Below, in pieces: positions 1 through 64,000 of a stretch of 64,000 bases of DNA; positions within the stretch are counted from its first letter, which is position 1; every line of letters begins with the position of its first letter. The translations under genes were made by a program, and so were the position numbers. Source of the stretch: a bacterium (lineage in GTDB: Bacteria > SZUA-79 > Acidulodesulfobacterales > Acidulodesulfobacteraceae); assembly GCA_021777135.1 (NCBI GenBank), contig JAJYDX010000007.1, forward strand, positions 1 through 64,000, given 5' to 3'. The notes beneath the pieces are model-generated. The model saw nothing but the letters and a program-made list of their open reading frames with translations, had not been told where the DNA came from and did no database searches.

Positions 1-142
1 GAATATTCCGGTAATGATATTGTCAGTTGTTGAAGACAAGGATACGGGATTTAAAATAGGCGTGGACAAGTATCTAGTCAAAGGCTCGGAATACTCGCAT
101 TTATTAAACGAAGTAGACGGACTATTAAATAAAAAACCGTAA
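1..142 (+). CDS. C-terminal fragment of a response-regulator receiver domain protein (cut by window edge)
   Basis: Only the last 46 codons are visible, read from base 2 to the TAA at 140-142. The peptide contains the end of a receiver domain, with the beta-4 segment NIPVMILSVV and the conserved lysine in YLVKG. The first 127 bases are identical to bases 4307-4433, the end of the hybrid kinase gene further right, after which the two genes diverge (this copy ends NKKP). The complete gene is therefore probably another hybrid histidine kinase or receiver protein of the same paralogous group. Nothing can be said of its N-terminal domains. Confidence 0.8.
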   Translation, partial: NIPVMILSVVEDKDTGFKIGVDKYLVKGSEYSHLLNEVDGLLNKKP

Positions 143-233
143 AACTAAGATTAATCAGGCTTTCATATAAAAGCATCATGAAGGAGTGTAAAACCTCTAT
201 AATTAACGCTTCTTAAAAGGAGGGCGGGGAAGC

Positions 234-1709
234 ATGGAAAGCGGAACCGATAAAAGTCCGTCCGGATTAAAAGAATATATAAAGGCGGCTTTGAAGCACG
301 ATTTTAAAAATCTTTCCGTTATTAGCGCCATTTCGGCATCCAGTCGCGAAGAAGCCGACGAAGAACTTATTTCCTTAATTAAAACACTTGCGGAAGAATA
401 TGGAGAATACATATCTGCTGCCGAAAAAATAGTCGGAGAACTTGCCGAATCTAAAAGGCAAATAGAAGAGTTACTGGAGTATAAGAACCTGCAGGAGGAA
501 AACCTGATGAAGTCCAGAGGACTTTATTCGGCAATTATAACCAATATGGCGGACGCCTTGATAGTTATAGACGGCGATAAAAAAATTATATCCTTTAACT
601 CCGCATTTGCTTCTATGTTTATGCTCGACCCTGGATTATTCATAAAAGAAAATTGTCCCGGATTAATACTTGGGATGAGCATAGAGTCTGTTTTAGGCGG
701 GGGAATTATCGGCCTCGTAAACAATGTATTTAAATCTTACGCGGATACTTCCGCAGTTCCCGATGGTGAAAAACTGTTTTCCTCGGAAATAAGCCTCGGA
801 GGGGGCAGGACGGGAAGAGCGATGGCCACTCCTATGTTCGTGAAACCCTCAGCTGCAGGCCCTTCGCAACCGGTTTCGGACAAATCCGCAAGGATTTTCT
901 CTGGAGCGGTTATAACCGTGAGGGATACCACGGAGGAGAAAGAAACTGAGTCTATGAAATCCGATTTTATCCGACTGATGTCGCACGCATTAAAGGCGCC
1001 GCTAACTTCCGTAATAGGGTTTTCAGAAATAGCGCATAAAAAATTTACTGAATCCATACTCCCATTAATAGATACGGAAGATAAAAAAATAAAAAAAATA
1101 TCAGGGCAGATAGAAGGCAATCTAAGTATAATAGCAGAGGAAGGAAAAAACCTTGCCTCTCTTATAAGCGATGTTCTGGATATAGCAAAAATAGAATCGG
1201 GAAACACCGGTTGGAAAGAAGAAAATTTTTCTATAAGACCGTTAATTGATTATTCTATGAAATTAACGTCGTCCTTATTCCAGCAAAAAGGATTAAGCGG
1301 GGAGCTTGAGATAGAAGAAGACTTGCCTGAAGCTTTTGGAGACAAGGAAAAATATACGCAAATAATAATGAGTATTATTTCTAACGCTATTAAGCATAGC
1401 AATGAAGGAACCATCAAACTGGCGGCCGAGTCATGTGAAAACGGAATAATGATAACCGTTGCCGACTGTGGGGCGGGCATAACCAAAGAAAAGGCGGAGA
1501 AGCTGTTCGACAAATTCAGGCCAGGGGGAGATGCCTTTTCCGACGGTTCAAGCGGAACAGGATTAGGTCTTCACGTATGCAGCCATATAATAAAACACTA
1601 CGGTGGAAAGATATGGGTCGAAAGCGAAGAGAGCAAGGGAAGCACTTTTCGCTTCACAGTTCCTACCGGTTTCCGATCATCGTGCAAACCTCACGCAGAT
1701 GTCATATAA
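234..1709 (+). CDS. PAS-domain sensor histidine kinase
   Basis: A 491-residue cytoplasmic kinase with no membrane segment. A helical N-terminal region (1-100) precedes a PAS domain (about 100-235). A HisKA domain follows with the phosphoacceptor His251 in SHALKAPLTS, where the usual SHELRTPLTS is altered but the histidine is kept. The HATPase_c domain shows the N box (SNAIKH), G1 (DCGAGI), F box (LFDKF) and G2 (GTGLGL). The dimerisation and catalytic regions closely resemble those of the hybrid kinase at 2514-4454, so the two are paralogs. An AAGGAGGG ribosome binding site sits just before the ATG. A single-domain receiver gene follows 189 bases downstream and is a plausible partner. The signal sensed is unknown. 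Confidence 0.9.
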   Translation: MESGTDKSPSGLKEYIKAALKHDFKNLSVISAISASSREEADEELISLIKTLAEEYGEYISAAEKIVGELAESKRQIEELLEYKNLQEENLMKSRGLYSAIITNMADALIVIDGDKKIISFNSAFASMFMLDPGLFIKENCPGLILGMSIESVLGGGIIGLVNNVFKSYADTSAVPDGEKLFSSEISLGGGRTGRAMATPMFVKPSAAGPSQPVSDKSARIFSGAVITVRDTTEEKETESMKSDFIRLMSHALKAPLTSVIGFSEIAHKKFTESILPLIDTEDKKIKKISGQIEGNLSIIAEEGKNLASLISDVLDIAKIESGNTGWKEENFSIRPLIDYSMKLTSSLFQQKGLSGELEIEEDLPEAFGDKEKYTQIIMSIISNAIKHSNEGTIKLAAESCENGIMITVADCGAGITKEKAEKLFDKFRPGGDAFSDGSSGTGLGLHVCSHIIKHYGGKIWVESEESKGSTFRFTVPTGFRSSCKPHADVI

Positions 1710-1804
1710 CCCCTTTTTTGTAATTCATTTAATATTATTTTAATAATAATTATTATGGCATAAAATATATGTTATGAATGAAGTTTTTATTGTAAAATAA
1801 TAGC

Positions 1805-1833
1805 TTGACTTTATCCTCAGTATAATTTATATT
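1805..1833 (+). promoter_or_regulatory. Candidate sigma-70 promoter for the CheY-like regulator gene
   Basis: TTGACT at 1805-1810 and TATATT at 1828-1833 are separated by 17 bases in the 189-base gap before the receiver gene. Spacing is ideal and each hexamer differs from consensus at one position. The surrounding sequence is very AT-rich, so chance matches are possible. Confidence 0.4.
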
Positions 1834-1898
1834 TATCTTAATATTATAATTAATATATTTACAGCATTATTTTAATTATTTACTGAGGTCGACAAAAA

Positions 1899-2267
1899 AT
1901 GCCTAAAGTTCTTATTGCAGACGACGAACCGCATATAAGACTGCTTTTAGAGCAGACGCTTGAAGACCTTGAAGACGAAGGATTAGAGATTATCGTCGCC
2001 GAAAACGGAGCAGAAGCCCTAAAGGCAATCAAAGAAAACAAGCCAGATATGGTTTTTTTAGATGTTATGATGCCTAAGATGAACGGGTTCGAAGTATGCT
2101 CTGAAGTAAAAAACAATTTAAAAATACAAGGCGTTTATATAATACTTCTTACCGCAAAGGGTCAGGAAATAGATAAGTTAAAAGGAATGGAATCCGGCGC
2201 AGATATGTATATGACCAAGCCTTTCAATCCAGACGACATCATTAATAAAGTCCGCGAAATTCTATAA
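1899..2267 (+). CDS. Single-domain response regulator (CheY-like receiver)
   Basis: A 122-residue protein made of one receiver domain. The acidic pair is in ADDEPHIR, the phosphoacceptor is Asp55 in LDVMMP, the switch threonine is in LLTAKG and the conserved lysine is Lys107 in MTKPF. There is no output domain, so it must act by protein contact, as in a phosphorelay or with the flagellar motor. It lies between two sensor kinase genes, which makes a phosphorelay role likely, but the partner cannot be told from sequence. Confidence 0.9.
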   Translation: MPKVLIADDEPHIRLLLEQTLEDLEDEGLEIIVAENGAEALKAIKENKPDMVFLDVMMPKMNGFEVCSEVKNNLKIQGVYIILLTAKGQEIDKLKGMESGADMYMTKPFNPDDIINKVREIL

Positions 2268-2284
2268 ACATTTACCACGGCGTT

Positions 2285-2321
2285 ACAACATTGTGCCAAC
2301 TTTGTTGGCATTGTGCTAATA
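2285..2321 (+). repeat. Hairpin element, copy A (related to 7949-7987)
   Basis: The core is a perfect 7-bp stem TGCCAAC/GTTGGCA (2294-2300 and 2304-2310) with a 3-base loop, flanked on the left by ACAACAT and on the right by TGCTAATA. The same two flanks border the hairpin at 7949-7987, where the core is in inverted orientation. No run of T follows, so it is not a typical intrinsic terminator. It lies shortly after the end of the CheY-like gene. Confidence 0.5.
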
Positions 2322-2439
2322 TTATCGAGTAACTTTCATTAAATAATTCCTATTTTGTTTTATGCTTATCGGTTGCTATAATTTGCACAAGCAACTGTAA
2401 TTGTTAGAAATCCAGTAAAGCTAACCTAATTTCTTGTTA

Positions 2440-2455
2440 TGGCACGTAAATTGCT
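2440..2455 (+). promoter_or_regulatory. Sigma-54 (RpoN) promoter for the hybrid kinase gene
   Basis: The sequence TGGCACGTAAATTGCT contains the -24 GG (2441-2442) and -12 GC (2453-2454) spaced by exactly ten bases. It matches the sigma-54 consensus TGGCAC-N5-TTGC at every position. Transcription would start near 2466, leaving a leader of about 48 bases with GGGAGG before the ATG at 2514. An upstream enhancer-binding activator would be needed; none is encoded in the window. Confidence 0.75.
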
Positions 2456-2513
2456 ATATTCAAATTTAAGATTGAAACTTAATTTGGATTAGATAATTTA
2501 CGGGAGGTTTATA

Positions 2514-4454
2514 ATGGATAACAAGCGGCTGCTAAAAACTAAAGGCGTACTGCAAATAATTTTAGACAATCCGCTTGTAGGGATAATATTAACTACTCAA
2601 AGAAGAATAATCCATGCCAACAAAAAAATGGCGGATATGTTAGGATACGATACGCCGGATGAATTAATTGGCAAGTCTACTAGAATAATTTATCATTCCG
2701 AAGACGATTATATCGGTATCGGCCAGTCCATATACTCCACTTTAAATAATGGCAAAGAAGCAAGATACGAAATGCTCGCAAAAAGAAAAGACGGCTCGGA
2801 ATTCTGGTGCCTTCTGTCGGGAAAGTCCGTAAATCCGGACGAGGCTGATAATGCTGATTCCGTCTGGATTTTTCAGGATATAGACGAATTTAAAAGACAG
2901 AAAGATGCTCTTGAATCTAATATATACCGTGCTATTTTAAACAATTCACTCGTTGGCATATTGCTTTTGCAGCGCAGGCATATAGTCTCTGCCAACAAAA
3001 AAATGGCGGAATTGTTTGGTTATGATGGACCCGAAGAGATGGTAGGCAATATTACAAGAATACTTTACCGCTCGCAAGCAGATTTCGAGGAAATAGGCAG
3101 GATAGTATATTCAGACCTCGCGGCAGGAAAAGAAGCAAAGTTAGAACTTATAGGAAAAAGAAAAGACGGTTCTGAATTCTGGTGTCTTTTGACCGGAAAA
3201 TCGGTCAACCCGGACGAAACGGGTGGAGCCGACTCGGTTTGGATTTATCAGGACATCACAAGAGAAAAAGAAGTAGATATGATGAAGACGGATTTTATAT
3301 CAACCGTATCGCATGAACTAAGAACGCCCCTTACCTCTATTCTCGGCTTCGCCAACATAATAAGCAAAAAATTCAAAGACGTTATATATCCGGTGCTTAA
3401 CCCTGAAGATAAAAAAACCAGAAAAACCGCGGATCAGATAGAAAGCAACTTGGATATAATAATATCCGAAGGAAACAGGCTGACTTCCCTTATAAACGAT
3501 GTATTAGACATAGCCAAAATGGAAGCCGGCAAGGTAGAGTGGAAGGACGAGCGGTTTACCGCAATTTACGCCATAGAACATGCCGTATCGGCAACATCTT
3601 CCCTTTTTCAGGCAAAGGGTCTCGGCATAATAACTGAAGTAGAAGATGGCATTTCCGACATATATGCCGATAAGGACAGGTTTATACAAGTTATTATAAA
3701 CCTTTTATCCAATGCCGTAAAGTTTACCGATAAAGGAAATGTGACAGTCAGGGCAAAATCCGCCGGAGATTTCCTGCTTATAAGCGTTTCGGATAACGGC
3801 ATAGGCATAAGCAAAGAAAACCTGAATAAAGTGTTCGAGAAGTTCAAACAGGTAGGGGATACCCTTACCGACAAGCCCAAAGGCACGGGCTTAGGCCTTC
3901 CCATATGCAAGCAGATAGTGGGACATTACGGCGGCAAAATATGGACGGAAAGCAAGGAAGGCAAAGGAAGCACTTTTTATTTTACCGCTCCCCGCTATAA
4001 CGAAAAAGCAGGCTTGGTGCACGTAAAAGATTTTATAGAACAGCTTAAAAACTCCGAACCGCCCGTGTTAATTTATGACGGAGTTTCCAAAAACATACTT
4101 ATAGTCGACGACGACGACGCGATAAGAAAACTTTTAAAACAGGAACTGGAATATGCCGGTTATACGGCAGAAGAAGCCATTGACGGCATAAAAGCCCTGG
4201 AGAAGATAAAAAGTAAAAAATACGACCTTATTATATTAGACGTTATGATGCCCGGATTAAGCGGATTCGATGTAGCCAGGGTTTTAAAAAACAATCCGGA
4301 TACTATGAATATTCCGGTAATGATATTGTCAGTTGTTGAAGACAAGGATACGGGATTTAAAATAGGCGTGGACAAGTATCTAGTCAAAGGCTCGGAATAC
4401 TCGCATTTATTAAACGAAGTAGACGGACTATTAGGTAAAGAAGCGCAAAGCTAA
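2514..4454 (+). CDS. Hybrid histidine kinase: PAS-PAS-HisKA-HATPase-receiver
   Basis: A 646-residue soluble kinase. Two tandem PAS domains (about 10-125 and 135-245) are near copies of each other, each with ANKKMA, KRKDGSEFWCLL and KSVNPDE. The HisKA domain has phosphoacceptor His267 in SHELRTPLTS. HATPase_c follows with SNAVKF, DNGIGI and GTGLGL. A C-terminal receiver has phosphoacceptor Asp576 in LDVMMPG and lysine in YLVKG. All catalytic residues look intact. A consensus sigma-54 promoter lies upstream. The end of the gene is identical over 127 bases to the truncated gene at the window's left edge. The HD-GYP gene starts 13 bases after the stop and is probably co-transcribed, suggesting that the kinase influences c-di-GMP breakdown. 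Confidence 0.93.
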   Translation: MDNKRLLKTKGVLQIILDNPLVGIILTTQRRIIHANKKMADMLGYDTPDELIGKSTRIIYHSEDDYIGIGQSIYSTLNNGKEARYEMLAKRKDGSEFWCLLSGKSVNPDEADNADSVWIFQDIDEFKRQKDALESNIYRAILNNSLVGILLLQRRHIVSANKKMAELFGYDGPEEMVGNITRILYRSQADFEEIGRIVYSDLAAGKEAKLELIGKRKDGSEFWCLLTGKSVNPDETGGADSVWIYQDITREKEVDMMKTDFISTVSHELRTPLTSILGFANIISKKFKDVIYPVLNPEDKKTRKTADQIESNLDIIISEGNRLTSLINDVLDIAKMEAGKVEWKDERFTAIYAIEHAVSATSSLFQAKGLGIITEVEDGISDIYADKDRFIQVIINLLSNAVKFTDKGNVTVRAKSAGDFLLISVSDNGIGISKENLNKVFEKFKQVGDTLTDKPKGTGLGLPICKQIVGHYGGKIWTESKEGKGSTFYFTAPRYNEKAGLVHVKDFIEQLKNSEPPVLIYDGVSKNILIVDDDDAIRKLLKQELEYAGYTAEEAIDGIKALEKIKSKKYDLIILDVMMPGLSGFDVARVLKNNPDTMNIPVMILSVVEDKDTGFKIGVDKYLVKGSEYSHLLNEVDGLLGKEAQS

Positions 4455-4466
4455 ACTGATAAGAGA

Positions 4467-5840
4467 ATGCAAATCATGAAAAACTGCAGAGCTATATTAA
4501 AAAAATTACTGGAAAACAAAGAGTTTCTTAAAATATTAAACGATACCGCCGACGCCCTTGGTGCCGGGGCATTAATATTAGATGTTAACGGCAATATCCT
4601 GGCAAATATAGGACATGGAGAGACTTATTCCGAAAGCGAAGCAGATTCGTTCCCGTTAAATATTAAAGGAGAACAGGCAGGTTACGTTAAAGGAAGTAAA
4701 AAAGCGCAGGCTATAGTTTCTATAATAGCTTATATGCTCGCGGCGGAATACGATAAAAGGGACCTGATAGACGAGGTTTCTAACAGATATAAGGAAATTA
4801 ATCTTTTTTACGACTTTACCGAGAAAATACTTGACTGTAATAACCTGAACGATATAGTCTTAATGACCTTATCGTTAATAAAAAATTTTATAAAAACAGA
4901 CACCGTATCCATAATGCTCAGGAATGAAGAAACCTCTTGGATAGACGTTATTACCGCTTATGATTACGGTGAAAAAACAGTAAAAAAATCTATTGCGGCA
5001 TACAACGGTGAAAGCATAGCCGAATACGTTATGATGTCCGGCAATGCAGAGATAATTAACGACTTATCTTTAGACGGCTGGACCGCACCGGACGGCGGAA
5101 AAAGCGGATCCATGATGTGCTCCCCGCTAAAAGTAAGAGACAAGGTTATAGGTGCAATATGCATAGCTACTGAAAAGATAGCTGAGTTTACTTCATCCGA
5201 CTTGAAGCTTTTTGCGACCCTTAGTCATAACGTAGCGGTTTTCGTTGAAAACGTAAGTCTTTATAAAGACCTTAAAGAAGTATTTTTATCTACGGTTTAC
5301 ACTTTGGCGGAAACCATAGAAATGAGGGATAACTATACGGGCAATCATACTAAAAGGGTTATGGAATATAGCTATGCAATAGGGGATGCCCTGGGAATGA
5401 AAAACGACGAACTTGAAATTTTAAGACTTTCAGCAATACTACACGATATTGGGAAAATAGGCATAAGAGACAGCGTCCTTTTGAAGCCGTCAAAATTGAC
5501 CGATGAAGAGTTTGCTTTAATGAAGAAACATCCTGTACTCGGTGAAGAAATTCTAAAAAAAATAAAGGGACTGGAATACGTTGTGCCGGGAGTTAAACAT
5601 CATCACGAAAGACACGACGGAAAAGGTTATCCGGACGGGTTAAAAGGAGACGAAATAGAATTAAACGCAAAAATAATATCGGTCGCCGATACTTTCGATG
5701 CGATGACTTCAGACAGGCCATACAGGAAAGGAATGGATTCTAAAGCAGCACTCGATGAGCTTGTAAGATGTTCCGGCACTCAATTCGACGAAAAAATAGT
5801 TAACGCTTTTATAAAAGCTTATCCGCATATCGATATATAA
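4467..5840 (+). CDS. GAF/HD-GYP cyclic-di-GMP phosphodiesterase
   Basis: A 457-residue protein that should hydrolyse cyclic di-GMP. The N-terminal 95 residues form a short sensory region, followed by a GAF domain (about 105-250) and an HD-GYP domain (about 270-457). Metal-binding and signature residues are present: HDIGKIGI with His326-Asp327, the HHHERHDGKGYP stretch with GYP at 387-389, and SVADTFDAMTSDRPYR. The GAF domain may bind a small ligand that controls activity. The start is only 13 bases after the hybrid kinase stop; an in-frame ATG at 4476 is an alternative start. Confidence 0.92.
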   Translation: MQIMKNCRAILKKLLENKEFLKILNDTADALGAGALILDVNGNILANIGHGETYSESEADSFPLNIKGEQAGYVKGSKKAQAIVSIIAYMLAAEYDKRDLIDEVSNRYKEINLFYDFTEKILDCNNLNDIVLMTLSLIKNFIKTDTVSIMLRNEETSWIDVITAYDYGEKTVKKSIAAYNGESIAEYVMMSGNAEIINDLSLDGWTAPDGGKSGSMMCSPLKVRDKVIGAICIATEKIAEFTSSDLKLFATLSHNVAVFVENVSLYKDLKEVFLSTVYTLAETIEMRDNYTGNHTKRVMEYSYAIGDALGMKNDELEILRLSAILHDIGKIGIRDSVLLKPSKLTDEEFALMKKHPVLGEEILKKIKGLEYVVPGVKHHHERHDGKGYPDGLKGDEIELNAKIISVADTFDAMTSDRPYRKGMDSKAALDELVRCSGTQFDEKIVNAFIKAYPHIDI

Positions 5841-5924
5841 AAATAATAAAATTCGTTAATTTTGCAATTTAATTGTATGTTTATATTTTATTTTAAATTA
5901 ACCTAAATTTAAGGAGGTAATTTT

Positions 5925-6518
5925 ATGTCGCAAGAAAAACAGAATGGAATTTCCAGTATTTTTGAAATTAAGGACTCAACAGCAAACCCAGCCCCTCTAG
6001 GTTTGCTAGGGTTTGGAATGACCACGGTATTGTTAAATCTTGCTAACGCTGGAGTTTATAGTCTTGGAAGCATTATTCTTGCAATGGGGGTTTTTTATGG
6101 CGGTATAGGTCAGGTTATTGCAGGAATAGAGGAATGGAAAAAGAAGAACACCTTCGGTGCCACGGCTTTTACCTCTTACGGACTCTTCTGGCTTACGTTC
6201 GTGGCTTTTATTTTATTTGGAAAATGGGGTTGGATTCCTGCACAGGATGCGAAAGGTGTTGCGGCATATTTAATAATGTGGGGTCTATTCACTTTTGTTA
6301 TGTTTATTGGAACGCTTAGGCTTAACAAAGCACTTCAGGTCGTATTTTTTACCTTGTTTATTTTATTTTTTCTTCTTGCGGCACAGTTTATTACCGGAGA
6401 TTCGTCAATAGGGGTAATAGCCGGATGGGAAGGCATAATTTGCGGACTTTCGGCTATGTATGCAGGTCTTGCACAGATATTAAACGAGGTTTACGGAAGG
6501 ACCGTATTGCCACTCTAA
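5925..6518 (+). CDS. satP: Acetate/succinate permease of the GPR1/FUN34/YaaH family
   Basis: A 197-residue inner-membrane protein with six predicted transmembrane helices. The family signature [14 protein letters not shown] lies near the N-terminus, about 20 residues in. The length matches SatP (YaaH, about 190 residues). Known members take up acetate, and some also succinate, with protons. An AAGGAGGT ribosome binding site precedes the ATG. A porin follows after 69 bases, so the pair could provide outer- and inner-membrane passage for small carboxylates; the porin's role is inference. Confidence 0.88.
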
Positions 6519-6587
6519 TATATTTATTAAGCAAGATTTATTATAAAAATTAAATTATTAATAATAATTAAAATGGAGGAATTTGAA

Positions 6588-7916
6588 ATGAAAAAAGTTT
6601 TTGTTTATTTACTGGCGGTTGTTGCTTTTTTAGGCTTTGTATCAACCGCGAGTGCAGGACCTGTTGTGACAATAGGAAATACAAACCTTTCTGTCGGCGG
6701 TTTTATCCTTGGCTATTATGGCGAAAGTTATAATCAGAGTTTAGTTTCAGCTCAGGCAGACAATCCTGGAATGATTAACAGTAATGTCGACAATACTACA
6801 AGATTTAGCGGAACGCTGGCATTTACAAGATTATGGGCAAATCTTGACAACAAGCCTGAAGGGCTTACAGGCTATGTATCCCTTGATTTTAACGGAGGAG
6901 GCATACAAGGAACAGACCAGGGAATCAGGCTAAGGAGGGCATACTTGGTCAAGTCCTTTTGCAGCGGGAATTGCGATTATTCGCCGTGGATTGAAATAGG
7001 TCAGGATTATAATCTTGGACAGCCTGTCGGATTTACTCTTGCGGCATACCAGAACGCGGGTCTTGCCGGAGATGAAGCCAGCGTGCCGATATGGGTTCCG
7101 CAGGTTGATTTTGGAGTCAAATTTAAATCTGGAAATGTAGAATTAAATCCTGAGATTGCAATAATGGATCTGCAGGGCGAATCGGGAAGTGAAAATTATA
7201 CAACATTTATGAATAGCACAAGTTTTGCCACCTATGAATCTGCATCCACAGTAAATGCAACTATTCCGGGATTCGGCATAAAATTGCCTTTGACATTCAA
7301 AACGGGGTTCGGCGCTCCGTCTTCAATTTACGTAGCTTATGAGGATCAGGATGTTAATGTTAATGCGGTTCCCGCTATTTTAGCTCCTAAGAAAACTATG
7401 AACGGATATTCCATAGGCGGAGGTCTTACTATTCCTGTGAGTTACGTAACTCTTGTGGGAGACATTCAATATACAAACGGCATGACCGGTTTGAATACGA
7501 TACTTTTAAATACTTTGGGTACTGGCGGCGTAGCATATACCCCAAGCTCGTATTACTGGAACGGGAACAATCTTCAATCAACCAAAGCGGTTCAGTGGGA
7601 CGCACAGGCGCAGGTCCATCTTAATAAATTTATAGGAGCTCCGGTAACTGTAGCGGGAGGCTATTCACAAGTTTCGTTTCATAATTATCAGGACGACCAA
7701 AATTTAAATTTAGGAAATAGCTATGCAGCATGGTCTGCATATAGCAGCGCCCCAGTAGATAAAACCGATTCAATATTCGTCAACGTAGAGTGGAACGTAA
7801 CAAAATCTATGATGCTTGGACTCGAATGGGATAATAACAGGACAAATTATTCTGTGGATTCAGACCAGTCGTTCAACTCAAACGCGTTATATATGGTTGG
7901 CATGTATAGCTTCTAA
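6588..7916 (+). CDS. Outer-membrane porin-like beta-barrel protein
   Basis: The start is placed at 6588 rather than the in-frame ATG at 6573, because GGAGG at 6575-6579 is the ribosome binding site and translation from 6588 gives a clean signal peptide (MKKVFVYLLAVVAFLGF, cleavage after ASA). The mature chain of about 420 residues is rich in alternating beta-strand patterns, Gly, Asn, Ser and aromatic residues. It ends in phenylalanine (MVGMYSF), the usual outer-membrane assembly signal. The specific porin family is not recognised. Its position behind the acetate permease suggests a role in organic acid entry, which is inference. Confidence 0.75.
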   Translation: MKKVFVYLLAVVAFLGFVSTASAGPVVTIGNTNLSVGGFILGYYGESYNQSLVSAQADNPGMINSNVDNTTRFSGTLAFTRLWANLDNKPEGLTGYVSLDFNGGGIQGTDQGIRLRRAYLVKSFCSGNCDYSPWIEIGQDYNLGQPVGFTLAAYQNAGLAGDEASVPIWVPQVDFGVKFKSGNVELNPEIAIMDLQGESGSENYTTFMNSTSFATYESASTVNATIPGFGIKLPLTFKTGFGAPSSIYVAYEDQDVNVNAVPAILAPKKTMNGYSIGGGLTIPVSYVTLVGDIQYTNGMTGLNTILLNTLGTGGVAYTPSSYYWNGNNLQSTKAVQWDAQAQVHLNKFIGAPVTVAGGYSQVSFHNYQDDQNLNLGNSYAAWSAYSSAPVDKTDSIFVNVEWNVTKSMMLGLEWDNNRTNYSVDSDQSFNSNALYMVGMYSF

Positions 7917-7948
7917 TAATTACTTTTTAGAAAAATTGTTATTTAAAG

Positions 7949-7987
7949 ACAACATAGTTGGCAACTCTGCCAACTATGTTGCTAATA
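7949..7987 (+). repeat. Hairpin element, copy B, 12-bp perfect inverted repeat
   Basis: AACATAGTTGGC (7951-7962) and GCCAACTATGTT (7969-7980) form a perfect 12-bp stem around the loop AACTCT. The flanks ACAACAT and TGCTAATA are the same as in the element at 2285-2321. It lies between the porin stop and the chemoreceptor start. No long T run follows directly, so it may be a factor-assisted terminator, an mRNA-stabilising hairpin, a protein-binding site or a dispersed palindromic repeat. Confidence 0.65.
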
Positions 7988-8016
7988 CAATTCTTTTAAG
8001 ATAGGAGATGGTTTAA

Positions 8017-9684
8017 ATGATTAAAAGATTAACGTATTTTACGGGTCTTACCTTTTTTGTATATTTCTTAGGGTTTATTTTATTTTATTTATCGGTTAAA
8101 AATTTCGTGATAAACCATTTTTTAATGATTTTTGTGTTATCTTCTATATGCTTTGCCCTTTTTAATTCCGTTTATTTTTATCTTAATCTTTTTAGACAGG
8201 TAAAGGATTTTGAAGGTAAATTTAAGAAAATATCGGAGCAGGAGCGTTACGATTTTACTAAAGTGTACTCGCTTCCAAAACTCTTTGTCCCGTTTGAAAC
8301 TTTTTTGGCTAATTTAATAGTCTTTTCAAAGAATGCTATACACGAACTTGTTTCAAACGCCTCGAAGTCTTCTGTGTCTAATGCCAGGTTTAATTACGAA
8401 ATAGGCATTGTCACAAAAGAAATGAAGGAAATCAGGAGCAACTTCGAAGCAATAGTTGCGGTAATGAACGATTCTGCAAAATCCGTAAGCGGAATTGCGG
8501 AACATATGGAAAAATTTAAAGATTTCATAAAAGGTTTAAATAAAATAAGTAATGATACTATTGAGACGGCAGAGGAAATAAACAAAAATTCTTCAGGTAC
8601 GATAACCGCAATAAATTCAAATAAAGAATCGCTTGAAGGACTTCATAGCCAGATGAATAATATTTTGTCTATAGTTAATATAATAGATGATATAGCAAGC
8701 CAGACTAACCTGCTGGCGCTTAACGCCGCAATAGAGGCGGCTAGAGCGGGAGAACACGGAAGGGGTTTCGCGGTGGTAGCCGACGAGGTTAAAAAACTTG
8801 CGGAACAAACGCAGAAACAGTCTAAGGAAATAGAAAAGACGACTGGTATAGTCGCCGGCAACTTCGATGTATTAGTCCAAAAAAACAATTCCATTATCGA
8901 AATAATTAAGACAAATACCGCTTCAGTAGAAGAAATGCTTATGTCTTTCGGAGAGCTTGCGGACAAAATCTCTAAGGCGAACGATATGATAATAGATATT
9001 ACAGCGGCTACCGAACAACAGTCAAGTTCTATCGAAGAAGTTTCGCAGACAGTTTTAAGTATGTCGCAATCCGTCAAAGATATTTCTGAACAATTACTTG
9101 ATTTAAGCGCTAAAAGCATAGAAATAAGCAAAATTTCAGAACAATCTGAAAATATTCTTAAAAAAGTCAAAGTAGGAGCCAATATCGAAAAAATTGTTGA
9201 ATTAGCAGAGGAAGGGGCAAGGGAAATACTTAAGACAATCGAAGATTCAATTAAAAGCGGCGAGATTTCTTCTTCCGATATCTGGGACAGAAATTATATT
9301 CCTGTTGCGAACATTAATCCTCAAAAATACAAAACTAAGTTTACCGATTTTGTAAAAAGGCGGATTCAGCCGATAGAAGATAAATATCTGGGAAAGGACC
9401 CAAGTTTTAAATATTTTTTATTAGTCGACGATAACGGTTATGCCGCCGCGCATAATTCGATATTTGATAAGCCGCTTACCGGCGACAATATAAAGGATCT
9501 TGCCGGCAACAGGTCTATGAGAATATTTAACGACCCTGTAGGTCTTGCTGTTGCGAGAAATACAGACAACCTTATAGTGCAGACTTATCCGAGAGATACA
9601 GGGGAAATAATCAGCGACGTCGGCGTTCCTCTATTTATAGACGGGAAACACTGGGGCGGAATCAGAATAGGTTACGGCATATAA
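8017..9684 (+). CDS. Methyl-accepting chemotaxis protein with C-terminal sensory module
   Basis: A 555-residue chemoreceptor. Two closely spaced transmembrane helices (about 5-27 and 33-55) leave no real periplasmic domain. The cytoplasmic signalling helices contain the receptor hairpin tip ([31 protein letters not shown]). Beyond the second helical arm, residues about 410-555 form a globular module with [31 protein letters not shown] and [12 protein letters not shown]. This type of C-terminal module is common in receptors lacking a periplasmic sensor and probably senses a cytoplasmic signal. The same module occurs inside the diguanylate cyclase that follows. A GGAGATGG ribosome binding site precedes the ATG. 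Confidence 0.92.
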
Positions 9685-9717
9685 AAAATAAATTAATTAT
9701 AATATAAAGGGTATGCT

Positions 9718-11658
9718 ATGACTGTTATAACCGATTCTTTACTTGCGGCATTAAATAATTCTAGTCATTTCGGCTGTATTATATATGAAAAAGATGGAAA
9801 GATAATTCAGGCGAATAAAGGCATCGCCAATATGCTTGGATATAACGAAAAAGAACTAATAGGCAGAAGTTTCGTCTATTTTGTGACTAACCCAGAAAAT
9901 GATATTAACTACATTATAGAAAGAAGGCTCGCGGGAGAAGAATTTATACGCGAGAATGTTAATTATATCTTTAAATCCAGAAATAATTCTTTAATACCCG
10001 TTTCGGCATCCACATATACGGTGTTTTATGAAAATAAGCCATACGGATTAATGTTAGCCATCGATAAAAGCAAGGAAAAATCATATGAAAGAATTTTCCT
10101 TTCTCTTAGCCAAATAAATGAGCTTATAGTCAGAGTAACGGACGAAGAAACTCTTTTAAGGAAAATATGCGATATTTTTGTCGATACTGTAGGTTACGAG
10201 GCTACAATTGTGGGATATATCGACGATTCAAAATTTTTTAGACAGAAATACGTCAAAGCAAAAAACAAAGACCATGAGGAACTTCTAAGAGCGCTCATTA
10301 TCGGAGTTGACCCGGATACGCCTTATGGTAAAGGTTCCGTGGCAAGAGCATTTGCAAGCCATAAAATATATCTCGTATCCCATGTTATGGAAGATTTGGC
10401 AATGTCATACTGGCATGATTATTTCAGAAGTTTTAATATAAATTCTTCATGCTCTATACCGATTATAAAAAACAATAAAGTCGAATATATATTCCTTCTA
10501 TTTGACAGCATGCAAAATTCGTTTATAGAGAATAAAACAGACGAGGTTGTTAAAATGGCGGCATCATGCGCCGCTGAAGTCGTTTCCGTTGTAAACGATG
10601 CCGTAAAAAACGGGGAGATTTCTTCTTCCGATATTTGGGACAGGGATTATATACCGCTGCCGGATACCAATCCGCAAAAATACAAAACTAAGTTTACCGA
10701 TTTTGTAAAGAAACATATCCAGCCTATTGAAGACAAATATTTAAGAATAGACCCGAACTTAAGATTCTTCGTCCTGACGGACGATAACGGTTATGTGGCT
10801 GCCCACAATAGCATTAACGACCTGCCGTTAACCGGCGATTACAAAAAAGACTTGACCGGCAACCGCTCTATGAGGATTTTCGACGACCCCGTCGGATTAT
10901 CCGTAGCAAGAAATACGGACGGGTTTATTGTCCAGACTTACCCGCGCGATAACGGAGAATTAATGATGGATATAGGCGTTCCGGTATTCATAGACGGAAG
11001 ACACTGGGGCGCTATAAGAGTCGGCGTGGGCGAAGACAGAATGAAACTTCTTGAGGAAATTCAATTAAATGTTTCATATGCATTAGAAAAAATAGAAATT
11101 CAGCGTGAAGCACTTATACTTCAGGAAAAACTCAGGATAGCGGCATTTTTTGACGCACTTACTGGACTTCCAAACAGGCGTGCCCTGTCAGACGAATTAG
11201 AAAAGGCGATTGCCCGGGCAACTCGACATAAATGGCAGATGGCTGTCGCAATGATAGACCTTGATTGTTTTAAGCCTGTAAACGATACATACGGGCATGA
11301 GGCTGGCGACAGCGTTCTTCAGGTTATAGGAAAAAGACTTCGCAATTCATTGCGCAATACAGATTATGTTGCCAGGCTTGGTGGAGATGAATTTGTCCTT
11401 ATTTTTGAGGACTACGGCAATATTGATAATTTAAAATTGATATTTGAAAAAATCGAAGAAAATATTCGGATTCCGGTTGCGCTTTCCAACGAAAATGCTG
11501 TTAGTGTTGGTCTTAGCATGGGAGTTTATCTTTGTGATTCAAATAATGATATTACTTCTGATGCCATGTTGCGTTATGCCGACAACGCCCTTTATAACAG
11601 CAAAGAACACAAGACTGACAGGACGCGCTACTGGACTATGGCAGAGAAACGATTATAA
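9718..11658 (+). CDS. Diguanylate cyclase with PAS, GAF and chemoreceptor-type sensory module
   Basis: A 646-residue soluble enzyme making cyclic di-GMP from two GTP. Domain order: PAS (about 10-120), GAF (about 130-285), a sensory module (about 298-440) nearly the same as the C-terminus of the preceding chemoreceptor, then GGDEF (about 475-640). The active-site motif is intact (GGDEF at 555-559) and is preceded at the canonical five-residue distance by RNTD (546-549), an inhibitory I-site, so product inhibition is expected. The gene begins 34 bases after the chemoreceptor and is likely co-transcribed, so taxis and c-di-GMP synthesis may answer the same cue. Confidence 0.93.
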   Translation: MTVITDSLLAALNNSSHFGCIIYEKDGKIIQANKGIANMLGYNEKELIGRSFVYFVTNPENDINYIIERRLAGEEFIRENVNYIFKSRNNSLIPVSASTYTVFYENKPYGLMLAIDKSKEKSYERIFLSLSQINELIVRVTDEETLLRKICDIFVDTVGYEATIVGYIDDSKFFRQKYVKAKNKDHEELLRALIIGVDPDTPYGKGSVARAFASHKIYLVSHVMEDLAMSYWHDYFRSFNINSSCSIPIIKNNKVEYIFLLFDSMQNSFIENKTDEVVKMAASCAAEVVSVVNDAVKNGEISSSDIWDRDYIPLPDTNPQKYKTKFTDFVKKHIQPIEDKYLRIDPNLRFFVLTDDNGYVAAHNSINDLPLTGDYKKDLTGNRSMRIFDDPVGLSVARNTDGFIVQTYPRDNGELMMDIGVPVFIDGRHWGAIRVGVGEDRMKLLEEIQLNVSYALEKIEIQREALILQEKLRIAAFFDALTGLPNRRALSDELEKAIARATRHKWQMAVAMIDLDCFKPVNDTYGHEAGDSVLQVIGKRLRNSLRNTDYVARLGGDEFVLIFEDYGNIDNLKLIFEKIEENIRIPVALSNENAVSVGLSMGVYLCDSNNDITSDAMLRYADNALYNSKEHKTDRTRYWTMAEKRL

Positions 11659-11679
11659 GCAAATGTGCAGTATAAATTT

Positions 11680-11699
11680 AAAATAGAAGCTATTTTTTT
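11680..11699 (+). terminator. Weak candidate terminator after the diguanylate cyclase
   Basis: AAAATAG (11680-11686), loop AAG, CTATTTT (11690-11696) followed by more T. The stem is almost wholly A-T, so its strength is doubtful, but position (21 bases after the stop) and the T run fit an intrinsic terminator between the signalling block and the hydrogenase island. Confidence 0.35.
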
Positions 11700-11760
11700 G
11701 AATTTATCTACTATTAAAAATTATAGCATAATCAAATTAAAATATATATAATATGATTTC

Positions 11761-12882
11761 ATGGAAATATATTCCGATTTTAAAAGAAAAGATGATATAG
11801 AAAGACTGATTTCCGCTATACGCGATGAGATTAAAAGACCGGTCAATATAATGGAAATATGCGGCGGACATACTCATGCCATTATGAAATACGGATTAAA
11901 TATTCTTCTTAAAGACAAAATAAATTTTCTTCACGGACCGGGTTGTCCAGTCTGCGTTATGCCTGTTAACAGAATAGACGAGGCAATAGAAATTGTTAAT
12001 TCTGCAGGCGTCATACTTGCGGTATACGGCGATATGATGCGCGTTCCCGGAACAAGTAGCTCGCTTATAAAAGAACGGGCAAAAGGCAAAGACGTAAGGA
12101 TGATATATTCCCCCCTTGATATTATTAAAATCGCCGAAGATAAATCCCATAAAAATAAAAAAATAGTTTTTTTCGCGATAGGATTTGAAACTACGACACC
12201 AATGACCGCAGCCCTTCTCGAAGAAATTATAAAAAGGGGAATAGACAATGTTTTCATACATGTCAATCATGTTCTCGTACCTCCCCCGATAAACGCCATA
12301 TTAGATTCCGGAGATAGTCTGATAGACGGTTTTATTTGTCCTGGACACGTCAGCGTTATGACCGGAAGCGGAATATATGCGGATATCCCCCATAAATACG
12401 GCAAGGCGGCGGTTATTACCGGATTCGAGCCTTACGATATATTGAGCGGAGCGCTTTTAATGATACGGCAGATTAACGAAAAAAGACCTTCGGTAGAAAT
12501 TGCGTATAAAAGGGCGGTTAATGAAGACGGTAATAAGAAAGCACAGGATTTGGTAAATAAATATTTTACGGTAAGGGAAGAATTCGAGTGGAGAGGATTC
12601 GGCAAAATTCCTAAAAGCGGATTAAAATTAAAAAACGAGTTTAAAGATTTTGATGCCGAAATAATTTTTAAAAGTAAATTAGAAGAATTGTATATGCAAT
12701 TGGAATCAGGTCGAACCCGCAAAGAAAGTCTTCTATGCAAATGCGGAGAAATATTAAAGGGAAAATCAAAACCTGACGACTGTCCGTTGTTCGGTAAAAC
12801 GTGTAATCCTGAAAATCCTATAGGAGCATGCATGGTTTCTTCCGAAGGGGCATGCGCCGCTTATTATAAATACCGATATTGA
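11761..12882 (+). CDS. hypD: Hydrogenase maturation protein HypD
   Basis: A 373-residue iron-sulfur protein that, with HypC, forms the scaffold on which the Fe(CN)2CO unit of [NiFe] hydrogenases is built. All signature motifs are visible: ICGGHTHA, GPGCPVC, FAIGFETTTP, CPGHVSVMTG and FEPYD. The C-terminal cysteine pattern (CKCGEIL, DCPLFGKTC, GACMVSSEGAC) binds the [4Fe-4S] cluster. Length is typical. It heads a forward run hypD-hypC-hypE-hypF. No ribosome binding site is seen, and a TATAAT lies eight bases before the ATG, which would fit a leaderless transcript. Confidence 0.97.
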   Translation: MEIYSDFKRKDDIERLISAIRDEIKRPVNIMEICGGHTHAIMKYGLNILLKDKINFLHGPGCPVCVMPVNRIDEAIEIVNSAGVILAVYGDMMRVPGTSSSLIKERAKGKDVRMIYSPLDIIKIAEDKSHKNKKIVFFAIGFETTTPMTAALLEEIIKRGIDNVFIHVNHVLVPPPINAILDSGDSLIDGFICPGHVSVMTGSGIYADIPHKYGKAAVITGFEPYDILSGALLMIRQINEKRPSVEIAYKRAVNEDGNKKAQDLVNKYFTVREEFEWRGFGKIPKSGLKLKNEFKDFDAEIIFKSKLEELYMQLESGRTRKESLLCKCGEILKGKSKPDDCPLFGKTCNPENPIGACMVSSEGACAAYYKYRY

Positions 12883-12937
12883 TTTTTTCAATTAATGTAA
12901 TATAATCAAATACATATAATATATTAAATTTAAAAAA

Positions 12938-13165
12938 ATGTGCCTTGCAATTCCATCAAAAGTTATTGAAATAAATGACGATAATACCGTTATCGTCGAT
13001 ACTATGGGTTCTAAAAGGCTTGTTTCTACTATGCTTCTAGAAGAGTCAGCCCGCATAGGCGATTATCTGCTGATACACGTCGGATACGCGATGCAAAAAA
13101 TAAACGAAAAAGAAGCTATGGAAAGCCTTAACCTGTTCAGGGAAATAGAAAATAAAATTGAATAA
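12938..13165 (+). CDS. hypC: Hydrogenase maturation chaperone HypC
   Basis: A 75-residue HypC/HybG-family protein starting with the invariant MCLAIP, whose Cys2 (N-terminal after Met removal) binds iron and contacts both HypD and the immature large subunit. The rest (VDTMGSKRLVSTMLLEE, GDYLLIHVGYAM) matches the family's small beta-barrel. It lies between hypD and hypE. Its last bases overlap the hypE start, indicating translational coupling. Confidence 0.96.
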   Translation: MCLAIPSKVIEINDDNTVIVDTMGSKRLVSTMLLEESARIGDYLLIHVGYAMQKINEKEAMESLNLFREIENKIE

Positions 13166-14330
13166 TACAAAATACGACAGAATATTGCTTTCTCATGGCG
13201 GAGGAGGAAAAGAGACCTCCGAACTTATAGGAAGCATTATATTTAACGGACTTTACGGACAAAAAGGAATAGACGCAGATAAGTACGACAAATACGGCTT
13301 CAGCTCCAGCGATAGGCATAAAGACGTTTGTTATGCCCAAAATATATCTGGGCAAAAAATAAAGTTATTGGAAGATGCCGCAGTTTTAAAATCTCCGCAA
13401 AATATTGCTTTTACCACTGATTGTTTTACCGTTAAACCAATTTTTTTTAAAGGCGGCGATATTGGAAAACTATCTGTTGCGGGAACGGTTAACGACCTTT
13501 CTGTTATGGGAGCTAAGCCCCTATTTCTAAGTCTTGGATTTATAATAGAAGAAGGGTTTTTCCTGGCAGATTTAGAAAAAATCATAAAAAGTATTTCGGA
13601 TGAGTCCGCTAAAACCGGAGTCATGGTCGTAACTGGAGATACAAAAGTTGTTCCCGCTGGAAAAGCCGACGGTATTTTTATTAATACCAGTGGAATAGGA
13701 GAAATTATATACGACGGTCTTTCCGTTTTCAATATAGCTCCAGGCGATATAATTATCGTTTCCGGCAATGTCGGCGACCACGGCGCCGCGGTAATGTCGC
13801 GTAGGGAAGGGATAGAAATGGACGTGGAAATAGAAAGCGACTGCGCTTCATTATGGGACATGATAGACTCGGTATTAAAATCGGTTACAGGGATAAGCGC
13901 AATAAGAGATGCTACGAGGGGAGGGCTTGCCGCTGTACTTAACGAGTGGGCTATAGCGGCGGAAGCCGATATTTATGCTGAAGAAAATAAAATTCCGGTA
14001 AACGATGCTGTAAAAGGTTTTTGCGAACTTCTCGGCTTCGAGCCTTATCAACTTGCTTGCGAGGGCATGGCTGTTTTTGCTGTAAAGCCGGAATTTGCCG
14101 AGGAAGCGCTAAACGTTATTAAATCCCATTCTCTTGGAAAAAATGCAAGTATAATAGGAACTGTAGTCGGCAATAATAATTTTGCAGGCGGAAAAGACGA
14201 AGCAAGGCAAACAAAAGTAAATGCCGGAAGTATTCGGCAATCGGCAGGAAAAGTTATATTAAAAGGTATTTACGGCGTAAACAGGCTTCTGGATTATCCT
14301 TCAGGCGAACTTTTGCCTAGAATATGCTAA
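13158..14330 (+). CDS. hypE: Hydrogenase maturation protein HypE
   Basis: A 390-residue PurM-like ATPase that dehydrates the thiocarbamate on its own C-terminal cysteine to thiocyanate, donating the cyanide ligands. The N-terminal LLSHGGGGKE and the C-terminal PRIC, whose last cysteine carries the carbamoyl group, are both intact. The start is TTG, overlapping the end of hypC by eight bases; no ATG is available near the conserved N-terminus. It works with HypF, encoded next. Confidence 0.96.
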   Translation: MNNTKYDRILLSHGGGGKETSELIGSIIFNGLYGQKGIDADKYDKYGFSSSDRHKDVCYAQNISGQKIKLLEDAAVLKSPQNIAFTTDCFTVKPIFFKGGDIGKLSVAGTVNDLSVMGAKPLFLSLGFIIEEGFFLADLEKIIKSISDESAKTGVMVVTGDTKVVPAGKADGIFINTSGIGEIIYDGLSVFNIAPGDIIIVSGNVGDHGAAVMSRREGIEMDVEIESDCASLWDMIDSVLKSVTGISAIRDATRGGLAAVLNEWAIAAEADIYAEENKIPVNDAVKGFCELLGFEPYQLACEGMAVFAVKPEFAEEALNVIKSHSLGKNASIIGTVVGNNNFAGGKDEARQTKVNAGSIRQSAGKVILKGIYGVNRLLDYPSGELLPRIC

Positions 14331-14368
14331 GGTTTATGTAAAACAACGGAAACAAACTTGTTAATATA

Positions 14369-17083
14369 ATGCAAAGAGCCGTTATTAAATTATCCGGCAG
14401 GGTTCAAGGAGTTGGTTTCAGGCCTTTTGTTTACAGGCTTGCCGAAAAATATAGAATAAAGGGTTATGTTTTAAATAATATGGAAGGGGTTGAAATATTA
14501 GCCGAAGGCGAAGATAACAACCTTTTAAGTTTCATAGAATCGTTGGATTTGGAAAAACCCCCCCTTGCCGTAATAAATAATAAATACGTTGATTTTACTG
14601 AGCCAGTACCATTTTTTTATAAAAATTTTGAAATTAAAGAATCCGATAAAACAGTCAATAAAAACTATACAAGCTTAACTATTCCGCCAGATATCGCCAT
14701 ATGCGACAAATGTTTAGATGAAATTTTTAACCCTTCCGACAGGAGATATTTATATCCGTTTATAAACTGTACAGACTGCGGACCAAGATTTACCATATCT
14801 AAAGGGCTGCCATACGACAGGGTTTCGACGTCTATGGAAAAATTTAAAATGTGCCCTGAATGTCGAGAAGAATATATAAATCCTTTAAGCAGAAGATTTC
14901 ATGCGGAACCGAACGGATGTTTCGCCTGCGGTCCTGAAATAAAATTCATATTAAGCTCCAATGTAATAATTGATAATGTCTATAAAATAAATTATTTTAA
15001 AAACGGATTGGACTTAGACATCAGTTTGGATAAAATTGCCGCAAATAATGAATATATTAAGTTAAATCGATTAAAAAGTTTAGATGCGGTAAAATCAATA
15101 GTAGATTTAATCAAAGGCGGCGGAATAGCCTGCGTTAAGGGTATAGGCGGGTTCCATTTAATGGCTGACGCTGCAAACGACGATGCCTTAAAATTATTAA
15201 GAGAACGTAAAAACAGACCTAAAAAACCTTTTGCGGTATTGTTTAAGGATATGGAGCAGGTATTAAAATATGCTTATATAGACGATATTTCCGCTGACTT
15301 GCTGACGGCAAAAGAACGGCCGATATGCTTGTTGAAGGACAGAAGCCTTTTGTCTTATTACGTAAACTGCGGACTGAAAGATATAGGCGTATTTTTGCCT
15401 TACGCCCCGCTCCATTATATTATATTGAATGTTTTTGGCTCGCCTTTGGTGACAACATCGGCAAACATTGGCGGAGAACCAATAATAAAAGATAACGAAG
15501 AGGCGCTCTTAAAACTTAACGGAATTGCCGACGGTTTTTTAATTCATAACAGGGACATTTTAAGGAGATGCGACGATTCGGTTATAAAAACGCCTTTTTT
15601 TATCAGGCGGTCGAGAGGTTATGTTCCAGACCCGTTTGCTCCGCCCTTTGATTTAAAAAGAAATGTTTTAGCTGTGGGAGCTTTTCTCAAAAACACGTTT
15701 GCTATCGCATACGGAGATACGCTTTCCAGAGATAATGCCGGCGTTTTAAATGATGCTATTATAGGAAAAAATGCCGATACCGCATACGCAGATAATGGCT
15801 TAAGAGGCAAGGAGATAAGCCGCATAATATTAAGCCAGTACAACGGAGACTTGGACAACCTTGCCGGGTTAATAAATTTTAAGGAAAATATAAAAGATTT
15901 TGAAAAATTTTATAATTTCAAGCCTGACGTCGTAGTCTGCGATGCCCATCCTTCTTACGAAAATACGAAATGGGCAAAAGATTACGCAAGCAAAAAAGGA
16001 ATAAAATGCCTGTTTCTTCAGCACCACAGGGCGCATGTTATTTCCTGTATGGCGGAAAACGGCATCGGTAAAGACGAAGAAGTCTTTGGAATAGCTTTCG
16101 ACGGAACGGGTTACGGCGACGACGGAACTATATGGGGCGGGGAATTTTTTAAGGGAACTTATAAAGATTTAAAAAGGATAGGCAGTTTTAAAAAATTCAG
16201 GCTAATCGGCGGCGAAAAAGCCGTTAAATCGCCAAAAAGGATTTTGCTTGCAATTTTATTTGACATATTTACGCAAGGTAGAAATTCTTTTAAAGCAGAT
16301 TTACCTGCTGGTGTTTTGAACATTATCTCGGACTTGACCGGATTTTCAGAAAAAGATATAAGCAATTTTTTAAAAATGTGGAAAAACGGTGTAAATTCGC
16401 CTTATACGACTTCCTGCGGAAGAATTTTTGACGCAGTTTCCTGTTTGTGCGGATTTAAGAGTGATATTACGTATGAGGGGGAAGCGGCGGTATATCTGGA
16501 AGATTTATGCTCCGAAAGCGTAAACGAAAATGAAATTAATAGCTCAAGCGAAAACGTAAGTAAAAGTAAAAAAGCAAGAACGGAGGAACCATTTTGCGAT
16601 AAAGACCGGCATAAGTTTAATTATTACCAAAACGGGAAAATAGAGGACAACGAAATAAAAGAAGATGGCAGTAAAAAAAGCTTTTTTAATTATTCTATGG
16701 ACTATGAAAAAGGGTCGGATTTCTTTACGGTAAATTATAATCTAATGTTTTTAGATATGATTAAAGCTATTTGCAATAATCATAATAATGGCTACAGCGG
16801 TCCGGACGGCTTAAAACCTATAATGCCTGCTATTATGAATAAAAGCATCGCACGTAAATTTATTAATACGCTTGTAGCGATTATTAAAGATGCATCGGCT
16901 ACGGTTAAATGCAAAAACGTCTGTATAAGCGGGGGAGTTTTTCAAAATAGCTTACTCAGGAATAAAACATCTTTAATTCTTAAAGAAAATGGTTTTAACG
17001 CCTATTTTAACGAAAAAGTACCGCCAAACGACGGAGGAATTTCTTTAGGTCAGGCAGTTTACGGGGGAATTATAGGCTTATAG
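14369..17083 (+). CDS. hypF: Carbamoyltransferase HypF
   Basis: HypF turns carbamoyl phosphate into carbamoyl-AMP and passes the carbamoyl group to HypE. Domains in order: acylphosphatase (GRVQGVGFRPFVYRLA, 1-90), two zinc-finger-like cysteine sets (CDKC, CTDCG, CPEC, CFACG, 110-190), a YrdC-like domain (from about 240, GGIACVKGIGGFHLMADA) and a Kae1-like C-terminal domain (QHHRAHVISCMAENG, FDGTGYGDDGTIWGGEF). At 904 residues it is longer than the usual 740-780. Extra length comes mainly from a hydrophilic, low-complexity insertion at about 711-785 and a smaller one near 195-230. The stop overlaps by six bases the end of the convergent hyaD gene. Confidence 0.96.
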   Translation: MQRAVIKLSGRVQGVGFRPFVYRLAEKYRIKGYVLNNMEGVEILAEGEDNNLLSFIESLDLEKPPLAVINNKYVDFTEPVPFFYKNFEIKESDKTVNKNYTSLTIPPDIAICDKCLDEIFNPSDRRYLYPFINCTDCGPRFTISKGLPYDRVSTSMEKFKMCPECREEYINPLSRRFHAEPNGCFACGPEIKFILSSNVIIDNVYKINYFKNGLDLDISLDKIAANNEYIKLNRLKSLDAVKSIVDLIKGGGIACVKGIGGFHLMADAANDDALKLLRERKNRPKKPFAVLFKDMEQVLKYAYIDDISADLLTAKERPICLLKDRSLLSYYVNCGLKDIGVFLPYAPLHYIILNVFGSPLVTTSANIGGEPIIKDNEEALLKLNGIADGFLIHNRDILRRCDDSVIKTPFFIRRSRGYVPDPFAPPFDLKRNVLAVGAFLKNTFAIAYGDTLSRDNAGVLNDAIIGKNADTAYADNGLRGKEISRIILSQYNGDLDNLAGLINFKENIKDFEKFYNFKPDVVVCDAHPSYENTKWAKDYASKKGIKCLFLQHHRAHVISCMAENGIGKDEEVFGIAFDGTGYGDDGTIWGGEFFKGTYKDLKRIGSFKKFRLIGGEKAVKSPKRILLAILFDIFTQGRNSFKADLPAGVLNIISDLTGFSEKDISNFLKMWKNGVNSPYTTSCGRIFDAVSCLCGFKSDITYEGEAAVYLEDLCSESVNENEINSSSENVSKSKKARTEEPFCDKDRHKFNYYQNGKIEDNEIKEDGSKKSFFNYSMDYEKGSDFFTVNYNLMFLDMIKAICNNHNNGYSGPDGLKPIMPAIMNKSIARKFINTLVAIIKDASATVKCKNVCISGGVFQNSLLRNKTSLILKENGFNAYFNEKVPPNDGGISLGQAVYGGIIGL

Positions 17084-17569
17084 CGGTATTATATAATCGG
17101 GATTTATTTTCCAATTTATCCCGAAAGGTTTTATTTCTTCTAAAACGAGATTTTCGAGCTTAGGCATAGCGTCCCTTAAGGGCGGCGATAATTCTGTCCC
17201 GACGCCGGAGCAGTCTTCCGGCGAAACAGCAAAAATAGTTATATCGGGATTGTGTCCCTGCAGCGCGCACATAGTTATTACGTCTATAAACTCGACGTCG
17301 TGCGCAGTTTTTTTCATTAGATTAGCGGGAATATCACCGTTTTTAAATTTAAAAATTCTCCCCGGTCCTTCTTCGGTTTTCAATGCGTCCACCACTATAA
17401 TATCGTCAAGACCGAATATATCGTCAAGCAGCCCGTATCCAAGAGTGCTGCCGTCGATTAATTTAATATCGCCGTTAAAAATATATTTTTCTCTTAGTAA
17501 GTTTATAAAATGAACGCCTAAACCCTCGTCTTTTAAAATGAGATTACCTATTCCTATTATACCCGTCAT
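17078..17569 (-). CDS. hyaD: [NiFe] hydrogenase large-subunit maturation endopeptidase
   Basis: A 163-residue HybD/HyaD-family protease that removes the C-terminal tail of the large subunit after nickel insertion. The N-terminal GIGNLILKDEGLGVH, with Glu15, and VVDAL, with Asp61, and His90 in TAHDVEF correspond to the nickel-binding residues of HybD. It is the last gene of the reverse-strand hydrogenase operon, 50 bases after the cytochrome gene, and its 3' end overlaps hypF. Its presence agrees with the uncleaved tail predicted on the large subunit. Confidence 0.94.
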   Translation of the reverse strand: MTGIIGIGNLILKDEGLGVHFINLLREKYIFNGDIKLIDGSTLGYGLLDDIFGLDDIIVVDALKTEEGPGRIFKFKNGDIPANLMKKTAHDVEFIDVITMCALQGHNPDITIFAVSPEDCSGVGTELSPPLRDAMPKLENLVLEEIKPFGINWKINPDYIIPL

Positions 17570-17619
17570 AAAGTGTTTTTATCGTAAAATTTATTTATAA
17601 ATTTATTACCGGCCTGTTT

Positions 17620-18390
17620 TTATTGAGTTTCCGATTTATTTCTTATGTATTTATAGCCGCCAAAAGGTATAAGAATATCGCCTTCTTTCCACATTACCGA
17701 ACGCCAGACTTCTATGTATATATGATAAGCAATAAATATTATAATCAACCACATTATAAACAGGTGTGCAATAGTAACTCCGGTGAGCCCGCCGAATATG
17801 AAGAGCGTCCAGTCGGTCGAAAAATGCATAAGCCACGGCCACCAAGCGCCAACAGCAGAAGTTCCAGTAAACGAAGCAACATACATCTGAAATCCGGTAA
17901 GCATCTGGAGAAGTATGAGAAGGTGAAAAATCGTAAAGACAAAAGCGTTTAAGGGGTCCTGATATCGCCCGGTTTTTGGCTTATCTTTAAGCGTAAAGTA
18001 ATGTTTAATCATTTTCCACGCTTCTTCAAGTTTGTCTCCGAAAGGTAAAAAGCTTTTATAAAGAGGCTCTTTCCATGAAAAAAAAGCCAAATAAAGCCAT
18101 ACGATAAAAATAACGTCTATTAGTACGGCTCCTATAAAATGAAAATCTCTCATCCATGTCATAATAAAAGCCTGATTGGTTTCTCCTGAATTAACTATGC
18201 CGGTGGAAAGAGAGTCGGATTGAGTAGGAGTTTTTCCGAAGAATAAAAAAGGATACGCAATATAAAAGCCTGTGATTATATTATTTATAATTGCCAAAAA
18301 GAAAGTCCAGTGTATTATTCTTTTTATCACAGTCATCCTATGGACCAGATTTATTTCACCGTATTTATTTATATTTTCTTTATTTTCCAT
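17620..18390 (-). CDS. hyaC: Hydrogenase b-type cytochrome subunit
   Basis: A 256-residue membrane protein with four main transmembrane helices, matching the HyaC/HupC cytochrome b561-like family that anchors the hydrogenase and passes electrons to quinone. Candidate haem-ligand histidines lie in VHRMTVIKRIIHW, MRDFHFIG, FTIFHLLILLQ and IIFIAYHIYIEVWRS. The gene follows the large subunit by 51 bases. Its presence makes a respiratory, H2-consuming direction likely. Confidence 0.93.
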   Translation of the reverse strand: MENKENINKYGEINLVHRMTVIKRIIHWTFFLAIINNIITGFYIAYPFLFFGKTPTQSDSLSTGIVNSGETNQAFIMTWMRDFHFIGAVLIDVIFIVWLYLAFFSWKEPLYKSFLPFGDKLEEAWKMIKHYFTLKDKPKTGRYQDPLNAFVFTIFHLLILLQMLTGFQMYVASFTGTSAVGAWWPWLMHFSTDWTLFIFGGLTGVTIAHLFIMWLIIIFIAYHIYIEVWRSVMWKEGDILIPFGGYKYIRNKSETQ

Positions 18391-18441
18391 AATTAACCCC
18401 GTTTTATCTTAAAAGTTAATTAAACCAGCATACATTGAAAC

Positions 18442-20127
18442 TCAGCATACCCTAAATTTTTTTATTTCGTTAGTTTTAGGGTCTATTAAGTGAACGGCAC
18501 AGGCTAAACACGGGTCGAAAGAATGAACGGTCCGTAAAATTTCGAGGGGCTGAGAAGGATTTGCAAGCTTAACGCCGACAAGCGACGCCTCGTATGCGCC
18601 GGGATTATTAAAGGCATCTCTTGGAGACGCGTTCCAAGTCGTTGGAACTACGATTTGATAATGGGTAATCTGTTTGTTTTTTATCCTTACCCAATGACCT
18701 AGCGAGCCCCTGGGAGCTTCGTCCAAACCGATGCCTACAATTTCTTTAGAAGGCATGTCGTAGTGCGTCCAGCTAGACTGGTCTACAGCGGCATTTTTAA
18801 TTAAATCAAGCGTCCATGTTTCCAATGCATCGGCCACGTATTTTGCCTCTATACCCCTTGCCGCCGTTCTGCCTAGCGTTGAGAAGAGAGCGGTTACGGG
18901 TAATCCTGCTGTTTTTAAGACATAATCAACTAAGGATTTTATTGTTTTATTTCCTTTTGCGTATGCCACTAAAGTTCTTGCGAGAGGACCGACTTCCATG
19001 GCTTTATTTTCATAACGTGGAGATTTAATCCAGCTGTATTTTTCGTCTTCTTTAAGGCTGCCGTCTTTATTTAATCCAGTGTAATCCGGATCAGTAATTC
19101 CAACAGAAGGGTTGAGCCCTACCTTTTCATCTGGATATTTATACCATGAATGGGTTACGAATTCTGTTATTTTCTTTTCGTCTAAATTGTGCACTTTGCT
19201 TAAATCCCTGTCAAAAATAACACCTCTCATCAGGAAATAATCGTCCGGACTTTCATCGTCAGTCTGCGGAAAAGCACCGTATGAAAGATAGTTTTTAAGC
19301 CCGCCCCCTATTCCCTGAATGGCTTCGTCTTTATAAAATTCTGCCGCAGCAAGCAAATCCGGTATGTATGCGTTATTTACGAAATCGGTTATTTTACCTA
19401 TCCTGAATAAGATATCATCCATTCTTTGAGGATTAATAATATCGGCAATCGAAGATATTCCGCCTACAACACAAGTTTGCGGATGCGGGTCTTTTGCGCC
19501 GAGAATTGCTATAATTTGCGCTGGTATTCTAAGGATGTTAAGATTGTCTAAATAGTGTGAAGCTATTAATAAATTGCCCTCAGGCGGTAGTTTATAAGAG
19601 GGGTTTCCCCAATAACCACCTGCAAAAGGACCTAATTGACCTGATTTGACGAAATTAGCAAGACGCGTTTTTACTTCTTCAAATCTTGCAAGACTTGCGT
19701 TGTATGGAGTTTTAGTATAGGCATATGCTAAATCCATGGTTTTCTTAGGGTCTGCTTTAAGAGCAGATACAATATCTACCCAGTCTAGACCTGCAAGCTG
19801 ATAAAAATGGACTAAGTGGTCCTGAACCATTTGGGCGCCTTTAAGAATATTTCTTGCGATTCTGGCGTTTTTTGGCGGATGTATTCCAAGCGCGTTTTCG
19901 ACCGCCCATGTTGCCGCTTCATAATGCGCGTAAGTACATACGCCGCAAATCCTCTGGGCGAAAAGTCCAGCATCTTCGGGAGCTCTTCCGTTAAGGATAA
20001 GTTCTATTCCTCTAAAAAGCGTGCCGGAAGAATGAGCTTCGCTAATTTCACTGCCGTTTAGCGAGGCTTCTATCCTGAGATGACCTTCTATCCTTGTAAC
20101 GGGATCCACTATAATTTTTGTCGCCAT
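18442..20127 (-). CDS. hyaB: [NiFe] hydrogenase large subunit
   Basis: The 561-residue catalytic subunit binding the NiFe(CN)2CO centre. The N-terminal nickel ligands lie in RICGVC (Cys61, Cys64) and the C-terminal ones in DPCLACAVH (Cys540, Cys543, with His546). The peptide continues 15 residues beyond His546 (ending KKFRVC), the tail removed by HyaD. The features fit a respiratory group 1 enzyme. GGAGG lies upstream of the ATG. It follows the small-subunit gene by 48 bases, the usual order for exported heterodimers. Confidence 0.97.
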   Translation of the reverse strand: MATKIIVDPVTRIEGHLRIEASLNGSEISEAHSSGTLFRGIELILNGRAPEDAGLFAQRICGVCTYAHYEAATWAVENALGIHPPKNARIARNILKGAQMVQDHLVHFYQLAGLDWVDIVSALKADPKKTMDLAYAYTKTPYNASLARFEEVKTRLANFVKSGQLGPFAGGYWGNPSYKLPPEGNLLIASHYLDNLNILRIPAQIIAILGAKDPHPQTCVVGGISSIADIINPQRMDDILFRIGKITDFVNNAYIPDLLAAAEFYKDEAIQGIGGGLKNYLSYGAFPQTDDESPDDYFLMRGVIFDRDLSKVHNLDEKKITEFVTHSWYKYPDEKVGLNPSVGITDPDYTGLNKDGSLKEDEKYSWIKSPRYENKAMEVGPLARTLVAYAKGNKTIKSLVDYVLKTAGLPVTALFSTLGRTAARGIEAKYVADALETWTLDLIKNAAVDQSSWTHYDMPSKEIVGIGLDEAPRGSLGHWVRIKNKQITHYQIVVPTTWNASPRDAFNNPGAYEASLVGVKLANPSQPLEILRTVHSFDPCLACAVHLIDPKTNEIKKFRVC

Positions 20128-20175
20128 ATATCCTCCAAATATTTTTAATTATATGAATATATAAAAATTAAATTT

Positions 20176-21438
20176 TTAATCTTCTTTTTTGGAAGAAGAT
20201 TTTTTAGTTTCATTTTTCTTTTTAATTCCCGTATATATTGCATGCGCTGCGATTCCGACGCCGGCCGCACCTAAAAGAGCTACGCCAAATTCATCGGCTG
20301 TAGCTTCTACGCCTGGAATTATAATCTTTGCATCGGCGTTAGGTTTCTCGAACGGGGTCATCCTATCCCAGAAAACAGGTTCCGAGCAGCCTATGCATCC
20401 GTGCCCGGCGCGCATAGGAAAACTCGTATCCTGATTGTATTCGGCGGTAGTGCAGTTGTTCCATGTAAAAGGACCCTTGCAGCCCATCATATAAAGGCAG
20501 TATTCTTTTTTTGCCCCTGCGTCGCCCCAGTGCCTGACGTATTCTCCAGCTTCAAAATGCCCCCTGCGATAACAGTTATCGTGAAGCCTGCCCGAATATG
20601 CCCATAACGGACGGCCGATATTATCAAGTTGAGGGGCTTTTCCTGTGAGTATGTATTCTACAAGAGTACCGACTACGTTTACGGGATTTGCCGGACAAGC
20701 CGGAATATTTATAACGCTTCTGTTTGTAACCGAACTAAGACCAACGGCGTTTGTAGGGTTGGGGGAAGCGGCAGGTATCCCGCCGTAAGCAGCGCAGTTA
20801 CCTATTGCAATTGTAATACCCGCATTTTTTGCGGTTTCTTTAACTATCTTTATGCCGGTATCTCCTTTAGCGCCTATAGTAAGGAATTTTCCGTCCATTC
20901 CGGTAGGAATTGCGCCCTCTACCACAAGTATGTATTTGCCTTTATCTTTTTTAATGGTTTCCGTTCTTCTTGCCTCTGCCTGATATCCTGCCGGGGCCAT
21001 AATAGACTCCATATAGTTAACGCTAACGTAGTTAATAATAATTTCAGCCGGAGTCGGATTTGCGTTTCTTATAAAAGCTTCAGTATTTCCCATGCAGTCC
21101 GCCATATCTAGCCATATAAACGGTGTTCTGGTAAGAATGTTTGCAGCTCTTGCAATTCTTGGTTTAAATATGTAAGGAAGCATCAATGTCGATGTTAAAA
21201 ATGCGCTCCATTTAAGGAAATCTCTTCTGGAAACTCCATAAATGTCAAATATATTGGGGAGGTTGTTTTCTTTTTCTTTAGTGTTCTTAAAATACTCTTT
21301 TTCAAGTTTGTCTAAGCGCTTATCTACTTTTTTTAAAACTTCGTCGGGATTTTTAGAGATAAACCTGAGCGGGTCCCATTTAAATGCGGGTTTTTTTTCT
21401 TTACAGTTATTGTCGCAAGAATGGTTATCATTATCCAT
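20176..21438 (-). CDS. hyaA: [NiFe] hydrogenase small subunit, Tat-exported
   Basis: A 420-residue electron-transfer subunit. Cluster ligands are seen in NCAAYGG, PACPANP, LHDNC, YCLYMMGCKG, WNNC and GHGCIGCSEP, matching the distal and medial clusters and two proximal ligands. A C-terminal helix (about 380-400) should anchor it to the membrane beside HyaC. Two oddities: the first cluster motif, normally CxxC, reads CMGN (Cys115, Asn118; the codon is AAT on the coding strand), and the Tat motif SRRDFLK (70-76) is preceded by about 69 hydrophilic, Lys/Glu-rich residues. No internal Met lies between residue 1 and the twin arginines. A TTAGGAGG ribosome binding site supports the start. It heads the hyaABCD operon. 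Confidence 0.95.
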   Translation of the reverse strand: MDNDNHSCDNNCKEKKPAFKWDPLRFISKNPDEVLKKVDKRLDKLEKEYFKNTKEKENNLPNIFDIYGVSRRDFLKWSAFLTSTLMLPYIFKPRIARAANILTRTPFIWLDMADCMGNTEAFIRNANPTPAEIIINYVSVNYMESIMAPAGYQAEARRTETIKKDKGKYILVVEGAIPTGMDGKFLTIGAKGDTGIKIVKETAKNAGITIAIGNCAAYGGIPAASPNPTNAVGLSSVTNRSVINIPACPANPVNVVGTLVEYILTGKAPQLDNIGRPLWAYSGRLHDNCYRRGHFEAGEYVRHWGDAGAKKEYCLYMMGCKGPFTWNNCTTAEYNQDTSFPMRAGHGCIGCSEPVFWDRMTPFEKPNADAKIIIPGVEATADEFGVALLGAAGVGIAAHAIYTGIKKKNETKKSSSKKED

Positions 21439-21556
21439 AAAGCCTCCTAAGTTATAAATAAATTATATTTATAAAAAAGCTAATAAGCTATAGACGCCGA
21501 TGCCTTATAAAATGAAAATTAATCAGAATTAGTATATAATAAATTATGTTTCTTTA

Positions 21557-21584
21557 ATCATATCGCAAATATATAAAATGTCAA
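21557..21584 (-). promoter_or_regulatory. Candidate sigma-70 promoter of the hya operon
   Basis: On the reverse strand TTGACA (21584-21579) and TATGAT (21562-21557) are separated by 16 bases. The predicted start near 21550 leaves a leader of about 110 bases before hyaA. It lies between the divergent hyaA and hypA genes. Confidence 0.45.
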
Positions 21585-21605
21585 ATTAATTTTTTAATAT
21601 ATAAT

Positions 21606-21845
21606 ATGCATGAGTTTTCAATAGCTTTAGAAATACTTGATACGCTTGAGGAAAACGGTTATTTAGACGGCGTAAAAAAAGTAAACTCTGTCAAACTTGC
21701 AATAGGAAAATATTCAGGCATAGATAAAAACTATCTTGAGTTTGCGTTTCAAAATCTTTCCGACGAAAGATTTAAAAATGTTTTTACGGAATTCGTTCCA
21801 AACGATTCCGACGAAATAAAAATAATTGAAATCACGGTTGATTAA
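21606..21845 (+). CDS. hypA: HypA-like nickel protein lacking the zinc-binding domain
   Basis: A 79-residue protein recognisable as HypA by the N-terminal MHEFSIALEILD (His2 is the nickel ligand), VKLAIGKYSGID and YLEFAFQNLS, and by a C-terminal strand DEIKIIEITVD. Ordinary HypA proteins are about 113-120 residues and carry a zinc site made by two CxxC motifs between these parts. Here that stretch is missing and the protein has no cysteine at all, while the reading frame is open on both sides. This looks like a clean internal loss rather than a frameshift. hypB follows after 37 bases, the normal pairing for nickel delivery. Confidence 0.88.
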   Translation: MHEFSIALEILDTLEENGYLDGVKKVNSVKLAIGKYSGIDKNYLEFAFQNLSDERFKNVFTEFVPNDSDEIKIIEITVD

Positions 21846-21882
21846 ATTAATTTTATGAAAATTTTACAAATAAGGCGGGTTT

Positions 21883-22620
21883 ATGTTAAAATCTAATCGT
21901 TTTAAACGGGTAAGCACTGGCGGAAGATCTTTAACCGTGCAAAAAAATGCTCTTGAATCTAACGAAATTAACGCTAAAAAAAACAAAGCGGTATTTGGTA
22001 AAGCATTTGTTATGAATATTTTAAGTTCGCCGGGTTCAGGAAAGACGTCTTTATTGGAATCAATAGTGCCCGCTTTAAAATTGGAAGGCTTTAACGCAGC
22101 AGTTATAGAGGGGGACGTGGAAACAGACCTCGATAAAAAACGAATTGATAATTTAGGCGTTCCCGCATATCAGATTATTACTAACGGAACATGCCATCTT
22201 GACGCAAAAATGGTGAATGTATCTTTAAACAGCCTCGATATAAAAAATGCAGATGTAATTTTTATAGAAAACGTAGGTAATTTGGTCTGTCCTACGTCTT
22301 TTAACCTTGGAGAAGACATGAAAGTCGTAGTGCTTTCCGTAACCGAAGGAGACGACAAGCCTTTAAAGTACCCGGCGGCTTTCTATAAATCCAAGGTAAT
22401 GATTATCAATAAAACAGACCTGCTTCCCGCTCTTGATTCGGACATAGCAAAAATAAAAGAAAATGCACTGTCTATAAATAAGGAATTGATAATATTTGAA
22501 ACTTCGTGCAGAAAAAAAACAACAGAAAATATTTATAATAAAGGAATTGCCGATTTTGTTTCCTTTGTAAAAGAAAAAATAAGGATTAAAGCGGCCGAGT
22601 TTCAAAAACAGAATATATAA
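21883..22620 (+). CDS. hypB: Hydrogenase nickel-insertion GTPase HypB
   Basis: A 245-residue SIMIBI-class GTPase that delivers nickel to the large subunit with HypA. It has the P-loop SSPGSGKTSL, EGDVETDLD (switch region), the G3-like ENVGN and G4 NKTDL. The metal-site residues of the G domain are kept: Cys-His in GTCHLDA and a cysteine in NLVCP. No histidine-rich nickel-storage stretch is present at the N-terminus. Confidence 0.96.
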   Translation: MLKSNRFKRVSTGGRSLTVQKNALESNEINAKKNKAVFGKAFVMNILSSPGSGKTSLLESIVPALKLEGFNAAVIEGDVETDLDKKRIDNLGVPAYQIITNGTCHLDAKMVNVSLNSLDIKNADVIFIENVGNLVCPTSFNLGEDMKVVVLSVTEGDDKPLKYPAAFYKSKVMIINKTDLLPALDSDIAKIKENALSINKELIIFETSCRKKTTENIYNKGIADFVSFVKEKIRIKAAEFQKQNI

Positions 22621-22639
22621 AATAAATAAAAAAACTACG

Positions 22640-23530
22640 ATGAATATTTGTGCGGCTGGAGACGTTCACGGCAGGATAGATAAATTATACGGTTGCATAA
22701 AAAAATTTGAATCCGAGCTTAATACCAATTTCGACGTTATTTTGCAGGTCGGCGATTTCGGTATATGGATTAATGAATTTTATCATGACGGCATTACAAA
22801 ATTTCATAAAGGCACCGGCGATTTTCCGGCATGGTACAAAGAAAAAAAAACCGCGCCCGTTAAAACATATTTTGTAAACGGCAATAACGAAGATTTTAAC
22901 TTTCTTAATTCCATTAAATTGTCGGGAGATTTGCAGATTATTAAAAATCTGTTTTATATTCCGAATGGAACAGTAACAGATATAAAAGTGAATGTTAAGA
23001 ATCGAACTAAGGATGCAGGAAACAAGTCCGGAGAAGACGCGGTTGACGCTGATAATTCCGGCGACATTCAAAGTCTTATCGTTGCCGGCATAGGCGGAAA
23101 ATACGACGCCGAACATTTTAGATATAACGAGTCAGACAGATACTATACAAAGCGCGAAATAGATAATTTACTTAAATATGCTGAAGAGAATAAAGGAAAT
23201 GAAGATAAAAACATAGATATTTTTATTTCCCATGATGCGCCGGAAGGAGTCCAGATAGAAGATAGCGATAAAAACAGATATTATCCAAAAGCAGTCGGGT
23301 TGCGCGATTTAATTTTAAAAATTAAGCCGAAAATGGTCTTTTTCGGTCATCACCACGGAATATGCAAATCTGATATTGAAGGCATACCGGTTTACGGGCT
23401 TAACGTATTAGGCGGAAAAGGAGCATTGCTTTCAACAGTAATGAGAAGCGGCATTGAAGATGAAAAAGTAAAAAAATATAAGGAAAAGTACAAAGGGGGG
23501 AAGTATTTTGAAAAACCGCTTATTAAATAA
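22640..23530 (+). CDS. Calcineurin-like metallophosphoesterase
   Basis: A 296-residue protein of the metallophosphoesterase superfamily. Metal-binding motifs appear in order: GDVHGR, QVGDFG, NGNNED, ISHDAP and FGHHHG. The substrate cannot be named; close families include Ap4A hydrolase-like and nucleotide phosphodiesterases. It starts 20 bases after hypB and may be transcribed with it, although no link to hydrogenase maturation is known. Its 3' end overlaps the next gene by 23 bases. Confidence 0.82.
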   Translation: MNICAAGDVHGRIDKLYGCIKKFESELNTNFDVILQVGDFGIWINEFYHDGITKFHKGTGDFPAWYKEKKTAPVKTYFVNGNNEDFNFLNSIKLSGDLQIIKNLFYIPNGTVTDIKVNVKNRTKDAGNKSGEDAVDADNSGDIQSLIVAGIGGKYDAEHFRYNESDRYYTKREIDNLLKYAEENKGNEDKNIDIFISHDAPEGVQIEDSDKNRYYPKAVGLRDLILKIKPKMVFFGHHHGICKSDIEGIPVYGLNVLGGKGALLSTVMRSGIEDEKVKKYKEKYKGGKYFEKPLIK

Positions 23531-24494
23531 TTTATTATCCTTAGTTTTATTGTTTTTTACATTATTTATATTCACATTAAATCCTTTGATTGTTTTTGCA
23601 GGTCCTGACGGTTCAGGAAACAATTTTTTTTATAAGGGCCCTATGGCTTTTGCTTACCTGAAGCCTGGAAAATTTATAACGGAACAGGCTTTCGATTATC
23701 AGTCCTTTAATTCAAAATTTAACGATAACGGCTCGGTTACCCATTTAAGCTACGATGTTGCCAAATATGTTTACGCTCCCCAGTTTATAGGCACTTTTAA
23801 ATTATTAGGTTTAGATAATTATATAGAAGCAATAGTTCCTTTCGGCAAGGCGGTTATGAGTACAAAATTTAACCATTCCAGGGGCGGTTTGGACGATCCT
23901 GAATTATATTACGGGATATACGTTTATCATTATGATGGAAGCGGGTTAACGGCTAACTTTCTGCCTCAATTAAGCATTACTTTTCCTTATGGAAACTGGA
24001 ATAATTCCTCATTAGTAAATATAGGAGGGGACGAGTGGCAGTTTCAGCCGGCATTAACCGGAATTTTTGGAATTAGGGTTGCGGCAGGACAAAAAATTAT
24101 TTTGAATTATGCCTTAGGCTATAGCATCAACAAGGGTCATCCTAACGTAAATTATTCGGCAATAGGCGACGAAGGTTTCAGCTATACCAACCCCGGCAAT
24201 AATTTTTTTACCGACGCTTTTTTAAATTATGTAATTTTAAATAAGTTTGATATTTACGATGAAATTTCATATTCTAAGCAATCTGATAATTATGGGTACT
24301 ATATAGACGCATCCGGCAATGCCGTTTTCGGTTATTTAAACGGCGGATATCAGGATTTTATCGAAGGGCTTGGGCTGACTTATCATTACGATAAATCGTT
24401 AAGTTTCGACGCGAGAGCATTAAGAGATATTAAGGGGGAAAATGCTCCTGAAGGGGAATATGGCGAATTTGACGCTGTTTACGATTTTAAGTGA
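23508..24494 (+). CDS. Putative outer-membrane beta-barrel transporter (phenol MetA-pathway-like family)
   Basis: A 328-residue protein starting at TTG, with GGGG nine bases upstream. A hydrophobic signal peptide (residues 9-31) ends at VFAG. The mature chain is rich in aromatic, Gly and Asn residues with repeated beta patterns (YLKPGKFITEQAFDYQ, LPQLSITFPYGNW), like the outer-membrane transporter family that includes MetA-pathway phenol-degradation proteins. The family name does not imply phenol use. The substrate is unknown, and the assignment rests on overall pattern rather than a diagnostic motif. Confidence 0.6.
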   Translation: MKNRLLNNLLSLVLLFFTLFIFTLNPLIVFAGPDGSGNNFFYKGPMAFAYLKPGKFITEQAFDYQSFNSKFNDNGSVTHLSYDVAKYVYAPQFIGTFKLLGLDNYIEAIVPFGKAVMSTKFNHSRGGLDDPELYYGIYVYHYDGSGLTANFLPQLSITFPYGNWNNSSLVNIGGDEWQFQPALTGIFGIRVAAGQKIILNYALGYSINKGHPNVNYSAIGDEGFSYTNPGNNFFTDAFLNYVILNKFDIYDEISYSKQSDNYGYYIDASGNAVFGYLNGGYQDFIEGLGLTYHYDKSLSFDARALRDIKGENAPEGEYGEFDAVYDFK

Positions 24495-24545
24495 TATTTG
24501 ATATGGACGATAATAATTTAAAATTGACGTTCTAATTGACGCCTA

Positions 24546-24576
24546 TTGACAAAATATTAAAAATATAATTTAATAT
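24546..24576 (+). promoter_or_regulatory. Candidate promoter for tRNA-Gly
   Basis: TTGACA at 24546-24551 is followed by TTTAAT at 24569-24574 (17-base spacer) or TAATAT at 24571-24576 (19-base spacer). The tRNA begins at 24613. The -35 hexamer is perfect; the -10 is uncertain because of the AT-rich context. Confidence 0.4.
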
Positions 24577-24612
24577 ATGCAGATAACGGTCAAAAAACTT
24601 ATCTTCTTTTAC

Positions 24613-24687
24613 GCGGGAATAGCTCAGTGGTAGAGCATCACCTTGCCAAGGTGAGGGTCGCGGGTTCGAGCCCCGTTTCCCGCTCCA
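24613..24687 (+). tRNA. tRNA-Gly (anticodon GCC)
   Basis: A complete cloverleaf: acceptor stem GCGGGAA/TTCCCGC, D-arm, anticodon stem TCACC/GGTGA with loop TTGCCAA giving anticodon GCC at 24645-24647, a T-arm with GGTTCGAGCC, and an encoded CCA at 24685-24687. Confidence 0.97.
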
Positions 24688-24721
24688 AAATAACTTATTT
24701 GTTTTTAAGTTTCTCGTAAAT

Positions 24722-27700
24722 TCAACCGGATTTTTTTCTTCGATAATATTCTTTGAGTATTTCCATTTCGAAGGTTTCGCTTATTTTTTCCAGTGAACCC
24801 CAATCTGCATTTCCTGTATTTTTTAACTCTTCCCCAAGTTCTGCTATAGCTTTATCGTATCTGTAATGCAAATCATATAAAATATGATTTTTATCAATAT
24901 TTAACGACGTCAGCGTATTCATTATCGGGCAATTCTTGCTGCTTATAAGATTATTATAGTTTAATAAATGCGGGTCGTGCTGTATAAGTTTTTTAATATT
25001 GTGGTAGGAAACTATTTTTATGGCGTATAAACCAAGCAGGCTATTGGGATGTTTAACTTGCAACGCAGGTTTATTTGTTAAAAAATCTTTAAGCTTATCC
25101 TGAGGCATAGGTTTTGCAATAGCGTAACCTTGAAGATATTTGACCGACATTACCGAAAGAGCGTCTAAAATATCTTCAGTTTCTACGCCTTCTATAACTA
25201 AATCCACTTTCTTTTCATCTGCAAGTTCCAATATTGATTCAATAAAATGAAGATCGCGGGGATTGTCTTCCAAAGTGCGCACGAAAAATTGGTCTAACTT
25301 TATCTCGTTTACCGGAAGTTCCTTGAGGCGCATAAGCGACGAGTATGCGCTTCCAACATCGTCTAAGGCAACTCTTATACCTAAATCCTTAATGGATTGT
25401 ATGTTTTCGATAGCTTTATCGCGGACAAGAAAATCGCCGGTTTCAAGAATTTCCAATACTATTTTGGAAGGGTCGCAGCCAGATTTAAGTATTTCCTTTA
25501 AACACGAAAGATATTCTTCGGAAATGAATTTTGGATCTATGTTGATAGAAATCCATAATTTTTCAGCAGGTTCGCCTATTTCCGACAATTCTTTAAGCGA
25601 TTTTGCTAATATTTCATTACTTAAATAAAGCAAATCTTTTTCGTTTAGCATTTTAAGAAAATTATAAGGAGATATAATATTTCCGTTATCGTATAGACGG
25701 GCAAGAGCTTCAACTCCTACTATCTCTCCTGTGTAATTGTTCATAACAGGCTGATAATAAACCAGCAGGCCGTCGTTCTTTAAAAGTTTCTGCATTTTAT
25801 TTTCCATATGCGGAAAAGTTTCTCCATAAAAAGCATAATACAGTAAACGGTCGGACTTATTGTTCTTGCTTTCGTATAAAGCATAGTCCGCATAGCGCAG
25901 AATGTTGTCTGACGCAATAGATTGGTTGTTTTTATAAGAACCCTCATAAATATAAATTCCCGCGCTCAATTCCATGGATATTTCTTGTATGTTATCTATG
26001 ATAATAGGTTCTTTAATTTTTTTCTCTACCTTAAACATAATATTTTCGAGTTCGTTTTTATCTTTAAAGTCTTCTATTATTAGTATAAATTCGTCTCCTC
26101 CCATTCTTCCGATAAAATCGGTTTTACGTAAAACATCTTTAAGCCTGTCGGCAATAATTTTTAGCACTATATCTCCGTTTTGATGTCCGAAGGTATCATT
26201 GACAGGTTTAAAGTCGTCCAGGTCCAAAATGCAAACAGCAATTAATGTTTCACGACGATTTGTTCTTGCTAAAGCCCTTTCAAGTTCTAAGGATAACGAG
26301 CGGCGGTTAGGAAGCCCCGTGAGTTCGTCATAGAAAGCCTGATAGGATAATTCTTCGGACAACAGGTGCCTTTCTGTAATATCAATTAGAGTCCACAGTA
26401 TTTGTTCTTTGCCGTTAAACAGTTTTTTAAGTTTTTGTCCATAAAAATCGGCGTAAATCATTGTTCCGTCGGTTCTCACAACCGACACATCCCTTATAGA
26501 ACCTTTTCCTTCGGCTAATATTTTGCGCGCAACCTCGCCGACCCGGGCATATGTTTCATCGTCTGGATAAACTTCTCTAGAATTATGATTTTGCAATGAT
26601 TCAATATTATTGTAGCCTAAAATATTTAGAAAGGTATCGTTTGCTTCCAGAAAAACCCTATCCGGGTAGGTTGCCAGAGTGATACCAGCGGAAGTATTGC
26701 TCAAAAAAGCGTCTTTTATTTCTACCGCGATTTTTTCGCTATTAATAATATCTATTCTGTCTAATCCAAAACCGATATCGATGGCTAATTCTTCCATAAG
26801 GTTTTTAAGGTCTTCGTCGAAGAAGTTTTCATTGGAATCAAGCGCCGTAATAATTCCCCAGATATTGCCGCCTCTAAATATAGGAACTGAAGCGCTTGAT
26901 AATAATCCAAACTCTTCTGCTATTTCGAGCCAAGGACGCATAAAGGCATCTTTTCTAAATGAAGGAACATAAACAGACTTTTTAGAGCGCCAAGACCTTC
27001 CGACGCTTGAGTTTCCTTCCGGCACATCTTTATTGACTGAGATATTTAAACGTTCTATGAAACCCGATACTCCGTAATGGGAAATAAAATTTATTTTGCC
27101 GTTTTCATCGGGTTTTGCTATCCATACAAGTTTGAGCTGAGTGTAGCTTATTGCCATATAGCATATAGAATCAAGAATCCTTTTTTCGTCTTCAGTCCTG
27201 CTTATCAGCTGATTAATTTGGGCTAAAAAAAAGTTAAATTCCGTCAGTCGCTTCTGGCGCTGGGCTTCATATTCCAGTCTGCGGTTAATTTCAATCTGAT
27301 TTAAAGCAATGCCTAATGAATTAGCAAGATTTGCTATTATGATTTTCATATCCCTGCTAAAATAATATTTGGAATTGGATTGTATGCCTAAAACGGCTAT
27401 AGGGTTAGAATTTAAATCTTTGTATATAGGAAAAGCCATTAAGCTTTTAACTCTGCGAAACGACGGATATTTTTCCAAAATATCGTCGCCTAAATTATAT
27501 AAAGGACCAAGTATCTTTTTCTCTCTGTAAACGATAGAGGCAGGCATATTGCTTAAAATATCCCCTCTTTTAATAGAAGGCCTTATGTTCATAAGATTTT
27601 TCTGGTGTTCCGAATCTTCGGCGGATGCGGCAATAGGCAGTAAATATTTTTTTTCCTCGTCTGGAACAACCAAAACGGATCCTATAGCGTCCGTTTTTAT

Positions 27701-28687
27701 TACTATCGTATCTACAATGTGTTTATATATGCTTTCAGGTGCTTTTAGAAGTAAAATATCTTCTTGTACGCTTAAAGCAGATGCCTGGTAATTTCTTATT
27801 CTTAAAAGACGCTTTAGGGCAGAAATCGAAATTAAATCGCTTATAATAAATAGTATCGTAAGCAAAATCGCGGTTAATAAATAAATTTGCTCCTTGCTCC
27901 AGAAGAAGTTTTGAAAAGGGGTATTGGTCCAGCCAGCCTTAATTATCCAAGGGTAGCCCTTGATTTGTTTTGAAACGCTAAATAAAAAAGGTTTTATTTT
28001 AGTGTCAGGATTATGCCATATGCCTCTTTTCCATACAGATATTATTTTGCCGGATTTTGTTTCTATGACAATCGTCTGGATATATTTTGGCGCGTTAATT
28101 AATTTAAACCCCGTAAGTAAAAAAGGGGACCCTATAAAACCGAGAATATGCCCTTTCTTGCTGATGATTTTTTCATTCATGGGTATAACCCATGTTTTAT
28201 CCTGTTTTTCCTCATAAATACTGCCTATATAACGGTTTGGGCTATCTGCTAAAGGGAAAAACGATACATTTTTTAAGCTTAAATTTGAATATTTTTTAGA
28301 ACTAGACCAGGCTACTCTTTTCATTGAAGGGTTTATAATATTAATCGCTGCGATACCCGGATGGTCCTTCCTGAAATTCTTAAAAATATATAAAGCTTCC
28401 TTGCTCGGGACTAATCTCCCGTCATTAACGTTCAAAAAATTCGTCTTTAAAAATTTAAGATCATGAAAATGAGCTTCAATCTGAGCTTCTACTTCAGAGG
28501 ATATGCGCGAAGCCGTCAGTTTTGAATAGGCTTTAAACTTATTTATAATTATTTTTTTAATATTAAAAGTTTCATAAATAAAAACCGAAAAAACAAGGCA
28601 TATCAAAAATAAGAAAAAAAAATGTATGCCCAATATCTTTATTTTATCGGATTTGGATATCGGCGCCTTCTTCTTTTTTATTTTCAT
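24722..28687 (-). CDS. Membrane-bound multi-sensor GGDEF-EAL protein (c-di-GMP turnover)
   Basis: A 1321-residue protein. A transmembrane helix (about 16-40), an extracytoplasmic Cache-like sensor (40-265) and a second helix (about 270-290) are followed by two GAF domains (about 305-460 and 485-655), a PAS domain (665-790), GGDEF (800-960) and EAL (970-1205). GGDEF is intact (863-867) with an RKTD I-site five residues upstream. The EAL domain keeps Glu993 in EALAR and catalytic residues in [26 protein letters not shown] and EGVET, so both activities are possible. The last 115 residues form an extra helical region with spaced His and Cys. It stands alone between tRNA-Gly and a divergent gene. 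Confidence 0.92.
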
Positions 28688-28826
28688 TATTTTTTTCAGT
28701 ATAATTTATGAAAAAATGTTTACCTTGCTTATTATTATAAATATACAATTATTTAATAGACTAATCAAGATTAAGCCGAATAAAATTTTATATTAAAAAT
28801 TATTTTTATCGGCGAGATAAAAATGG

Positions 28827-28832
28827 TATAAT
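28827..28832 (+). promoter_or_regulatory. Extended -10 promoter of the acyltransferase gene
   Basis: TGGTATAAT contains a perfect -10 hexamer with the TGn extension, which can replace a strong -35. Start of transcription near 28839 would give a leader of about 20 bases before the ATG at 28858. Confidence 0.45.
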
Positions 28833-28857
28833 AGAAAACTAAATTTAATTTCCGAAA

Positions 28858-30027
28858 ATGTTAAAAATAATCCGCGATATAAAAGAACTCCAAAAAATAG
28901 AAATGGATTGGAACGTTTTATCGGAGTCAAGCCTTAACGAAAATGTTTTTTTGTCTTACGATTGGAATTATATTTGGTCTAAACATTTTGCGGGTAAGAA
29001 CGGCAGCCTTTTTATAATAGCCGTCTATAACGATAATCAAGAAATAGAGGCGATAGCCCCTTTCTTGATTAAAAATTTTTTTTTGTTTTTTAAATCTCTT
29101 ATTTTTATAAGCAGCGATTATTCAGATTATCTGGATATTATAATAAGAAAAGACGCAGATAAAAAAAAAATTTACTCTGAGATATTAAGAGAAATTATAA
29201 AGAATAAAGTCGCGGATATAATATATTTAAAACAGGTTTCCACAGAACTTCTTGACGAAGTTAAGAAAAAAGTTTACGAATTTCCTGAATTGAGCTTGTT
29301 TCATAAGGGAAGCGGGGATTGTTACTATTTTAATCTGCCTGATACCACAGACGCTTACTTGAAACGGTTTAATTCAAAACAAAGATATAATATTTTAAGC
29401 AGGGTAGAAAAAGCTGAAAAAAATAATATTAAATTTAAGGGATCTTCAAATATCGGTAAATCTTTATTTAAGGAATATTTAGGCTATTTTTTTTATCTGC
29501 ACCAAAAAAGATGGAATAAAAAAGGCAAAAGAGGAGTGTTTTACAACAAAAAAATAAAAGATTTTTTTACAGATTTATTTAACGTATTATTTGATAAAAA
29601 TAAAATAGTATTATCTTTTCTAAGTATTAATGAAAATTACGGTAACGGCGGCGGTGACTATAAAGACAATAAGGAAAAAATTATTTCTTCTGCCGTCTGT
29701 TTTGACTTGTGCGGTAAAAGGCAGGTATATCTGCCGGGATTCGATACTGAATATTCAGGCTATCATCCCGGTATGGTCCTAACTTTTTATATGATAGAAG
29801 AGGCTATAAACAAGAAATATGAAGAGTTTGATTTCTTGAAAGGCGGCGAAGAATACAAACAAAGATTCGGCGCCGTAAAAAGAGAAAACCATAAGCTTTA
29901 TTTATATAAAAATAAAATCGTTTATTATATGTATAAAATTAATCTGTTGATAGAAAAAGAAATTAAAGAAAAACTAAAGGATTTAGTTTTTAAAACAAGA
30001 CGCGGTATCAAATGGAGGAATGTCTAA
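28858..30027 (+). CDS. CelD/BcsL-like GNAT-fold acyltransferase
   Basis: A 389-residue protein of the GNAT/FemAB-like acetyltransferase group seen in polysaccharide gene clusters. Family features include the N-terminal ELQKIEMDWNVL and FLSYDWNYIW, the central FNSKQRYNILSRVEKAEK and HQKRWNKKG, and the C-terminal YLPGFDTEYSGYHPGMVLTF and FDFLKGGEEYKQRFG. The acceptor is unknown; a surface polysaccharide or peptide modification is inferred from relatives. No polysaccharide operon surrounds it. The helicase gene that follows starts next to its stop codon. Confidence 0.8.
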   Translation: MLKIIRDIKELQKIEMDWNVLSESSLNENVFLSYDWNYIWSKHFAGKNGSLFIIAVYNDNQEIEAIAPFLIKNFFLFFKSLIFISSDYSDYLDIIIRKDADKKKIYSEILREIIKNKVADIIYLKQVSTELLDEVKKKVYEFPELSLFHKGSGDCYYFNLPDTTDAYLKRFNSKQRYNILSRVEKAEKNNIKFKGSSNIGKSLFKEYLGYFFYLHQKRWNKKGKRGVFYNKKIKDFFTDLFNVLFDKNKIVLSFLSINENYGNGGGDYKDNKEKIISSAVCFDLCGKRQVYLPGFDTEYSGYHPGMVLTFYMIEEAINKKYEEFDFLKGGEEYKQRFGAVKRENHKLYLYKNKIVYYMYKINLLIEKEIKEKLKDLVFKTRRGIKWRNV

Positions 30028-30029
30028 TA

Positions 30030-31436
30030 ATGCTCAAGAATAAAAAAAATTATGATTTAAACAAGTTAACCGATAACGAAGATAAAGGAATTAATATGAA
30101 AATAAGTTTTAAAGATTTAAATCTTTTAAAACCTATAATTCAGGCTGTTGCCGACGCGGGATACGAAAATCCTACTTCCGTTCAGGCAAAAGCTATTCCT
30201 GCTATATTAGCAGGTTCGGACCTGCTTGCCGGCGCGCAGACCGGTACAGGTAAAACAGCGGCTTTTACTCTTCCGATATTACATCTGCTTGCCGAAAAAC
30301 CACTAACGGTTCACCGTTCCGGAAGACCGCGCTGTTTAGTCCTTACGCCGACAAGGGAACTTGCCGCGCAGGTGGAAGAATCGGTAAAAACTTACGGAAA
30401 ATATCTTCCTTTAAAATCTGCGGTAGTATTTGGCGGAATGAGTATAGTGCCGCAAATAAAAGCATTAAGACGCAACGTAGATATACTAGTAGCGACGCCC
30501 GGCCGACTTCTAGACCATGTAGGGCAAAAAACAGTTGACTTGTCAGGCGTCGAAATATTCGTGCTGGATGAAGCGGACAGAATGTTAGATATGGGGTTTA
30601 TTATAGATATTAAAAAAATTATAGCTCTTTTACCCAGACAACGTCAAAATTTATTATTTTCTGCTACTTTTTCAGAAAAAATCAAGACTCTTTCGGCATC
30701 TGTTCTTAATAAACCGGCTTTTGTTGAGGGCGCAAAGCGTAACGCCGCTTCCGAATTAGTAGACCAAAGCGTGCACTTAGTTTCTCAGCGTTTAAAAAGC
30801 CATCTTTTGTCGCATCTTATTAAGCATCATAAATGGAAGCAGGTATTAATTTTTACGCGCACCAAAAACGGCGCTAACAGGCTTGCGGATAAACTCGTCG
30901 CGGACGGTATTTCTGCGACGGCTATACACGGAAACAAAAGCCAGCCCGCTAGAATTAAAGCGCTGACACAGTTTAAAGACGGTACCGTAACAGCTCTTGT
31001 CGCTACCGATGTCGCTTCGCGCGGAATAGATATCGACCGGCTGCCCCATGTGGTAAATTTTGAACTGCCGAATATCGCGGAAGATTATGTTCACCGCATA
31101 GGACGCACAGGGCGCGCGGGTAGCAGCGGAAAAGCTATTTCTCTTGTAGACAGAGAAGAGCTTCGTTACTTAAAAGAAATAGAACGGTTTATAAAACGAG
31201 AGATTCCTAAAGTTTTATTTGACAGTTTTGTACCGCCCGCAAATATAGTTATTGAACCGCAAGGTTCACTGCATCAGAGACAGTCAGAAAGGCATTCAGG
31301 CAGAAAAAATTACGGAGATAAAACCCAAGGCGCCGGAACAGGTACCGGCAATATCGGCCATTATTCTTCCGGCAAGGGATATGCAAAAAAACAATCTAAT
31401 TTCAAAGGCGGTAATGTAAAAAATAAAAAAAGATAG
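30030..31436 (+). CDS. rhlE: DEAD-box ATP-dependent RNA helicase, RhlE-like
   Basis: An RNA helicase with motifs Q (PTSVQAKAIP), I (AQTGTGKT), Ia (PTRELA), Ib (TPGR), II (DEAD), III (SAT), V and VI (HRIGRTGRAG), ending in a basic Gly/Lys-rich tail. RhlE-type enzymes assist ribosome assembly and mRNA turnover. Start choice is uncertain: 30030 has GGAGG eleven bases upstream and directly follows the acyltransferase stop, while 30096 (MKISFKDLNLL) has AAGGAA and gives the usual compact N-terminus. An in-frame ATG at 30012 overlaps the ribosome binding site and is unlikely. Confidence 0.93.
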   Translation: MLKNKKNYDLNKLTDNEDKGINMKISFKDLNLLKPIIQAVADAGYENPTSVQAKAIPAILAGSDLLAGAQTGTGKTAAFTLPILHLLAEKPLTVHRSGRPRCLVLTPTRELAAQVEESVKTYGKYLPLKSAVVFGGMSIVPQIKALRRNVDILVATPGRLLDHVGQKTVDLSGVEIFVLDEADRMLDMGFIIDIKKIIALLPRQRQNLLFSATFSEKIKTLSASVLNKPAFVEGAKRNAASELVDQSVHLVSQRLKSHLLSHLIKHHKWKQVLIFTRTKNGANRLADKLVADGISATAIHGNKSQPARIKALTQFKDGTVTALVATDVASRGIDIDRLPHVVNFELPNIAEDYVHRIGRTGRAGSSGKAISLVDREELRYLKEIERFIKREIPKVLFDSFVPPANIVIEPQGSLHQRQSERHSGRKNYGDKTQGAGTGTGNIGHYSSGKGYAKKQSNFKGGNVKNKKR

Positions 31437-31469
31437 AATTTTAAAAGCTCTTTTGATTTTTTAAAATTC

Positions 31470-31498
31470 TTGACAGAATTAGATTTTTATGTTGTATT
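31470..31498 (+). promoter_or_regulatory. Promoter of the OmpR-type regulator gene
   Basis: TTGACA (31470-31475), 17-base spacer, TGTATT (31493-31498). Transcription would begin around 31505, only a few bases before the ATG at 31508, and no ribosome binding site is visible, so the message may be leaderless. Confidence 0.5.
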
Positions 31499-31507
31499 AT
31501 TTATTAT

Positions 31508-32224
31508 ATGAGCAAAGCAAATGTCCTTATAATAGACGATGAATCGGATCTTGTAGAGCTTTTAAAATATAATCTTGCTAAAGAAGGTTATAATGTAGAA
31601 TTTGCTTTTAACGGGTTCGACGGTATTAAAATAACGGAAATAGTCAAACCCGATATAATAATTTTAGATTTAATGCTTCCGGATATTAGTGGATACGAAG
31701 TTTGTAAAAGAATAAAACAAAAATTTGCCTTATCTGGTATTCCTATTGTATTCTTGTCGGCAAAACAGGAAGAAGTAGATAAAATATTAGGCTTCGAATC
31801 CGGCGCAGAAGATTATATTATTAAGCCTTTTTCTGTTAACGAACTTTTGGCGAGAGTCCGCGCTATTTTAAAAAGAGTGCCCCCGGTTCAAATCAATAAC
31901 AAGCATGAAGATGTTTCGGACGGATATATGTTTAAAAATATCCGCGTCAATGTAAGCAAACACAGCGTAACCGTGAAAAATACCGAGATAAGACTCAGCC
32001 CTATAGAATTTAAAATTCTTATATTTTTAATGACTTATGCCGGAGATGTTTTTTCAAGGGAAAAACTGCTTGATAATGTTTGGGGAAACAATTCATTCGT
32101 CGAACCAAGAACCGTTGATGTTCACATTAGAAGATTAAGATCGAACATTGAAATAGACGAATCGGTTAAATTTATAGAAACCATAAGAGGCGTAGGCTAT
32201 AAATTTATAGATGAAAAAATATGA
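31508..32224 (+). CDS. OmpR/PhoB-family response regulator
   Basis: A 238-residue two-domain regulator. The receiver domain has the acidic pair in IDDESD, phosphoacceptor Asp54 in ILDLMLPD and lysine in IIKPF. The C-terminal winged helix (about 140-235) has LSPIEFKILIFLM and VDVHIRRLRSNIE, typical of OmpR-type DNA binding. No histidine kinase is adjacent, so it is an orphan here. Its stop overlaps the tamB-like gene by 14 bases, which suggests co-expression with the outer-membrane assembly genes. Confidence 0.92.
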   Translation: MSKANVLIIDDESDLVELLKYNLAKEGYNVEFAFNGFDGIKITEIVKPDIIILDLMLPDISGYEVCKRIKQKFALSGIPIVFLSAKQEEVDKILGFESGAEDYIIKPFSVNELLARVRAILKRVPPVQINNKHEDVSDGYMFKNIRVNVSKHSVTVKNTEIRLSPIEFKILIFLMTYAGDVFSREKLLDNVWGNNSFVEPRTVDVHIRRLRSNIEIDESVKFIETIRGVGYKFIDEKI

Positions 32225-35200
32225 AAAGAAATTTAAAATTTATTTATTAATTTTATTACTGTTTGTATTAGTAATTTCAACAAGCGCAGCTTTCTTTGTT
32301 ACTTCTCCGTTTTTTGCTTCAAAAGCCAAGAATTATTTGTCAACATATGCTTCCTCAATTCTTAAAAAGCGCGTAACGATAAAAAAGATAAAATTTTCTA
32401 TCTTTTATCCCCAAGTAAAAATTTACGGTTTAAAAATTAAAAATATAGCGAAAATTAAACGCATAGACATAACGTTCGGACCTTTTAATATTTTTAAAAG
32501 GAATATAATTATTTATAAAATTAATATTATAAATCCTTATATTAATATCTTAATAAAAAATAATAAGATTAACAATTATAAAAATTTTAATATAGTCCTT
32601 AGAACCCTTTTAAAAAAACATCCTTCTTCTCTTATTTCTGCGTCTCTGGATAAATTAAAAATAAAAGGAGGAGATTTTAATTTAAAAGATGACGACGAAA
32701 ATATTTTATTTAAACTTAAAAAATTCAATTTAACAGTTTATAAAAAAAATAATCCTTTACCTTTTTTATATAATAATAACGGCATGTATTTTAAATATAA
32801 TATGCCGTATATTTATTTAAAGTCTAAGAAGTTAAAATTAACTAAGGTTTTTAAATCCAGCGCAGTTGAAATTCATTACTTTAGAAATTTCATAAAATAT
32901 AAAGGTATAAGTATTGGAAATTATTATTTTTCCGCTTTGTCAAACGGAATATTGGAATTAAACAAAAATAATAAAATTGCAGGATTTATTAATAAATTTA
33001 ACGACGATACCTCTTTAAAAGTAAACAACTTATCAAAGCTTTCTAAAAATTTTCTTTTTTTGCCCGCTTTCAAAGGAAAATTGAGCGCAAAACTTAAACT
33101 CACCGGCGATTTATATAAAAAAATTAACGCCTCCGCCGCCATTAAACTTAAAAACGTCGTATTTTCAGGAGCTGATATAAAAAACGGCATTATTGACTGT
33201 GCCGGTAATTTCGGCAAATTTGAAAATAATATTATAAACTTTAAAAAAATTGATTTAAATTTATTTAAGGGTAATTTGAAATCTTCCGGAATTATTAATA
33301 TTAGAGAGAAAGAAGGGAAATTTAAATCTGTTTTAAAAAATATAAGCGTGGGAAATCTTATAGATTTTTACGCTAGCGAGAAAATTCCGCAGTTTAGCGC
33401 GATTGCTGACGGAAGCGTTAATACTTTTCTACATTTTGGCAAAAATTTTTATGTGGCAAATATTGAAAAGATAAAACTTAATAAGCCGGTTCAGCAAATT
33501 AACCAGGGAAATAGCAGCAGCGACGATCCGTTATATCGTATTAATTATAAAAATAAGGTTTTACTTAATGGAGCGGTATTAATAAACGATAAATATGTAT
33601 TATTAAAGAATATTCATGTTTCCTCCAGGATAATTAGCGGCTCCGCTAAAGGAGTTATAAATTATGCCGGCAAATATTTAAATATAAGTTTTTATACTAA
33701 ATATAAAGAGCTGCCGTCTTTAGGTTTAATAGAAAAATATAAAAGCAGGTATTTTGAACCTTCTGCTAGCGGAACGGTTTACGGTATTATAAAAGGCAAA
33801 TTCAACGATATTTCATTGGGTTTCAAAAACAGGTTTAAAAATCTTTACATCAATCGATATCTAAATCCTTATAAAGGGAATACCGACATATATATTGACG
33901 GCATAGGGAATGTTATTTTCAGCGGTAAATTAAATAACGACGGAAATTTTGATTTCAGCGGTGAAATCTTATATAACAAAAGATTAAATAAACAATATAT
34001 AAGCGGAAATTTTAACGCGAAGAATATAAGTTTAGTTTCGGATAATCCGTCTATGCCTGTTTCATCGACTTTAAATTTTAATGGAACTGCCGCTGGAGAG
34101 CTAAACAGTCCGGTTTTTGAAATAAACGCAAAGTCCAAAATAATCAAAATATACAATCAATATCTCTCAAACGTAAATTTTTTATTTTCCTTGACTAAAA
34201 ACGCTTTAAGGGTAAAAAAACTTGACGGTTTTTATGGCGGCGCAATCTTAAACGCCTTCGGAACTTTAAATTTTTCCGGCAATAATAACTATAACCTGCG
34301 GATAATATCTAACGGAATTAAACTGTCCGATTTAGATATCAAACAGTTAAAAAAATACAATATAAACGGGATTGCTGATATCGACATGCGTATCGGCGGT
34401 TCTTTTAAAATACCGGACGTTTCCGGCAGAGTGGCGGCCGATAATATTTACGCGAAAGATTACTTATTTGGAAACGCGGAAGCTTTCGTCCATTCTTCTG
34501 ACGGAAAAATGACTTTAAAATTTTCAGCTTTTAAAAATACTTTAAAAACAAAAGCGGTTATATTGCTTAAAAAAGGATATCCATATAATTTTACGACGAA
34601 TATAAATTTATTAAACATTAATTACAGAAAAACTTTGTTTGAATTATCCGGAGGAATTTTCGGAAACGGTAAGCTTTCCACGATTAAAAATTCATATGTT
34701 TTTTCAAAGCTAAATCATGTTTTGTTAAAGCATGGTCCTTTTTTCTTAAAAAATATTAAAAATATTAAAATATCTTATATCAACAGAACTCTCGAATTCA
34801 GCGGGTTTAAGTTAACCGGCGGCAATAATTATGCGCAGATAAGAGGATATATTACTGCTAAAAAATATCATGTCATTTTAAACGATAAAACTGATTTATG
34901 GGTTCTTGGAATTTTTTCTAATAAAATAATGAATTCATCAGGTTTTATTACCGCTTCGGCAGTTATTTTGGGACCGTCTGCATCTCCGCGCCTTTATGGA
35001 TTCGCAGATATAAAAAGAGGACTAATAGAGCCTTCGGTTTATTCATCGTTTGCCGCTTCAAGAATTTTTGCCAGATTAACATTTAACAGCAATATAATTT
35101 TTCTTGAAAAAGCCAGATTCAGAATGCTTAACGGGTTTTTTTCCGCGCACGGAATAATAAGGCTTAATAATTTTATACCATATTTTTATAACATAGAAAC

Positions 35201-36176
35201 TAGTTTTAATTCTGCTATTTACAGAGAATCCAACTATTTTTACGCAAAAATGAACGGAAATATAGGTTATTCCGGTAACGCATATAATCCTGTTTTATAC
35301 GGAGATGTAGATATTAAAAAAGCTTTATACGATAAAAAAATAAACCTTTCGTCTTTTCTTTTAAGTTATAAAAAATATAATGTAGTCAAGCCGGTTATAC
35401 AAAAAGGAGCATTTAATCCTAAATTTAATATTAGGGTAACTTCAGATAACGGCATAGCTATTAAAAACAATATCGTAAATACCGCTTTTTCAGCCAGGCT
35501 TCACCTTATAGGAACGCTATACGACCCGGTTTTAACCGGTACGGCTAGCGCCGAAAGAGGAGAGGTATTTTTTAGAGGAACTAATTTTAAACTATCCTAT
35601 GCTAATTTGGATTTTAATAACCAGTACAGAATAAATCCTTATTTTGACATAGCTGCCGCTACTCATATAAATCAATATATTATAAGAATGAACGCAAGCG
35701 GTTCGTTATTGAATTTCAACGTAAATTTTTCTTCTACTCCGCCGCTTTCCGAGCTAGATATTGTGTCAATGCTTGCGTTAGGAGCATCTTCTACTTCGGT
35801 TTACGCAGGCTCGGCTGGCGGAATTGCCGCATCTGAAGCGGCATCGGCAATCGGCGGAGAGGTTGAACAAAGCGTTACCGGAGCCATATCGAGTTATTTC
35901 GGTTTTAAAAACATGTCCGTAACCCCTTCATATTCTGTAATAACCCATAGCGCTGCTCCACAGGTTACGGTTACAAAAAATCTTACCAAAAAACTTTCAG
36001 TTTCGTACAGCAATATTGTATCTTCCCAGTCTTCCCAGTCGCTGACGCTTACATATAGCCTGAGCCGTCATATTTCCATAATAGGAGTATGGGAAAACAA
36101 CGAACTGGCTCCTAACAATTCTAATATATACAGCGAAGTAGGCGGAAATATTGTTTTCCATTTTAGATTTTATTAA
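32211..36176 (+). CDS. tamB: TamB/AsmA-like envelope protein (translocation and assembly module)
   Basis: A 1321-residue protein with an N-terminal membrane anchor (about 8-30) and a very long repetitive beta-rich body. It ends in the DUF490/TamB C-terminal domain, recognisable in RGTNFKLSYANLDF, LSELDIVSMLALG and the final strands. TamB-family proteins span the periplasm and are linked to outer-membrane protein assembly and phospholipid transport. The next gene is an Omp85 barrel, the usual partner. Composition is strongly Lys/Asn/Ile-rich, in line with the AT-rich genome. Confidence 0.85.
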   Translation: MKKYEKKFKIYLLILLLFVLVISTSAAFFVTSPFFASKAKNYLSTYASSILKKRVTIKKIKFSIFYPQVKIYGLKIKNIAKIKRIDITFGPFNIFKRNIIIYKINIINPYINILIKNNKINNYKNFNIVLRTLLKKHPSSLISASLDKLKIKGGDFNLKDDDENILFKLKKFNLTVYKKNNPLPFLYNNNGMYFKYNMPYIYLKSKKLKLTKVFKSSAVEIHYFRNFIKYKGISIGNYYFSALSNGILELNKNNKIAGFINKFNDDTSLKVNNLSKLSKNFLFLPAFKGKLSAKLKLTGDLYKKINASAAIKLKNVVFSGADIKNGIIDCAGNFGKFENNIINFKKIDLNLFKGNLKSSGIINIREKEGKFKSVLKNISVGNLIDFYASEKIPQFSAIADGSVNTFLHFGKNFYVANIEKIKLNKPVQQINQGNSSSDDPLYRINYKNKVLLNGAVLINDKYVLLKNIHVSSRIISGSAKGVINYAGKYLNISFYTKYKELPSLGLIEKYKSRYFEPSASGTVYGIIKGKFNDISLGFKNRFKNLYINRYLNPYKGNTDIYIDGIGNVIFSGKLNNDGNFDFSGEILYNKRLNKQYISGNFNAKNISLVSDNPSMPVSSTLNFNGTAAGELNSPVFEINAKSKIIKIYNQYLSNVNFLFSLTKNALRVKKLDGFYGGAILNAFGTLNFSGNNNYNLRIISNGIKLSDLDIKQLKKYNINGIADIDMRIGGSFKIPDVSGRVAADNIYAKDYLFGNAEAFVHSSDGKMTLKFSAFKNTLKTKAVILLKKGYPYNFTTNINLLNINYRKTLFELSGGIFGNGKLSTIKNSYVFSKLNHVLLKHGPFFLKNIKNIKISYINRTLEFSGFKLTGGNNYAQIRGYITAKKYHVILNDKTDLWVLGIFSNKIMNSSGFITASAVILGPSASPRLYGFADIKRGLIEPSVYSSFAASRIFARLTFNSNIIFLEKARFRMLNGFFSAHGIIRLNNFIPYFYNIETSFNSAIYRESNYFYAKMNGNIGYSGNAYNPVLYGDVDIKKALYDKKINLSSFLLSYKKYNVVKPVIQKGAFNPKFNIRVTSDNGIAIKNNIVNTAFSARLHLIGTLYDPVLTGTASAERGEVFFRGTNFKLSYANLDFNNQYRINPYFDIAAATHINQYIIRMNASGSLLNFNVNFSSTPPLSELDIVSMLALGASSTSVYAGSAGGIAASEAASAIGGEVEQSVTGAISSYFGFKNMSVTPSYSVITHSAAPQVTVTKNLTKKLSVSYSNIVSSQSSQSLTLTYSLSRHISIIGVWENNELAPNNSNIYSEVGGNIVFHFRFY

Positions 36177-36213
36177 AATACATTAACTAAATAAATTAAA
36201 ATTAAAATATTTT

Positions 36214-39009
36214 ATGAAAAAGACCGTCCTGTTATTATTTCTTTTAATGATAAGTATTTGTTTTTTCGCGACGGTTTTAACAAAAATTTCCAGCGCAAAA
36301 AGCACTTCGAATATTTACGGAATTTCTTCCGGAGAGTACACGATAAAATCTATAAAATACAAGATGCCTACCGGTATTCCCCTGAAAGAAATAAGAGATT
36401 TTGTATTCTTAAAGAAAGGAAATAAATTTAATATGCGCTATTTGGAAAAAACGGTGAAAGCGCTTTATGCGACCGGTTATTTTTCCAATGTCGCAGTTTA
36501 TTCCAAAATTAATAAAAAACTAAAAACAATTTTTTTAAAATTCATTTTTTTTCCTAAAATATATATAGGAAGCGTAAATATATCCGGACTTAAAGAAACG
36601 GGAATAAAGACGGCAAAAATACTTGGCTCTATTCCAATAAAAAAAAACGGACAACTTTTAAAATATTATAAGAGCTTAAGTAAAGATAAAATAAAAAAGA
36701 TTTTGCTTAATGGAGGATATCCCGATGCAAAAATTAACATAGCAAGCAATATATTTAAAAAATCGGGAAAATATATAATAAATATAGGCATTATTGCAGG
36801 TAAACCTGTTTTAATTTCTAGTATATCGGTTAATCTTAAGTTGTATTATCCTAAAAAAAAGGTTAAAGCACTTGTTGATAAGCTTATATCTGGTCCGTTA
36901 AACCTGTACAATCTGCAAAAGCTTAGAAAAAAGATTTGGGACCTGTATAAAAACAACGGTTATCTTAACGCCGTTGTAGAAAAGCCTGAAATTACTTATA
37001 TCTCTAAATATAAAGCTCATGTCGTTTTCAATGTTCATCCGGGTTATAAAATAGAATTTCACTTTACAGGAGCTAATCCGCTTAAACAAAAATTCATTGA
37101 AAATTCGGTGTTGGGAATAAAAAATGTGCTTATTTTCGATGATGGAACTTTCAAAGCATTTCAAAGGGTTTTGAAAGATTTTTTTAAAAAAGAAGGTTAT
37201 TTTTTTGTAAAAGTTTCCTTTAAGGCAAAAAAGAACGCAAAGGTTAAGATTATTAATTTATATTATGAAATTAAAAAAGGACATAAGGTAGAAATAAAAA
37301 AAATAGTGATAAGCGGGAATAAGCCCTTTACCAGGGAAACTATAACTTCGCTTATGAAAACCGGTGAAACTTCTTTTTTTAACAGAAAATATTTTTGTAA
37401 AAAAAGGCTCAACAACGATATAGCGAATATAGAAAATTACTACAATAATGAAGGCTATCTTTCAGCCGCCGCTTCTTATAATTTGAAATTCGCCGCCGAT
37501 AAAAAAAGCGTTTCTATTTTTCTTCATATAAACAAAGGATTTCCTACAGTCGTTAAAAAGGTTTATATCAATGGTCTTCCAAAAATTTTAAAAACAGATA
37601 AAAAACTGGAAGATTATTTTTTGAAAATGCAAAATCTGCCTTTCTATATAATTAAAGCTGAAAATGGGAAAAACCTGCTTTCTACAAAACTTGCCGATTC
37701 CGGTTTTGTTTTTTCAAAGGTTAAGTTAGATATAAAATATTCCAAAGATAAAAAAAACGTAGTTCTTTATTATTCTATGGAAAGCGGTCCGAGAGTCCGC
37801 ATAAAAAATATTTTAATAATAGGAAATACCCTTACAAAAACGTATTTTATAAAAAGCCTTTTACTTTTTAAAAAAGGGCAGTTTTACAGCCAAAAAAAAA
37901 TAATAGATACTCAGAGCAGGCTATACAGGGCTGGAATATTTAATTACGTAAATATTAAGGTTGATAATCCAGAGGTTAAAAAACCTGATAAAAACATAAT
38001 AGTAAAAGTAAAAGACATAAAGCCCTTAGATTTAAGTTTTGGCGCCGGTTATGGAACATATACCAGATATAAAGGCTTTATACAGATAGAAAATAACAAT
38101 CTTTTTGGCACAGGCAAATCAATCGCGGCACGCTTTTCAAAAAGCGCGATATATACCAATCTTCTTTTAAATTATTATGACCGCGCGGTATATAATTACA
38201 GAGGGCTTGCGTTCAACGCGCAGGGTCTGGACACCGATATAATAACTTTAAATTATACCATGCGTAAACAGGGGGCGGCGGTTTCCCTTATAAGACGTTT
38301 TAACAATCAGTTGAAAGGACTACTTTCCTATGGAATGTTTTACGATTATCTTTCGGGACTTAATCCGGGTGCCGAAATAACGCCGCGGGACACAGGCTTT
38401 ACCAGAATAAGTTCCGTTTCCGCTTCCCTAATATATAATTCTAAGAATAACATATTTAATCCGACTTCCGGAAATTTGACGACGTTAAGATTTTCATATT
38501 CAAATTTTTTAATAGATTCGCAAATTAATTTTTTTAAGATATTTTTTCACTCCGAGGAATACATTCCATTTATCGATGGAACAGTTTTTTTATATTCGCT
38601 GCGTTTTGGTTATATAAAGCCTATTTCTCCTACGACCCAGCTCCCTATAAACGAAAGATTTTTTCTAGGCGGCAGAACTACCGTAAGAGGTTTCCCTCAG
38701 GATTCAATAGGATTAGTCAATTTAAATCCATACAGTTTCCCTATAGGCGGCGATGCTATGGAAAATTATAATTTACAACTAAACATCCCTGCTTATAAAA
38801 ATATAAATTTTTTTATATTTCAAGACGGAGGAAACGTATTTTTAGACAGCGCCGACATAAGACCCTTAGCGTTGTATAAATCAGCCGGGGCAGGTATAAT
38901 GTATTTATCACCGATTGGACCCATAAGTTTTTCGTACGGTTTTATACTTACGAGAGAGCCTTATTGGCCTGCCGGCGGAATTAATTTTACCGTAGGCACG
39001 TCATTTTAA
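36214..39009 (+). CDS. Omp85-family outer-membrane assembly protein with seven POTRA-like repeats
   Basis: A 931-residue outer-membrane protein. A signal peptide (about 1-28) is followed by seven POTRA-like repeats, roughly beginning at residues 42, 112, 190, 272, 356, 444 and 524, recognisable by recurring [NG]GY/AGxF-type turns and G-x-P/T strand pairs. A 16-strand-type barrel then includes the lid-loop signature GGRTTVRGF, and the chain ends in phenylalanine (TVGTSF). BamA usually has five POTRAs and TamA three. Proximity to tamB suggests TamA function, but size and repeat number allow BamA; both are possible, so no symbol is given. Confidence 0.88.
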   Translation: MKKTVLLLFLLMISICFFATVLTKISSAKSTSNIYGISSGEYTIKSIKYKMPTGIPLKEIRDFVFLKKGNKFNMRYLEKTVKALYATGYFSNVAVYSKINKKLKTIFLKFIFFPKIYIGSVNISGLKETGIKTAKILGSIPIKKNGQLLKYYKSLSKDKIKKILLNGGYPDAKINIASNIFKKSGKYIINIGIIAGKPVLISSISVNLKLYYPKKKVKALVDKLISGPLNLYNLQKLRKKIWDLYKNNGYLNAVVEKPEITYISKYKAHVVFNVHPGYKIEFHFTGANPLKQKFIENSVLGIKNVLIFDDGTFKAFQRVLKDFFKKEGYFFVKVSFKAKKNAKVKIINLYYEIKKGHKVEIKKIVISGNKPFTRETITSLMKTGETSFFNRKYFCKKRLNNDIANIENYYNNEGYLSAAASYNLKFAADKKSVSIFLHINKGFPTVVKKVYINGLPKILKTDKKLEDYFLKMQNLPFYIIKAENGKNLLSTKLADSGFVFSKVKLDIKYSKDKKNVVLYYSMESGPRVRIKNILIIGNTLTKTYFIKSLLLFKKGQFYSQKKIIDTQSRLYRAGIFNYVNIKVDNPEVKKPDKNIIVKVKDIKPLDLSFGAGYGTYTRYKGFIQIENNNLFGTGKSIAARFSKSAIYTNLLLNYYDRAVYNYRGLAFNAQGLDTDIITLNYTMRKQGAAVSLIRRFNNQLKGLLSYGMFYDYLSGLNPGAEITPRDTGFTRISSVSASLIYNSKNNIFNPTSGNLTTLRFSYSNFLIDSQINFFKIFFHSEEYIPFIDGTVFLYSLRFGYIKPISPTTQLPINERFFLGGRTTVRGFPQDSIGLVNLNPYSFPIGGDAMENYNLQLNIPAYKNINFFIFQDGGNVFLDSADIRPLALYKSAGAGIMYLSPIGPISFSYGFILTREPYWPAGGINFTVGTSF

Positions 39010-39024
39010 AATTGAAAAATAAAT

Positions 39025-40356
39025 ATGAATTTCGTAAACGAACGGAGAGACGAAAAAAATCCGCGGTATATTAATAAAAGCCTAAAAAAAGGATTTTCTA
39101 CCGGAAGCACAAGCGCCGCAGTTATAAAAGCATCCATTAAATATTATTTTGATGAGAAAAAATTCTCGGCTGTAACAATAAAAATGCCTGGAGGCGAATA
39201 CGCTTACCTGGATATCGCCGAATTAGAAAGATACAGGTTTTACGAAAATGGAAATATTATTGCGAAAGCCGCCGCCATTAAAGATTCCGGTAGCGATGAA
39301 TCTGACGTAACGGGAGGGATAAGAATATGCGCGGATTTTACCGTAATAGATAGGGGTAATAAAAGTGAATTTCTCGGATTGAAAAAATATTATGAAAAAA
39401 TATCCGTTTATAATATAATAAAATGTCCCATTAATAATGAGGATAAAACCGTCACTATAATACTTGCGTCGTCAAAGGGAGTGGGTATAGCGACAAAACG
39501 GGGTCTGCCGGTCAGAGTCGGTTTTGTCGCCGTCAATCCGGTTCCTTTTGCGATGATAGAACTCGCCGCAAAAGAAGAATTATGTTTTTGGATAAAAAAA
39601 AATGCGTTAAATTTAAGTTCGTTAAATAATAAAATATTTTTTTCTGTATTATATATACCTGAAGGTGAGGAAATTGCCAAGAAGACTTTAAACGGGAGAC
39701 TCGGCATAGAGGGCGGGATAAGCATACTTGGCACTAACGGTTATGTTATGCCGGTTTCGGCTAAAGCATGGCTTGAAACCATAAAAGCGTCTTTGAAATT
39801 TTTATCGGAAAATAATATCAATACATGCGTTTTTACTCCGGGAAGGTATAGCGAAAAGATAGCGTTAAAAATTCTTGACTGTCTTCCTCATGAAAGTTTT
39901 ATAGAAATAGGCGATTTTATAGCATATTCCATAAGAAAAGCACTAGAATCTGGCATGAAAAATATTATTTTTACAGGTCAGTTCGGAAAAATTATAAAAA
40001 TTGCGCAAGGAGAAAGAAATACTAATGCAAAATACAGCAGTTTAAATTTGAATTTTCTGGGAGAAACGGCTAAGAAAGCTGTCGAAAAAATAGGAGGTCA
40101 TGAAAGCAGAGAAGCAGGAGATCTAATATACAACCTTATCGTCGGCTCTAATACTTCCAGGGAGGCATATGGGCATATAATGTCGTCCGAGTTTAAAATT
40201 TATTCTGATATTATCTTAGAAAATATATTAATAATTGCGGCCATTAATTTGTCTAAAACCGCTGGAAAAGAAGTAAACATAGAGATTATACTTATATCAT
40301 ACGACGGAAAAGAGATAAAAAGAATTAAGGTTCATAAAGGTAAAATTTTGAAGTAG
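39025..40356 (+). CDS. cbiD: Cobalt-precorrin-5B C1-methyltransferase CbiD
   Basis: A 443-residue enzyme of the anaerobic B12 route that methylates C1 of the contracted ring. The N-terminal KGFSTGSTSAAVIKAS and KMPGGEYAYLDI match CbiD, as do SKGVGIATKRGLPV, GTNGYVMPVS and FTGQFGK. It is longer than the typical 350-380 residues because of loops near 90-140. It starts 15 bases after the Omp85 gene, with no B12 riboswitch in front. It begins a tightly packed cbi run. Confidence 0.93.
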   Translation: MNFVNERRDEKNPRYINKSLKKGFSTGSTSAAVIKASIKYYFDEKKFSAVTIKMPGGEYAYLDIAELERYRFYENGNIIAKAAAIKDSGSDESDVTGGIRICADFTVIDRGNKSEFLGLKKYYEKISVYNIIKCPINNEDKTVTIILASSKGVGIATKRGLPVRVGFVAVNPVPFAMIELAAKEELCFWIKKNALNLSSLNNKIFFSVLYIPEGEEIAKKTLNGRLGIEGGISILGTNGYVMPVSAKAWLETIKASLKFLSENNINTCVFTPGRYSEKIALKILDCLPHESFIEIGDFIAYSIRKALESGMKNIIFTGQFGKIIKIAQGERNTNAKYSSLNLNFLGETAKKAVEKIGGHESREAGDLIYNLIVGSNTSREAYGHIMSSEFKIYSDIILENILIIAAINLSKTAGKEVNIEIILISYDGKEIKRIKVHKGKILK

Positions 40357-40410
40357 TATAATTAAATTATCTGAAATCAAATATATAAAAGGGGGATAAA
40401 AAATTTATAA

Positions 40411-41970
40411 ATGGCAAAAAAAGTTCATATAGTTGGCGTATCCCAGTGTTTTTTAGAATCTGCAAAAAAACAGGTTTTAGATTTACTCATAGATAAAAAA
40501 AACAGAATAGATGCAGTTTTTGCAAAAAAAGACGATTTAAATCTTCTTTTATGGACAAGAGAGCAAATTTCCTCTATAAATAAAAGCATTGTATTCGAAA
40601 ATAGCGGAAATCTGACCCGTTTAAATAACGCTCCAATATTTTACGATAGCAAGATGAAATTTATAACAGATTATATAAAAGAAAACCTTGGCAAAAAAAA
40701 TATTTTAGTTCTGGCTAACGGAGACCCCAATTTTTTTGGAATCGGCGGAACTATATTAAACATGTTAAAAGAAAACGAAAAAAGATTCGTAGAAGTCTAT
40801 CCGGCTGTCAGTTTTATGCAGGCAGGCTTTGCCAAATTAAAAATCCCTATGACCGATGCTTCGGTGATAAGTTTGCACGGCAGAGATTTTAAATATATAT
40901 ACGACGCTATATTTTCCGGAAAGCGCACGATAGGCATATATACGGACGATATTAATAATCCCAATAAGATATATACGGAACTTGATGAAAAAGGCTTATT
41001 GGAAGAATTCGAATTTTACGTGCTTGCCGAATTATGCACTAAGAATGAAAAGATTTATAAAAGTTTTACAAAAGAGATTTTGGAAGATATCGGCGGCAAA
41101 AAAAATATTGTAATATTAAACGCCAAAAATAAAAAAAACGTGGAATTAGGTTCCGGCGACAGGCTTAAAAATATTGTCCTGGGCATAGACGACGACAAAT
41201 ATATTCATGCTGCCGGAGAACCAACTAAAAAAGAAATCAGGGCTGTAAGCTTGTGCTTAATGAATTTAAAAGCCGATTCCGTAATTATAGACGCCGGGTG
41301 CGGCAGCGGCAGCATAAGCATTGAAGCATCCGCTATAGCTCATAAAGGAACTGTTTATTCAATAGATAAAAATGAAATTAAGATAGACAATCTTAAAAAT
41401 AACATAAAAAGATTTGGAAGGCATAATATTGAACCTATTTTAGGCGAGCTTCCCTTAGTAATGAAAAATACCTTAAAGATCGGGCAGGCGGATTCTATAT
41501 TTATCGGGGGAGGAGGAAGCAGGGATATAAAAATAATTTTAAAGGAATCTCTCCATATCTTAAAAAATCAAGGCGTTATAGTTATGAATATTATTACTAT
41601 TGATTCGTTAAATAGCGTTCTGGCGTTTATTAAAGATTATTCGTCGAAAGGCAATAAGAACGAGGACGGAAATATTGAAATAAAATATGAGATTATATCG
41701 GTTAACGTGTCAAGATTAAAGTCTATTAGGGAAGATTCATATTTTCAGGCATTAAACCAGATATTTATCGTTAAAATTATTAAGTCGGTTAAACATCGCG
41801 ATTCACATTTAAATCCAAAAGTTTCGCGTTCGGAACGCGGGAGGACACTTACTTTTAAGATTGAACGCAATAATAATGAAGACGCGCCTAACGTTAAAAT
41901 TAGGAATAAAAGCATTAAAAGCGTTAAGGTTGAAAACTCAGAAAAAAATAAAGAAGACAAAAATGATTGA
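40411..41970 (+). CDS. cbiET: Fused CbiE-CbiT precorrin C5,C15-methyltransferase/decarboxylase
   Basis: A 519-residue fusion. Residues 1-220 are a tetrapyrrole methylase (CbiE: LVLANGDPNFFGIG, EVYPAVSFMQAGFA). Residues about 270-455 are a class I methyltransferase (CbiT: VIIDAGCGSGSISIEAS) that methylates C15 and decarboxylates the acetate chain. Such fusions are known as CobL/CbiET. The last 60 or so residues form a charged tail outside the family core (from KSVKHRDSHLNP), and its DNA contains the palindrome CGCGTTCGGAACGCG at 41825-41839. GGGGGATAAA precedes the start at some distance. The stop overlaps cbiL by eight bases. Confidence 0.92.
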   Translation: MAKKVHIVGVSQCFLESAKKQVLDLLIDKKNRIDAVFAKKDDLNLLLWTREQISSINKSIVFENSGNLTRLNNAPIFYDSKMKFITDYIKENLGKKNILVLANGDPNFFGIGGTILNMLKENEKRFVEVYPAVSFMQAGFAKLKIPMTDASVISLHGRDFKYIYDAIFSGKRTIGIYTDDINNPNKIYTELDEKGLLEEFEFYVLAELCTKNEKIYKSFTKEILEDIGGKKNIVILNAKNKKNVELGSGDRLKNIVLGIDDDKYIHAAGEPTKKEIRAVSLCLMNLKADSVIIDAGCGSGSISIEASAIAHKGTVYSIDKNEIKIDNLKNNIKRFGRHNIEPILGELPLVMKNTLKIGQADSIFIGGGGSRDIKIILKESLHILKNQGVIVMNIITIDSLNSVLAFIKDYSSKGNKNEDGNIEIKYEIISVNVSRLKSIREDSYFQALNQIFIVKIIKSVKHRDSHLNPKVSRSERGRTLTFKIERNNNEDAPNVKIRNKSIKSVKVENSEKNKEDKND

Positions 41971-42748
41971 TAAAAAATTATTTGTGGTAGGCGTAGGACC
42001 GGGAGACCCTGAACTAATTACCTTAAAAGCGGTCAACACGCTTATTAAAAGCGATTTTATATTTTATCCGAATGTTTGCGGGGGTAAGAATAAAATAGCG
42101 TACGATATTATAAAAAATGCTTTTAAATTTGCTTGCGTGCCAGATTTTGCCGAAGAGAGGCTTATTCCCCTAAAAGTCGAAATGAAGCGTTCAAGCGGTA
42201 GAAACAAAGATTTATATAATGAAAACGCCGTTAAAATAATTGAAAAACTAAAAGAAGGGGTATGTTCATATGTTACGTTAGGCGACCCTATGTTTTACAG
42301 TACCTATTGGGGGATTTATAACGCCATTAAAGAAACCTTAAACTCCGTCATTTACGAAAAAGAAAAAGAGTCCGGCAAAATAGACATAATCATTATTAAC
42401 GGAGTTTCTTCCTTTAATTATTCTTTGGGATTAATCGTAGAACCGTTTATAATCAAAAACAGTTCTGTTTTAATATCGGTTCCGGTTAAAAAAGATTTTG
42501 CGGAAATAAAAAAAGAAATAAAATTCATTGCCGATAAGTTTCCTAAGCCGCAGATTATAGCTTTTATGAAAGCGGGCGGTTATGTAAAAGAAATTTTAAA
42601 AGCATTTAAAGAGTTATGTGACAAAGAATTAGAAGACGGCATGCTTAAGCTCTATTTAATCGAAAAATCTATGCTTATAGAAAATTTTACCGAAAGGAAA
42701 GAATTAAACTTCGATTATTTTTCTATTTTTATTGGAGTTTTTTTATAA
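41963..42748 (+). CDS. cbiL: Cobalt-factor II (precorrin-2) C20-methyltransferase CbiL
   Basis: A tetrapyrrole methylase of about 261 residues. The N-terminal KLFVVGVGPGDPELITLKAV and YVTLGDPMFYSTYWG fit CbiL/CobI, the enzyme adding a methyl group at C20. The start is placed at the ATG at 41963, because the open frame further upstream (from 41861) lies inside cbiET and would put a basic extension before the conserved strand. The gene overlaps cbiET by eight bases. Confidence 0.92.
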   Translation: MIDKKLFVVGVGPGDPELITLKAVNTLIKSDFIFYPNVCGGKNKIAYDIIKNAFKFACVPDFAEERLIPLKVEMKRSSGRNKDLYNENAVKIIEKLKEGVCSYVTLGDPMFYSTYWGIYNAIKETLNSVIYEKEKESGKIDIIIINGVSSFNYSLGLIVEPFIIKNSSVLISVPVKKDFAEIKKEIKFIADKFPKPQIIAFMKAGGYVKEILKAFKELCDKELEDGMLKLYLIEKSMLIENFTERKELNFDYFSIFIGVFL

Positions 42749-42749
42749 T

Positions 42750-43541
42750 ATGATAAAAAAAGACAAGCCTAAAATTTATTTCGTATCGGCAGGTCCGGGC
42801 GATCCGGAGCTTTTAACAGTAAAAGCCTTAAAAATATTAAAAAAATCAGATGCTGTTTTTTATGCCGGTTCTTTAATTAATCCGGCTATGCTAAAAGTTA
42901 TAAAAAGAAACGCCGAATTAATTGACATGAAAATCCTAGATTTTGAGCAAATTAAAGAAATGCTTAAAAACATATTAAAACAAGGCATTATAGTTTCTAT
43001 TTTACACGCAGGGGATTCCTCGATATATTCCGCAATAAACGAACAAATGAATTATCTGGAAGAAATGGCTATAGAATACGAGATTATACCCGGAGTAACG
43101 GCTGCGTTTGCCGCGAGCGCCGCAAACGGTACTATTATGACCCTGCCGGACATATCGCAGGCGGTAATATTTTGCAGAGGAGAAGGGAGAACCGGCAAAA
43201 TGCCGGAAGGACAGGATATAAAGAGCCTTGCAAAACATAAAGCTACTATGGCAATTTATCTAAGTTTCGGAATAATAGATAATGTAGCGCGGGATCTAAA
43301 AGAATACTATCCGGAAAATACCCCTTGCCTGATTGCAAAAGACGTATCTTTAAACAGCCAAATTTTGATAAATTGCCAGTTAAAAGACGTGGTTAAAAAA
43401 ACTAAAGATTTTTCCGTTAAAAATATGGCTGTTTTAATAGTCGGGGAAGCTTTGAGGGGAAAATATTTTAAAGAGAACAGGTCGAAACTTTATGATAAGA
43501 GCTTTTCGCACGGGTTTAGAAACGGTAGAAATACAATCTGA
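42750..43541 (+). CDS. cbiF: Cobalt-precorrin-4 C11-methyltransferase CbiF
   Basis: A tetrapyrrole methylase of about 263 residues with KIYFVSAGPGDPELLTVKAL, AVFYAGSLI, LHAGDSSIYSA, EIIPGVTAAFAASA and TMAIYLS, the CbiF/CobM pattern. The start at 42750 is preferred over the TTG at 42732 because GGAG lies 12 bases before the ATG. The 3' end overlaps cbiG by 50 bases. Confidence 0.94.
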   Translation: MIKKDKPKIYFVSAGPGDPELLTVKALKILKKSDAVFYAGSLINPAMLKVIKRNAELIDMKILDFEQIKEMLKNILKQGIIVSILHAGDSSIYSAINEQMNYLEEMAIEYEIIPGVTAAFAASAANGTIMTLPDISQAVIFCRGEGRTGKMPEGQDIKSLAKHKATMAIYLSFGIIDNVARDLKEYYPENTPCLIAKDVSLNSQILINCQLKDVVKKTKDFSVKNMAVLIVGEALRGKYFKENRSKLYDKSFSHGFRNGRNTI

Positions 43542-44829
43542 CAGCGTATTTAAGATTACTAATATAGCTCTAATAATAATTTCAGAAAATTCTTTAAAGA
43601 ATACCGCCGAAATATTTAAAGGCATAATTAATAATATTAAGGTCGGCTCTCAGTCAGATAACCCGGAAATTATTAATATAAATTTTTTTATTGAAGAAAA
43701 AAAAACCAAGCTAATCAACGGAGCTTTAAATTTATTGGCTGAATCGGCAGCGTTTAAACAGCATTCTGAAGCATTGGTAACGTTTAGACGGGTAAACGCC
43801 TCGGTTAATTTATATAAAAAGTTATCAGAAGATTTTTTTATTAAAAATTTGTTTTCAGGATACGATTATATTTTATTTTTTCTGGCTGTAGGTGCGGTAG
43901 TCAGGATTATAGCACCATTCTTGAATGATAAATTCAACGATCCCGGAGTCGTAGCCATAGACGAAGGCGGTAAATTCGTCGTCAGCCTTCTTTCCGGGCA
44001 TACCGGAGGCGCCAATAAACTTGCGGCTGATGTCGCTGGTTATATAGGAGGCGGCGCTGTACCGGTAGTTACTACGGCTACCGATGCGACCGAAAATTTT
44101 TCTCTAGATATGTTTGCTGATAAATTCGGTTTATTTATAGAAGACGGGATGTCAAAAATAAAAATATTCAATAAAGCGTCTCTTAAAGGAGAGCATATAG
44201 ATTTATTAATTGATGATTCAGATACTTTTAATGTTAATATAAAAAAAATGAAGTTATATATAAACGGTTTTAAAAACGCAAAAAAAATCAATTTATTAAA
44301 AGATAAAAATTTAGATACATGTAATCATAATAATAAAAAGACCGTTATTATCTCTTTTATGGATTTTTTAAAAAATACCGCTAAAATGGAAAATTTTGTT
44401 TTTTTAAGACCAAAATGTTTAATTTTAGGAATAGGATGCAATAAAAATACCAGTTTCGACGAGATAGAGAAATTTATATCTGCGTTATTCGTAGAAAATC
44501 ATTTATCGCTTAATTCAATTCGTAACATAGCTACTATAAACATTAAAAAAAATGAAACCGGATTATTGGAATTTGGGTATAAATACTCAGATTTTATAGA
44601 TTATTATGATAAAGACGATATAAACGACTTTATTATTTCAAATTCAAAAAATAATAAAAATTCTGCTAATAAGAAAATTGAGCAGTCAGCAAGCTTTAAA
44701 TATACGGGCGCTTATTCCGTATGCGAACCTTGCGCCGCTATGTCGGCAAATAGCGGAGGAAAGCTTCTTATAAAAAAGCAAAAAAAAGGAAACGTTACTG
44801 CTGCGGTAGCATTGGTTAATAAAATTTAA
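43492..44829 (+). CDS. cbiG: Cobalt-precorrin-5A hydrolase CbiG
   Basis: A 445-residue enzyme that opens the delta-lactone and releases the two-carbon fragment during ring contraction. The central domain has FLAVGAVVRIIAPFL, DEGGKFVVSLLSGHTGGAN and PVVTTATDA. The C-terminal CbiG domain has LGIGCNKNTSFDEIE, TINIKKNETGL and GKLLIKKQKKGNVTAAVA. It is longer than usual (about 330-370) owing to insertions rich in Asn and Lys. The visible start lies within cbiF; a later non-ATG start cannot be excluded. Confidence 0.92.
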   Translation: MIRAFRTGLETVEIQSDSVFKITNIALIIISENSLKNTAEIFKGIINNIKVGSQSDNPEIININFFIEEKKTKLINGALNLLAESAAFKQHSEALVTFRRVNASVNLYKKLSEDFFIKNLFSGYDYILFFLAVGAVVRIIAPFLNDKFNDPGVVAIDEGGKFVVSLLSGHTGGANKLAADVAGYIGGGAVPVVTTATDATENFSLDMFADKFGLFIEDGMSKIKIFNKASLKGEHIDLLIDDSDTFNVNIKKMKLYINGFKNAKKINLLKDKNLDTCNHNNKKTVIISFMDFLKNTAKMENFVFLRPKCLILGIGCNKNTSFDEIEKFISALFVENHLSLNSIRNIATINIKKNETGLLEFGYKYSDFIDYYDKDDINDFIISNSKNNKNSANKKIEQSASFKYTGAYSVCEPCAAMSANSGGKLLIKKQKKGNVTAAVALVNKI

Positions 44830-44859
44830 CAATAAATTTAAACAGGTATTATTAAAATA

Positions 44860-45663
44860 ATGACAATGAATTTTGGAAAAATTACCGTTATAGGGACTGG
44901 TCCCGGCGATACGAAACATTTAAGCGAAAAGGCTTTAGAGGCTATTAAGTCGTCGGAAATAGTAATCGGTTACTCATCGTATTTAAAACAGATAGGGCAT
45001 ATACTTAACGAGAATCAGGAAAAAATGCCGTTTAATATGAAAGACGAAATTAGGAGATGCGAAACGGCAGTTAAAAAATCTTTGGAGGGCAAATCCGTAG
45101 CTCTCGTTTCAGGCGGAGACGCCGGCATTTACGGTATGAGCGGTCTTTTACTGGAAATCATAGATAAAGAATCCCTTACCGGAAAAATTTCAGTGGATTT
45201 TGTACCCGGAATACCGGCTTTTTGTGCAGCGGCGGCGGCGGCTGGAGCACCGCTGACTAATGATTTTTGCGTAATTTCGCTTTCTAATCTTTTGACGCCG
45301 TGGGAAGATATAGAAAAAAGATTAAGGGCGGCGGCATCCGGCGGTTTCGTTATAATAATTTATAACCCTAAAAGCATGAAAAGAAAAGAAGGGCTTACCG
45401 ACGCAAAAAATATTTTGCTGGAAAGTATCGAAAATAACAGACCCGCCGTTATCGCAAATGCGGTAACAAGACCAGACGAAGAAATAGTTATAACGACCCT
45501 TGAAAACATTGACAGGTTTGACATGGTAGGCATGAATACGACTATAATAATAGGAAACGAAAACACATATGTTAATGATTTATATATCATAACAAAAAGA
45601 GGTTATGGAAATAAATACGACTTAAGTAAAAAAAATATATTGGAGGAACATAAAACATTATGA
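44860..45663 (+). CDS. cbiH: Cobalt-precorrin-3B C17-methyltransferase CbiH
   Basis: A 267-residue tetrapyrrole methylase that methylates C17 during ring contraction. Motifs KITVIGTGPGDTKHLSEKA, SGGDAGIYGMSG, DFVPGIPAFCAAAAAAGAPL and IIYNPKSMKRKEGL match CbiH/CobJ. It closes the cbi run. Its stop overlaps the next gene by four bases (ATGA), so a sugar-nucleotide enzyme appears to be coupled to it. The rest of the pathway (such as cbiA, cbiC, cbiJ, cbiK) is not in the window. Confidence 0.93.
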   Translation: MTMNFGKITVIGTGPGDTKHLSEKALEAIKSSEIVIGYSSYLKQIGHILNENQEKMPFNMKDEIRRCETAVKKSLEGKSVALVSGGDAGIYGMSGLLLEIIDKESLTGKISVDFVPGIPAFCAAAAAAGAPLTNDFCVISLSNLLTPWEDIEKRLRAAASGGFVIIIYNPKSMKRKEGLTDAKNILLESIENNRPAVIANAVTRPDEEIVITTLENIDRFDMVGMNTTIIIGNENTYVNDLYIITKRGYGNKYDLSKKNILEEHKTL

Positions 45664-46595
45664 GAGTACTAGTGACTGGAGGTGCCGGTTTTATCGGCTC
45701 TAATTTATGCGAAAGATTGTTGGCTTCCGGCAATGAAGTTTTATGCATGGATAACTTTTATACCGGCTCTAAAAATAATATAAAAGAATTTTTAGACAAC
45801 CCGTCTTTTGAAGTTATAAGGCATGACATAAGCGTACCTTTTAATATAGAAGCCGACTTCATAGTGAACTTGGCGTGCCCCGCATCCGTCCCGCATTATC
45901 AAAAAGACCCTCTGAAAACAATGAAAGATAACGTTTTCGGCATATTTAACGTTATGGAAAACGCAAGACGTCTTAAAATACCGGTTTTGCATACTTCTAC
46001 ATCCGAAGTTTACGGTTCTCCATCAGTTCATCCGCAACCGGAAAATTATAACGGCAACGTAAATCCGGTATCGATAAGGTCTTGTTACGATGAAGGGAAA
46101 AGGGCCGCAGAAACTATTTTGTTCGATTACAACCGGCAATATAAAACAGAGATTAAAGTTATACGTGTTTTTAATACCTATGGACCAAAAATGCTCGAAA
46201 ACGACGGCAGGGTAGTTTCTAATTTTATAGTTCAGGCGTTAAAAGGGGAGGATTTAACAGTTTACGGTAACGGAAAGCAGACGCGTTCTTTTTGCTACGT
46301 ATCGGACTTGATAGACGGCATTATTTTGTTTATGAATGATAAAAGCGGATTTAACGGACCTGTCAATATGGGAAATAATTATGAATTTACCATAGAAGAT
46401 TTTGCAAAGCTTGTATTATCTGTTACTGGTTCTAAATCCAAATTAAAATTTATAGATCTCCCTAAAGACGATCCTATACAAAGAAATCCAGATTTAACTA
46501 TTGCAAAAAAAATGCTTGGATATAATCCGAAGGTAAGCATAGATGAAGGACTTAAAAAAACGGCAGAATATTTTAAAAAAATAGTAAAAATATAA
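45660..46595 (+). CDS. NAD-dependent UDP-glucuronate decarboxylase-like sugar-nucleotide enzyme
   Basis: A 311-residue extended short-chain dehydrogenase. The Rossmann motif GGAGFIGSN is followed by the family pattern NLACPASVPHYQ, TSTSEVYG, the active-site YDEGK (YxxxK), RVFNTYGPKM and GKQTRSFCYVSDLI. This combination is typical of UDP-xylose synthase (UXS), which makes UDP-xylose from UDP-glucuronate, rather than of general epimerases. It is expected to feed surface polysaccharide. The ATGA overlap with cbiH is probably a packing effect and not a functional link. Confidence 0.88.
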   Translation: MRVLVTGGAGFIGSNLCERLLASGNEVLCMDNFYTGSKNNIKEFLDNPSFEVIRHDISVPFNIEADFIVNLACPASVPHYQKDPLKTMKDNVFGIFNVMENARRLKIPVLHTSTSEVYGSPSVHPQPENYNGNVNPVSIRSCYDEGKRAAETILFDYNRQYKTEIKVIRVFNTYGPKMLENDGRVVSNFIVQALKGEDLTVYGNGKQTRSFCYVSDLIDGIILFMNDKSGFNGPVNMGNNYEFTIEDFAKLVLSVTGSKSKLKFIDLPKDDPIQRNPDLTIAKKMLGYNPKVSIDEGLKKTAEYFKKIVKI

Positions 46596-46626
46596 AACGG
46601 CAGGTAAAAACTTAAGACGACTGCTA

Positions 46627-46854
46627 ATGAACATAAATATAGACGTTATTATAATCGAATCTATTATTTATATTGCCGTGAGTATAATAACGGGCTATTT
46701 ATTAAAAGACGAAGAACTCAAAAAAATCAAGCGGCTGATTTTAATTTTTTATTTAATAATAGGCATAGCCGTTTATTCCGTTTTGTATTTTGTAATACTT
46801 TCAATAATAGTTGTAATTGTTTCTGCGGCTGTATCAAAATATTTCATGGAATAA
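46627..46854 (+). CDS. Small two-helix membrane protein of unknown function
   Basis: A 75-residue hydrophobic protein with two predicted transmembrane helices (about 8-25 and 36-70) joined by a charged stretch DEELKKIKR. No family is recognised. It starts 31 bases after the sugar-nucleotide gene on the same strand; no strong ribosome binding site is visible. It could be a real small membrane protein or an open frame favoured by AT-rich sequence. Confidence 0.5.
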   Translation: MNINIDVIIIESIIYIAVSIITGYLLKDEELKKIKRLILIFYLIIGIAVYSVLYFVILSIIVVIVSAAVSKYFME

Positions 46855-46884
46855 ATAAAGATGTAAAAGAAGATATTTTTAAAG

Positions 46885-46960
46885 TGGCTCCCCGAGACGG
46901 ATTCGAACCATCGACCCAGTGATTAACAGTCACTTGCTCTGCCGGCTGAGCTATCGGGGA
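46885..46960 (-). tRNA. tRNA-Asn (anticodon GTT)
   Basis: Read on the reverse strand: acceptor stem TCCCCGA/TCGGGGA, D-arm, anticodon loop CTGTTAA with GTT (complement of 46925-46927), T-arm with GGTTCGAATCC, discriminator G and an encoded CCA (complement of 46885-46887). Confidence 0.97.
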
Positions 46961-47038
46961 ATATAGGCGGTAAATATTGAATTTAATTAACGTTAGATAG
47001 TATAAATAAAAATTGCCTTAATGTCAATATATTTGTTA

Positions 47039-47077
47039 TAAAAAAACCTGCCGGAAGTAGTTGATAACCGGCAGGTT
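47039..47077 (-). terminator. Intrinsic terminator of the chemoreceptor gene
   Basis: A perfect 10-bp stem AACCTGCCGG/CCGGCAGGTT (47045-47054 and 47068-47077) with a 13-base loop. On the reverse strand it is followed by a T run (TTTTTTATAAC). It lies 130 bases after the stop of the reverse-strand chemoreceptor and before the tRNA-Asn gene. On the forward strand no T run follows, so it works in one direction. Confidence 0.75.
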
Positions 47078-47206
47078 AGGAGGACATTACATCGAGGAGT
47101 TAAGATGAAAACATTAAACCTCATTTATTTAAATTATAAAACGTATAATTTAAAAAGTCAAATCTTTTATTTTTCCAAGGTTTTATTTACTTTTTTCTTT
47201 ACTACA

Positions 47207-48898
47207 CTACACCTTAAAGGTTTTTACCATATTGGATAAATCCAAAGCCATCCTGGCAAGCTCTTCCGATGAAGCTATGACCTGCTTGGAACCCGCCTGA
47301 GCGCTGTCCTGGGCATTAATGATTTCTTCGGAAGAAAGGGATATCTCTTCGCTTACCTGAGACTGTTCTTCGGAAGCGGTGGCAATCTGGGTAATCATTT
47401 CTTTAAGCTTTATCATCAGGGTGTTTATGTTGGAAATGGCATCTGCTGATTTTCCGGCAATTTCGGCTCCTTTTGAAACTTCCTCTTTTCCTTTCTGCAT
47501 AGAGGTAACCGCGTCCTGCGTGTTTCTCTGGATGCTAAGTATCATTGATTCTATTTCTTTGGTGGCCTTAGTTGTTCTTTCAGCTAATTTTCTTACCTCG
47601 TCCGCCACTACTGCAAAACCTCTTCCCTGTTCTCCGGCTCTGGCGGCTTCTATCGCGGCGTTTAACGCAAGAAGGTTCGTCTGGTCTGCGATGTCGTTTA
47701 TTACACCGATTATTTCGCCTATCTTTTCGGAAGAAGAGCCTAATTCAGTAATGGTAGCCGAAACTGCGGACACGGTCTTTTCAATGTTTTTCATCTCGTT
47801 TGCTACGTCCTGAACCGACTTGGTGCCGTAATCGACGACTTTTTCCGTTTCCTGTGCCTTCTGCGCCGAAGACGAGGAGTTCTTTGCAACTTCTATTATG
47901 GCTATGGACATCTGTTTAATAGATTCTATAATACGGGACGCCTTTTCCCTCATCTGCTCTATAGTTTTTTCAAACTCCCTGGAAGAAGAATTAAGCTGCT
48001 CAGACTGGGAGCTTAGGGAGTTAGAGGTTGACATTATGCCTTTGACGTTGCCTGAAAGAGAATCGACAAGACTGTTAACCTGTTCTATTAGAATGCCTAT
48101 CTCGCTTTCTTTATGGACGCCGGATATTTTGATTTTGGAAGTCAAATCGCCGGAGGCTATCTGCTTGATTTTGTCATCGACTAATTTTAAAACGCCTATA
48201 ACCGATTTTTTAAAATAAAGCAGGACAATGATAGCGCCTATTAAAAAAATAATAGGAAATGCTATGAATATATAGTTTAATAACTTTACTTTATTATAAT
48301 ACGATTTTTTTAAAATACCGTTAATTTGCCTTACCTGATCAACCATTGGATTAAGCTGGCTTTCAAAATATTTGCCGCTCATCGCCTGACCTAATAAAAG
48401 AGGATATTTTAATAGCCTGTAGGCAATAGGGCTAAATATATAAAATTTGTTTTTTAAACTTTTTAAAAGTAAAACTGTTTTTTTTGACGAAAATCTTTGC
48501 AGTTTTGATTTTTTAGTTCCAAATATGGAAGCTGTCTTAATTTTGTCAAAACCCATTGTATATCCAGTTAAGGAATTTTCCACGTTTAAAAATATCGGCC
48601 TTGAATCATTTGCCAACTTTAATATTTTAGAATCGTAATACTTCTCAATCGCGGCTTTTTTCTTTTTGGATTTTGTTCCGTTTATTTTAAGCATTTTTAT
48701 ATGAGACAAAAGGATAATTTGGAGGAAGTTGCCTTTTAAAGTTTTAATGCCGGAATCAGTGCGTGAAATAACGGTTGTGTTTATCGTTGCGTCTTTTAAC
48801 CCTTTAGAAAATGAAATAAGCAATAGATTAACCAGCAATATAAAAATAAAACCTGCGGCCATAATAAAATAAAGTTTTGCTTTTAAAGTTTTTAACAT
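47207..48898 (-). CDS. Methyl-accepting chemotaxis protein with periplasmic helical sensor
   Basis: A 563-residue chemoreceptor. Transmembrane helix 1 (about 9-30), a Lys/Ser-rich mostly helical periplasmic domain (about 32-205), helix 2 (about 208-228), HAMP (230-285) and a long signalling coiled coil with the tip [20 protein letters not shown] and [14 protein letters not shown]. No C-terminal CheR-binding pentapeptide is seen. The ligand is unknown. The gene is monocistronic, with AAGGAGG before the ATG and a terminator beyond its stop. Confidence 0.94.
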
Positions 48899-48935
48899 AA
48901 ACCTCCTTAATTATTTTAAGATTATAATTATAACT

Positions 48936-48955
48936 ATCTAAATAGGGATTTAGAT
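48936..48955 (-). promoter_or_regulatory. Inverted repeat upstream of the chemoreceptor gene
   Basis: ATCTAAAT and ATTTAGAT form perfect 8-bp arms around AGGG, 38 bases upstream of the reverse-strand chemoreceptor start. It may be an operator or a hairpin in the leader; base composition makes chance occurrence possible. Confidence 0.35.
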
Positions 48956-49151
48956 AAAACTAACCATTTTTATTATACATCGACATCAATTAAAAAATCT
49001 ACAGTTTTTATAATAATTTTTTAAATATTTAAATAAAGGTTAGGCTTATTAATTGAATTGTCTAAAAATATTATATTTGTTATAATATTTCGTAAAATAT
49101 AATTTTAGGTTATTTAACAACATAATTTTTGAAGTTAAGGAGGACGCAACA

Positions 49152-49364
49152 ATGCCGTTCGTGTCGGTTAAGATGTTGGAAGGAAGGACGAAGGAACAAA
49201 AGAGGAAATTAATTAAGTCTATAAGTAAAAGCGTATCGGATAGTTTAAGCATCGATGAAAGCCACGTTTGGGTAGTAGTTGAAGAATTTCCGGCAGACGA
49301 GTGGGGGCTTGGAGGAGAAATTGCATGCGATAGAATAAAGTCTGTAAAGGAAGCCGGCAAATGA
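49152..49364 (+). CDS. 4-oxalocrotonate tautomerase family protein
   Basis: A 70-residue member of the tautomerase superfamily. Met removal would expose the catalytic Pro (MPFVSVKMLEGRTKEQKR). The rest (KLIKSISKSVSDSL, VWVVVEEFPADEWGLGG) fits the family's beta-alpha-beta subunit, which assembles into hexamers. The physiological substrate is unknown; small tautomerases often occur outside aromatic degradation operons. AAGGAGGA precedes the start. It overlaps aroD by four bases. Confidence 0.9.
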   Translation: MPFVSVKMLEGRTKEQKRKLIKSISKSVSDSLSIDESHVWVVVEEFPADEWGLGGEIACDRIKSVKEAGK

Positions 49365-50206
49365 AACCTAGAATTTGTTTGTCGATAGGAAATACCGGAT
49401 TAAACGGAGTATATGAAGCTATAGATTATGCAAAAAGCAAATCTGCAGAATTAGTGGAACTAAGATTTGACATGATTACCGAAACAGCTATGTTAAAGAA
49501 CCAAAATATAGATTCCGACAAAAGTTCTGCGCTGACCGAGATAAAAAAAATAATTTCTTATGCAAAAGATAAAAAAATTAAGATTATAGGAACCAACAGG
49601 GACCCGTCGTATGGTTTCAACAGGTGCGTTTCTTTTCTAGAAAGGCAAGTAGTTAGCGAATCTGAAACATCAGAAAAAAATTTAAAATGCGGCGTTAAAG
49701 AAACCAGCGAACCTGAAAGAATCAAATTTTTAAGGTCTGTCATGGAACTTGGAATAGATATATGCGATATTGAACTTGATACTTTAAAAAAAGCAGATAT
49801 AAAAAATTTAATCGGTTTTGCACATTCTAAAAATTCACAGGTCATTCTTTCGGTACACGATTTTAATGGAAGAATAGACATGCTTGACACCGTAAAATAT
49901 TATATTGATTCAAGCTATTTCGGCGCGGATTATTTTAAAATTACCGATACTGCGGTTTCTGAAGAAGATGCCGCGTTAATCGTTGAAAAAAACATCAAAA
50001 TAGGTTCTATCAAAATGAGCGCCGAAGAAGTTTTTCCCAAATTTATTATTTTCGGTATGGGCGAAAAAGGCAAGATTGCCAGGGCGTTATCGGTAATTAA
50101 CGGTTCTTATTTTGCTTACTGTTCTTCGCCTTATGGAATTACTGCGGCAGGACAGACGTTGCCGGAAGATTTTTATAAAACGGTAAGCTTACTAGAGGCT
50201 TCCTGA
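49361..50206 (+). CDS. aroD: Type I 3-dehydroquinate dehydratase
   Basis: A 281-residue shikimate-pathway enzyme forming 3-dehydroshikimate through a Schiff base. Substrate-binding ELRFDM and TNRDP, the catalytic His166 in SVHDF and the Schiff-base Lys193 in YFKIT are present. The His-Lys spacing of 27 is the same as in E. coli AroD. The C-terminal GMGEKGKIARAL and AAGQTLPEDF bind the substrate carboxylate. It is longer than the usual 225-250 residues because of a hydrophilic insertion near 90-125. It overlaps the tautomerase gene and precedes gspE by four bases. Confidence 0.93.
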   Translation: MKPRICLSIGNTGLNGVYEAIDYAKSKSAELVELRFDMITETAMLKNQNIDSDKSSALTEIKKIISYAKDKKIKIIGTNRDPSYGFNRCVSFLERQVVSESETSEKNLKCGVKETSEPERIKFLRSVMELGIDICDIELDTLKKADIKNLIGFAHSKNSQVILSVHDFNGRIDMLDTVKYYIDSSYFGADYFKITDTAVSEEDAALIVEKNIKIGSIKMSAEEVFPKFIIFGMGEKGKIARALSVINGSYFAYCSSPYGITAAGQTLPEDFYKTVSLLEAS

Positions 50207-50209
50207 AAA

Positions 50210-51958
50210 ATGGGCATAATAATAAATAATTTGCCGAAAACTAAAAAACTTGGCGAGATACTCATCGACGAGCGGCTTTTAAACCCGACCCAGTTAGAAA
50301 ATGCTCTCGCTGAAGGGAAAAAACGTAACCTAAGATTAGGTTCGGCGTTGGTTTCTCTTGGAATACTTTCCGAAGATAATATTTTAGACGCTCTTTCTTC
50401 CCAAACAGGATTAAAAAAAATAGACCTATCAAAAATAATAGTGGACCCAGCGGTAGGGAAGCTTATACCCGAGGGACTTGCCAGGCAGTTCAAAATGGTT
50501 CCGTTAAGTCTTGTCGACGGCATATTAACCGTGGCATTGTCTGATCCTATTAACGTATTTGCCACAGATGCTCTAAAAAGCCGTATTAATTATGATATCG
50601 ATATAATTATTGCGAAAGAGCACGATATTAATAAAACTATAGATTTTGTCTGGACTGCTAAAGAAATATCTAAAGCCGCGTCTAACCAAAGCATAACATC
50701 TGCAAGCGATAAAAAATTTCCTGAGACAGGCGCCGTACAAGTCCCCGCAGATTATAAAGTTTCTCATCCAGCAGCCGTAAAAGAAGTTTTGCAATCAGAA
50801 GACGTAAATATAATTAAGCTGGTAAACGATATAATATTTTCAGGATCTAAAAACAGGGCTTCAGATATACATATAGAACCTCTCCCCGATGAAATAATCG
50901 TCAGGGAGAGAATTGACGGCGAGCTTATACAGGCAAGAACTATTCCTCTGCAATTCTTAAATCCTGTTATAGTCAGAATAAAAATTATGGCAAATATGGA
51001 TATTGCCGAAAAAAGGAATTCACAGGATTCCAGATTTGAAATAAACGCCGGAGAAAAAAATTTAGACGTAAGGGTTTCAGTGGTTCCGACAATAAATGGC
51101 GAAAAAGCTGTTTTCAGGCTTTTAGATAAATCTTCAAAGGTGATTAAGGCATCAGAGCTTCCTATAGACAAAAGCGATAAAGATAAAATTTTGAAAATAA
51201 TTTACAAGAAATACGGTCTTTTTTTAATAACAGGACCTACAGGTTCTGGAAAAACTACTACGGCTTATTCCATGATTGCCGAACTTAACAGCATAAATAA
51301 AAATATTATAACTGTCGAAGATCCGGTTGAATATAAAATAAGATATATAAACCAGATAGAAGCCAATCAAAAAGGCGGGATGAGATTTCACGACGCGTTA
51401 AGGGCGGTTTTAAGACAGGATCCGGACATAATATTAGTCGGAGAAATAAGAGATGAAGAAACTGCCAGAATAGCAATACAAGCGGCATTAACAGGTCATT
51501 TCGTTATATCCACGCTTCATACCCAGGATTCGTCAAGCGCTATTTCTAGACTTGTAGATATGACTATTGAACCTTTTTTAATATCTTCTTCTGTTGTTGG
51601 CATAATAGGTCAGAGGTTAATAAGACGACTTTGCGAAAAATGCAAGAAACCCTATACGCCAGAGCCGGAAATGCTTAAAGAGCTTGGTCTTCCTTTGGGA
51701 ACAAATTTTACTTTTTATAAAGAAACCGGCTGCGAACTATGCAGGAATACTGGTTTTAGCGGAAGACTGAGCATACAGGAAATTTTAATTCCTTCTAGAA
51801 GCGTCCAAAAATTGATTATCGAAAAAGCGGATGCGGCGCAGATACGAAACACTGCTATAAAAGACGGTTTTGTTCCTTTAAGGATGGCCGGTATTAAAAA
51901 AGTAATTGAAGGAATAACTACTTTAGAAGAAATTTTACAGGCGACGCAGGACATATAA
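50210..51958 (+). CDS. gspE: Type II secretion / type IV pilus assembly ATPase
   Basis: A 582-residue GspE/PilB-family ATPase driving pseudopilus or pilus assembly from the cytoplasmic face. The N-terminal T2SSE_N domain (about 5-160) is followed by the core ATPase with Walker A GPTGSGKTT (about 342-350), Walker B ILVGEIRDEET, the His box LTGHFVISTLHTQD, and a tetracysteine zinc site (CEKC, CELC). Only this ATPase and the F protein are present here; other secretion or pilus genes must be elsewhere, so GspE and PilB cannot be separated with certainty. Confidence 0.9.
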   Translation: MGIIINNLPKTKKLGEILIDERLLNPTQLENALAEGKKRNLRLGSALVSLGILSEDNILDALSSQTGLKKIDLSKIIVDPAVGKLIPEGLARQFKMVPLSLVDGILTVALSDPINVFATDALKSRINYDIDIIIAKEHDINKTIDFVWTAKEISKAASNQSITSASDKKFPETGAVQVPADYKVSHPAAVKEVLQSEDVNIIKLVNDIIFSGSKNRASDIHIEPLPDEIIVRERIDGELIQARTIPLQFLNPVIVRIKIMANMDIAEKRNSQDSRFEINAGEKNLDVRVSVVPTINGEKAVFRLLDKSSKVIKASELPIDKSDKDKILKIIYKKYGLFLITGPTGSGKTTTAYSMIAELNSINKNIITVEDPVEYKIRYINQIEANQKGGMRFHDALRAVLRQDPDIILVGEIRDEETARIAIQAALTGHFVISTLHTQDSSSAISRLVDMTIEPFLISSSVVGIIGQRLIRRLCEKCKKPYTPEPEMLKELGLPLGTNFTFYKETGCELCRNTGFSGRLSIQEILIPSRSVQKLIIEKADAAQIRNTAIKDGFVPLRMAGIKKVIEGITTLEEILQATQDI

Positions 51959-52043
51959 ATTTAAAAATCAAAGTTTTCGCGAATATGCTAAATTTTAATT
52001 AAACCAATGTTTATCATAAAACTTTAAAAGGCGGGTTTAATAT

Positions 52044-53258
52044 ATGGCGATATACAATTACAAGGCTAGAGACAGGCACGGGAAACTTATAGTCGGAAGA
52101 GTAGAATCAAACTCATCAATTTCGGCCGAAAAACAGATAGAAGAATTGAAGCTTATTCCTATTTCGGTCGAAGAGGCCGCAAGTTTTTCATGGGGCGACC
52201 TTCTTCCAGTATTCCAGAACATATCTAAAAAAGACGTAATAGTATTTTCAAGGCAGCTTGCCACGCTTTATCAATCCGGCGTTCCGCTTACGAAAAGCCT
52301 GGATTCCTTAACTGAATTTGCAAGAAATAAAAAATTTAAGGATATTCTTATAGAAGTAAAGAAGGACGTAGAAAGCGGGCAGAGTCTTTCAAAAAGCTTT
52401 GCAAGGCATCCTAAAGTTTTTTCGGAAATATACGTTAACATGGTTGAAGTAGGAGAGACGAGCGGTCTTTTATATGATATTCTCGTCAGGCTTGCGCTGC
52501 TTATGGAAAAGGATATGGCAGTAAAAGCTAAAGTAAAGAGTGCGACTTTTTATCCTAAAATAGTCGTTTCGGCTATTATAATAGCAGTAGTAATACTAGT
52601 TGGGTTTGTTATACCTAAATTCGCGATGCTCTATAAGAGCTTTAATGTCCCGCTACCTTTAGAAACTAGAATATTGGTAGCTATTTCTAATTTTTTCGTA
52701 AGTTTTTGGTATATAGTTTTAATTTCAGCCGTCGCTTTGATTGCCGGCATAAAAATTTACTTAAATTCTTCTTCAGGAAGGCTTTGGTGGGATGAACATA
52801 AGCTTAAAATACCGATATTCGGAAGTATCTTTTATAAATCTATGATGAGCCAGTTCACGAGGATTTTCGGCCTTTTATTTCAAAGCGGGCTTCCAGTAAA
52901 CAGGGCGTTCGAGCTTATTAGAAATGCCGTAAATAATAAATTTTTTACCAATAAAATAGACGATATACAGTCGGACGTTACTAGAGGGGAATCTATTACT
53001 AACAGTTTTAAGAATTCTAAAATATTTTCCGGCATTATTATTCAGATGGTCAGCGTTGGCGAAGAAACTGGACATATTGACGAAATGCTCGGCAAGGTCG
53101 CCGATTATTTCGACGAGGACTTAGACCACCAACTCGGTATGCTTCAGGCAAGCATAGAGCCCGTACTTTTAATGATAATTTTTGGAATGGTCTTATTTCT
53201 TGCGCTTGCGATATATCTTCCGATAATCGATGTAATAAATTTTGCAAAAAAAGGCTGA
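52044..53258 (+). CDS. gspF: Type II secretion inner-membrane platform protein (GspF/PilC family)
   Basis: A 404-residue protein with two repeated T2SSF domains (about 60-190 and 265-385). Characteristic motifs are FSRQLATLYQSGVPLTKSLD, FPxVFSEIYVNMVEVGE-like sequence in the first repeat, and FTRIFGLLFQSGLPVNRAFE and MVSVGEETGHIDEML in the second. There are three transmembrane helices (about 170-190, 215-240 and 375-398). It partners the ATPase encoded 86 bases upstream in building a type II secretion system or type IV pilus. Confidence 0.92.
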   Translation: MAIYNYKARDRHGKLIVGRVESNSSISAEKQIEELKLIPISVEEAASFSWGDLLPVFQNISKKDVIVFSRQLATLYQSGVPLTKSLDSLTEFARNKKFKDILIEVKKDVESGQSLSKSFARHPKVFSEIYVNMVEVGETSGLLYDILVRLALLMEKDMAVKAKVKSATFYPKIVVSAIIIAVVILVGFVIPKFAMLYKSFNVPLPLETRILVAISNFFVSFWYIVLISAVALIAGIKIYLNSSSGRLWWDEHKLKIPIFGSIFYKSMMSQFTRIFGLLFQSGLPVNRAFELIRNAVNNKFFTNKIDDIQSDVTRGESITNSFKNSKIFSGIIIQMVSVGEETGHIDEMLGKVADYFDEDLDHQLGMLQASIEPVLLMIIFGMVLFLALAIYLPIIDVINFAKKG

Positions 53259-53395
53259 TAAAAAAATTTGACTTAAAATATATGAAAATGATAATATTGT
53301 TATATATCTATAATTATATATATAAATATAATCTGCAATAAAATTAATCTAAAAACCGAGCAAGTAACGGATATAGACATATAAGGGAGCGGGAT

Positions 53396-54460
53396 ATGAA
53401 AAAAAAGAAAAAAATTAACGTTAAAATTTACGCTGTTTTAGCCGTTTTTTTTACTATATTGACATTATCTTTAAGCGGATGCGCAAAAAAAAAGGAACCG
53501 CCTATAAACGCAGGTTCAAAAATAAATGTAAAAGCATTTAAAATTAAATATTATGTTATTCCGGATTATCTTGAATCTCCCGGGAATACATACTCCTTGA
53601 ATAATACTGCTATATCCGCGCATATTATGGGATACATAGTTTTGGAAAACGTTCACCAAGGTCAGGCAGTTTCAAAAGGACAGCTTTTATTAAAGATAAG
53701 CGCTCCTGAAATAGGTTCTAAATATTATGCGGCCAAAGCCGGATTCGTTAACGCAAAAAAAACATACGACAGGATTAAAAGATTATATAAAGAAAATTCA
53801 GTTTCAAAACAAATGTACGATAATACCCTTATGCAGTATAACGTAGCAAAGGCTAACTTGAACGAGGCTGAAAACTACCTTAATTATAAAACAATTTATT
53901 CTCCGATAAACGGGATTATCACAAAAAAAAGCGTTTCCATGGGCGACCTTGTAGCTCCTGGCCAGATGCTTTTAATGATTCAGAGTCCTAAAAATTTAGA
54001 ATTTAAAACGTCCGTAAATGTTAAATATTTTAATAAAATAAAAAATTCAAAAGGTCTTAAACTGAATTTTTCTTCTATAAATAAATCTGTTAACGGGAAG
54101 GTTATAACAGTCGTAAGGTCGGCTAATCCCTATTCCCATTCCGTTCTAGTAAGAATTGCAGTAAACAATTCAGAAAAATCTGAACTGATGCCTGGAATGT
54201 ACGGAATTGCGAAATTTAAAATAGGCAAAATTAAAGCCGTTATTATACCTAAAACAGCAATAGTAAGACGTCTTGGCATAACAGGAGTATATGCCGTGGA
54301 CAAAACCGGTGAAGTTATGTTTCAGCCGGTAAAGAAAAGAGGAGTTTATAAAAAACATTTTATTATAATCTCAAACGGCCTAAAACCAGGTATGTCGGTA
54401 ATAATTAACGGATTTGATAAAATTAAAACAGGCAGCCGCGTAAGTTTAAGTTTCAATTAA
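53396..54460 (+). CDS. RND efflux periplasmic adaptor lipoprotein
   Basis: A 354-residue membrane-fusion protein. The signal peptide ends in a lipobox LSGC with Cys29, so the protein should be lipid-anchored. Order: biotinyl/lipoyl-like half (YIVLENVHQGQAVSKGQLLLKI), coiled hairpin (about 110-155), second lipoyl half (IYSPINGIITKKSVSMGDLV), beta-barrel and membrane-proximal domain. It is followed by the pump gene after 19 bases. GGAGCGGG lies before the ATG. Confidence 0.92.
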   Translation: MKKKKKINVKIYAVLAVFFTILTLSLSGCAKKKEPPINAGSKINVKAFKIKYYVIPDYLESPGNTYSLNNTAISAHIMGYIVLENVHQGQAVSKGQLLLKISAPEIGSKYYAAKAGFVNAKKTYDRIKRLYKENSVSKQMYDNTLMQYNVAKANLNEAENYLNYKTIYSPINGIITKKSVSMGDLVAPGQMLLMIQSPKNLEFKTSVNVKYFNKIKNSKGLKLNFSSINKSVNGKVITVVRSANPYSHSVLVRIAVNNSEKSELMPGMYGIAKFKIGKIKAVIIPKTAIVRRLGITGVYAVDKTGEVMFQPVKKRGVYKKHFIIISNGLKPGMSVIINGFDKIKTGSRVSLSFN

Positions 54461-54479
54461 GAGGAGTCTTAAAAGATAA

Positions 54480-57400
54480 ATGAATAAAAATTTCAGCGCT
54501 AAAATTACCGAATATTTTATAGAAAACAAAATAACGCTTTTATTGATTTTATTCAGTATAGGTTTTGGAATAGTTGCGGTTCTTCTTACGCCGAGGCAGT
54601 ATAATCCTCAGATTATCGTTCCGGCCGCAAACGTGATAGTCAGATTTCCAGGAGCTAGCGGAAGGCAGGTTAAAAATTTAATTACCAAACCTTTAGAAAG
54701 AAAAATGTGGCAAATCCCCGGGGTAAAGCACGTATACTCCATATCCATGAATTCCGAATCCATAGTTACGGTCCAGTTCCATGTTAACGCAAGCCGCGAC
54801 AAGAGCCTTGTGGACATATATAACAAAGTGTTTTCCAATCTCGATGAAATTCCTAAAGGCGCAATGAGGCCACTTATTAAACCTATAGACGTTAATCACG
54901 TTCCAATACTTAATATTACGTTATGGAGCAAAAAATATAGCGCGGGATATCTTACTACGATTGCGAACAGGATATTAGACAGGCTTGATTCAGTTAAAGG
55001 AACAGGCGTTACTTTCATAAACGGCGCCAGGTATAAACAACTAAACGTTTATCTTAATCCTGTAAAAATGGCTGGATATAACATTTCTCCGTTAATGATA
55101 GCCCAGGAACTTAAAGGAACTAATATAAATATTCCGGCAGGTTTTCTTCAGAGTAATAACAAAAAAACATTTTTGACCGCGGGCGGATATTTTCACCGCG
55201 TGAGTTCAGTTAAAAACTTTATTGTTTCAGTTTATAACGGTAAACCCGTCTATCTTAAAGACGTAGCCTCTATTAAATATTCTTATAAACCTTTGAATTT
55301 TTTATCGGAAATAGGTTTCGGGAATAATTATTCGACCATTAACGGCAACGATAGGATTTCTGATTCGCATAACGGCGTTTACCCTGCCGTAACTATAGCA
55401 GTCGCTAAAAGAAGAGGCAAAAACGCCGTTACGGTTGTCGACAGCGTTCTTGCAAAATTTCATAAAATCGCCAAAACAAGTATGCCGGCAGGCGTACATT
55501 GGACTATCACCAGAAACGACGGTAAAAAGGCAAACAATGCGGTTAACAAATTATTGTTTCATTTGATAATAAGCATAATAATAGTTATAGGACTTCTTTT
55601 AATAATATTGGGATGGAGGGAAGCCTTTATCGTAGCCTTTACTATTCCACTAATGCTATTTCTTACCCTGGGCATAGCCTATATTTTTCATCAAACGCTA
55701 AACAGGATTACTTTGTTTGCGTTAATTCTTTCCCTGGGTCTTTTAGTTGATAACGCTATAGTAGTTATAGACAATATAGAAAGGATTTTTTCAAAAGAAA
55801 GAAATATACTCCCTACATATGCCGTTGATGCCGTAAATGAAATAGGCAATCCTAATTTTTTTGCTACGCTGGCAGTTATATCTTCTTTTGTTCCAATGCT
55901 TTTCGTAACAGGAATGATGGGTCCTTACATGAGGCCTATTCCGTTTAACGTGCCTATAGCCATGCTTGTTTCTTTATTTGTAGCGCTGACCGTAGTCCCA
56001 TGGTTTTATCTTAAGCTTATGGCAAACGAAAGGGGTATGGCGCTTCTGCGTAAAAAAGAATTGAAAGAACATAGCAAGAAAGGCAGGGGAGGATTATACG
56101 CAAAAATATTAAAACCATTGCTTTTAGATAAAAAGAAAAGATATATATTTATTGCTGCTATTGTTATTTTATTCATTCTGGCGATGTCGCTTCCGGTATT
56201 AAAAATAGTTAAATTTAAAATGCTTCCTGTTGCAAATACTAATACTTTTTTGATTACTATAAACAAACGTCCAGGTTCTACTTTTCAAGATACTAATATT
56301 ACAACCATGCAGATAGTAAATTACTTGAGACGGATAAAACAGGTAAAAAACTACGTAGTAACAGTAGGAACCCCTTCCGTTATCGATTTTTCTGGTTTAT
56401 TGCGAGGGGCAAATTTTAAAAACGCAAGCTGGTATTCCGAAATAAGGGTTAATTTAATAGATAAAGACAAGAGGAGCACATCATCTCATCGGCTGGTATT
56501 AAGGTTATTGCCGGTTGTCCATAAAATAGGCAAGGAATACGACGCTACAGTAAAAGTCTTGGAAAGCCCCCCTGGACCCCCGGTAAAATCTACAATAGTA
56601 GCTGAGATTTACGGAAAAAATTACGGCGAACAGGAAAAACTTTCTAAAATTGTTGAAGCAAGAATGAAAAAAATAAGGGGGATTACCGACGTAAATTCTT
56701 CGTATAAAAAACGTATAAAAAAGGTTGAGATAGTAGTTAGAAGAAGAAAAGCATCCATTCTCGGAATTAGCACGGAGATGATTGCGCAGTCGCTTTACCT
56801 TTTAAATAATGGAATGAGCATAGGCACAATTCATAAAAAAGGCCGCCTCCATCAGGAAGATATTTTTTTGCGTATGCCCGGTTCTTTCAGGACTGGATTA
56901 AACTCATTATCAGGCATATGGATATATGCTCCGTACGCAGGCAGATTAGTGCCTTTGAATTCAGTTATAAAAATCAAACGCGGCTATTTGCATAATATGA
57001 TTTACGAAAGGGACCTAAAACCTTTAGTGTACGTTTATGGAAAAGTGGTAAAAAGAAGCCCTATGTATGCCAACTTAGACCTTTTCCTGCATTTTGTTAA
57101 GCATCCGCTTCCGGCAGGATATCATATAAGATGGGGCGGAGAATGGCACCTTACTTTAAAAGTTTTCGCGCAGCTAGGCGCCGCTATGGGCATAGCTATA
57201 CTGCTTATATATATACTGCTTGTAGGATATACCGGTTCATTCATCGTTCCGTTAATACTTATGGGAGCTATTCCGCTTGAAATGATTGGTATAATGCCCG
57301 GGTTCGCTTTGATAAGAGTTTATTTCACTGCCACCTCTATGATTGGGGCGATAGCTCTTTCAGGCATTGTCATAAGAAATTCCCTGCTTTTACTCGAATT

Positions 57401-57671
57401 TATCAACGATAGAAAAAAAGAAGGCTATAACATTACCGATTCTTTAATAGAAGCCGGTTCTATGAGGGCAAGACCTATTATAATAACGGCGCTTGCAGTA
57501 ATATTCGGTTCGGCTATACTCGTTACCGACCCGGTTTGGAACGGTCTTGCATGGGCGTTAATTTTTGGAATGCTGGCTTCTACTACGTTAACCCTTGTGG
57601 TAATTCCGGTGCTTTATTATATGATTGAAGGAAGAAGATGGCACAAAGAAGACGTTCACGATAATTTGTGA
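54480..57671 (+). CDS. RND-family efflux pump, inner-membrane transporter
   Basis: A 1063-residue AcrB/HME-like transporter with twelve transmembrane helices in two halves and two large periplasmic domains. Helix 4 carries LGLLVDNAIVVIDNIER, in which the first proton-relay aspartate is kept and the second position of the usual DD pair is Asn. The C-terminal half has TATSMIGAIALSGIVIRNSLLLLEF, cited here as separate parts TATSMIGAIALSG and IRNSLLLLEF. Substrate (drug, metal or lipid-like compound) cannot be told from the sequence. No TolC-like outer-membrane factor lies nearby. Confidence 0.93.
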   Translation: MNKNFSAKITEYFIENKITLLLILFSIGFGIVAVLLTPRQYNPQIIVPAANVIVRFPGASGRQVKNLITKPLERKMWQIPGVKHVYSISMNSESIVTVQFHVNASRDKSLVDIYNKVFSNLDEIPKGAMRPLIKPIDVNHVPILNITLWSKKYSAGYLTTIANRILDRLDSVKGTGVTFINGARYKQLNVYLNPVKMAGYNISPLMIAQELKGTNINIPAGFLQSNNKKTFLTAGGYFHRVSSVKNFIVSVYNGKPVYLKDVASIKYSYKPLNFLSEIGFGNNYSTINGNDRISDSHNGVYPAVTIAVAKRRGKNAVTVVDSVLAKFHKIAKTSMPAGVHWTITRNDGKKANNAVNKLLFHLIISIIIVIGLLLIILGWREAFIVAFTIPLMLFLTLGIAYIFHQTLNRITLFALILSLGLLVDNAIVVIDNIERIFSKERNILPTYAVDAVNEIGNPNFFATLAVISSFVPMLFVTGMMGPYMRPIPFNVPIAMLVSLFVALTVVPWFYLKLMANERGMALLRKKELKEHSKKGRGGLYAKILKPLLLDKKKRYIFIAAIVILFILAMSLPVLKIVKFKMLPVANTNTFLITINKRPGSTFQDTNITTMQIVNYLRRIKQVKNYVVTVGTPSVIDFSGLLRGANFKNASWYSEIRVNLIDKDKRSTSSHRLVLRLLPVVHKIGKEYDATVKVLESPPGPPVKSTIVAEIYGKNYGEQEKLSKIVEARMKKIRGITDVNSSYKKRIKKVEIVVRRRKASILGISTEMIAQSLYLLNNGMSIGTIHKKGRLHQEDIFLRMPGSFRTGLNSLSGIWIYAPYAGRLVPLNSVIKIKRGYLHNMIYERDLKPLVYVYGKVVKRSPMYANLDLFLHFVKHPLPAGYHIRWGGEWHLTLKVFAQLGAAMGIAILLIYILLVGYTGSFIVPLILMGAIPLEMIGIMPGFALIRVYFTATSMIGAIALSGIVIRNSLLLLEFINDRKKEGYNITDSLIEAGSMRARPIIITALAVIFGSAILVTDPVWNGLAWALIFGMLASTTLTLVVIPVLYYMIEGRRWHKEDVHDNL

Positions 57672-57717
57672 TTATTAATTAAAATAAAATCAGGATATTT
57701 TCAACAAGAGGTGTATT

Positions 57718-58488
57718 ATGCCGATAATATTTGAACGTAAGGAAGCTTATATCGCCGAAATAATTATAGATTTAGGCGGTAAAAATACTTTAAATATAAC
57801 CGAAATAAATGAATTAATAAAAATTTTTGAAGAAAGAGTAGAAAAAGAAATCGACCTAAAAGCAGTTATAATAAAAAGCGCTAATCACGATTATTTTGCA
57901 ACCGGACCAACAATTAACGAAATTGCCAGACTGGATAGAGACGGAGCCAGATATTACGTTACGCTATTAAACGTTATGAACAGGCATATCACAGAGTCGC
58001 CTATTCCAGTTATATGCATTGTTAACGGCACTGTAAGCGGAATAGGTTTAAATATAACATCCTCATGCGATTTCAGGCTTGCGGAAAAAAAATCTAATTT
58101 TACAGATTTGTCATCTAAATACGGAATACTTTCTCCTTCTTATTTGCCGTTAAGGCTTGCATTTTTAATAAGCGTCCAGAAAGCAGCGGAGATTCTTATA
58201 AGTTCAAAAAGTTATTCCGCGGAAGAATTATACAGATTTAATTATTTATCGGAAGTTTTCGATGCTGACGCATTTGACGCAGGCGTTACAGGATTTATAA
58301 AAGATTTTACCAGATTATCCATAGATTCGTTGAGGTTTAAAAAAAGAATTTTTATAGATTTATGGAAAAATTATTTAAAAAATAATCAATTTTATGCCGA
58401 AGAGATAGAAGAAATTTTTTCTGAACTTTTAAAAGAAGGAAAAGATTGGAAAAAGTCTGCATCAGATTCAGGCGGCACTACTTTATAA
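57718..58488 (+). CDS. Enoyl-CoA hydratase/isomerase (crotonase) family protein
   Basis: A 256-residue crotonase-fold protein. The oxyanion-hole region is partly kept (IVNGTVSGIGLNITSSCDFRLA). At the usual position of the first catalytic glutamate (the PExxLG-type stretch), the sequence reads FTDLSSKYGILSP, with no Glu. The second catalytic Glu is not evident either. It may therefore catalyse a different crotonase reaction or none. It stands between the RND pump and the ArsR-type regulator, 46 bases after the pump. GAGGTG precedes the ATG. Confidence 0.8.
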   Translation: MPIIFERKEAYIAEIIIDLGGKNTLNITEINELIKIFEERVEKEIDLKAVIIKSANHDYFATGPTINEIARLDRDGARYYVTLLNVMNRHITESPIPVICIVNGTVSGIGLNITSSCDFRLAEKKSNFTDLSSKYGILSPSYLPLRLAFLISVQKAAEILISSKSYSAEELYRFNYLSEVFDADAFDAGVTGFIKDFTRLSIDSLRFKKRIFIDLWKNYLKNNQFYAEEIEEIFSELLKEGKDWKKSASDSGGTTL

Positions 58489-58525
58489 ACGCAAAATTAA
58501 AATCTTATATCTAAAATTTTTCCCC

Positions 58526-58554
58526 TTGACAACTATTTTAGAATATTCTATATT
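58526..58554 (+). promoter_or_regulatory. Promoter of the ArsR-type regulator
   Basis: A perfect TTGACA (58526-58531), 17-base spacer and TATATT (58549-58554). This is among the best sigma-70 matches in the window. The operator-like inverted repeats overlap its spacer and -10 hexamer. Confidence 0.7.
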
Positions 58555-58562
58555 TAGAATAT
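58539..58562 (+). promoter_or_regulatory. Operator-like overlapping inverted repeats for the ArsR-type regulator
   Basis: TAGAATATTCTA (58539-58550) is a perfect 12-base palindrome. In addition ATATTCTA (58543-58550) and TAGAATAT (58555-58562) form a perfect inverted repeat with a four-base gap. The sites straddle the -10 hexamer, so a bound repressor would block RNA polymerase. ArsR-family proteins bind 12-2-12-like AT-rich palindromes in this position, and autoregulation is expected. Confidence 0.65.
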
Positions 58563-58604
58563 ACACATAATCGCGGTGTGCTACATCGCAAAGAATTAAA
58601 AAAA

Positions 58605-58997
58605 ATGGGAAAAATGGGAAAAGAGTTTTGCGTAGACGACAAAAACCTCAACAAAAAATGCAAGGACTTGGCTAGTATTTTTAAGCTTTTGTCAAATCCA
58701 ATCAGATTAGGAATTCTATGTATCGTATGCGATGAAGAAGTCAGCGTAAACGATATATCTTCTGCTTTAGGTAAAACCCAATCCAACATATCCCAGCATT
58801 TAGCAGTCTTAAGGAACACCCAGATGGTAGATTTTAAAAGAGTCGATAATAAACTCTTATACTATCTAAAAAATTCCAAAATAAGACAGCTCGTGAAAGA
58901 CATTAAAGACATTAAAGATGCAGGGGATTATGCCGATTTAAGATTTTCAGGCGATACAGAAGCCATAAAATCAGATAGCAACCCCAGCATCCGTTAA
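58605..58997 (+). CDS. ArsR-family winged-helix regulator (sHdrR-like)
   Basis: A small repressor-type regulator with FKLLSNPIRLGIL, VNDISSALGKTQSNISQHLAVLR (cited in parts: VNDISSALG, SNISQHLAVLR) and the wing VDNKLLYYL. The arsenic-sensing helix motif ELCVCDL is replaced by EVSVNDI, so classical alpha-3 metal sensing is unlikely. Cysteines occur before the domain and as CIVC in the helix before it. ATG at 58605 is chosen; a GTG at 58578 and an ATG at 58614 are alternatives, none with a strong ribosome binding site. Its position just ahead of the sHdr genes parallels the repressor sHdrR of Hyphomicrobium, a sulfur-responsive regulator. Confidence 0.85.
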   Translation: MGKMGKEFCVDDKNLNKKCKDLASIFKLLSNPIRLGILCIVCDEEVSVNDISSALGKTQSNISQHLAVLRNTQMVDFKRVDNKLLYYLKNSKIRQLVKDIKDIKDAGDYADLRFSGDTEAIKSDSNPSIR

Positions 58998-59125
58998 TTA
59001 TCATCCGTTTTTAAAATTCTTAAAGATTATTTTGATTAGATAAAATTTTCGATAACTATAAATTCGTCGATTTTTTTGTCTTTTTGCAACTTAATTAAAG
59101 CATATAAATAATGGAGGTATTTTAA

Positions 59126-59860
59126 ATGAGCGAAGAAAACAAAAATCCTATTACAGACGCAATCGAAAGTACCAAAGGCGGGCACTTTTATAAGGAAATC
59201 ATGAAAGATTTCCGAATTAAAGAATCTCTGCACGGTTGTTTGAACTGCGGAACTTGCGTAGCAAACTGTCCCGCGGCCGCATTTTACGACTATTCTCCGC
59301 GCGAAGTCTGCCAGATGATAATAGAAGGGGATGAGGAGACTATTGAAGAATATATGAAGGGCAAGATATGGAACTGCGCCCAGTGTTACAGTTGTAAATA
59401 CAGATGCCCTAAAGAGAATTCCGCCGCTGATATAGTTATGGCGATGAGAGAAATAGCGGTAAGGGAAGGACTTGCGGCTGAAGCTCTTGCAGGCTATACC
59501 AGAATTGCAAAGTTGGTGCTTACCAGGGGAAACCAGCTGGCTCCCGACATGCTTTCTCCAGATGCTTTTCCAGACTGGGGACCAAGGATGATAGAGCTTT
59601 CGTCTAAAAAAATGGAAATGAGGGAAGAGCTGTTCGAAGGTTTTCCAGGTATGAACGTAGTAGACAGGGCATGGGCTGCTGAAGATTACACAATATACGA
59701 AATGCAAAAGATATGGGAAGAAAGCGGGGCATTAGAAAAAGTCGGAACCGTATTTCCATTTTTAGTAGATATAGTTCAGGACGACATGGACGATAAGAAA
59801 GATGAAATGGAAGCGAGAATTCAGGAAAAAAAAGCAAAGCTAGAAGCCTCTAAAAAATAA
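59126..59860 (+). CDS. hdrC1: sHdrC1: iron-sulfur subunit of the sulfur-oxidising Hdr-like complex
   Basis: A 244-residue HdrC-like protein with two [4Fe-4S] ferredoxin motifs, CLNCGTCVANCP and CAQCYSCKYRCP, in the first 110 residues, followed by a helical part. It is the first gene of the order C1-B1-A-C2-B2, which characterises the sHdr complex of sulfur oxidisers rather than the methanogen heterodisulfide reductase. The complex is thought to take sulfane sulfur from lipoate-binding carrier proteins. TGGAGG precedes the ATG. Confidence 0.9.
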   Translation: MSEENKNPITDAIESTKGGHFYKEIMKDFRIKESLHGCLNCGTCVANCPAAAFYDYSPREVCQMIIEGDEETIEEYMKGKIWNCAQCYSCKYRCPKENSAADIVMAMREIAVREGLAAEALAGYTRIAKLVLTRGNQLAPDMLSPDAFPDWGPRMIELSSKKMEMREELFEGFPGMNVVDRAWAAEDYTIYEMQKIWEESGALEKVGTVFPFLVDIVQDDMDDKKDEMEARIQEKKAKLEASKK

Positions 59861-59926
59861 TTGCCGTATGATTTACGTTAAATTTTAAAGCTTATAAAAA
59901 TATTAAATAGATATATGGAGGACATT

Positions 59927-61036
59927 ATGTCTAATGGAACAAGTTTGTCTTACGAAATAAACGACGTTAAAACCGGCATAAATCATGCTAAAGGAATGAA
60001 TTATCATGTCCATGATATCAGGGCCGAGATGAAAAAATTAGAAGAAGAAGGCGAGATTAAAATAGGTCATATAATAGGACCGTATAAAGAAGAAGAGGTA
60101 ATGTACGGTATTAAAAAGAAGGTACCTCTAGATATGCATTATCAGCACAAAAGCTGTGGTCAGTGCGCAAACCTTCCAGGAGTTCCCAGGTCTAATTTTT
60201 ATTATAGGGATAAACTGGGCATAAAATATTACAATGATATGCAGCAAACTTCTTGTACCGCTTGGAATTATCATGCTTCCGGTCTTGGAAACCTTGTCCA
60301 GCTCGCTTCTGTTGCAGCGAGAAACTGGCACAGAGCTTACGAAGAAGGCTATAACTTTACTATACACTGCGTTACAAGCTTTGGAAACTATTTGGAGATG
60401 AGACATTTATTAGTAGGAAATAAAGAACTGAGGGATTCCGTAAAAAAAGTCCTTGCGTCGCTTGGAAGAGAGCTAGTTATTCCTGAAGAAATAGTTCACG
60501 ACAGCGAAATAGCTTATGCTTTAAGGGATAAAATACTGGAGGCGGCAGACCCTAAAAGAATCGAAGGCATTAATGGACTAAGAGCAGTGGAACATTACGG
60601 CTGCCATTTTTTTAAACAGGTATCAGACGACATAATTGGCGGAAAAAGACCAATCGTAGTAGGAGGCTTAGCATCGCATCTTGGAGTGAAGATGGAAGAA
60701 TATTCAAAATGGTTTATGTGCTGTGGGTTTGGATTCAGGCATATTCTCGTTAACAGGGAATTTACGAGATCCGCGCAAAATATTAAATTAAAAGCCATTA
60801 AGCAGGAAGTAGATCCGGATATGATTTTAGTTAACTGTACCGGATGCGGAACAACATTTGACAAGACCCAGTGGATACAAAAGGCTGTGGGAGAAGATTA
60901 TCATTATCCGGTTGTGTTTTATTCCCAGTTGGCAGCCCTTGCCCTTGGCGCTCATCCGTTTAAAGAAGCAGGACTAAACTTTCACGTTACGCCCGTCGAG
61001 CCTCTTTTGGACAAGATGGGAATAGCTTATAATTAA
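59927..61036 (+). CDS. hdrB1: sHdrB1: CCG-domain subunit of the sHdr complex
   Basis: A HdrB-like protein of about 369 residues. The C-terminal half carries a complete cysteine-rich CCG motif: C-x38-CC-x37-CxxC (YGC, MCCGFG, NCTGC), the ligand set for a noncubane [4Fe-4S] cluster. In the N-terminal half the equivalent motif is degenerate (SCTAW for CC, CVTS for CxxC). The start is placed at 59927, since the ATG at 59915 contains the ribosome binding site GGAGG. It follows hdrC1 by 66 bases. Confidence 0.9.
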   Translation: MSNGTSLSYEINDVKTGINHAKGMNYHVHDIRAEMKKLEEEGEIKIGHIIGPYKEEEVMYGIKKKVPLDMHYQHKSCGQCANLPGVPRSNFYYRDKLGIKYYNDMQQTSCTAWNYHASGLGNLVQLASVAARNWHRAYEEGYNFTIHCVTSFGNYLEMRHLLVGNKELRDSVKKVLASLGRELVIPEEIVHDSEIAYALRDKILEAADPKRIEGINGLRAVEHYGCHFFKQVSDDIIGGKRPIVVGGLASHLGVKMEEYSKWFMCCGFGFRHILVNREFTRSAQNIKLKAIKQEVDPDMILVNCTGCGTTFDKTQWIQKAVGEDYHYPVVFYSQLAALALGAHPFKEAGLNFHVTPVEPLLDKMGIAYN

Positions 61037-61097
61037 ATTAAAATAAATATAAAATTTTTAAAAATTATTCCTAAAATGACAAAAGGAGGTATTTAAG

Positions 61098-62147
61098 GTG
61101 AAAACAGTTTTAGTTATCGGAGGGGGAGTTACAGGACTTAAAGCGTCGTCCGAACTTGCAGAAATGGGTTATAACGTTGCTTTGGTAGAAAAAGAGGATT
61201 ATCTCGGTGGTCAAGTAGCGAAACATAAGTATTACAAACTTGCGCCTGATTTAAGACTTGCCGGCGAAGTGATAGACCCGGTTATCAAAGCTGTAGAAAG
61301 CAATTCAAACATTAAGGTATATAAACATTCCCACGTTGTCGCCGTTTCTGGCAATGCGCCGGAATTTAAAGCAAAAATAAAAAATTCTAAAGGTGAAAGC
61401 GAAGAAAGCTTTGGAGCAATAGTAGTAGCAACAGGCTTTGACCATTTCGATCCTACGGTTAAGCAGGAATACGGCTACGGAAGATTTAAAGACGTTGTTA
61501 CTAATGCCGAAGTAGAAGAAATGCTTAATCCAAACGGTTCGACCAAAGGGCAATTAAAAAGGCCTTCCGACGGAAAAACTCCTAAGAAAATAGCGATATT
61601 TCAATGCGTTGGTTCCAGGGATAGACAGGTAGGAAACCCTTACTGCTGCAGGGTAGGTTGCGTAGTTTCCACGAAGCAGGCTATAGAAATAAAAGAAAAA
61701 TATCCTGATTCCGAAGTTTACGTATATTATATGGATATGAGAATGTTCGGAAGAGGATGGGAAGAGCTTTATGGCAAAGCAATGGAAGATTATGAAATTA
61801 TTTTCACGAGAGGAAGAGGCGCCGAGGTAACGCTTAAAAATCAGCAGCTTTCTTTGAGAGCCGAAGAAACTATTATGGACAGACCGATTCAACATTCCGT
61901 CGATATGATTATTCTTGCCGCTGGAATGGCTGCCGGAGAAGGAACGATAGACGCTGCCAAAGTACTTGGGATTAAACAGAACGATTACGGTTTCCTTTCT
62001 CCAAAAGACGATTTTTTAAGTCCTAACGAGTCTTCTAAGCCCGGCATATTTATAGCCGGAGCCGATAAGGGACCTATGGACATTGAAAATTGCATAGTCG
62101 AAGGCGCAGCTGTGGCCGCAAAGGTAGCAGGCAGTCTAAAAAATTAA
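61098..62147 (+). CDS. hdrA: sHdrA: FAD-binding subunit of the sHdr complex
   Basis: A 349-residue flavoprotein. The N-terminal GGGVTGLKASSELAEMG binds FAD. A cluster-binding cysteine set lies in FQCVGSRDRQVG and NPYCCRVGC. The C-terminal GIFIAGADKGPMDIENC closes the FAD fold. It is about half the length of methanogen HdrA and lacks its inserted ferredoxin domains, matching the short sHdrA of sulfur oxidisers. The start is GTG, with AAAGGAGGT ahead of it. Confidence 0.93.
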   Translation: MKTVLVIGGGVTGLKASSELAEMGYNVALVEKEDYLGGQVAKHKYYKLAPDLRLAGEVIDPVIKAVESNSNIKVYKHSHVVAVSGNAPEFKAKIKNSKGESEESFGAIVVATGFDHFDPTVKQEYGYGRFKDVVTNAEVEEMLNPNGSTKGQLKRPSDGKTPKKIAIFQCVGSRDRQVGNPYCCRVGCVVSTKQAIEIKEKYPDSEVYVYYMDMRMFGRGWEELYGKAMEDYEIIFTRGRGAEVTLKNQQLSLRAEETIMDRPIQHSVDMIILAAGMAAGEGTIDAAKVLGIKQNDYGFLSPKDDFLSPNESSKPGIFIAGADKGPMDIENCIVEGAAVAAKVAGSLKN

Positions 62148-62221
62148 ATATCTTAATTAATTTTAATTAAATATCTTAGCAATTTTATTAAGATTTATAT
62201 ATTAAGAATAAGGAGAATATA

Positions 62222-62866
62222 ATGGCGGAAAATACCGATAAAATGGTTATAGACGGCGTCGAGCTTACCGGCATATGGAAAGAGTTTTTGCCTTCGAGAA
62301 TATTATACGAGGACGTTACTACTGAATTTCTCGACGAAGTCAAAAAGCTTCCTGGCGGATCGACTATCGTCAGATGTTATCAATGCGGGACATGTTCAGG
62401 CGGATGCACCCTGCCTGATTTTGTAGATAAATTTAATCCAAGAAGATTTATCGACTTAGTCAGAAGAGGTCATTACGACATATTGGTTAACGAAAATAAA
62501 GACCTGGTATGGAAATGCGTATCGTGCCAAAGATGTACTCACAGATGCCCGAAAGGCGTGAATACCCAGGAAGTCGTAAGAGCCATAGCAAAATTTCTGG
62601 AAGATAAAAAAGTGTTCGGAAAGCTTACAAACGACGAGGCTTTTGATGAAGTCTTTATGGAAGAGGTTATTGAAGACGGAAGGATAGACGAGGTGAAAAT
62701 AGTAAAAGATTTTTATTCGAAAACCGGCAGGCTTAAAGACATGATGAGCGCGGACCAGATATCCCTTGGTTTTAAGATGCTTACCAGCGGTAGGATAAAG
62801 CTCTTTGGAGGCAAAATTAAAGATTGGAAAAAAGTTTCCAAGAGGCTAAAGGAGGAAATACAATGA
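62222..62866 (+). CDS. hdrC2: sHdrC2: second iron-sulfur subunit of the sHdr complex
   Basis: A 214-residue HdrC-like protein with two [4Fe-4S] motifs, CYQCGTCSGGCTLP and CVSCQRCTHRCP, followed by a helical tail. It lies directly after hdrA; the small gene seen between these two in Hyphomicrobium is absent here. AAGGAG precedes the ATG. Its stop overlaps hdrB2 by four bases (ATGA), showing coupled translation. Confidence 0.92.
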   Translation: MAENTDKMVIDGVELTGIWKEFLPSRILYEDVTTEFLDEVKKLPGGSTIVRCYQCGTCSGGCTLPDFVDKFNPRRFIDLVRRGHYDILVNENKDLVWKCVSCQRCTHRCPKGVNTQEVVRAIAKFLEDKKVFGKLTNDEAFDEVFMEEVIEDGRIDEVKIVKDFYSKTGRLKDMMSADQISLGFKMLTSGRIKLFGGKIKDWKKVSKRLKEEIQ

Positions 62867-63768
62867 AAATAGGATATTTTCCAGGCTGTTCTTTAAAGGG
62901 AATGGCGCGCGCCTATGACGAATCAACTAAAATAGTCGCAGAGGAGTTCGGTATAGACTTAATGGAAATTGAAGACTTTAACTGCTGCGGGGCTTTAGAA
63001 GTAAAAGGCTCCAACGAAAAACTTTCTTATATGCTTCCGGCAAGAGTTATGGACTCGGCTAAAGGAAGGTTTCACGTCGATGCCGTGGTCACGCCTTGTA
63101 ACGGTTGTTATCACAGCCTTTTAAGGGCAAACTCGGCTATGAATGAAAATAACGAGGCTAGAAGAGACGTTATAAGTTTTCTTAAAGACGTAGGTTACGG
63201 AACATATGAAGGCGATATGGACGTCAGACATTTTCTTGAACTGTTTTATAACGAAATAGGACCGGAAAAAGTAAAATCCGCCGTCAGGAAACCCCTTAAA
63301 GGTCTTAAAGTTGCTTCTTACTACGGATGCTTATACGAAAGACCTAAAACTATTACCAAAACCGGTTATAAAAGTAAAAGGGACGATTCCGAAAATCCAT
63401 ATTTTCAAGATGAGCTGTTAAAGGCTACCGGGGCGGAAGTAGTAGAATTTCATTCTTCGGCTTCATGCTGCGGCGGAGCGCATGCCCTCCAAGACGAATC
63501 TCTGGCTGCAACTTTGTCTGCGGCGGTTCTCTCTTCAGCAAAAGAAGCAGGCGCCGATATTTTGGTGCTTCCGTGTCCTTTGTGCGGAGCGGCTTTAGAT
63601 ATAAAACAGCCTGAAATAATTAAAGCCCACGGAGAAAAAGCGAAACTTCCGGTAGTTTATTTCACGCAACTTATAGGCTTAAGCATGGGTAAATCTCCTA
63701 AGGAACTTAAGCTATCCGACCCCATCTCTAATCCTATGGATGTTTTAAAAGCAAAAGGTTTAGCATAA
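62863..63768 (+). CDS. hdrB2: sHdrB2: two-CCG-domain subunit of the sHdr complex
   Basis: An HdrB-like protein of about 301 residues with two complete CCG motifs: C-x31-CC-x36-CxxC (PGC, NCCGA, CNGC) and C-x45-CC-x34-CxxC (YGC, SCCGG, CPLC). These form the likely site of sulfur chemistry. The start at 62863 is supported by GGAGGA and by the ATGA overlap with hdrC2, rather than the upstream in-frame codon at 62824. It is the last gene in the window; carrier genes such as lbpA, tusA or dsrE would be sought further right. Confidence 0.93.
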   Translation: MKIGYFPGCSLKGMARAYDESTKIVAEEFGIDLMEIEDFNCCGALEVKGSNEKLSYMLPARVMDSAKGRFHVDAVVTPCNGCYHSLLRANSAMNENNEARRDVISFLKDVGYGTYEGDMDVRHFLELFYNEIGPEKVKSAVRKPLKGLKVASYYGCLYERPKTITKTGYKSKRDDSENPYFQDELLKATGAEVVEFHSSASCCGGAHALQDESLAATLSAAVLSSAKEAGADILVLPCPLCGAALDIKQPEIIKAHGEKAKLPVVYFTQLIGLSMGKSPKELKLSDPISNPMDVLKAKGLA

Positions 63769-63774
63769 TTATTA

Positions 63775-63895
63775 ACTGCCCCGGCAGGCAACCATCCGGT
63801 CGGAACCACCCCCGCCCTGACGGGCACCCACTCCTTAAAAAGGAGGGGAGCTATTTATACATTTGACCGTCAATAAAGGACGGGGGGCTATGTTT
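63775..63895. repeat. GC-rich intergenic segment with short hairpins
   Basis: This stretch is strikingly G+C-rich against an otherwise AT-rich window. It holds small inverted repeats, such as GCCC/GGGC around TGAC and CTCCTT/AAGGAG around AAA. No reading frame is convincing. Such segments are often dispersed non-coding repeats or remnants of mobile elements; copy number cannot be judged from one window. Confidence 0.4.
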
Positions 63896-63921
63896 TTACG
63901 GCGATATTAAAAAAAGGGGTC

Positions 63922-63959
63922 AAAAAAGGGGTCTGATTTTAAATCAAACCCCTTTTTTT
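63922..63959 (+). terminator. Strong intrinsic terminator after the sHdr operon
   Basis: AAAAAAGGGGT (63922-63932) pairs with ACCCCTTTTTT (63948-63958), and an inner TGAT/ATCA stem closes a small loop. A run of seven T follows the GC part. The A-rich left arm makes it able to work in both directions. It is about 150 bases beyond the hdrB2 stop. The motif AAAAAAGGGGTC is also repeated directly just upstream (near 63909-63921). Confidence 0.7.
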
Positions 63960-64000
63960 AATGTACAGAGCATTGCTTTAAAATTATGATATACTTGAGA

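Follow-up and report, generated by a model that had tools for sequence, protein, structure and literature searches.

The proximal cluster of a [NiFe] hydrogenase governs much of its potential, bias and oxygen response. The window, i.e. the whole stretch of 64,000 nt analysed here, encodes a small subunit in which the second proximal-cluster cysteine is an asparagine. This raises the question whether the site is genuine, where the asparagine comes from and which cluster it would hold. The relevant features are listed below; the HypB to HypF products were named from sequence, not by family search.

20176-21438 (-): [NiFe] hydrogenase small subunit, 420 aa, Tat signal R71 R72 D F L K, C-terminal hydrophobic helix
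21085-21096 (-): motif C115-M-G-N118 (TGC ATG GGA AAT), proximal-cluster site with Asn for Cys
20794-20796 (-): Cys215, third proximal-cluster position (GNCAAYGG)
20695-20697 (-): Cys248, fourth proximal-cluster position (PACPANP)
18442-20127 (-): [NiFe] hydrogenase large subunit, 561 aa, nickel-iron motifs RICGVC and DPCLAC, C-terminal tail for removal
17620-18390 (-): b-type cytochrome membrane anchor (TIGR02125, 113.7 bits, slightly under the cut-off of 121.5)
17078-17569 (-): HupD/HyaD-type maturation protease
21606-21845 (+): HypA, 79 aa, without C-terminal zinc domain
21883-22620 (+): HypB-like GTPase
11761-12882 (+): HypD
12938-13165 (+): HypC
13158-14330 (+): HypE
14369-17083 (+): HypF

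The CMGN site and its operon

The small-subunit frame translates without a stop over its 420 aa. It scores 398.5 bits against TIGR00391 (hydA; profile search, cut-off 179.5) and matches small subunits in the PDB with E values as low as 8e-85. In the alignment with HoxK, ECTGCSE pairs with DCMGNTE without any gap, and WLDMADC115-M-G-N118-TEAF stands against WLHGLECTGCSESF in the closest solved enzymes. Cys115 is encoded by TGC (21096-21094) and Asn118 by AAT (21087-21085). The remaining proximal positions C215 and C248 are both kept, as are the distal-cluster positions H286, C289, C314 and C320 and the medial-cluster positions C329, C348 and C351 plus Pro341. The sequence-only reading had claimed an asparagine at this ligand position, with the same residue numbers, coordinates and codon, as well as the presence of all other expected cluster ligands, and is borne out on each of these points. 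With a Tat-type small subunit carrying the ligands of three clusters, the N- and C-terminal CxxC motifs of the large subunit and a cytochrome b, the enzyme has the make-up of membrane-bound group 1 and departs from its ligand set at the second proximal cysteine only.

About 70 residues precede the Tat twin arginine (21225-21438 (-)), which is longer than usual and shows the pattern KWDPLR..ISxNPDEVLKKVDxRLDxLEKEYF. A long pre-Tat stretch is also found in the Asn-type relatives from Campylobacteraceae and Trueperaceae.

The genes for the large subunit, the b-type cytochrome and the HupD-type protease lie downstream of the small-subunit gene and make up a complete operon; in nine relatives the small-subunit gene is likewise followed by those for the large subunit and cytochrome b, in this order. 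Genes for HypA, HypB, HypC, HypD, HypE and HypF flank the operon. Genome-wide, there is a single small subunit and a single large subunit of group-1 type.

All 22 small subunits found in the genus and family of the host, that of its own genome included, carry DCMGNTE, at identities down to ~76% and with Asn118 encoded by AAT in 18 cases and by AAC in four. Since all 22 share the asparagine, N118 is neither an error nor a sign of decay. The one point in favour of a decayed subunit or a sequencing artefact is the missing canonical ligand. Against it stand the identical motif in 22 genomes, the invariance of the other ligands, the synonymous change at the Asn codon, the operon without gaps in its gene set and the presence of a single large Hyp gene set. 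Owing to the conserved motif, the use of both Asn codons, the complete operon and the Hyp genes, we regard this explanation as excluded for practical purposes.

Two of the maturation proteins are unusual in themselves. HypA, with 79 aa, stops short of its usual C-terminal zinc domain, and its Pfam match covers positions 1-55 of 112. The same length is found in 16 of the 16 family genomes in which it is readable, and no second HypA was found in the genome. hypB starts 37 bases past the end of hypA. A separately encoded zinc domain was considered and rejected, as the best candidate (L121) turned out to be a zinc-ribbon protein of 84 aa whose tail is rich in glycine, and contains no HypA piece. 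A zinc-free HypA fixed across a whole lineage may merit its own study. HypF carries an insertion-like, hydrophilic low-complexity stretch of ~65 residues (around SESVNENEINSSSENVSKSKKARTEEPF...) in its C-terminal part.

Spread of the asparagine and phylogenetic position

One genome per species was scanned for relatives, and the 80 nearest loci from other lineages were aligned. At the position equivalent to Asn118 they show 22 Asn, 18 Asp and 40 Cys; being the nearest to the query, this set is no measure of frequency across all hydrogenases. Judged by record title, the Asn relatives span about ten phyla and include Campylobacterota, Geobacteraceae, Trueperaceae, Nitrospirota, Chloroflexi, Acidobacteria and Thermotogota, furthermore Rhodopseudomonas and other Proteobacteria, Acidimicrobiia and Myxococcales. 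All 102 aligned small subunits agree at the ten remaining ligand positions, the medial Pro included.

Asparagine at this site has been published before. It occurs at one proximal ligand in HupS of mesophilic Verrucomicrobia and in group 2a, while group 1f of Roseiflexus, Geobacter and Frankia has Asn or Asp (PMC5364354). For HupS of Nostoc punctiforme the exchange of the second proximal Cys for Asn has been tabulated, and an engineered C81N variant of the Alteromonas enzyme still evolves H2, C81D being active too (PMC4070099). Huc (PDB 7utd/7uur) shows ACSGNTM at the equivalent place; its PDB sequence was retrieved with a 60-aa probe of cyanobacterial HupS type, which was not used otherwise. 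PMC6776010, which deals with Ca. Acidulodesulfobacterales, leaves hydrogenases unmentioned. The earlier suggestion of an uncommon cluster type holds insofar as the site departs from CxxC and the proximal cluster should differ from a four-cysteine [4Fe-4S], because CxxC is lost while the other ligands are present. It is too strong, however, as well-described groups with Asn do exist in group 1f, group 2a and Huc (PMC5364354, PMC4070099, PMC10017518), C81N is active and the Huc structure is solved. The enzyme adds a new branch to a known Asn variant rather than a new kind of cluster, and its novelty is modest, consisting in an Asn lineage that is none of the groups previously reported to have this residue.

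Trees were built from the small subunit with the motif columns removed, from the large subunit and from both joined, whereby subgroup names rest on the cited papers and on background knowledge. In all of them the window family sides with the Cys-type enzymes of Shewanella and Campylobacterota (small subunit 100/99, large subunit 100/99, joint 100/100). In its clade it is joined by Asn-type Campylobacteraceae (L031, L035) and by a Trueperaceae enzyme (L063) that sits on a long branch. Roseiflexus, Geomonas, Acidobacteria and Chloroflexi belong to the classic Asn/Asp clade, which stands apart. The membrane-bound uptake hydrogenases of Shewanella and Campylobacterota are those which we take to be group 1b, and the window family is sister or basal to their clade with full support, but on a long branch. 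It lacks the four-cysteine proximal site of group 1b (Asn118). With group 1f it shares Asn/Asp for the proximal Cys, but it does not belong phylogenetically with the Roseiflexus/Geobacter types.

Descent of a diverged enzyme from group 1f, with the asparagine inherited from there, would fit the description of Asn/Asp in that group, and the large subunit is ~50-54% identical to the 1f-like rows vs 45-50% to Cys-type Campylobacterota. The placement in all three trees speaks against it, as does the long N-terminus ahead of the Tat twin arginine, which is common to the Shewanella/Campylobacterota side. Moreover, forcing the window family together with the 1f-like rows is 61.8 log units worse (AU test, large subunit, p-AU 0.00014; the tested clade was chosen after tree inspection, which weakens the p value). 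Simple descent from group 1f is rejected by this test, and we consider an origin in that group improbable overall.

The Cys/Asn/Asp state changed at least nine times on the joint tree of 67 enzymes, five of these changes being between Cys and Asn/Asp. Two Chloroflexi-type enzymes (L069 and L088, WLEFQDCAGC/WLELQDCAGC) are of Cys-type but nested in the Asn/Asp clade with Asn-type surroundings; they are possible cysteine regains. Three further enzymes from Nitrospirae and Nitrospinota (L076, L077, L084) are of Asp-type (WLHFAECTGD) and stand outside the main Asn/Asp clade beside Cys-type Desulfobacterales, and their Asp is another separate change at this position. The branches around L063 in the joint tree are weak and bear on whether Asn is ancestral in the clade of the window enzyme. 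As a speculative scenario, the Asn site may be old in the Campylobacterota/Shewanella stem, separate from 1f and with a remodelled pocket and a [3Fe-4S] cluster of high potential, the cysteine having been regained there. If true, the type of the proximal cluster can switch in evolution.

The vacant corner of the proximal cluster

The positions separating Asn/Asp-type from Cys-type enzymes cluster around the three proximal segments (111, 114, 116, 222, 250). Position 111 changes from His to Asp/Glu and position 114 from Glu to Asp or other residues. Position 222, seven past C215, changes from Gln to Pro, and position 250, two past C248, from Pro to Ala, Met or Val. The latter goes in the same direction in four of the five independent pairs and in the opposite direction in none. 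Strong in raw counts, the co-variation with ligand type is not significant across the five independent pairs available. The pattern suggests that the pocket may have adapted to the loss of the thiolate.

Another cysteine could in principle occupy the vacant corner and render the cluster ordinary. The large subunit offers a single non-canonical candidate, Cys219, located four residues past His215 of KDPHPQT, and the His of this stretch touches the proximal cluster in other enzymes (PMC10017518). However, of nine relatives three (L113, L114, L118) have Thr or Ile instead of Cys219 while retaining Asn118, and Cys219 was rejected as a replacement ligand since it is unconserved in the family. In 22 of 22 family members the mature small subunit contains nine cysteines, every one of them a cluster ligand, and no spare cysteine was found there among these 22 genomes. 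The nearby cysteine which the sequence-only reading had considered as a possible filler of the site is thus missing there, and we regard a substitute cysteine as very improbable. No conserved cysteine is left to fill the site, and the options would be Asn118 itself, water or nothing. An O2-tolerant type as in group 1d ([4Fe-3S] with two supernumerary cysteines) was likewise rejected, given Gly117 at the first extra position and the nine cysteines of the mature subunit.

We consider it likely that the operon encodes a functional, membrane-bound, periplasm-facing H2-uptake hydrogenase, whose proximal cluster is held by Cys115, Cys215 and Cys248, while Asn118 occupies the fourth corner and is most likely no strong ligand. 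H2 splitting and the cluster relay to the quinone pool are established for this type of enzyme. In the window enzyme H2 would be split at the NiFe site, and the electrons would pass from the proximal to the medial [3Fe-4S] cluster (Pro341 being kept), on to the distal cluster (His/Cys3) and via cytochrome b into the quinone pool. The proximal cluster would be either a three-cysteine [3Fe-4S] as in Huc or a [4Fe-4S] whose fourth iron is labile or ligated by oxygen. Both forms would raise the proximal potential and bias the enzyme to H2 oxidation into the quinone pool. Cluster type, potential, catalytic bias and any oxygen response are what we infer. Besides dsrA, the genome encodes a COX1-type (heme-copper) oxidase, so that H2 could feed sulfite reduction as well as oxygen respiration. 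The host, an uncultured bacterium, is probably a sulfate reducer and, judging from the isolated position of its family and from dsrA, probably belongs to SZUA-79 / Ca. Acidulodesulfobacterales.

By analogy, a [3Fe-4S] proximal cluster is slightly favoured, because Huc with Asn at the same position has one. The transfer from Huc is uncertain, since its medial and distal sites differ, it has no such cytochrome b and a D-His lies by its proximal cluster. It is also quite conceivable, if not what we expect, that Asn118, or a water or hydroxide held by it, ligates the fourth iron of a [4Fe-4S] cluster whose ligands are three Cys and one O or N atom. Schaefer et al. reportedly found in 2016 that group 1h, with Asp at the same site, keeps its [4Fe-4S], and hence Asn could do so too. 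Asn and Asp have swapped several times within one clade, suggesting a shared role. Amide ligation of iron-sulfur clusters is rare, which speaks against such a ligand. For group 2a, on the other hand, the case is worded as asparagine coordination (PMC5364354), and Asp was the best-tolerated substitute in a mutational survey (PMC4070099). In Huc, despite its Asn, density and EPR led to the assignment of all three clusters, the proximal one included, as [3Fe-4S], and clusters of this kind were argued to raise the potential of the chain (PMC10017518). This assignment speaks against a ligated fourth iron.

Comparison with known systems

Switching between Cys, Asn and Asp with all other ligands fixed constitutes a natural series on the tuning of a cluster by a single ligand. 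The Asn lineage added here consists of bacteria with dsrA and a heme-copper oxidase gene.

The group 1h enzyme of actinobacterial type (PDB 5aa5), in which we take the proximal Cys to be replaced by Asp, differs by this residue from the Asn of the window enzyme and is remote in sequence. Huc (group 2a, Mycobacterium smegmatis) shares the Asn at the equivalent position, but belongs to a different group of remote sequence, is built around a menaquinone stalk, has its medial and distal clusters ligated in another way and carries a D-His next to the proximal cluster; the cytochrome b arrangement of the window type is absent. Group 1f shares Asn/Asp at the second proximal position, the other ligands and an operon of small subunit, large subunit and cytochrome b. 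It forms a separate, well-supported clade with the motif DCAGN or GC(T/S)GD vs DCMGN in the window. The enzymes of Shewanella and Campylobacterota share the clade in three trees, the long pre-Tat stretch and the downstream cytochrome b with the window enzyme. They show the canonical ECTGC, whereas the asparagine is found in the window enzyme, a few Campylobacteraceae (L031, L032, L035) and the Trueperaceae enzyme L063.

Follow-up and report, generated by a model that had tools for sequence, protein, structure and literature searches.

The stretch of bacterial DNA analysed here, referred to as the window, is 64,000 nucleotides long and carries a [NiFe] hydrogenase together with a set of hyp genes. 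Two of these, hypA (21606-21845) and hypB (21883-22620), lie on the + strand, back to back with hydrogenase genes on the − strand. The latter encode the small subunit, with a Tat-type N-terminus (20176-21438), the large subunit (18442-20127; PF00374, 677 bits), a cytochrome b-like protein (17620-18390) that is a putative membrane subunit of the hydrogenase by virtue of its operon position and hydrophobic sequence, and a maturation protease (17078-17569; PF01750, and TIGR00072 at 119.2 bits versus 47.45). The large subunit is the presumed target for nickel, and retains the nickel-binding cysteine motifs RICGVC and DPCLAC as well as its C-terminal tail. Beyond the hydrogenase genes, and again on the + strand, are hypF (14369-17083; TIGR00143, 732.5 bits), hypE (13158-14330; TIGR02124, 413.7 bits), hypC (12938-13165), which encodes 75 amino acids beginning MCLAIPSKV and was assigned from sequence and position, and hypD (11761-12882; TIGR00075, 476.4 bits). 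On the other side, hypB is followed directly on the same strand by a gene for a calcineurin-like metallophosphoesterase (22640-23530), and then by one for a secreted-looking protein of 328 amino acids. We know of no role for either in hydrogenase maturation.

HypB is a nickel-binding GTPase of 245 amino acids, scoring 227 bits with TIGR00073 against a cut-off of 121.2 and matching the HypB structures 4lps, 2hf8 and 2wsm in the PDB. It is intact, with a P-loop and a metal site formed by C104-H105 and C136. Residues 17-19 (L-T-V; 21931-21939, + strand) include the aliphatic L17 and V19, which by register correspond to residues mapped as HypA-docking in the HypB proteins of A. fulgidus and E. coli (PMC3287977).

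The hypA reading frame begins with ATG and encodes a protein of 79 amino acids, MHEFSIALEILDTLEENGYLDGVKKVNSVKLAIGKYSGIDKNYLEFAFQNLSDERFKNVFTEFVPNDSDEIKIIEITVD, that contains no cysteine. The nickel end of the protein is retained. The first three codons (21606-21614, + strand) specify the conserved nickel-binding sequence M1-H2-E3, which is unchanged across 22 orthologues and throughout the HypA sequences aligned, and Met1 of this motif is the true N-terminus. Over residues 1-56 the protein aligns with HypA of H. pylori (6g81/2kdx) without a gap, and D40 (21723-21725, + strand) falls opposite a proposed nickel ligand of that protein. Alignment with full-length HypA places the missing stretch after a strand of the type ...LEIEEVP and before one of the type (G)xEL.I..IE. 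What is lost is a loop of about 34 residues holding both CxxC motifs and little else, while the strands on either side of it remain. Residues 67-70 (21804-21815, + strand) form the joint at the place occupied by the zinc domain in full-length HypA. A first-pass annotation of this DNA had described a HypA that keeps the flanks of its zinc loop but has lost both CxxC motifs and every cysteine, adjacent to a complete hypB. The alignment, the composition of the reading frame, and the metal site and docking residues of HypB bear this out.

The bases upstream of hypA, both in the window (21580-21606) and at the same place in 21 relatives, are nearly pure A+T, and no recognizable Shine-Dalgarno sequence precedes the gene in any of these. 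In the window, TATAAT stands immediately before the ATG. Judged from these sequences, translation of hypA is possibly leaderless or weak.

Descriptions of HypA give the protein two metal sites, one for nickel and one for zinc. The short protein shares with canonical HypA and HybF (PF01155, TIGR00100; H. pylori 6g81/2kdx and T. kodakarensis 3a43/5aun) the MHE nickel end, the alpha-beta-alpha-beta-beta nickel domain and a location next to hypB and a hydrogenase. Its genetic partnership with hypB, the remaining hyp genes and a hydrogenase of the [NiFe] type is that of a HypA. It also exceeds the gathering score of the Pfam HypA family (PF01155; 43.4 versus 28.9 bits), with a match that covers positions 1-55 of the 112 in the profile. 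It differs from the canonical proteins in lacking the zinc domain and its CxxC motifs, in its length of 79 rather than about 113-117 amino acids, and in falling below the cut-off of the NCBIfam HypA equivalog (TIGR00100; 33.3 versus 88.1 bits). The Zn(Cys)4 site with its two CxxC motifs is missing in 22 of 22 orthologues.

The fold of the window protein was modeled with AlphaFold2, using an alignment of short and full-length HypA, giving a mean pLDDT of 90.3. The model comprises a helix at residues 2-16, a strand at 26-34, a second helix at 41-49 and a C-terminal hairpin with strands at 60-66 and 71-78, the joint forming its turn. In the model, this is the nickel domain of HypA closed by a β-hairpin at the position of the zinc domain. 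When it was compared with the PDB, the best 14 matches were all HypA. The short HypA is thus predicted to adopt the nickel-domain fold of its family.

The conservation of this form was studied in the phylum to which the window belongs (the Ca. Acidulodesulfobacterales/SZUA-79 lineage), described as comprising uncultured, mostly acid-dwelling bacteria. The sample consisted of 30 genomes from one family, of which 22 contained a HypA above the cut-off. All 22 have the 79-amino acid form without zinc domain, with identical length and boundary; among the relatives sharing these genes is Ca. Acididesulfobacter diazotrophicus, by which the window is assigned to this lineage. A single cysteine outside any motif is present in six of the 22. 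The first-pass annotation had proposed a search for other short, cysteine-free HypA proteins in the lineage; those found are short in every case, and free of cysteine outside these six. The same annotation had named a sequencing error as a possible explanation of the missing domain. Frameshift and mis-assembly are rejected, since the same form occurs in 22 assemblies, some of as few as five and seven contigs.

Pairwise identity among the orthologues ranges from 46 to 99%, and 29 residues are invariant, including M1, H2, E3, G34 and D40. Silent variation is nevertheless seen in the codons for H2, E3 and D40. D40 is found in only two of 65 full-length HypA sequences sampled. Pairwise dN/dS for hypA (NG86) has a median of 0.16 and stays below 1 in each of the 173 usable pairs; another 58 pairs are saturated. 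Evidently the short hypA is under purifying selection across the phylum. hypB lies directly 3′ of hypA in each of the 22 genomes, the CH + C metal site of HypB is invariant, and its docking residues are aliphatic throughout. Five of the eight genomes lacking HypA, including the complete genome G028, also lack any [NiFe] large subunit. Of the other three, G017 has a large-subunit gene interrupted by the end of a contig, and G023 (59% complete) and G025 (86%) show a second type of hydrogenase only. The window protein is a real variant of a known chaperone, conserved and zinc-free, and does not amount to a new kind of system. As it falls short of canonical HypA in two features, the zinc site and the equivalog score, the most fitting name for it is zinc-domain-less HypA homologue.

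We looked for other chaperones in the genome containing the window (2.12 Mb, a draft in 92 contigs that is listed as 100% complete). A profile search found no second HypA there. The first-pass annotation had proposed looking for a full-length hypA or a slyD elsewhere in the genome, and neither was found. The weaker HypA matches are to an FmdB-like ribbon protein and to parts of large proteins of 598 and 728 amino acids; provision of the zinc domain in trans was judged unlikely from these. There is no match to FKBP_C in this genome, whereas 13 of 14 control genomes contain one, and SlyD/FKBP is accordingly rejected as a replacement nickel chaperone. A second [NiFe] hydrogenase, of the Vhu/Mvh type, is encoded in the same genome (locus L095, 3830-9856, contig G000:C58), together with its own maturation protease of 212 amino acids and with one HdrA-like and one MvhD-like protein. 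The single short HypA probably serves both hydrogenases.

Zinc-free HypA is not confined to this phylum. HypA was sought in four other phylum-level groups, with matches in 226, 75, 73 and 75 genomes (about 449), and partial or weak matches were inspected individually for loss of the zinc domain. Among the matches listed, at least seven of the 449 genomes (about 1.6%) have an intact zinc-free HypA (G054, G148, G258, G285, G453, G529 and G684), which is a lower bound because cases would be hidden in any genome with a full copy as well. In each of the seven it is the only HypA found. These proteins resemble that of the window in the missing domain, in having about the same boundary, in the MHE sequence, and in a context of hyp or nickel-enzyme genes. 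In four of them the C-terminal strand resumes at the same boundary after a joint of a few residues; the joint is somewhat longer in G148, G453 and G684, of which G148 and G684 are clearly alike. They differ from the window's phylum in being rare within their own groups, in the longer joint of three, and in not keeping D40. D40 was rejected as a residue that might stand in for the zinc domain in general, because it is confined to the window's phylum, with E, S, K or W in its place in the remaining short forms. The short HypA of G054, from another phylum-level group, is predicted by AlphaFold2 to have the same structural elements (pLDDT 92.2).

A further difference concerns hypB, which is intact and adjacent in the window's phylum but has no adjacent copy at six of the seven other zinc-free loci. 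It is near hypA at only one of the seven (G529), compared with 33 of 40 full-length loci sampled in three of these groups (Fisher p = 0.001, for loci chosen by convenience and in a test that ignores relatedness). Searching the draft genomes in full, HypB was present in G054 and G529, and no HypB above the cut-off was found in G148, G258, G285 and G453. In the tree, G370 and G425 are the nearest full-length relatives of G148 and G453, and they too are without a nearby hypB, while G321, the nearest full-length relative of G258, has one. One possible path suggested by these loci is that hypB leaves the cluster first and the zinc domain is lost afterwards, a path from which the window's phylum departs with its intact, adjacent HypB. 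A tree of the HypA core requires at least four changes, with some of the short forms grouping with full-length relatives, although on 79 columns a single origin of short HypA cannot be rejected (AU p = 0.27).

Gene order at several of these loci provides further observations. G148, G453 and G684 (loci L092, L090 and L164), from three different phylum-level groups, have zinc-free hypA-hypF clusters with no hypB nearby, and their HypA proteins may form a distinct, HypB-independent branch. In G684 the gene lies 3′ of a cytoplasmic-type hydrogenase large subunit and its protease. G054 has the order short hypA, hypC, a CO dehydrogenase alpha-like gene and hypD (L091, 115-3730), which links zinc-free HypA to another nickel enzyme. 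Genome G520 contains a decayed hypA interrupted by frame breaks (L097, 2850-3100), with a fragment resembling the C-terminus of HypF nearby; these are the remains of a hyp cluster.

From studies of full-length HypA, the nickel ligands of the H. pylori protein are the N-terminal amine, His2 and Glu3, with Asp40 a likely addition (PMC5557546, PMC7055735), and in T. kodakarensis His98 completes the nickel site as a further ligand in the complex with HypB (PMC7055735). HypA proteins have been reviewed as featuring two metal sites (PMC7055735). Changing the zinc-site cysteines of H. pylori HypA to alanine left 9-36% of hydrogenase activity, compared with 12% in the hypA null, and reduced nickel affinity more than tenfold (PMC5557546). 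The mutants come close to a knockout of hypA, and a natural zinc-free HypA was for this reason unexpected. Those mutants share the loss of zinc ligands with the short HypA, but they are point mutants of a zinc-dependent protein in which function is for the most part severely lost (PMC5557546), whereas the short HypA is without the whole domain in a form that is conserved. The main text of the paper describing the order makes no mention of hydrogenase, HypA or nickel (PMC6776010), and we found no report of a natural zinc-domain-less HypA in the searchable literature, from which most subscription journals are excluded.

We consider that the window protein is a minimal HypA, consisting of the nickel domain alone with its flanking strands joined as a hairpin, and that it is probably a working nickel carrier in [NiFe]-hydrogenase maturation, loaded by HypB. 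The basis for this lies in its anatomy, its conservation throughout the lineage, selection, the predicted fold, its status as sole copy, and the intact partner and target; that the short protein binds and transfers nickel, and in what order, we infer. At its C104/H105/C136 site HypB would collect Ni(II), and through its L-x-V N-terminus it would dock HypA. Nickel would then pass to the N-terminus of HypA, to be held by the M1 amine, H2 and E3 and probably by D40 as an additional ligand. HypA would deliver it to a large subunit already carrying Fe(CN)2CO, whereupon the protease would close the site of the large subunit. A pH-dependent zinc switch of the H. pylori type cannot exist in the short HypA. 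This and the other function ascribed to the zinc domain in H. pylori and Thermococcus, a movement that brings in a ligand, would be either unneeded or replaced by D40 and the hairpin.

The position of hypA divergent to the hydrogenase, the fact that most genomes without hypA lack that hydrogenase, and the same architecture in other phyla, where one protein (G054) is also predicted to fold as HypA, all support a minimal chaperone. Against it are the lowered activity and nickel binding of the H. pylori zinc-site mutants (PMC5557546), the absence of a residue equivalent to His98, and the failure of zinc-free HypA in other phyla to keep D40. Alternatively, the short HypA might carry nickel no longer and act as an adaptor by which HypB is docked to the large subunit, with HypB alone supplying the nickel. 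The short HypA has indeed lost the domain by which nickel affinity is tuned in H. pylori (PMC5557546), and HypB retains a nickel site of its own. We nevertheless regard this as unlikely, as a pure adaptor would not need M1, H2, E3 and D40, which are invariant in 22 of 22 sequences, and several other lineages have a zinc-free HypA with no HypB found.

Could a separate small zinc-ribbon protein join HypA and so provide the zinc domain in trans? The FmdB-like CxxC ribbon protein of the same genome (locus L002) matches the HypA profile in its zinc part, and transcripts of fmdB rank with the most abundant in the order (PMC6776010). Yet this weak match (E = 0.01) concerns the ribbon motif. The gene itself is on another contig far from the hyp genes, and in both relatives seen it adjoins an unrelated outer-membrane-efflux-like gene. 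Moreover, the hypA-hypB region contains no small CxxC gene, and the predicted fold already connects the two flanking strands, all of which makes this explanation very improbable. There is a similarly slight chance that the short HypA has taken on another task, such as regulating the divergent hydrogenase operon, with nickel delivered by another route. The protein is small and its gene borders the shared divergent intergenic region, but the constant pairing with hypB, the invariant nickel residues, and the failure to find an alternative chaperone in the genome (no other HypA and no FKBP) all speak against such a role. Lastly, the zinc domain has almost certainly not been removed by sequencing error or decay, for although the source is a draft of 92 contigs and a decayed hypA does exist in G520, the comparison of 22 genomes with identical length and boundary, the dN/dS of 0.16 and the intact predicted fold refute this.

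The zinc domain may be dispensable for nickel insertion, with zinc-free HypA a recurrent, functional form that has arisen several times, mostly where hypB is absent from the hyp cluster, and has once become fixed in a phylum that keeps HypB. We regard the case for this wider view as evenly balanced. If it is true, the zinc domain would be a regulatory module or one belonging to the HypB cycle, outside the core machine of nickel transfer. Structure, pH sensing, conformational switching with HypB and docking to the target are all candidate roles for that domain. The apparent association in other lineages between loss of the zinc domain and a missing hypB leads directly to a hypothesis on what the domain does. 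A HypA of 79 amino acids that is fixed in one phylum and recurrent elsewhere offers a natural test object for this role, as a protein that evolution has adapted to work without the domain and that is open to measurement of its affinity for nickel, its exchange with HypB and the maturation of the hydrogenase.
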